Below are positions 1 to 25,594 of a stretch of DNA of 25,594 bases, piece after piece. The translations under genes and the position numbers were made by a program. The stretch covers positions 1 through 25,594 of the forward strand of contig JAHRXB010000108.1 of assembly GCA_019104905.1 (NCBI GenBank), written 5' to 3'. Source of the DNA: Bdellovibrio sp. (lineage in GTDB: Bacteria > Bdellovibrionota > Bdellovibrionia > Bdellovibrionales > Bdellovibrionaceae). The number at the start of each line of letters is the position of its first letter. Positions within the stretch are counted from its first letter, which is position 1. Below the pieces are notes generated by a model. The model ran no database searches. It had not been told where the DNA came from and saw only the letters and a list, made by a program, of their open reading frames with translations.

Positions 1-49
1 TTTTCTTTTCCCATAAGACTTCTTTATGGAAAATATTTTAAAAATTGTA

Positions 50-78
50 TTGCACTGGTTCCATTTTGGGTGTTTAAA
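50..78 (+). promoter_or_regulatory. Possible promoter of the S1 protease gene
   Basis: A TTGCAC box (50-55) is followed after 17 bases by TTTAAA (73-78), a loose sigma70-like pair. A transcript would start near 85, just before the ribosome site GGAGGGG (90-96). The matches to consensus are partial (3 of 6 and 4 of 6), so this is only a candidate. The rest of bases 1-98 shows no gene. Confidence 0.3.
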
Positions 79-98
79 AGCGCCAACTTGGAGGGGTT

Positions 99-953
99 AT
101 GGATTCTATTAAATTTTTGAAAGCAGCTTTGGTCACGGGTCTTTTAGGCTCTCTGATTGCCTGCTCTCCTGCGCAACAACACTCAGTGCAGCTTGGTGCC
201 GATAGCTCCTCTATAATTGGTGGTACTCCGGTTGAAAATAAAGATGCGATTGCAAAATCCACAGTGGCAATCGTGGCTTCCGTAGTTACTAAGGACAACC
301 AAGAAGGTCAGTTCATCTGTACGGGCTCTTTATTGAAGGAAAACGTCATTCTAACAGCAGGTCACTGCGTTCCAGTGGTGGGAGAAGAGTATAAAGAGGT
401 CGCTCTTTATGTGATCTTCAATACCGATCTTAATAAAATGCAAAAAGCCGATGTTCGCCTTGTGGTAGATCACGTTATTCACACTCAATATGGTCAAGTG
501 GGCCAAGAGGGTGAAGATGCTCATGACCTTGCATTGATTAAATTTGCTGGCGCAATGGCTCCGGGATATCAATTGGCAAAATTCTTAGATGATGAGTCTC
601 TTTTAAAGCCAGGAACAAAGGTGACTTTGGCTGGTTACGGTTTGATTGAGACAGACGGCGTGAATACAAAAAGTGACGATCGCCTTCGCAAGGTTGACGT
701 CCAAGTTGTTGAAGACTTTGGTAAGACAGAAGTTTTATTGGATCAAACTCAAGGAAAGGGCGCTTGTCATGGAGACTCCGGCGGTCCAGCGTTCCTTGAT
801 GTTAATGGCACTCAGTACGTATGGGGTGTGACTAGCCGCGGGGCTGGCAAAGACGGTAAAGACGACTGTTCATTGGTGAGCGTGTACACGAAAGTGAAAT
901 CTCAATCTGAATTCGTTAACAGCGCTCTTAAGTTGTTAAGCCAAAAGAAATAA
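99..953 (+). CDS. Lipoprotein S1-family (chymotrypsin-fold) serine protease
   Basis: This is a 284-residue secreted serine protease. The N-terminus is a lipoprotein signal with lipobox LIAC and Cys22, so the mature enzyme is probably membrane-anchored. An IIGG activation-site motif (39-42) marks the mature protease N-terminus and implies cleavage of a short propeptide. The triad is complete: His89 in TAGHC, Asp143 in DLALIKF and Ser227 in GDSGGP. Cys74 and Cys90 form the usual disulfide pair near the histidine. The residue six before the catalytic Ser (chymotrypsin position 189) is Gly221, not Asp, so trypsin-like cleavage after Lys/Arg is unlikely. The start ATG follows GGAGGGG closely. The gene is alone on its strand and ends at a strong hairpin terminator. 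Such proteases are plentiful in Bdellovibrio and are often assumed to digest prey, but its substrate is not shown here. Confidence 0.93.
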   Translation: MDSIKFLKAALVTGLLGSLIACSPAQQHSVQLGADSSSIIGGTPVENKDAIAKSTVAIVASVVTKDNQEGQFICTGSLLKENVILTAGHCVPVVGEEYKEVALYVIFNTDLNKMQKADVRLVVDHVIHTQYGQVGQEGEDAHDLALIKFAGAMAPGYQLAKFLDDESLLKPGTKVTLAGYGLIETDGVNTKSDDRLRKVDVQVVEDFGKTEVLLDQTQGKGACHGDSGGPAFLDVNGTQYVWGVTSRGAGKDGKDDCSLVSVYTKVKSQSEFVNSALKLLSQKK

Positions 954-984
954 GCTGTGGCTTAAAAATAAGATTTAGAAAAAA

Positions 985-1009
985 GGTCCTCTTGTGAGGA
1001 CCTTTTTTT
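985..1009 (+). terminator. Bidirectional intrinsic terminator
   Basis: A perfect 7-bp stem, GGTCCTC (985-991) with GAGGACC (996-1002), has a TTGT loop, a T run after it (1003-1009) and an A run before it (979-984). It therefore works in both directions: for the protease from the left and for the small minus-strand gene whose stop codon (1008-1010) sits in the T run. Confidence 0.9.
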
Positions 1010-1202
1010 ATGCGCTCATCTCTTCGTGCAGCTCAAGAAAGACCATTTGAAGGTATTCGGCCATCACTTCGCGCAGCTCCTCTATGGTGAGGGTCTCGGG
1101 GGTTTTGCCGTGCTTTTCCAGAAGGGCGTTAAATTCTTTTTCGACAGGGTCCTGAGGCAGTCCAGTTGCCGCAATCACCGTCTTTGCTAAAGTTTCTCCC
1201 AT
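1008..1202 (-). CDS. Small acidic protein, unknown function
   Basis: This encodes 64 residues with no recognised domain. The sequence is soluble and acidic, with predicted helices in the second half (roughly 38-62) rich in Glu, Leu and Met. It has no signal peptide or membrane segment. The gene is supported by a good ribosome site, GGAGG on the minus strand (1209-1213), six bases before the ATG, and by a shared terminator exactly at its stop. It lies 116 bases downstream of the SDR gene on the same strand, so it could be a separate unit or read-through from that gene. I cannot assign a role. Confidence 0.7.
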   Translation of the reverse strand: MGETLAKTVIAATGLPQDPVEKEFNALLEKHGKTPETLTIEELREVMAEYLQMVFLELHEEMSA

Positions 1203-1293
1203 GATCAGCCTCCATGCTTTCCAAGGGTCTCGCTTTTAAGACGGTTCCAGTCCATCAAGAGGTTAAAGGGAACTCAACTGCTAATCCTGAATC

Positions 1294-1318
1294 AGGGCCA
1301 AGGTCTAGTCGTGGCCCT
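1294..1318 (-). terminator. Hairpin directly after the SDR stop codon
   Basis: AGGGCCA (1294-1300) pairs perfectly with TGGCCCT (1312-1318) around an 11-base loop. It begins next to the SDR stop (1319-1321). On the minus strand there is no clear T run after the stem, so it may be a weak terminator or an RNA 3'-end stabiliser. The rest of 1203-1318 holds only the ribosome site of the small gene. Confidence 0.45.
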
Positions 1319-2245
1319 TTATCGGCGGTGAGAGAACTCCTTGGACCAGTTTTTTGCGTTGGGAAGGCACCAATACAAAAAGGGCAGGAAGATCCTGCGT
1401 GGGAGAAGGCGACGAAGATAGTAAAAAACTTTGGCGTCTAAAGTGGCGGGCACCCATAGCGGTGGATTTTCGGATTTTATGACCTTCAGAACCTCATGGG
1501 CGATTTTTTCAGGTGTGGTTAAAGAGAGGTTCATCATCTTTTCAACGAAGGGGGTCATGTTGAGATAAAAGTCACAGTACGGCCCACTCCAGTTGCGGGT
1601 CGGATCGGATAAGGGTGTGTGGTAAACGTTCTTAAATGAGTTGCTGTGAATAAATCCGGGCTGCACCAGGGTGACGGTCACCCCAAAGGGGCGCATCTCA
1701 TACCAAAGGGACTCGCTGGCTCCTTCGAGGGCGAACTTTGACGCTGAATACGCGGCCATGGTGGGCATAGCCAACATACCGCTGACAGAAGAAATGTTGA
1801 TAATCTTTCCGCGGCCCGTGTTGCGCATGTGCGGAAGGGCCAAACGAATCAGCCCCATGGGGCCGAAATAGTTCGTCGCCATCTGCAGCTCTTCGTCTTT
1901 TTCGGTCATGTGCTCGACAACGGCGCGATAGGAAATGCCGGCATTGTTAATTAATACATCCACCCCACCCCACAGCTTTTGAATCTCACCAAAAAGGCGA
2001 ATGCGATCCTCTTCGGAGGTGACGTCTAAAGAGCGTACGATAAAACGTTCATCATCAAGGAAGTGATTGCGAACTTTCTCAAGACTTTTTTCGCGGGCGG
2101 TGGCAATCACCCGATACTCCGTGCGCGAGTGAAGAAGCTTTGCCAGAGCCAATCCCAACCCGGCAGAACACCCCGTAACAAGAACGACAGGCTGATAGTG
2201 TTGTGGTTTCTTTTTACTTTGAAACAAATGTAAAATGGGCCTCAT
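1319..2245 (-). CDS. Short-chain dehydrogenase/reductase (SDR) family oxidoreductase
   Basis: A 308-residue NAD(P)-dependent oxidoreductase of the classical SDR family with an extended C-terminus. Visible motifs are the cofactor glycine motif TGCSAGLG (24-31), NNAG (100-103), catalytic Ser153 and the YSASK catalytic motif (Tyr166, Lys170), followed by the PG motif near 196-197. The substrate cannot be inferred. The C-terminal 60-70 residues are rich in aromatic and basic residues, as in membrane-associated SDRs, but no clear transmembrane helix is seen. It lies 14 bases after dnaB on the same strand. The start is uncertain: the ATG (2243-2245) lies in the loop of the dnaB terminator hairpin and has no good ribosome site. 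An in-frame stop just upstream excludes an earlier start. A TTG seven codons in is the main alternative. Confidence 0.9.
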   Translation of the reverse strand: MRPILHLFQSKKKPQHYQPVVLVTGCSAGLGLALAKLLHSRTEYRVIATAREKSLEKVRNHFLDDERFIVRSLDVTSEEDRIRLFGEIQKLWGGVDVLINNAGISYRAVVEHMTEKDEELQMATNYFGPMGLIRLALPHMRNTGRGKIINISSVSGMLAMPTMAAYSASKFALEGASESLWYEMRPFGVTVTLVQPGFIHSNSFKNVYHTPLSDPTRNWSGPYCDFYLNMTPFVEKMMNLSLTTPEKIAHEVLKVIKSENPPLWVPATLDAKVFYYLRRLLPRRIFLPFLYWCLPNAKNWSKEFSHRR

Positions 2246-2256
2246 AGAGGCCCATT
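2234..2256 (-). terminator. dnaB terminator hairpin overlapping the SDR start codon
   Basis: ATGGGCCTC (2235-2243) and GAGGCCCAT (2247-2255) form a perfect 9-bp stem, extended to 10 by A2234-T2256, around a three-base loop. On the minus strand it is followed by TTTT and an A/T-rich stretch, as in an intrinsic terminator for dnaB. The only upstream-most in-frame start of the SDR gene is the ATG in and beside the loop. Confidence 0.75.
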
Positions 2257-2259
2257 ATC

Positions 2260-3669
2260 TTAAACCGGAGCGCCGGGTGCAAAGTTTTTAGGTCTGCCAC
2301 CTGGCATTGGTGGGGGCGCCTGAGCGGGCATAATTGGACTTGGCCCCTCAGGCTCCGCATCGCGGAATCTATTGTATTGAGCATCAAAGCGCAACTTCAC
2401 AGGTCCGGTCGCACCGTTACGCTGTTTGCCGACGATAACTTCGGCATGGCCCTGTTTATCAGGGTTTTCTTTGTCGTAGTAGTCATCACGATAAAGCATC
2501 ATGATAACGTCGGCATCTTGCTCGATAGATCCAGATTCCCGCAGATCGGAAAGCATAGGTTTCTTTTCAGTTCTGCCCTCAACGCCGCGATTGAGCTGCG
2601 CCAGAGCAATAACCGGGATCTGCAATTCTTTAGCGATAGCCTTTAAGGACTTAGAGATCTCTGCCACCTCTTGCTCGCGCGAATTATATTTTTGTTTCAT
2701 GCTCATGAGCTGCAAGTAGTCGATCATGATAACATCCAAGCCGTGTTCTGCCTTCAGACGACGAGCACGCGAGCGAATTTCGAATGGAGAAACCCCGGGC
2801 GTATCGTCAATAAAGATAGAAGCTTCACTGAGGGCGCTGGCCGCATTGATGAGTTTGGGCCATGCGGAATCTTGGATGCGTCCATTACGGATTTCGCTCA
2901 TGCTGACCTTCGATTCGGCAGACAGCATACGCATCATCATGGACTCTTTACCCATCTCTAGAGAGAAGTAGGCGACAGTTTTTTTCAGTCGAAGGGCAAT
3001 GTGTTGGGCGATATTCAAAGAGAACGCTGTTTTACCCATGGACGGACGAGCGGCAATGATCGTCATCTCGCCAGGGTGAAGACCGGCAGTCATCTCGTCG
3101 AGCTTTTTGAAGCCCGTGCCGATGCCCGTGATCTCCGCTTTGTTCTTATAAAGCTCTTCAATTTTTTGAATGGAGGCTTTAACGATCTCCATAGACCCGA
3201 CAAGACCGGTCTGAGTTTTGTTTTCGCCAATTTTGAAGATTTCACTTTCTGCTTGGTCCACAAAGGATTCCACGTCGACGAATTCTTGCGCGTAGGCCTT
3301 TTCGATTAATTGGCTGTTTGTGTGGATCAAACGACGAAGTGTCGCCTTGTCTTTTACGATCTTGGCGTGGCTTGTGATATTTGCCGCAGAAATAGTTTTA
3401 TCTAAGAGGCCGATCAGATACTCAGGCCCACCCACCATTTCCATAGAGCCTTCGCCCTGCAGAACGTTCGTCACGGTGATGATATCAATCGGCTGGCCCT
3501 TGCTATGCAACTCTTTAATAGCGTTATAGATTTTTTGATGTGCCGGTTTATAGAAGTCTTCAGCCACCAAGAGGTCACCCACTTGATCTAAAGCTTCCCG
3601 ATCTAACATCAGGCCGCCCAAAATAGACTGTTCGGCCTCAAGATTTTGAGGTGGAATTCGCGTACTCAT
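2260..3669 (-). CDS. dnaB: Replicative DNA helicase DnaB
   Basis: A 469-residue hexameric helicase that unwinds DNA at the replication fork and works with primase and the clamp loader. The N-terminal helical domain (about 1-105) begins with the typical PPQNLEAEQSILGG segment. The RecA-like domain has Walker A ARPSMGKT (207-214), Walker B VIMID (313-317) and the KQRNG arginine-finger motif near 415-419. The last 29 residues are a Pro/Gly-rich tail, as in many bacterial DnaB proteins. Length is normal. The start is set by GAGGGG on the minus strand (3674-3679), four bases before the ATG. It lies downstream of the Fis gene and ends at a hairpin terminator. No intein or insertion is visible. Confidence 0.98.
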   Translation of the reverse strand: MSTRIPPQNLEAEQSILGGLMLDREALDQVGDLLVAEDFYKPAHQKIYNAIKELHSKGQPIDIITVTNVLQGEGSMEMVGGPEYLIGLLDKTISAANITSHAKIVKDKATLRRLIHTNSQLIEKAYAQEFVDVESFVDQAESEIFKIGENKTQTGLVGSMEIVKASIQKIEELYKNKAEITGIGTGFKKLDEMTAGLHPGEMTIIAARPSMGKTAFSLNIAQHIALRLKKTVAYFSLEMGKESMMMRMLSAESKVSMSEIRNGRIQDSAWPKLINAASALSEASIFIDDTPGVSPFEIRSRARRLKAEHGLDVIMIDYLQLMSMKQKYNSREQEVAEISKSLKAIAKELQIPVIALAQLNRGVEGRTEKKPMLSDLRESGSIEQDADVIMMLYRDDYYDKENPDKQGHAEVIVGKQRNGATGPVKLRFDAQYNRFRDAEPEGPSPIMPAQAPPPMPGGRPKNFAPGAPV

Positions 3670-3709
3670 TGAACCCCTCTAGAGTAACGAAATTAATCGA
3701 ATAAAAGTT

Positions 3710-3748
3710 GCGGGCCTCGTGCATTGGTGGTGGTTCTAGGTGGCCCGC
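3710..3748 (-). terminator. Hairpin between fis and dnaB
   Basis: GCGGGCC (3710-3716) pairs with GGCCCGC (3742-3748) across a 25-base loop. On the minus strand it is followed by AACTTTTATT. It could terminate the fis transcript or act as a leader structure for dnaB. The long loop makes either reading tentative. Confidence 0.4.
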
Positions 3749-3773
3749 TGAAGCAGCTTCTAAGAAAAAGCAA

Positions 3774-4073
3774 TTAGTTCATTTTTTTTACACGAATCTT
3801 ATAGTTGTCAATTTTCTTCTTAAGAGTATTGCGATTGATGCCAAGCATCTGCGCTGTTTTCACTTGGTTGCCGTTATAGGCGCGTAACGCCAGCTCCAAA
3901 AGAGGCTTCTCTACTTGTTCGATAACGACGTTGTATAGCCCATTCAATTCAACTTGCGCTTCTTTTTGTTGCGCAAAGAGAACTTCGAGCTTGCTTTTCA
4001 CAAGCTTCTCTAAGCTTACGGACTGAAGATTGGCGACAAAAAGATTATCGGAACTGTTCAGGTTCGGCGTCAT
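3774..4073 (-). CDS. fis: Fis-like nucleoid DNA-binding protein
   Basis: A 99-residue protein the same length as E. coli Fis (98). The C-terminal half aligns with Fis without gaps: a dimer helix region (about 45-65) with VEKPLLELALRAYNGNQ, then the helix-turn-helix TAQMLGINRNTLKKKI (about 74-89). In E. coli Fis the matching parts read VEQPLLDMV and ALMMGINRGTLRKKL. Fis bends DNA, shapes the nucleoid and tunes promoters. A stand-alone Fis is notable here, because in most non-gamma lineages this domain is the tail of response regulators. No receiver or AAA+ domain is present. A GGGAG ribosome site (minus strand, 4078-4082) supports the start. It sits between queE and dnaB. The N-terminal 40 residues diverge, so equivalence of function to E. 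coli Fis is inference. Confidence 0.85.
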   Translation of the reverse strand: MTPNLNSSDNLFVANLQSVSLEKLVKSKLEVLFAQQKEAQVELNGLYNVVIEQVEKPLLELALRAYNGNQVKTAQMLGINRNTLKKKIDNYKIRVKKMN

Positions 4074-4113
4074 GGAACTCCCAAAATTGTCAGCTTAATG
4101 TTGGAGGGACTTT

Positions 4114-4130
4114 CTTTGGTGGAACCAAAG
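4114..4130 (-). other. Short hairpin in the queE-fis gap
   Basis: CTTTGGT (4114-4120) pairs perfectly with ACCAAAG (4124-4130) around a three-base loop, seven bases after the queE stop. There is no T run on the minus strand, so it is not a convincing terminator. Confidence 0.35.
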
Positions 4131-4137
4131 TGTAACC

Positions 4138-4776
4138 CTATACTCCGCGTGTTTCGGAAGACCAAATATACTTATGCAGTTGTAATTGCAACCTTGCAGA
4201 TGAATTTTTCTGCAAAATTTTTTCTGCCAACCAGCGTTCAGACACTTGGCCATATGATGGGCTGTATAAAACATCAAATTTTTCAAATAATTTATGTTGA
4301 CGACAGAATTCTTCAGACCAGTCCAAATCTTTCTCAGAGCAAATCACAAACTTGTATTCTGTTCCTGGAGTGGAAAAGCGGATGTTGTCCATAATAAAAG
4401 AATCTGCAGCACCACTGTCTGGAGTTTTAACATCTAAAATTATTTTTACGCGTGGATCAACAAGCTCAATGCTTTTTGAGCCGCTTGTTTCCAGAGAAAC
4501 CTTGTACCCTTGATCACAAAGAACACTCATGAGGGTGTGCACTTCTTTTTGTAACAACGGCTCACCGCCGGTGATGCAAACATGGGAGGCTTTGTGTGAC
4601 GCGATTTCTTTGAGGAGGCTGTCAAGCTCCTGCATCTCGCCTTCAAAATAAGAATATTTCGTATCGCAATATGTACAACGCAGATTGCAGGCAGTTAGAC
4701 GCACGAAGACTGTGGGACATCCTACGTAGGTCGATTCGCCCTGAATACTATAAAAAATCTCATTTATTTTAAGCAT
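4138..4776 (-). CDS. queE: 7-carboxy-7-deazaguanine synthase (radical SAM)
   Basis: A 212-residue radical SAM enzyme that converts 6-carboxytetrahydropterin to 7-carboxy-7-deazaguanine on the way to preQ0 and the tRNA nucleoside queuosine. The N-terminus has the family start INEIFYSIQGES. The iron-sulfur cluster cysteines are Cys30, Cys34 and Cys37 in CNLRCTYC, and the SAM-binding GGEPLL motif is at 70-75. Length is typical. No other queuosine gene lies in the window, so the pathway is scattered. The start is preceded by AAGGG on the minus strand about ten bases upstream, a rather long spacing. It is divergent from ftsK, about 176 bases apart. Confidence 0.95.
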   Translation of the reverse strand: MLKINEIFYSIQGESTYVGCPTVFVRLTACNLRCTYCDTKYSYFEGEMQELDSLLKEIASHKASHVCITGGEPLLQKEVHTLMSVLCDQGYKVSLETSGSKSIELVDPRVKIILDVKTPDSGAADSFIMDNIRFSTPGTEYKFVICSEKDLDWSEEFCRQHKLFEKFDVLYSPSYGQVSERWLAEKILQKNSSARLQLQLHKYIWSSETRGV

Positions 4777-4902
4777 TTGTTAACGGCCCTTACCTTCAAC
4801 CCCCAGAGGGAGGTCCACAAAGATAGCAGAAACCTCTTTATTGCCACAGAAGCTGCTGATTTATCGACTTTTTTGTCCTGCACCGCCAGTCCTAAGTCAA
4901 GT

Positions 4903-4919
4903 ATGCGCTTCATGCGCAT
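4903..4919. promoter_or_regulatory. Palindrome in the queE/ftsK divergent region
   Basis: ATGCGC (4903-4908) and GCGCAT (4914-4919) form a perfect inverted repeat spaced by five bases. It stands between two divergent genes and could be a protein-binding operator. No regulator is known for it, and a small candidate reading frame covers the same bases. Confidence 0.3.
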
Positions 4920-4952
4920 GACTAACTCTTTGGAATTTCGTAAATTTTTTAA

Positions 4953-7331
4953 ATGAACCAATTCCTTAAAAAGTTCCGACAGGACGTCATTGCAATCAGC
5001 TTTTTGGGTTTGGGGCTTTTTCTCGCCCTAGCCTTGTTTAGTTACAACCCTCGCGATCCCTCGCTGAATTCTATTGGCCAGGGCCTTAGAGCGCTCAATT
5101 ACTGTGGGATCGTCGGCAGCTTTCTGGCGGATCTGCTCTATCAGTTTCTCGGCCTTGCCGCCTGGGTGGTGGTCGGTAGCTTCTTGCGCATGGCGTATGC
5201 CAGTTTTCAGGGAGAGTCTCTGAATCTTAAAAACATTCGCTTTGTGTGGGCTTTGTTGTTGATCGTGAATGTGGCGTCTTTATTGTCGCTGTATTTGCCA
5301 GAAACCAAAGTTTTCTCAGGACAGATCTATTTGGGAGGCCTTTTGGGTTTGGGCGTCTCTCAGGCCCTGATGCGCGCGTTTAACTCTATTGGCGTTCAGG
5401 TGATTCTTCTGTCGTTCATGGCTGTTTTGATTGTGTTCTATTTTGAAAAGTCGCTGCAAGAGTTGACAGAGGCCCCGCGCGGCTTCCTTGCGATGTTAAA
5501 AAAGAAAAAAGTCATGAATAAGATCGCAGCTTTTTTTGCTGGGATGTTTATAAAGGACGAGAAAAAATCGAAAGCAAAAAAATCCGAGACTAAAGAAGAA
5601 AAGCCGAAGTCGGTGTTTCCGTTGTCTGACAAAAAATTTGTTGGAAAAGATGAAGAAGAAGATGAGGACGACGAAGTTGAGGCCGCTGCGGACTTAGAAG
5701 ACGACGAAGAGGCGGACGAAGAAGAAGATCTTGAGGAAGAGGAAGTTCCGGCGGTTCGCTTGGCGCAAAAACGCAAAGTGGTGATGAAAGCCAAACCTCC
5801 TCGTCGCATTGAAAATTGGGACATGCCGAAGCTGGCGCTTTTGGAAGACCCACCCGCTTCTCGAATCAAAATTGATAAGGCCGAAATTCAAAGAAAAGCG
5901 GATTCTTTGGTGGAAAAACTTAAAAACTTTTCCATCGAGGGTCAGATTCAGGATGCCAAGCCGGGTCCCCTGGTGACGATGTATGAGTTTAAGCCCAATG
6001 CGGACGTCAAAATCAGTAAAATCTCGGAGCTGGAGGACGATTTGTCGCTGGCACTTTCGTCAGAATCTGTGCGCGTTGTGGGCCACATTCCTGGAACAGA
6101 CGTCGTGGGTATTGAGACAGCGAATCTGAAGCGTGAGACGGTATACTACAAAGACTTGATCGCTGAAGACACTTTCTGGAGTGAGGATCTTGCTTTACCA
6201 ATGGCTGTGGGTCGAGCCGTCGACGGAGAGCCCAAGGTTGTTGATTTACGCAAAATGCCTCACCTATTGATTGCGGGAACCACGGGGTCAGGAAAGTCCG
6301 TCTTTGTGGGGTCCATCATCACGGGTCTTTTATTCCGACATTCTCCAAAAACGCTGCGCTTGGTTTTGATCGATCCTAAAATGGTGGACTTGGCGCCGTT
6401 TTCTTCAGTTCCCCACCTGGTTTTGCCGCACGTGACAGAACCTAAAAAAGCCGCCACAGCTTTAAAGTGGGCCGTGCGTGAGATGGAAAAGCGCTATAAG
6501 TCTTTATCGAAATTTGGTGTGGGCAAAATCGAGGCGTTCAACGAAAAGACCGGGGCTCTTTCAAAGACGGATATTGAGGAGCACGAAAAGATCAATCAAG
6601 AGTTGGAAGAGGGAAAAGCAAAGCTGGATCAATACTACTACCAGCCACTCCCCTATATCGTCATTGTGGTTGATGAGTTGGCCGACTTGATGATCGTTGA
6701 AAAACAAAACATCGAAGAGCCGATTCAGCGTTTGACACAAAAAGCGCGGGCTTGCGGAATCCATTTGATTTTAGCGACACAGTCTCCGCGCAAGGACGTT
6801 GTAACGGGCCTTATTAAGACGAACATTCCCGGCCGTGTAGCTTTGAAGGTGGCGTCGAAGATGGATTCGCGCATTATCATTGACGACTCGGGGGCGGAGC
6901 GACTTCTTCCCAATGGAGATATGCTTTTCCAGGCACCGGGCGTGGGTAAGCCAACTCGTCATCATGGGCCGTATCTATCCGACAAAGAAATCGGCAATGT
7001 CGTAAAACATTGGGCGGCGCAAGCAGAGCCCGAATACGATCCGTTGGCGATGCGTGCTTTGGATGGTTTTGCCGGTGGAGAGGGCGCTGAAGCCGGAGAT
7101 GCGGGTGGCGCGGGATTTGAGGAAGAAGAGTATGATGAGAGATATGACGAAATCCTTGCATGGACATCTGGGCAGAAGGAAGTGTCAGCATCCTTGATTC
7201 AACGAAAATTCCGTTTGGGTTATCCTCGGGCTGCTCGACTGATTGAAATTTTTGAAAAAGAGGGCGTGGTGGGGCCGGCCAACGGCAGCAAGCCGCGTCA
7301 AGTTCTGGTGAGTAGTTTTAGAGAACAGTGA
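4953..7331 (+). CDS. ftsK: DNA translocase FtsK/SpoIIIE
   Basis: A 792-residue membrane-anchored motor that pumps DNA across the division septum and helps resolve chromosome dimers. The N-terminal region (about 12-164) has four or five hydrophobic segments. Next comes a charged linker with a strongly acidic run (233-265, nearly all Asp/Glu). The motor follows, with Walker A GTTGSGKS (442-449), the IDPK motif (473-476) and Walker B IVVDELADL (569-577). The C-terminal gamma winged helix (about 725-792) contains the LGYPRAARLI element that reads KOPS-type orienting sequences in other species. The linker is much shorter than in E. coli. No ribosome site is visible before the ATG, which follows an A/T-rich stretch, so translation could be leaderless. 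A second gene follows after 73 bases. Confidence 0.97.
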   Translation: MNQFLKKFRQDVIAISFLGLGLFLALALFSYNPRDPSLNSIGQGLRALNYCGIVGSFLADLLYQFLGLAAWVVVGSFLRMAYASFQGESLNLKNIRFVWALLLIVNVASLLSLYLPETKVFSGQIYLGGLLGLGVSQALMRAFNSIGVQVILLSFMAVLIVFYFEKSLQELTEAPRGFLAMLKKKKVMNKIAAFFAGMFIKDEKKSKAKKSETKEEKPKSVFPLSDKKFVGKDEEEDEDDEVEAAADLEDDEEADEEEDLEEEEVPAVRLAQKRKVVMKAKPPRRIENWDMPKLALLEDPPASRIKIDKAEIQRKADSLVEKLKNFSIEGQIQDAKPGPLVTMYEFKPNADVKISKISELEDDLSLALSSESVRVVGHIPGTDVVGIETANLKRETVYYKDLIAEDTFWSEDLALPMAVGRAVDGEPKVVDLRKMPHLLIAGTTGSGKSVFVGSIITGLLFRHSPKTLRLVLIDPKMVDLAPFSSVPHLVLPHVTEPKKAATALKWAVREMEKRYKSLSKFGVGKIEAFNEKTGALSKTDIEEHEKINQELEEGKAKLDQYYYQPLPYIVIVVDELADLMIVEKQNIEEPIQRLTQKARACGIHLILATQSPRKDVVTGLIKTNIPGRVALKVASKMDSRIIIDDSGAERLLPNGDMLFQAPGVGKPTRHHGPYLSDKEIGNVVKHWAAQAEPEYDPLAMRALDGFAGGEGAEAGDAGGAGFEEEEYDERYDEILAWTSGQKEVSASLIQRKFRLGYPRAARLIEIFEKEGVVGPANGSKPRQVLVSSFREQ

Positions 7332-7404
7332 TTTGAGCCTTGACTCTCCCTCCCTTGGTCGTGGTGTGATTAAGACACTAATAAAACCATTCAAGGAGGA
7401 ATTT

Positions 7405-7977
7405 ATGGTTAAGGCTTTAATCGCCGCTCTAGGTCTTGTGTTTTCAGTGAGTGCTGTGGCATCGCCATCTGCATTCGACGTTGTTTCTCAGGTTTCAATG
7501 CCTGCAATTATGGATCAAGCTCAGACAATGGGTTTGGATTGGAAAGTTGGCGATACTGCTAGCTACACAATCGACATGGGATTCATCAAGGGTTCTATGG
7601 TTATGTCTGTTCGTTCAGTAGCTGCTGACGGCATCTGGATGGATCAAAACATGGATCTTGGTTTTGCTGGCAAACAAAAAGTTGAAACTTTGATCGATCC
7701 TAACACTGGCGAAGTTAAAAAAATGCTTGTGAACGGCAAAGAACAACAAGTGCCCAAACAAAACATCGAAGTGATCGAAGTTAAAGAAGACAGAATCACT
7801 GTTCCTGCTGGAACTTTTGATTGCATCCATGCTCGTCTTAAAGACGCTGACAAAAACGAAGAAATCAACGCGTGGATCAACCCACAACTTATTCCTTTGT
7901 CTGGTATGTTGAAACAAGTTGCTCCAAGCCAATTCGGCCAAGTGACTGTTGCTTTGAAATCATACAAAAAGAACTAA
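7405..7977 (+). CDS. Secreted periplasmic protein, unknown function
   Basis: A 190-residue protein with a clear signal peptide cleaved after Ala19 (AVA|SP). The mature part is predicted to be mostly beta strands, with a VPAGTFDC segment near 130 followed by HARLKD. That pattern recalls DUF3108 or LolA-like beta-sheet proteins of the periplasm, but I cannot assign a family firmly. The start is set by the excellent site AAGGAGGA (7393-7400), four bases before the ATG. An in-frame TTG upstream (7333) would spoil the signal peptide and is rejected. Codon choice differs from the neighbours (nearly uniform AAA/GAA/GTT/AAC-type codons), which with the strong ribosome site suggests high expression. 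It is followed by a strong terminator that lies inside the next gene. Confidence 0.88.
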   Translation: MVKALIAALGLVFSVSAVASPSAFDVVSQVSMPAIMDQAQTMGLDWKVGDTASYTIDMGFIKGSMVMSVRSVAADGIWMDQNMDLGFAGKQKVETLIDPNTGEVKKMLVNGKEQQVPKQNIEVIEVKEDRITVPAGTFDCIHARLKDADKNEEINAWINPQLIPLSGMLKQVAPSQFGQVTVALKSYKKN

Positions 7978-7980
7978 TCA

Positions 7981-8847
7981 ATGAAATTGATTTTGATAAG
8001 AGCCACCCTTGCGGTGGCTCTTTCTTTTTCCCCGCTCCTTGCGTTCGCTCAGGCAAAATACTCTAAGTCTGAGACCTATAAAGATATTATCGAAAAGGCT
8101 CACAATTTAATTCTGCAAAGGGATCGGCAACAAGCTCTCAATATTCTTTCTGGAGCCATTCAGCGAGAGATTCGCCCCCAGGCCGTCGCCGAACTGAAGA
8201 AGACGGCTTCTGAAGTTGCAAATGTGTTTTTTAGCGACAAAACGCAGCAGCTTTTTGAAAGCGGTGTCTCTTTAAGAAAATCGGATCTGAATCAGGCCCT
8301 GGATAAAGTGAATGAGGCCGCGCGTATTGAGCCCGATAACTTTTCCATTGTGAATGAACTGGCTCACCTTATGATCGCCAAGGGGGATTGCAAGGGGGCG
8401 CAAGAGTTGGTGCAAAAACAACTGAATCTGGTCAGTTTTGACGAAGACTTAAAGCTGAGCATGGCTCAAGCCCTGGTTTGTCAGGCAAAATGGAGCGAAT
8501 ATCAAAAGATCGCGGACGCCGTTGCCATTAAGAAGTCTCCTCAGCAAAAATTTTGGTGGGCCCTAGAGACGGAAAAGTATTTGAGCCTTAAGAACTTTGC
8601 TAAAGCGCAGGAGTCCTTGGCAAATATGAAAAAGAGCGATGAAAAATACCCGGAATTTTTCTATTGGTTCTGGAGGTTTGATCAGGCTCAAAAGAGAGCC
8701 AATCCCGAAGTTGCACAGAAATACGTGATGACCTGCAAAAACATTTCAGCGAACCAGTATAGACAGTATATGATAGACCCCATGCTTTGCCGTCGCCTCG
8801 CCGAGGTTGAGGGCGATCTTAAGGGGATGAATGGAACACCTGAATAA
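7981..8847 (+). CDS. Secreted TPR-repeat protein
   Basis: A 288-residue exported protein. The N-terminal signal peptide (cleavage near AFA23 or AQA25) is followed by alpha-helical repeats. Residues about 90-170 look like tetratricopeptide repeats (for example ALDKVNEAARIEPDNFSIVN and the KGDCKGAQELV turn), which usually mediate protein contacts. No catalytic motif is seen. It begins three bases after the previous stop and lacks a good ribosome site, so it may depend on translation of the preceding gene. A strong terminator hairpin lies entirely within codons about 7-17, which code for part of the signal peptide. The 3' end overlaps the lptM-like gene by 17 bases, placing it at the head of the dap run. 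An envelope scaffolding role is only a guess. Confidence 0.87.
   Translation: MKLILIRATLAVALSFSPLLAFAQAKYSKSETYKDIIEKAHNLILQRDRQQALNILSGAIQREIRPQAVAELKKTASEVANVFFSDKTQQLFESGVSLRKSDLNQALDKVNEAARIEPDNFSIVNELAHLMIAKGDCKGAQELVQKQLNLVSFDEDLKLSMAQALVCQAKWSEYQKIADAVAIKKSPQQKFWWALETEKYLSLKNFAKAQESLANMKKSDEKYPEFFYWFWRFDQAQKRANPEVAQKYVMTCKNISANQYRQYMIDPMLCRRLAEVEGDLKGMNGTPE
7998..8029 (+). terminator. Strong intrinsic terminator inside the TPR gene start
   Basis: GAGCCACC (8000-8007) pairs perfectly with GGTGGCTC (8013-8020) around a CTTGC loop, extended by two A-T pairs, and is followed by TTTCTTTTT (8021-8029). It matches a textbook terminator for the secreted protein that ends at 7977, yet it lies wholly inside the following coding region. 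Confidence 0.88.
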
Positions 8848-9046
8848 AACGGCCCTCATTTTGATGATATTCTTTGGCCCCCTGGGGTGCGGTGTGAAAG
8901 GGCGTCCTCTTCCTCCGCTAAATCCAGCTCCTTTGGGACGTGGGGAACCCACCTATAAAGAATCCACCCAAAAGAAACCAGCAAAAAAAAGCAATCCTCA
9001 AGTCGACTCGAATGAGAACTTTGGGGATGAGACGGAGGAGCCATGA
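8831..9046 (+). CDS. lptM: LptM (YifL)-like small lipoprotein
   Basis: A 71-residue lipoprotein with a short hydrophobic signal and Cys20 in GPLGC. The mature N-terminus CGVKGRPLPPL matches the CGLKGPLYFP-type start of E. coli LptM (YifL), a small outer-membrane lipoprotein that aids assembly of the LPS transporter LptD. Position agrees too: in E. coli the gene lies directly upstream of dapF, as here. The tail is hydrophilic, with Lys, Pro and acidic residues and no fold. AAGGGG (8821-8826) precedes the ATG. It overlaps the TPR gene by 17 bases and dapF by 4 (ATGA). Sequence similarity is limited to about ten residues, so the assignment rests on motif plus neighbourhood. Confidence 0.8.
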   Translation: MEHLNKTALILMIFFGPLGCGVKGRPLPPLNPAPLGRGEPTYKESTQKKPAKKSNPQVDSNENFGDETEEP

Positions 9047-9900
9047 AAAGCGTCCTGCCGGTGAACATCATCAAGATGTCAGGAGCTGGTAACACGTTTG
9101 CTTTGGTGGATGCACGAAAGAACTCCTCTTGGGAGGCTGTGGAAAAAGATCTGGGAATGTCCCGATCCCGTTTTGCACAGATGATTTGCGATAAAGTGTT
9201 GGGAATTAGCACCGACGGGCTTCTCTTTATTCAAAACGGATCTCAGGGTTTTGATTTTGATTGGGATTTTTATAATTCAGACGGATCCACCGCAGAAATG
9301 TGCGGAAACGCGGCTCGCTGTGCGGCCCGCTTTTGTTACGAAACCTTGCGGTCTTCAGAATCAGCTACGATTAAATTTAATACCGGCGCGGGATTGGTTG
9401 TGGCGCAAGTTTTTGGCGATGATCGAATCCGGGTGCGCATGCCCGAAGCACGCCTCTTGAATGAAAACTTGGAACTAAAAACCCGCTCAAGCTCCACAGA
9501 AAAATTTGTCTTGGTAAATACGGGCGTTCCGCATCTGGTTCAAAAAATACATGAAATAAAAGATGTGGCGAACTTAAAAGAGATGGCTCGGGAGGTTCGC
9601 TCTCATCCTGATCTGATGCCGGCAGGAGCAAACGTCACCTTTTATGTTGAAGATGGGCCGGGAAAGATCAAGGCGGTCACCTATGAAAGAGGCGTTGAGG
9701 ATTACACTCTGGCCTGTGGCACGGGGGCCGTCGCGGCGGCCCTTGTCTATGCAAAAGAACGAGCCCAACGAGAAGTCGAAGTTCAAATGCCGGGTGGCCT
9801 TCTGCATGTGAGTTTTATTGATGGAGACCCCCATCCTCTGATGATGGGAGACGCCGTTTTTGTTGGAGAATTTAAGTACAACCTTGAGGTGGTAAGATGA
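9043..9900 (+). CDS. dapF: Diaminopimelate epimerase
   Basis: A 285-residue cytoplasmic epimerase that converts LL- to meso-diaminopimelate, the peptidoglycan cross-linking residue and lysine precursor. The N-terminal half has MSGAGNTF (12-19) and the catalytic Cys87 in GSTAEMCGNAARC. The second catalytic Cys225 lies in LACGTGA. These two cysteines act as the acid-base pair in known DapF enzymes. Length is typical. GGAGGAG directly precedes the ATG. It overlaps the lptM-like gene and dapA by four bases each (ATGA), indicating translational coupling. Confidence 0.98.
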   Translation: MKSVLPVNIIKMSGAGNTFALVDARKNSSWEAVEKDLGMSRSRFAQMICDKVLGISTDGLLFIQNGSQGFDFDWDFYNSDGSTAEMCGNAARCAARFCYETLRSSESATIKFNTGAGLVVAQVFGDDRIRVRMPEARLLNENLELKTRSSSTEKFVLVNTGVPHLVQKIHEIKDVANLKEMAREVRSHPDLMPAGANVTFYVEDGPGKIKAVTYERGVEDYTLACGTGAVAAALVYAKERAQREVEVQMPGGLLHVSFIDGDPHPLMMGDAVFVGEFKYNLEVVR

Positions 9901-10778
9901 AGAATTTCAGAGGAACTTTCACGGCCCTCGTGACGCCTTTTAAAAACGATAAAGTAGATTATGCGTCCCTAGATCGACTGGTAAAGCAGCAACTGGATGC
10001 GGGCGTTGATGGATTTGTAATCAATGGAACCACCGCGGAAAGTCCCACGCTGACCTCTTTTGAGGTGGCTGAGATTTTTAAGCATGTCCGCTCTTTGTGT
10101 GGTGATAAGGTCCCCCTTATCATGGGAACGGGTTCGAACAGCACGGCGAAGACGATTGAAGATTCAAAGAAAGCTCAAGAGTTGGGTGCGGATGCTGTGC
10201 TGGTGGTTGTTCCCTATTACAACAAGCCTCCGCAGCGAGGTTTGTATGAACACTTTAAGGCGGTGGCTTCGGCCATTTCCATCCCAACAATTTTGTATAA
10301 TGTTCCCGGGCGCACGATCACGTCCTTGGCCGCCGAGACGGTTCGTGATTTAGCAAAAGTTCCTGGTGTGATGGGCATCAAAGAGGCCAGCGGCAAGATT
10401 GATTTAGCACAAGAGATTATCAATGCTTGCGGTAAGGACTTTGTGATGCTTTCCGGGGATGATGGGAGCTACGTGGAGTTCCTAGCGGCGGGAGGCCATG
10501 GAGTGATTTCCGTTGCGACTCATGTTATTCCCAAACAAATGGTGCAGTGGAAGAAGTGGGTATCTGAAGGACAGCTTGAGAAAGCACGCGCTGACATCAA
10601 CAAGTATATGGATTTGATCAATCTTCTTTTTGTTGAGGCGAATCCCATTCCCGTAAAAAAAGCATTACAACTGATGGGAATCCTGGAGTCGGCATCCTTG
10701 CGCCTTCCTCTGGTGGAGCTGTCTCCCGCGCACACGGAAAACTTAAAAGTCGAAATGAAAAAAGTAGGTGTTCTGTGA
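9897..10778 (+). CDS. dapA: 4-hydroxy-tetrahydrodipicolinate synthase
   Basis: A 293-residue TIM-barrel enzyme that condenses pyruvate with aspartate semialdehyde, the first committed step toward diaminopimelate and lysine. Visible landmarks are GTTAES (44-49), YYNKPPQRG (107-115), Tyr134 in YNVPGRT and Schiff-base Lys162 in IKEASG. Length matches the family. It starts in a four-base ATGA overlap with dapF and ends in a GTGA overlap with dapB. Lysine feedback inhibition is common in this family but cannot be judged from sequence alone. Confidence 0.98.
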   Translation: MKNFRGTFTALVTPFKNDKVDYASLDRLVKQQLDAGVDGFVINGTTAESPTLTSFEVAEIFKHVRSLCGDKVPLIMGTGSNSTAKTIEDSKKAQELGADAVLVVVPYYNKPPQRGLYEHFKAVASAISIPTILYNVPGRTITSLAAETVRDLAKVPGVMGIKEASGKIDLAQEIINACGKDFVMLSGDDGSYVEFLAAGGHGVISVATHVIPKQMVQWKKWVSEGQLEKARADINKYMDLINLLFVEANPIPVKKALQLMGILESASLRLPLVELSPAHTENLKVEMKKVGVL

Positions 10779-11464
10779 AGAAGACCAAGATAGGCCTTGT
10801 GGGTGCTTCAGGAAGAATGGGGCAAGAGATCGTAAAGGTGATCGAAGCCAATCCACGCTGTGAACTGTTTTATCCGTTTCATCGCGAAGACAAATGGGAC
10901 TCCAAAAAGGCGGCGATGGTGGATGTGTGGATTGATTTCTCGTCCCCGGAAGCCTTGAAGGATGTTTTAAAAAGAGCGGCTGAACATAAGACGCCGGTTG
11001 TCTGTGGTACGACGGGCTTTTCAAAAAAGGAAAAGGATCTTTTAAAGCAGTACGCAAAAAAAGTTCCGGTTTTATGGTCCTCCAATATGAGTCTAGGCGT
11101 GGCCGTCCTCAATGAGGCCTTGAAGTCCTTGTCGGCGATTTCTCATTTTGATTTTCAAATCGAGGAACTTCATCACAATCGAAAGAAAGACAAACCTTCT
11201 GGAACGGCGATCACCCTTCAAGAAAATATGGAAAAAGCTGTTCAGAAAAAGCTTCCTGAACCTGTCGCCATTCGTGGTGGCGGAATTTTTGGTGTTCATA
11301 AAATCTATTCTATGAGTGATGAAGAAGTTTTGGTTTTTGAGCACACCGCTTTAAATCGCACGGTGTTTGCAAAGGGTGCTGTTCAGGCGGCGGAGTGGTT
11401 GGTCAAACAAAAGCCGGGCCTTTATCAAATTCGTGACGTCCTTTTCGGAAAGAAAAAGGCATGA
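10775..11464 (+). CDS. dapB: 4-hydroxy-tetrahydrodipicolinate reductase (short form)
   Basis: A 229-residue NAD(P)H-dependent reductase, the step after DapA. The Rossmann motif GASGRMG (10-16), DFSSPE (54-59), CGTTGF (77-82) and SSNMSLGV (102-109) are present. The catalytic stretch ELHHNRKKDKPSGTA (131-145) supplies His133 and Lys137, which line up with E. coli His159 and Lys163. The protein is about 40 residues shorter than E. coli DapB (273). Most of the loss lies between the first strands and DFSSPE, where the usual variable region is cut to a few residues. Catalytic parts are intact. Translation starts at GTG in a four-base overlap with dapA. Confidence 0.96.
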   Translation: MKKTKIGLVGASGRMGQEIVKVIEANPRCELFYPFHREDKWDSKKAAMVDVWIDFSSPEALKDVLKRAAEHKTPVVCGTTGFSKKEKDLLKQYAKKVPVLWSSNMSLGVAVLNEALKSLSAISHFDFQIEELHHNRKKDKPSGTAITLQENMEKAVQKKLPEPVAIRGGGIFGVHKIYSMSDEEVLVFEHTALNRTVFAKGAVQAAEWLVKQKPGLYQIRDVLFGKKKA

Positions 11465-11970
11465 GTCCCCATCGCCATTCGACGCTGGTGTATATTGCCG
11501 TGGACTTGGTCGGCGGACAAGAGAAAGCCAAAGATCATCTTCGCAAGTTGGCTGAGTGTGGTGAAATCATTTCGATCTCTTCGATATACAAAAGATATTT
11601 AACCTCAGAACAGCAAGACTTAAGCGCGCGAATGGAGTTTGTAATTCGCTTTGAGACCTACCTGGGGGTTGATCAAATGCTTCACCTGGTTTTGTCTTTA
11701 TGCGAACCGGGGGCTTCGGGTCTTGCACAGAAAAACTATTCAGAGGTGATCCTCCTTGTTTTCGATGATATGATTTTAATGTCGCCGCGGCTGACTCTCC
11801 CCTACCCTCAGATGCACCAAGATCCCCTTATCATCAGATGTTCGGCAGAGGCCTGGGGTCAATATGAGCATCCGATCTATCAAAAGAATTTAAGTGAGAT
11901 TTCTAAGTCAGCACCGTCTGTAAAGCAGGCGGAGTTTTATATGCAGGGTAAAAGCCTGGTTGATTTTTAA
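11461..11970 (+). CDS. HPPK (FolK)-fold protein with lost catalytic residues
   Basis: A 169-residue protein that aligns along most of its length with 6-hydroxymethyl-7,8-dihydropterin pyrophosphokinase (FolK). The N-terminal strand LVYIAVD (9-15) matches E. coli VAYIAIG, SISSIYKR (38-45) matches TVSSFYRT, FVIRFETYLGVDQMLHLVL (60-78) matches the second strand-helix, and PRLTLPYPQMH (109-119) matches ERLTVPHYDM. The catalytic core is missing: the GSN loop reads DLV, the RWGPR segment is absent, and the metal-binding DLD motif reads EVI (95-97). It is therefore unlikely to transfer pyrophosphate. It overlaps dapB by four bases (ATGA), so it is coupled to the dap run. Its role is unknown. Confidence 0.8.
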   Translation: MSPHRHSTLVYIAVDLVGGQEKAKDHLRKLAECGEIISISSIYKRYLTSEQQDLSARMEFVIRFETYLGVDQMLHLVLSLCEPGASGLAQKNYSEVILLVFDDMILMSPRLTLPYPQMHQDPLIIRCSAEAWGQYEHPIYQKNLSEISKSAPSVKQAEFYMQGKSLVDF

Positions 11971-12036
11971 AGCCGGTCAACGTACAAATTGGGTGTATTG
12001 TAACGGTTCAAATTTTCTATTTAACGGGGAGTTCCC

Positions 12037-12684
12037 ATGAAGTTTTTCATCGACACAGCAGAAATTGAAGAAATCAGACAAGCCAACCTTCGTGGCTGGG
12101 TTGATGGAGTGACAACAAACCCGTCTTTGATCGCAAAATCTGGAAAGCCATTTCACGACGTGATTAAGGAAATTTGCAAAGAGATCTCTGGACCCGTGTC
12201 GGCCGAGGTGATCAGTCTGCAAGCCGAAGAAATGTATCGTGAGGGTAAGGAGCTGGCAAAGCTGGCCTCCAATGTGGTTGTGAAAATTCCCATGTGCGAA
12301 GATGGTATGATTGCCGTAAAAAAACTTAAAGCTGACGGTATTAAGACCAACGTCACGCTGGTCTTTTCTCCGATGCAAGCTCTTCTTGCTGCGAAGGCGG
12401 GAGCAACCATGGTGTCTCCCTTTGTTGGTCGCCTTGACGACATTGGCGTTGAAGGTATGACAATGGTTGATCAGGTTATTCAAATGTATCGCAACTATGA
12501 CTTTGATACTGAAGTCTTGGTCGCCAGCGTAAGAAGCCCCATGCATATCCAAATCGCCGCAGAAATGGGTGCTGACATTGCCACGATTCCGTTTAAGGTT
12601 ATGCAACAAATGACTCACCATCCATTAACTGACAAAGGTATTAAGCAGTTCATGGACGATTGGAATAAGGCTCAAAAGAAATAA
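12037..12684 (+). CDS. tal: Transaldolase / fructose-6-phosphate aldolase family (TalC/MipB type)
   Basis: A 215-residue compact TIM-barrel aldolase of the short transaldolase group. Landmarks are MKFFIDTA at the N-terminus, GVTTNPSL (24-31), the Schiff-base Lys83 in VVKIPM, and the C-terminal [11 protein letters not shown] stretch. It transfers or cleaves a dihydroxyacetone unit on sugar phosphates, linking glycolysis and the pentose phosphate pathway. Sequence alone does not separate transaldolase from fructose-6-phosphate aldolase activity. The ATG follows GGGGAG. It begins 66 bases after the FolK-like gene, which shows no clear terminator, and its stop shares one base with the next start. 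Confidence 0.93.
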
Positions 12685-13124
12685 TGAATAAGGCGATTTC
12701 CTGGTTTCTTCTTGGTGTGACCCTTCTTTTGTCCAGTTGCCGAACTGGGGGGGTGATTATTCGCGAGACGCCTTTAAACGCAAGCGAAACGCGCCGAGTG
12801 GTTGTTGGCATCATTGGAGAGCCTCGAACGGTCAGCCAAAATGGGCGAGAGATCTACTCTCGCTATTATGACAAAAAAAATAAGAATATCGAGAAGATGG
12901 ATATGGCGCGTGAACGCTATACCACGCATGTCACCATCCTGGGGGACCGTCGTCCGTATGATGTTCAGGTCGAGGTCCTAGTCGAAGGTCGTAATGTGGA
13001 TGGCGGCTTCGACCTTATAGAGCGCGATGATGATAGGGCGGCGGCCATTGCTGAAAAGATTCGCCAAGCGCTTAACCAAAGTCGCGACACCCGTAACGTT
13101 ATTGACGACTTCCGTTCCTTCTAA
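12684..13124 (+). CDS. Small lipoprotein, unknown function
   Basis: A 146-residue predicted lipoprotein. The signal is short and hydrophobic with lipobox LSSC and Cys19. The mature part begins CRTGGV and then reads as a mixed alpha/beta domain rich in Arg, Asp and Glu, with a helix near 115-135. I recognise no family. It starts on the last base of the aldolase stop codon (TAATG), so the two are co-translated. Any functional link to sugar metabolism is not evident and may only reflect compact packing. Confidence 0.85.
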   Translation: MNKAISWFLLGVTLLLSSCRTGGVIIRETPLNASETRRVVVGIIGEPRTVSQNGREIYSRYYDKKNKNIEKMDMARERYTTHVTILGDRRPYDVQVEVLVEGRNVDGGFDLIERDDDRAAAIAEKIRQALNQSRDTRNVIDDFRSF

Positions 13125-13137
13125 ATACGATAGAGAC

Positions 13138-13153
13138 TAGTCAGGAGTGACTA
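13138..13153 (+). other. Inverted repeat before the large secreted protein
   Basis: TAGTCA (13138-13143) and TGACTA (13148-13153) pair perfectly around GGAG, followed by TTCCTTTTATTT. It could be a weak terminator after the lipoprotein gene, or an operator for the next gene. The six-base stem is short. Confidence 0.35.
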
Positions 13154-13178
13154 TTCCTTTTATTTGAAGAGGTAACTG

Positions 13179-15314
13179 TTGCAAGGAATGCAGCTTAAAC
13201 GGTTTATGCCGTTTGCAGTTTTAGCGGGATGCTTATGCTGGTCAAGCCATGTTGGTGGTTTGAAGTTCATTCCTATCTATGATGCCTTGACGATTAAAGC
13301 GCAAAAAAATTCTCCTCCCCATGTCGCCTTTGAGGAAGTTATAGAGGCCGATCGTGTGAACCTGGAGTGGGCAAAAATTGAAAAAATAAAACCCCTGAAT
13401 TTGGCGATCGAAAAAACATCGTCAGCGCCGCTATATTCAAAAAGAGTCGCTCTTCAAGAGATGGTTGTTACTAAAAGTGTTGAAAACATTCTTCCAGACG
13501 CGGGCTCGCCCGCTGTTGCGACGACGGATCCCGAAGCCCATGATTGGATTGACAGCCTTCCTCGCACCCAGGCTTTGCGACTTCAAGAGGCGCAAAGGCG
13601 CAGTGAGGTTTTAGGAGAAGACTGGTCTTCACCAACGTGGTCGGACATGGCCAAAGAAGTTCTTGAAAAATCAGGAGCTCTGGTGGCAAGTGAGGGCCTT
13701 TCGTCGAAAGTATTTATTTCGGGAGTGGACTCTTCCGGGAAATCCCAAACCCGTGTTCCGCAGGCGCAGGTTCAGTTGCCTTCGAACAGAGCCTATCCGG
13801 GCGACAGCACCACTCAACAAGAGAAATCAGAGGCAGGGCCCTCTTACGGCCTGGTGGAAGAGTCGCGAGGACAATCCATCGTTGGTCCTATCGAAATCAC
13901 CGGAGGACTGGCGGTCACCAATGAACACCACATTGAGATTCGTCGTAGTGATGAAGGTGTTTTAAAAGAACTGGGCCGCGTGGACTTGCAACAAGGTCTA
14001 TATAATATCGACGTAGAAGAAGTCACCGGCACGGTGATTGCCCGCCTTGTGAATAAAGATGGAAAAACTTTAGGTGAAGGGTCTTTCCGCCTAAACCGTC
14101 TTGTGGCCTCGCAGAGTAAATCTTTGCAAGGTCCGAAGATTCGTATCGAACCGCACCCGGACTTTGCCGGTATTGTAACGAGTGCTTATAACCCAAAACC
14201 GAATGACGTGGCTCCGGCGCAGACGAAAGTCACTTTCGTAAAAGGGGTCAGTGAAGTTGTTGCCAAAAAAGATGGCTTTGTGGCGATGGACAATGTGATG
14301 AGGGGCTCTAGTACGGTGATGAGAGCAGCGGCTCCAAAACACATGCAAACAGCCGCGATCGTCATTTCTGGAAAAGAATTTAAAACGCAGTTGTATCCCG
14401 CATCAATGATTCAAGCTCTTCAAGACATAGTGGCACAACAGCGAACTCAGTCTTTTGAGGGAGCCCCCACAATTGTTTGGGGACGTGTCAGTCTTGATGG
14501 CAAAAATCTTTCAGGCATAGAGGTCGTTTTAGAGTCCGCACCGGATTTACAACCCGTTTACTTCAATCAGTTTATGCTTCCCGATGCGAAGCTGACCGCG
14601 ACAGGTGAAAATGGTTTATTTGCATTTGTGAATGCCCCTGCGGGATTTCATTCTTTGTTGGCGACCCGGGCGGATTCTATTTTGGGCTATCAAAATGTGG
14701 TGGTGGAAGAGGGCTCTGTTGCCCAAGGAGATATTGAGTCGACATTAAAGTCAGAGACAGTGCCTTTGCGTGTCTATGATGCCTTTACGGGTGAACCTCA
14801 TCCTGCGGTTGTTTCAATGCAGAGCTTGACAGAAGATGTGGATGTTAAATCCGGAGTCACAACGGTCAGCCTTCCCCACTTAAGCCGATTGGGAATGATG
14901 CGCATTCAGCCCGAAGGGGCAGATTATGTTGCCGCTCGCCATCTTTACAATGATAACGACGAATTTATTCACGTCCCACTGGTTCACTGGTCTTGGTTGA
15001 ATTCGATAAAAACATTCTTACGCCTGGATGATTCGGCCAGTGCCGGAGTTATTGTCGGCTTTGTTCCAGATGAAGACTTTGAAGTCTATCTTGCGGCTTA
15101 CGATCAGTTTGATCCTCGCCATATTGTGTACTTTGATATGCAAGGACGCATTTTGCAAAATCGCAAGGGCATCGCGGGCGGTGGATTCATTCTTTACAAC
15201 GTGCCCGAAGACACCCACGAGGTGGTCGTGGTGGGTGCACGTACACAGAAGATCTATTCACGCGTTCTGCCTGTGGACGCGAACTCTCTTTCTGTATTGA
15301 ACTTCAGAGAGTAA
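13179..15314 (+). CDS. Large secreted beta-domain protein
   Basis: A 711-residue exported protein. The N-terminus has a hydrophobic stretch with a perfect lipobox LAGC (Cys18), though a plain membrane anchor is possible because hydrophobic residues continue. Residues about 30-230 are low in structure and rich in Ser, Gln and Pro. The rest is beta-rich: a domain near 234-310, then a carboxypeptidase-regulatory-like (prealbumin-fold) domain near 430-515 (GRVSLDGKNLSGIEVVL, then ENGLFAFVNAPAG), and a further region near 525-700. Such chains of beta sandwiches are typical of surface or adhesive proteins; a role here is a guess. The TTG start is chosen because AAGAGG (13167-13172) stands six bases before it. 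ATG at 13188 is possible but poorly spaced. It is convergent with murD, nine bases apart. Confidence 0.85.
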   Translation: MQGMQLKRFMPFAVLAGCLCWSSHVGGLKFIPIYDALTIKAQKNSPPHVAFEEVIEADRVNLEWAKIEKIKPLNLAIEKTSSAPLYSKRVALQEMVVTKSVENILPDAGSPAVATTDPEAHDWIDSLPRTQALRLQEAQRRSEVLGEDWSSPTWSDMAKEVLEKSGALVASEGLSSKVFISGVDSSGKSQTRVPQAQVQLPSNRAYPGDSTTQQEKSEAGPSYGLVEESRGQSIVGPIEITGGLAVTNEHHIEIRRSDEGVLKELGRVDLQQGLYNIDVEEVTGTVIARLVNKDGKTLGEGSFRLNRLVASQSKSLQGPKIRIEPHPDFAGIVTSAYNPKPNDVAPAQTKVTFVKGVSEVVAKKDGFVAMDNVMRGSSTVMRAAAPKHMQTAAIVISGKEFKTQLYPASMIQALQDIVAQQRTQSFEGAPTIVWGRVSLDGKNLSGIEVVLESAPDLQPVYFNQFMLPDAKLTATGENGLFAFVNAPAGFHSLLATRADSILGYQNVVVEEGSVAQGDIESTLKSETVPLRVYDAFTGEPHPAVVSMQSLTEDVDVKSGVTTVSLPHLSRLGMMRIQPEGADYVAARHLYNDNDEFIHVPLVHWSWLNSIKTFLRLDDSASAGVIVGFVPDEDFEVYLAAYDQFDPRHIVYFDMQGRILQNRKGIAGGGFILYNVPEDTHEVVVVGARTQKIYSRVLPVDANSLSVLNFRE

Positions 15315-15323
15315 TTTAACGAT

Positions 15324-16637
15324 TCAGGATTTTGCGAAATCTTCGACTTTTCGTTTAAAGAAATTTCCACGCTCTTCAAAGGACTTGAATTCATCAAGGC
15401 TGGTTCCGCCGGGACTGAGAAGGACCGTGTCCTGGGGATTGGCCCTTTGGAATGCGTGATTCAAAGCCTCATCAAGATGAGAAAAAGAAGAACCTGGCAA
15501 AGTTGATTTTTGCTGAGCGATGTTGCGACATTCGCCAAAAAAGACGAACTCAATATTGCGGAATTTTTTAAGTGGCCCCAAATCTTGCCAAGGAAGATTT
15601 TTGTCTCTTCCCCCCAAAAGAAGGAATAACTTTCCTGAACCCTCAAGCGTGTCGTAGGCAGCCGTTGCTGCAATAAGAACACTGTCCATGGCGGTGGCTT
15701 TGCTGTCATTGATAAAACGAATGTTTTTAAACGTCCCCACATTTTCAAGGCGATGAACAAGGCCTTTAAAGGATTTCATGCCGTCAATAGAGGCGGCCGG
15801 CCATCCGGCAGCCAGGGCCAGCGAAGAAGCCAGAGCTAAGTTGTCTTGGTTGTGTTGTCCAATCAACAAAGCTTTTTCAAGTTGATAGGACTCTAATGTG
15901 GGGTCTTTTTTAGAAATAACTTTGATTTGTTCGTGGTGATTGTTTTTAAAGTACTCCACAAGGTCGCCGCCTTCGGAGTTCAAAAGCATCATCTTCTTGG
16001 TCAAAGATAGAATGTTCCACTTGGTGCGATAGTAATGCTCAAGGCTTTCATAGCGCTCAAGGTGATTTGAGGTGAAGTAAGTGATGGCTGAAAAATCCAG
16101 AGAAAGATTTTCGCAGTTTTCCAACTGATAACTGGAGAGTTCTAGAACAACCCAATCTGCGCGAGGACGCGCCCCGCTCAAAACGTCTATTGCATATTCC
16201 GCAAAGGGAGTTCCCAGATTTCCACCGACAAAAAAAGCTGTTGTAAAGGCCTCAAGCCCCGCCCCCAAAAGAGAAACGGTGGTGCTTTTTCCGACAGATC
16301 CAGTAACGCCAATAAGTCTTTCCGTGGTTAGACAAGAACACGCCAAAGACAGTTCGCTGGTGATTTTAAGTCCCGCACTTTGGGCATCTTGAATCCAAGA
16401 AGATGAAAGGGGGACCCCCGGGGAAACGACCAGCGTCTGGGGCTGACCTTTGCTCAGCAAAAGGGCGGGGTCATTAAAATCTACAGAATCCAATTTTACG
16501 TCAAATGTGAGTACGGACTGGGAGGGGACACCACAGTGAAGTAGAAGTCGTCGAGCGGCCTCGCCGCTTTTGCCCATCCCGACAATTGCAATTGGAGTCT
16601 TCAGGTTCTTGATAAATTCGCTCATCTGCACGATCAT
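15324..16637 (-). CDS. murD: UDP-N-acetylmuramoyl-L-alanine--D-glutamate ligase
   Basis: A 437-residue cytoplasmic Mur ligase that adds D-glutamate to UDP-MurNAc-L-Ala using ATP. The N-terminal domain has IVGMGKSG (18-25). The ATP loop is GVTGSVGKST (110-119), then the ELSSYQLE region, HRLENVG and NDSKATA of the central domain, and LLGGRDKNLPW of the C-terminal domain. The P-loop is unusual: most MurD have GTNGKST, but here Asn is replaced by Val. The gene stands alone, divergent from the phosphoesterase and away from any other division or cell-wall cluster in the window. The start is unsure: neither ATG 16637 nor ATG 16625 has a good ribosome site. Confidence 0.96.
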   Translation of the reverse strand: MIVQMSEFIKNLKTPIAIVGMGKSGEAARRLLLHCGVPSQSVLTFDVKLDSVDFNDPALLLSKGQPQTLVVSPGVPLSSSWIQDAQSAGLKITSELSLACSCLTTERLIGVTGSVGKSTTVSLLGAGLEAFTTAFFVGGNLGTPFAEYAIDVLSGARPRADWVVLELSSYQLENCENLSLDFSAITYFTSNHLERYESLEHYYRTKWNILSLTKKMMLLNSEGGDLVEYFKNNHHEQIKVISKKDPTLESYQLEKALLIGQHNQDNLALASSLALAAGWPAASIDGMKSFKGLVHRLENVGTFKNIRFINDSKATAMDSVLIAATAAYDTLEGSGKLFLLLGGRDKNLPWQDLGPLKKFRNIEFVFFGECRNIAQQKSTLPGSSFSHLDEALNHAFQRANPQDTVLLSPGGTSLDEFKSFEERGNFFKRKVEDFAKS

Positions 16638-16654
16638 ATTCTTGGGAGGCAGAT

Positions 16655-18112
16655 TTGCCCACTTCTTTTTCAGGCCCTTTTCCAGATTTTAGATGTGCCT
16701 CGCATACGGCAGTCATCAGTGATTTGCACTTATGCGAAGCAGAGCCCGTGAACCTGCGTTTTCCGCTTTGGAAAAAGTTTAAAACCCGGCAGTTCTTTTT
16801 TGATGATGTTTTTGAAAGCTTCCTTAAACATTGCGAAGAGAAGTCTCAAGGGGCACCGGTGGAGTTGGTTCTTAACGGAGACATCTTCGATTTCGACAGC
16901 GTTTTGCGTCTTCCCGAAGAGCCTGTTTTTAATGTTGGTTGGCTGGAAAGACATCGCGGCCTGTATCCCCGGGAAGAGAGATCTCGATTTAAGATTGAGG
17001 TGATTTTAAAAGATCATGCCGAATTTGTCCGGGCTCTTCGAGAGTTTATTCTGCGCGGAAATCGCGCGATCTTTGTCATGGGAAACCATGACTTGGAACT
17101 TCACTTCCCCGAAGTTCAAGAAGAGATCTTTCGGCACCTCGCTTTGCCAGAGAACAAACGTCACGAAGTGCGTTTTGTGGAATGGTTTTATATCAGCAAT
17201 CAGGACACGTTGATAGAGCACGGGAATCAGTACGATCCCTATTGCATGTGTGAAGACCCTATCAATCCATTTGTAAGAGGTTACAACTTTATTTCGCTGA
17301 AGCTGCCCTTTGGAAACCTCGCCTGTCGTTACATAATGAATGGGATGGGATTTTTTAATCCCCACGTGGATACCAACTATATAATGACCCTTCCTGAATA
17401 CATTCGTTTCTTTCTGAAGTACGTTGTTAAAGCACAGCCGGGTCTTATTTTGACGTGGTTTTGGGGTTCGGTTGTGACACTTCTTCACTCCTTCTTTGAC
17501 CGTTTGGCGGCGCCCATTCGGAATCCATTAAAGATTGAAGATCGCGTGGCATTGATCGCAGAAAAAGCCAACGCCGAACCGCGCATGGTGAGAGAGCTGA
17601 AAGAACTTTTTGTCGCTCCGGCGGCAAGCAGTCCTTTTTTGTTGGCGCGCGAATTATGGCTGGATCGAGCGTTTATCATCTTTGTGACTTTCTTTTTGAT
17701 CTTCCAGTTGATGGTTTTTATTCGGGCAGTCTATGAAATCTCATTTTTTTGGGCGTTCATTCCGCTTTTTTTGTTGCTGCCCTTCTTTCTTTTTTACAGC
17801 AAATCGGTGACCTCTTTGGTGTCGGGGTATAAAGAGCCGGATGAACGAGTTTTGGCGATGGCCAGCGCCATCACCAAAGCGCAGCGCATTGTTTTTGGAC
17901 ACACTCATCACACCCGTCATGAAATTATTGGCTCTGTCGAGCACTTGAACAGTGGCTGTTGGTCGCCGGCATTTTTGGATGTGGAATGTACAAAACCCTT
18001 GGATCAAAAAACATTTGTATGGATTTCCCCCGGCGAATCGGGCTCAAGGCAGGCCGAACTGTTTAAGTTTGTTGATGGAAAGTCCGAGGCACTTTTAAAC
18101 CCGGGTCGCTAA
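16655..18112 (+). CDS. Membrane metallophosphoesterase (LpxH-like fold)
   Basis: A 485-residue calcineurin-like phosphoesterase. The metal-binding signature is complete: DLH (23-25), GDIFD (75-79), GNHD (143-146), HGNQYD (189-194) and GHTHH (415-419). The DLH...GNHD...HGNQYD pattern resembles UDP-2,3-diacylglucosamine hydrolases (LpxH), but the protein is twice their length. The extra part includes two strong membrane helices (about 338-356 and 362-382) and a weaker one (263-280), placed between the HGN and GHTH motifs. A two-helix hairpin keeps both halves of the active site on one side. The substrate is unknown. The TTG start is chosen from GGGAGG (16644-16649), five bases upstream. It is divergent from murD with only 17 bases between them. 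Confidence 0.88.
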   Translation: MPTSFSGPFPDFRCASHTAVISDLHLCEAEPVNLRFPLWKKFKTRQFFFDDVFESFLKHCEEKSQGAPVELVLNGDIFDFDSVLRLPEEPVFNVGWLERHRGLYPREERSRFKIEVILKDHAEFVRALREFILRGNRAIFVMGNHDLELHFPEVQEEIFRHLALPENKRHEVRFVEWFYISNQDTLIEHGNQYDPYCMCEDPINPFVRGYNFISLKLPFGNLACRYIMNGMGFFNPHVDTNYIMTLPEYIRFFLKYVVKAQPGLILTWFWGSVVTLLHSFFDRLAAPIRNPLKIEDRVALIAEKANAEPRMVRELKELFVAPAASSPFLLARELWLDRAFIIFVTFFLIFQLMVFIRAVYEISFFWAFIPLFLLLPFFLFYSKSVTSLVSGYKEPDERVLAMASAITKAQRIVFGHTHHTRHEIIGSVEHLNSGCWSPAFLDVECTKPLDQKTFVWISPGESGSRQAELFKFVDGKSEALLNPGR

Positions 18113-18209
18113 GAATTAGTGCGCCGCGAGAAGATTTCATATTGTCAATTTCTAGACCCTATGCAAACCTTTTATTGGTAAAAACACACATGGATGGAGA
18201 GGTTTAATC

Positions 18210-18404
18210 ATGGCAGACGTACTTGTAGTGACAAGCAAAGTGAAAAAACTCATCAAGGAAAAAGGTCAAATGAACACTTCTGCTGAGACAATTGATGTTC
18301 TTAGCAAAGCTATCGAGCAACTTTGCTTGAAAGGTGTTGAGAGTGCGAAAGCAGATGGTCGTAAGACTGTTATGGCTCGCGACATCGTGATTGATCATCT
18401 CTAG
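18210..18404 (+). CDS. Bacterial histone-fold DNA-binding protein (Bdellovibrio HBb type)
   Basis: A 64-residue single histone-fold protein. A short helix (about 6-17) is followed by a long central helix (about 25-50) and a C-terminal helix (about 56-64). The C-terminal RKTVMARDI motif matches RKTVKPEDI of archaeal and eukaryotic-type histones, and its Arg and Thr contact DNA in those proteins. The protein closely resembles the B. bacteriovorus histone Bd0055, reported to dimerise, coat DNA and be essential. It has no tails. GGAGAGG (18196-18202) lies seven bases before the ATG, a strong ribosome site consistent with an abundant protein. It is monocistronic: 97 bases follow the phosphoesterase and a strong terminator follows the gene. 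Confidence 0.95.
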   Translation: MADVLVVTSKVKKLIKEKGQMNTSAETIDVLSKAIEQLCLKGVESAKADGRKTVMARDIVIDHL

Positions 18405-18430
18405 TTGAGAGCTTTTAAATAGAAATCACA

Positions 18431-18460
18431 AAAAAACCCACGCTTTGGCGTGGGTTTTTT
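18431..18460 (+). terminator. Bidirectional terminator between histone and ligA
   Basis: CCCACGC (18437-18443) pairs perfectly with GCGTGGG (18448-18454) around TTTG, flanked by six A and six T that extend the pairing. It can end both the histone transcript and ligA, which converge here. Confidence 0.92.
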
Positions 18461-18485
18461 CTTTTTAAATACTGTTGATTTCAGC

Positions 18486-20495
<2,010 letters not shown>

Positions 20496-20547
20496 TTATC
20501 ATATTAGCTCTAAAGGTCCAGTCGCAAAGCAATACGACGAGCAAAGA

Positions 20548-20576
20548 GTGACTAGGTATTATTTTTTGACTATCTT
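20548..20576 (+). promoter_or_regulatory. Possible promoter of the gatCAB run
   Basis: GTGACT (20548-20553) and TATCTT (20571-20576) are spaced by 17 bases, each matching the sigma70 consensus at four of six positions. The ribosome site AAAGGAG (20596-20602) and the gatC ATG (20610) follow. Only a candidate. Confidence 0.25.
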
Positions 20577-20609
20577 TAAAGACTTCAAATCCTGCAAAGG
20601 AGAATCCCC

Positions 20610-20891
20610 ATGATTGACAAGAAAACCATCGAGCACATCGCAAAGCTCGCCCGCCTTCATGTGACAGAGGAAGAGGCTCATGAATATAGCATTCAGTTGG
20701 CAAAAGCCTTGGGGCACTTCGAACAGATCGCAAAAATAGATACGACAGGCGTTGAGCCGTTGGTCACGCCCACTGAAATTGAAGCTTACTGGCGAGAAGA
20801 TGTCGTTAAACAAGAGTTTTCGGCCGAAGAGATGACGGCCAACGCCCCCGCCAAAGCAGGCAATCTCTTTAAAGTTCCACCGGTTGTATAA
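20610..20891 (+). CDS. gatC: Asp-tRNA(Asn)/Glu-tRNA(Gln) amidotransferase subunit C
   Basis: A 93-residue small subunit that wraps around GatA and stabilises the GatCAB complex. The family start (IEHIAKLARLHVTEEEA) and the motif VEPLVTP near the middle are plain to see. GatCAB amidates Glu or Asp misloaded on tRNA(Gln) or tRNA(Asn), which is needed when glutaminyl- or asparaginyl-tRNA synthetase is missing. The AAAGGAG ribosome site is seven bases before the start. It leads the run with gatA and gatB. Confidence 0.96.
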   Translation: MIDKKTIEHIAKLARLHVTEEEAHEYSIQLAKALGHFEQIAKIDTTGVEPLVTPTEIEAYWREDVVKQEFSAEEMTANAPAKAGNLFKVPPVV

Positions 20892-20902
20892 GGATTGATA
20901 CA

Positions 20903-22375
20903 ATGGATTTAACATTCGCCTCCATCACTGAAATTGCTGCTGCGGTAAAGTCAAAAAAAGTCAGCGCCAAAGAGGTGACAGAACATTTTCAAAAACGGAT
21001 TGAATCATTGGATGGAAGGCTCAATTCTTTTTCCTCCAAAAACGCCCACGCCATTCATGAGGCGGAAGCCATTGATGCTCGCATCGCCAAGGGCGAAGAC
21101 GCAGGCCTGATGGCAGGTGTGCCTTTTGGAATCAAAGAGATGTTTTGCACGAAAGGCCTGACAACGACAGCGGGCTCAAAAATTCTTGAGAACTTTGTGC
21201 CCCCGTATGATGCGACGGTTGTTGCGCGCCTGAAAAAAGCGGGAATCGTGGTTATGGGGAAACTCAATCAAGATGAGTTCGCTATGGGCTCTTCCAATGA
21301 AACGTCCTTTCACGGGATTGTTCGCAATCCCTGGAACTTAGATTGTGTTCCGGGGGGCTCTTCAGGGGGTTCTGCCGCCGCCCAAGCGGCTCGCTTGGTG
21401 GTGGGTGCTTTGGGAACAGACACAGGGGGCTCGATTCGCCAACCCGCAAGCTTTTGTGGAATTGTAGGCGTAAAACCCACTTATGGGCGCGTGAGCCGCT
21501 ATGGAATTATCGCGTTTGCTTCTTCTTTGGATCAAGCCGGCCCCATGGTGAGCAGCGTGAAAGACGCGGCTCTGACTTTGGAAGTTATTTCTGGTTTTGA
21601 TAGTCATGATTCGACGACAACTCAAAAGTCTGTTCCTGCGTGGAGTCGACATCTGAAGGCGGATGTCAAAGGTATGAAGATTGGCCTGATGAAAGAGTAC
21701 ATGGCGGGCGGCCTGCATCCCGACGTGCAAAAAACTGTGGAAAACTCCATTGAAACATTGAAAAAAATGGGAGCCGAAATTGTTGAAGTTTCTGTTCCAA
21801 TGACGGAGGTCGCAGTTCCCGTTTACTATCTTGTGGCGGCCAGCGAGGCCTCTTCGAATTTAGCTCGATATGATGGGGTTAAATATGGGTATCGAGCGGA
21901 CTTTAAGAATCTCTCTGCGATTGATTTAGAGGAGTTCTATAGCAAGACCCGCGGGCAAGGTTTTGGAAAAGAAGTCAAACGCCGTATCATGTTGGGGACC
22001 TACTGTCTTTCAAGTGGATACTATGATGCTTACTACAATAAGGCGGGTCAGGTTCGTCGCTTGATCATGAATCAATACCTTGAGGCTTTTAAAAAGTGTG
22101 ACGTCATCTTGAGCGCTGTGACTGCGGCCCCGGCTTTCAAAATCGGTGAACGGATTTCTGATCCGTTGACGATGTATCTTAACGACATTTTTACGACATC
22201 TACAAATCTTGCGGGTCTGCCAGGAATGAGTGTTCCATTTGGGATGTCTCAAGACGGTCTTCCTATTGGGGTGCAGCTGACGGCAGGACACTTTGAAGAA
22301 CAAAAGATGTTGGATGTGGCCTACGCCCTTGAAAGCGCTTCTCCGGTGAAAGGAAAAAATCCCCATGTCGTATAG
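20903..22375 (+). CDS. gatA: Asp-tRNA(Asn)/Glu-tRNA(Gln) amidotransferase subunit A
   Basis: A 490-residue amidase-signature glutaminase that frees ammonia from glutamine for GatB. The Ser-cisSer-Lys triad is intact: Lys78 (GVPFGIKEM), Ser153 (GGSSGGSAAA) and Ser177 (TDTGGSIRQ), matching S. aureus Lys79, Ser154 and Ser178. Length is typical. It starts 11 bases after gatC, with AAGGATTG upstream, and overlaps gatB by 11 bases. Confidence 0.98.
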   Translation: MDLTFASITEIAAAVKSKKVSAKEVTEHFQKRIESLDGRLNSFSSKNAHAIHEAEAIDARIAKGEDAGLMAGVPFGIKEMFCTKGLTTTAGSKILENFVPPYDATVVARLKKAGIVVMGKLNQDEFAMGSSNETSFHGIVRNPWNLDCVPGGSSGGSAAAQAARLVVGALGTDTGGSIRQPASFCGIVGVKPTYGRVSRYGIIAFASSLDQAGPMVSSVKDAALTLEVISGFDSHDSTTTQKSVPAWSRHLKADVKGMKIGLMKEYMAGGLHPDVQKTVENSIETLKKMGAEIVEVSVPMTEVAVPVYYLVAASEASSNLARYDGVKYGYRADFKNLSAIDLEEFYSKTRGQGFGKEVKRRIMLGTYCLSSGYYDAYYNKAGQVRRLIMNQYLEAFKKCDVILSAVTAAPAFKIGERISDPLTMYLNDIFTTSTNLAGLPGMSVPFGMSQDGLPIGVQLTAGHFEEQKMLDVAYALESASPVKGKNPHVV

Positions 22376-23798
22376 AGGTTTTGAGGCCGTTATTGGAATT
22401 GAAATTCACGTACAATTGAGTACGGCGACAAAAATATTTTGCGCGGACTCTACGGAGTTCAATGCCGGAGACAATGAAAACACATCACCCGTCAGCACCG
22501 GGATGCCCGGCACACTGCCCGTTCTGAATAAGAAGGCTGTGGAATATTCCATAAAAACCGGGCTGGCTTTGGGTTGTGATATTCGTCGCAAGTCTGTTTT
22601 TGCGCGTAAAAACTATTTCTATCCGGATCTTCCCAAGGGTTACCAGATCTCTCAGTATGATCAGCCTTTGTGTGAAAATGGCACGATCTCTTTTAAAGTC
22701 GACGGCGTGGAAAAGACCATATCTATTACTCGCGCGCACATGGAAGAAGATGCCGGAAAATCCAGTCATCACGGTGAATACACGTTAATCAACTACAACC
22801 GCTCTGGGATTCCTCTGTTAGAGGTTGTCTCTGGCCCCGACCTACGATCACCCGCGGAAGCGGCGGAGTACGCGCGAACGATTCGTCAGATAGTCCGTTA
22901 TCTTGATGTCTGTGACGGAAATTTAGAAGAAGGATCTATGCGTTGCGACTGTAACGTGTCTGTGCGTAAAGTCGGTGCACCACAATTTGGAACCAAGGTT
23001 GAAATTAAGAACATCAACTCGTTTCGTTTTGTTGAAAAGGCGATTGAATACGAAATCGAACGCCAAATCGACGCCGTTGAGCGCGGAGAAAAAATCATAC
23101 AAGAAACTCGCCTATGGGATCCTGACAAGAATCGGACATTCTCAATGAGAACCAAAGAGGACGCCCAAGACTATCGTTATTTCCCAGATCCAGATTTATT
23201 GCCGGTGATCGTTACCGACAGCATGATTGAGCAGTACCGCAAAGAACTGCCGGAGTTGCCGATTGCGCGCGCTAAGCGTTTCCAAAGTGAACATGCTCTT
23301 CCCGAGTATGATGCTCTGGTGCTGACGATGGAAAAAGCTCTTGCTGACTTTTACGAAGAGACCGCCAAAGAGTCTAAAAACTTTAAAGCCTCCTCAAACT
23401 GGATCATGACGGAACTTTTAAGAGAGCTGAATCAAGCCAACAAAGAGATCAAAGATTCTCCGATCAAACCACAGCAACTTGGGCGCATGATTGCTTTGAT
23501 TGATAAGGGCACAATATCTGGAAAGATTGCAAAAACGGTTTTTCAAGAAATGTGGCAATCGGGTAAAGATCCCGAAGTGGTCGTCAAAGAAAAGGGACTT
23601 ATTCAGATCTCTGATCCTGCGGCGATCGAAAAAATCGTCGATGATGTTTTAGCGGCGAACGCACAAACCGTGGAAGATCACAAAACGAGCAAGAAGAAAA
23701 ATCTTTTTGGATTTTTTGTGGGTGCCGTGATGAAGGCCTCTAAGGGGCAAGCAAATCCCGAGTTGGTAAATAAAATTCTTCAGGAGAAATTGAAGTAA
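22365..23798 (+). CDS. gatB: Asp-tRNA(Asn)/Glu-tRNA(Gln) amidotransferase subunit B
   Basis: A 477-residue subunit that binds the mischarged tRNA and performs the kinase and amidation steps. The N-terminal catalytic cradle contains the family start EAVIGIEIHVQL (7-18), YFYPDLPKGYQISQ and EEGSMRCDCNVS. The C-terminal third (about 330-477) is the helical YqeY-like tRNA-binding tail. Translation begins inside the last codons of gatA, suggesting coupling and balanced production of the complex. Confidence 0.98.
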   Translation: MSYRGFEAVIGIEIHVQLSTATKIFCADSTEFNAGDNENTSPVSTGMPGTLPVLNKKAVEYSIKTGLALGCDIRRKSVFARKNYFYPDLPKGYQISQYDQPLCENGTISFKVDGVEKTISITRAHMEEDAGKSSHHGEYTLINYNRSGIPLLEVVSGPDLRSPAEAAEYARTIRQIVRYLDVCDGNLEEGSMRCDCNVSVRKVGAPQFGTKVEIKNINSFRFVEKAIEYEIERQIDAVERGEKIIQETRLWDPDKNRTFSMRTKEDAQDYRYFPDPDLLPVIVTDSMIEQYRKELPELPIARAKRFQSEHALPEYDALVLTMEKALADFYEETAKESKNFKASSNWIMTELLRELNQANKEIKDSPIKPQQLGRMIALIDKGTISGKIAKTVFQEMWQSGKDPEVVVKEKGLIQISDPAAIEKIVDDVLAANAQTVEDHKTSKKKNLFGFFVGAVMKASKGQANPELVNKILQEKLK

Positions 23799-23799
23799 A

Positions 23800-24711
23800 A
23801 TGAAAGTCGCTGCACTTGATCTGGGAACCAACACATTTTTATGTCTGATTGCTGAGGGTACCGCCGAAGGCATCATCAAGGTCCATAAGGATTTGATGCA
23901 GGTGGTGCGTTTGGGCCAAGGTGTCGACAAGACCGGAGAGTTTCATCCCGAAGCCCTGCAAAGGGCGCGCGAGACTCTCACGCAATTTAAAAAAGAAATC
24001 GACTTGCAGGGCGTTGATCAGATTCTCGCCATGGCCACCTCCGCAGCTCGTGACGCAAAAAATGGTCGTGAGCTGTTTAAGATCGGTGAGGATCTGGGAA
24101 TTCCTATTCAAATTATTCCCGGCGAAGATGAAGCTCGGATTACTTATCAAGGCGCAACGGCGGGCCTGGCCGACAACGATAAAACCTCGTTGGTCGTGGA
24201 TGTGGGGGGCGGTTCAACAGAACTCATCGTCGGGCGAGGCTCGCAAATTCTTTTTGGAGAAAGCCTTAATATCGGAGGAGTTCGTTTGACGGAAAAGCTT
24301 GTGAGCGTTCAGCCCGTTCCTCCTCACGAACAAAAAGCCGTTGAAGACTACATTGCGCAAGAATTGCAAAGGGTGCTGCCAGAACTAAGAAACGAACGCA
24401 TTGATCAAGTCCTTGCCGTGGCGGGCACGCCGACATCTTTAGTTGCGATTGAGGTCGGGGGCTTTGATGAAAAAAAAGTGGACGGTTTCTTTTTAAAGAA
24501 AGAGCGTCTTCAATATTGGGTGCGTGAGTTTGCCGCGACCACCGTCGAAGAGAAGAAAATAAAATATCAATTGGGGGGCCGCGCCGATATTATTTTTGTC
24601 GGGGCTTCCATCCTCTTGGCGGTCCTCGAGGCGCTTCATTTGCCTGGAATGATTGTCTCAACAAAAGGAGTTCGTTATGGTGTTGCTCTTGAAATGCTTA
24701 AAAAGAAGTAA
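23800..24711 (+). CDS. Ppx/GppA-family phosphatase
   Basis: A 303-residue member of the exopolyphosphatase / guanosine pentaphosphatase family, acting on polyphosphate or (p)ppGpp-type nucleotides. Landmarks are DLGTNTF (7-13), the MATSAARDAKN stretch (78-88), GEDEA (108-112) with the likely catalytic glutamate, and the nucleotide motif DVGGGSTEL (134-142). It covers only the two actin-like domains, without the C-terminal HD domain of long Ppx proteins, so it is the short form. Whether it prefers polyphosphate or pppGpp cannot be told. It begins one base after gatB and overlaps the DUF192 gene by 35 bases. Confidence 0.93.
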   Translation: MKVAALDLGTNTFLCLIAEGTAEGIIKVHKDLMQVVRLGQGVDKTGEFHPEALQRARETLTQFKKEIDLQGVDQILAMATSAARDAKNGRELFKIGEDLGIPIQIIPGEDEARITYQGATAGLADNDKTSLVVDVGGGSTELIVGRGSQILFGESLNIGGVRLTEKLVSVQPVPPHEQKAVEDYIAQELQRVLPELRNERIDQVLAVAGTPTSLVAIEVGGFDEKKVDGFFLKKERLQYWVREFAATTVEEKKIKYQLGGRADIIFVGASILLAVLEALHLPGMIVSTKGVRYGVALEMLKKK

Positions 24712-25159
24712 AGGTCTCATTGCCAAAATAGTTTTTCTTTCGGCCTTCTCCTTTTTGTTTCTTCTGACCTCCGCTCACGCGGGTGAATTCAAGACGCGAA
24801 AGATTAAGTTGGGACCTAAAACCTTGGTCGTGGAAATTGCCGAGACGCCGGCACAACACGAACGTGGTCTTATGTTCAGGGAAAGTCTAGGTCCGGACGA
24901 GGGGATGCTCTTTATCTTTAAAAATGAAGAGACTCGTTTTTTTTGGATGAAAAATACTTTGATTGATCTTTCTATTGGCTATTTTGATAAGAGCGGGACC
25001 TTGGTCGATATTCAGGAAATGAAGTCGGGCAAAGGAATCCCCGAGCCGCAACTGGCCTCTTATCCCAGCGCAAAGCCAGCTAAATATGCTCTTGAAATGA
25101 ATAAGGGATGGTTTGACAAAAATAGAATTAAGATTGGCAGCAGGCTTAAGTTTCCTTAG
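24677..25159 (+). CDS. Secreted DUF192 family protein
   Basis: A 160-residue exported protein. The signal peptide is long, with a basic start (KCLKRSKG) and a hydrophobic core, cleaved after AHA35. The rest is a DUF192 domain: RGLMFRESL, GMLFIFKNEETRFFWMKNT and the DIQEM strand are the family hallmarks. The biochemical role of DUF192 proteins is not settled. ATG 24677 is chosen because AAAGGAG (24664-24670) lies six bases upstream; an in-frame TTG at 24653 would add eight residues before the signal. It overlaps the phosphatase gene by 35 bases and ends in a hairpin. Confidence 0.92.
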   Translation: MVLLLKCLKRSKGLIAKIVFLSAFSFLFLLTSAHAGEFKTRKIKLGPKTLVVEIAETPAQHERGLMFRESLGPDEGMLFIFKNEETRFFWMKNTLIDLSIGYFDKSGTLVDIQEMKSGKGIPEPQLASYPSAKPAKYALEMNKGWFDKNRIKIGSRLKFP

Positions 25160-25186
25160 AGCGAAAGTCTAGGGGTTTTATTAATA
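25154..25186 (+). terminator. Terminator overlapping the DUF192 stop codon
   Basis: CCTTAGA (25154-25160) pairs with TCTAGGG (25168-25174), including one G-T wobble, around a seven-base loop and is followed by TTTTATTAATATTT. The TAG stop (25157-25159) lies in the stem. It likely ends the gatCAB-phosphatase-DUF192 run. Confidence 0.6.
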
Positions 25187-25187
25187 T

Positions 25188-25217
25188 TTGCAAGCCTTCT
25201 ATCTTGTGCTTTAGATT
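25188..25217 (+). promoter_or_regulatory. Possible promoter of the terminal lipoprotein
   Basis: TTGCAA (25188-25193) and TAGATT (25212-25217), 18 bases apart, each match sigma70 consensus at four of six positions. They stand after the terminator and 57 bases before the next ATG. Confidence 0.3.
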
Positions 25218-25233
25218 GTTAATAACGCTTTAC

Positions 25234-25250
25234 TGAAACAGTATGTTTCA
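25234..25250. promoter_or_regulatory. Operator-like palindrome
   Basis: TGAAAC (25234-25239) and GTTTCA (25245-25250) form a perfect inverted repeat around five bases, between the candidate promoter and the ribosome site of the final gene. The placement suits a repressor site or a 5'-leader hairpin; no regulator is known. Confidence 0.35.
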
Positions 25251-25273
25251 TAGCATCACTCAAGGATGAACAC

Positions 25274-25594
25274 ATGATGAAAAAACTCGTTATCTTGCTA
25301 GCGTGCTTAGGTCTGGCTTTTCAGCTAACAAGCTGTACGTCTAAAGATAGTCATGCGGATACAGAAGTTGCCGCTGATCACGATTCTGCCGATCTTGAAA
25401 AACTTGAAGGCGACGAATCTTTAGAAATCGCCGGCGATGATTCTTTGGCGAGCGACCAACTCCCTGAGGATGCTTTGGGCGAAACAATTGCCGAGACCAC
25501 CACGACCACCGAAACAACAACAACAACGGCTGAATCCACTGTTGGCGACAACAAGGCCACCACAGAGCAAGTTGATATCGCAACCAGCTCTGAG
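25274..25594 (+). CDS. Threonine- and acid-rich lipoprotein, cut by window end
   Basis: The first 107 codons of a gene that continues past the window. The N-terminus is a classic lipoprotein signal (MMKKLVILLACLG...) with lipobox LTSC and Cys21 or 22 depending on which of two adjacent ATGs is used. The mature part seen so far is acidic (many Asp/Glu) and then runs into two Thr clusters separated by Glu (ETTTTTE-like), a low-complexity linker. Whatever folded domain it carries lies outside the window. AAGGA (25262-25266) is the ribosome site. No function can be assigned. Confidence 0.85.
   Translation, partial: MMKKLVILLACLGLAFQLTSCTSKDSHADTEVAADHDSADLEKLEGDESLEIAGDDSLASDQLPEDALGETIAETTTTTETTTTTAESTVGDNKATTEQVDIATSSE

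Follow-up and report, generated by a model that had tools for sequence, protein, structure and literature searches.

Analysis of a 25,594-nt stretch of DNA from Bdellovibrio sp. (contig JAHRXB010000108.1), which we refer to as the window, revealed a hairpin and T run within the signal-peptide codons of a TPR gene. We consider it likely that this element is the intrinsic terminator of the preceding gene, DUF, and that it produces a step-down between a highly expressed DUF and TPR. This reading is based on the hairpin, the open frame that crosses it, its conservation, covariation and dependence on DUF, and a step in codon bias between neighboring genes. The features involved are collected in Table 1.

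Table 1. Features of the DUF-TPR region in the window and three similar genes in genome G002.
Feature	Position	Strand	Basis
TTGACT box, possible -35 element	7340..7345	+	aligned by eye; in many, not all, relatives
Imperfect inverted repeat GTGT...ACAC upstream of DUF	7364..7378	+	by eye; arms differ in relatives
AAGGAGG Shine-Dalgarno of DUF	7393..7399	+	same seven bases in 26/31 aligned rows
DUF (upstream gene), 190 aa	7405..7977	+	ORF; longer form from TTG at 7333
DUF stop codon TAA	7975..7977	+	sequence, ORF list
TPR gene, 288 aa, TPR_19	7981..8847	+	ORF, Pfam; start codon supported by start-codon scan
TPR signal-peptide codons	7981..8049	+	translation; cleavage after AFA placed by eye
Terminator hairpin, 10 bp, 5-nt loop	7998..8022	+	terminator scan, folding, recoding, covariation
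T run TTTCTTTTT	8021..8029	+	sequence, terminator scan
Synonymous-constraint island, TPR codons 249-269	8725..8788	+	codon identity, alignment
Other G002 genes with a terminator in their first codons	L101:11811-13058, L091:17320-18285, L138:1914-2753		

The gene order, as determined from the ORF list and a Pfam search, is ftsK, DUF, TPR, a small lptM-like ORF, dapF, dapA and dapB, where "lptM-like" is the name given in the preliminary description of this DNA and "DUF" is our working name for the gene upstream of TPR. The ATG of TPR lies only 3 nt past the DUF stop codon. In E. coli, the gene next after ftsK is lolA, which is similar in size to DUF. We found no Pfam match for DUF, which begins with a signal peptide as judged by eye. 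Because of the gene order and because ftsK of B. bacteriovorus is Bd0041 (PMC11318664), DUF probably corresponds to Bd0042 of that species. To assign a LolA-like role to DUF, given its place after ftsK and its lack of a Pfam match, would be a guess. The accessible part of a Bdellovibrio transcriptome study (PMC3627812) contains nothing on the genes of this locus.

The hairpin pairs positions 7998-8007 with 8013-8022 around a loop at 8008-8012, and its first base lies 20 nt past the DUF stop codon. Its predicted stability is -16.7 kcal/mol (z -4.98; equalled in 0 of 200 shuffles), and six of its ten pairs are G-C, which provides the stable G+C-rich stem of an intrinsic terminator. As in such terminators, a T run directly follows the stem; in TTTCTTTTT, one C interrupts the run and the first two bases double as stem bases, and relatives have at least 5 T in 8 in the scan used. 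Together, hairpin and T run span TPR codons 6-17, so that the whole element is inside the signal peptide MKLILIRATLAVALSFSPLLAFA. Sequence, ORFs, scan and folding thus place hairpin, T run and reading frame where the preliminary description had located them; the stem that it gave as 8 bp is present but is 10 bp in length. Its proposal that one stretch of bases serves both as signal-peptide code and as terminator is supported, with both functions apparently kept in evolution, and its statement that transcripts from upstream must pass the terminator to reach TPR follows from the layout, as any transcript bearing the TPR start includes the hairpin. A second, smaller hairpin (7976-7992, AATCAAT-GAA-ATTGATT) was predicted by folding over the TPR start codon; by eye, it is kept in some relatives only, and we rejected it as a conserved element.

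The terminator scan alone is weak evidence, because it found 17 terminator-like sites within positions 4000-13000 while shuffled versions of this region gave a mean of 10.8. The hairpin at 7998-8022 is the richest of the 17 in G-C pairs (six). In a score modelled on that of d'Aubenton-Carafa, the window terminator ranks at the 33rd percentile of 144 intergenic terminators in the related genome G002. The same score ranges from -7.2 to 45.5 across 32 loci with the element, which indicates that terminator strength is not conserved; this wide variation is consistent with a terminator that is leaky in some species and strong in others. No Rfam covariance model matched the window at its gathering threshold, and we accordingly rejected a known RNA family as the identity of the element. 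That the hairpin exceeds chance is indicated instead by its distribution among loci, synonymous recoding and covariation.

We determined the distribution of the element by seeking TPR in 59 genomes, including that of the window. A match was found in 51, and 50 loci were examined, with G056 left out. DUF precedes TPR in 32 of the 50, and a terminator-like hairpin is located at the TPR start in all 32; it lies inside the codons in 31 and spans the start codon in L050, which was nevertheless scored as positive. Among the 18 loci that lack DUF in front of TPR, a strict scan detected nothing beyond two weak hairpins (-7.5 and -5.1). A looser scan, which demanded 4 T in 8 and was run on these 18 of the eventual 25 DUF-less loci, added L039 (-15.3) and L044 (-10.2). 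We then used an out-of-sample set of 18 further family members from 22 new genomes with a match, with four weak or fragmentary members omitted. DUF stands in front of TPR in ten, and the hairpin is present in 10/10, including L246, whose bulged hairpin was missed by the strict scan, found by the looser scan and scored as positive. Seven members have no DUF in front, and the hairpin is present in 0/7 (weak ones of -5.7 and -8.8). In the remaining member, L248, DUF lies 152 nt upstream of TPR with a terminator in the gap, and the locus was placed in neither class. One more locus, L112 of genome G055, was found through DUF; its DUF-TPR gap is 91 nt, and a -17.4 hairpin in the TPR signal peptide, beyond the range of the first scan and found by a later one, was scored as positive. 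In total, the hairpin is present in 43/43 loci with DUF before TPR and in 0/25 without, for which a Fisher test gives 4e-19 if the loci are treated as unrelated; the genomes are related, so the locus counts are not independent. Named relatives identified with the TPR alignment, including B. bacteriovorus strain kdesi, show the hairpin in 9/9 loci, mostly from the same genomes as the main set.

The terminator also follows DUF to other locations. Homologs of DUF occur in 43 of the 59 genomes, and at ten examined loci DUF lies away from TPR. In 6/10 of these, the strict scan detected a terminator 13-26 nt past the DUF stop; L090 has a terminator with a long loop, identified by eye, and 3/10 have none. 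The element therefore behaves as expected for the terminator of the upstream gene, present with DUF and relocated with it. Because it tracks DUF and not the TPR-dap genes, we consider termination of the DUF mRNA to be its most probable primary function.

For a test by synonymous recoding, we generated 2000 versions of every signal-peptide sequence, drawing codons according to the combined usage in the remaining parts of the TPR genes. A terminator as stable as the natural one arose in at most 1.9% of recodings at 29 of the 32 loci; the proportions were 4.6% for L027 and 12.6% for L017, and L050 could not be scored. Covariation was examined in 25 of the 32 loci (24 distinct), with four even-length hairpins and three divergent loci (L032, L047 and L051) omitted. 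Two-sided compensatory changes occur in 8 of 10 stem pairs, with 29 such cells compared to 7.3 in shuffles, and the covariation score of 0.373 (0.176 in shuffles) was reached by none of 500 shuffles. Further pair types stand out less clearly, with 15 compared to 12.3 in shuffles (7/500). Paired cells amount to 97%, compared to 40-63% in slid controls, but this percentage is biased because the presence of a hairpin was a condition for including any of the 25 loci; the evidence lies in the compensatory changes. The comparison that the preliminary description had suggested, for changes in related genomes that keep the pairing, came out in favor of a selected stem. In addition, codon identity at TPR codons 12-19 is 0.89 among 21 genus loci, compared to 0.47 expected. 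Recoding and covariation together reject a chance hairpin.

Codon bias differs markedly between the two genes. With five ribosomal-protein genes as reference and percentiles taken among 983 genes of G002, DUF ranks at the 98-99th percentile and TPR at the 62nd. Upstream of DUF, the arms of the inverted repeat change together in several relatives. A promoter scan listed none at the TTGACT box or elsewhere upstream of DUF.

The step-down model combines these observations with an end of transcription, a fraction of read-through, translational coupling and a promoter, all of which we infer. DUF, with its strong Shine-Dalgarno sequence and high codon bias, would be translated from an mRNA that mostly ends near 8029, and full-length TPR mRNA would be the product of polymerases that read through the terminator. 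One promoter could thereby give much DUF and little TPR. Full-length TPR mRNA has to start ahead of 7981, at the DUF promoter or perhaps at one inside DUF. TPR has no clear Shine-Dalgarno sequence, and its translation probably relies on ribosomes coming directly from the end of DUF. The close packing of DUF and TPR, 3 nt apart, would account for the location of the terminator within the TPR signal-peptide codons. The two codes are compatible: the GC-rich arms specify Ala, and the T-rich tail specifies Phe, Leu and Ser, residues that suit the hydrophobic core of a signal peptide. An mRNA terminated at the T run would include the TPR start codon but no stop codon, and ribosomes that start there would need rescue.

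Control of dapF-dapA-dapB by the terminator is only a possibility, because TPR contains a further conserved island, beyond the terminator, where a promoter could lie. At codons 249-269, codon identity is 0.92-0.93 among the 21 genus loci, compared to 0.56-0.59 expected, and the island could be a promoter or other element for lptM-dapF-dapA-dapB. When patterns from the island were sought in 1.2 Mb of G002, three of four exact ones matched here only and the fourth matched nowhere. A common promoter motif was rejected on the grounds that the island does not recur in this 1.2 Mb, and we name no promoter class.

The main alternative to a step-down terminator is a regulated attenuator, in which ribosomes at the DUF stop or the TPR start set the passage of polymerase, such that TPR, and perhaps the dap genes, would respond to translation or growth phase. 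The spacing gives this idea some appeal: of the 22 genus loci that have DUF, 19 place the hairpin 19-21 nt past the DUF stop (including L023, at 21), the distance is 26 and 27 nt in L017 and L018, and in E. coli a terminator efficiency of 0.12 to 0.8 at a comparable stop distance of 17-18 nt reflects sensitivity to ribosomes (PMC4824070). The supply of transcription to the terminator also appears to change with the life cycle, because the Bd0042 protein, which is reported to carry a secretion signal, shows an increase of 2.15 log2 four hours into predation (PMC12546842, Table 1). Outside the genus, however, the distance is variable and extends up to 78 nt, and we saw no fixed spacing there. 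Furthermore, an attenuator should be conserved with the downstream gene that it regulates, but this element is lost with DUF where TPR stays, as 0/25 TPR loci without DUF in front have it. We also identified no leader peptide or competing structure in an unsystematic search. On balance, regulated attenuation seems unlikely.

The preliminary description had suggested a particular form of attenuation, relieved by translation that starts at TPR, and this form is not supported so far. In E. coli, terminators that occupy the first 100 bp of a coding sequence are efficient, and translation initiated at an AUG 30 bp upstream reduced this efficiency by only ~10%, whereas a stop codon nearer than ~27-30 nt represses termination (PMC4824070). 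By analogy, ribosomes that end DUF, more than those that start TPR, could tune read-through, because the DUF stop lies 20 nt before the hairpin and the effect of a nearby translation start is that small in E. coli.

A less probable alternative is that most polymerases pass the hairpin, which would mainly protect or shape the 3' end of the mRNA or its translation. The T run is interrupted or weak in several loci (e.g., G002-like, with scores of 0.2-2.7), and the hairpin is positioned just beyond the region that a ribosome would cover when bound at the TPR start; both points favor such a role. Against it, a T run follows the stem in 43/43 loci, even at distant loci where the stem differs, and the terminators of relocated DUF genes have the same form. 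We regard this role as improbable.

Finally, we considered whether the TPR start is misannotated, owing to the precedent of S. flexneri gluQ-rs, where the database start inside a terminator was wrong and the true Met lies 27 nt downstream (PMC3542578); translation from beyond the hairpin would make the TPR terminator simply intergenic, but this is very improbable because the window offers no in-frame ATG, GTG or TTG past the hairpin until codon 82, which lies beyond the conserved motif ETYKDIIEK, and because the frame is open across the element with a peptide that retains signal-peptide form. Among the 32 loci, 21 have no start codon between hairpin and conserved motif and six have one, and in five the search pattern did not recognize the motif. 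TPR homologs without DUF have signal-peptide-like starts too, as judged by eye. The hairpin overlaps the annotated start region of TPR, as in gluQ-rs, with no usable start after it in the window, and TPR translation very probably starts before 8030, as the preliminary description had assumed.

We also asked how often terminators occupy gene starts in this family, using three 400-kb pieces of G002 (1.2 Mb, 1,048 predicted genes) and eight 50-kb pieces of E. coli K-12; gene calls in both surveys and in the codon-bias rankings came from a simple purpose-made gene finder, and starts are uncertain. In G002, strong terminator-like hairpins numbered 13 within the 104 kb that make up the first 100 nt of genes (5, 6 and 2 in the three samples), 9 within 876 kb of interior coding sequence and 30 within 1,040 kb of antisense sequence. 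The third sample is poor in such hairpins (2). The E. coli pieces gave 1 in 32 kb of starts, 4 in 286 kb of inner sequence and 4 in 336 kb of antisense sequence, and the single start-region hairpin is the gluQ site, which the control scan found unprompted.

An embedded terminator is present in 7 of 272 close same-strand gene pairs in the 1.2 Mb of G002. Codon bias is higher upstream than downstream of the terminator in 7/7 embedded pairs, and higher in the first gene in 148 of 265 other close pairs, and the mean step in codon bias is 45.3 percentile points, compared to 3.6 (permutation p 0.0007). Five of the seven upstream genes rank at or above the 83rd percentile, and the others rank at the 46th and 4th, the latter in a pair with a GTG start of doubtful reading. 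By a crude rule, downstream genes have signal-peptide-like starts in 4/7 embedded pairs and 121/265 other close pairs, and we rejected signal peptides as a preferred home for terminators, since they are not over-represented. Three other G002 genes (at L101, L091 and L138) encode two lipoproteins and one protein with a hydrophobic start, each with a terminator 19-23 nt past the previous stop. Orthologs of these pairs keep a hairpin of -10 or better in 21/23, 23/23 and 6/10 genus loci examined, where 10 of 17 matches were examined for the third pair; in this survey, the hairpin of L186, from the window's own genome, lies upstream of the chosen start, and L161 was read from a broken frame.

We put forward a broader reading tentatively, as possible but doubtful: start-embedded terminators would be a habit of the family, ribosomes finishing DUF would tune read-through, and non-stop mRNA would steadily feed rescue. 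If true, a dual code at gene starts would step expression down between close neighbors in Bdellovibrionaceae, and TPR output would depend on the translation of a predation-induced secreted protein.

Irrespective of that broader reading, the covariation across a family of predatory bacteria indicates that a terminator can persist in translated signal-peptide codons while the upstream gene stays adjacent. The site is a natural case in which to study how termination, translation and read-through coexist on one sequence, and it calls for caution in the synonymous recoding of gene starts. The arrangement of a highly expressed gene, an embedded terminator and a weakly expressed gene is a rule that could be sought in other compact genomes. 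In open-licence literature, we recognized no report of a conserved terminator in signal-peptide codons, which is weak evidence of novelty.

Several described systems share parts of this arrangement. Like the pyrBI attenuator (PMC4824070), the element would terminate near translated sequence and is possibly sensitive to ribosome position; unlike attenuators of that type, it has no known leader peptide or regulatory signal and follows the upstream gene. Internal terminators with read-through include those upstream of dnaG and at recX, the latter with about 10% read-through (PMC3542578). As proposed for TPR, one promoter there serves two genes with a terminator between them and a lower output of the second, but those terminators, as named in that source, are between or upstream of genes. 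The constructs of PMC4824070 also feature a hairpin and U tract in the first codons of a frame downstream of the stop of another gene; they were engineered in E. coli, whereas the site described here is natural and conserved. The nearest described case is dksA-gluQ-rs of S. flexneri and E. coli, in which the second gene is reported to depend on the promoter of the first and on read-through, and mutation of the stem raised expression >2-fold (PMC3542578). There, too, a terminator stands at the head of the next gene, but for gluQ-rs the annotated start was in error and the true one is located past the hairpin, whereas the TPR start precedes a hairpin that is fully translated as signal peptide and covaries across a bacterial family.
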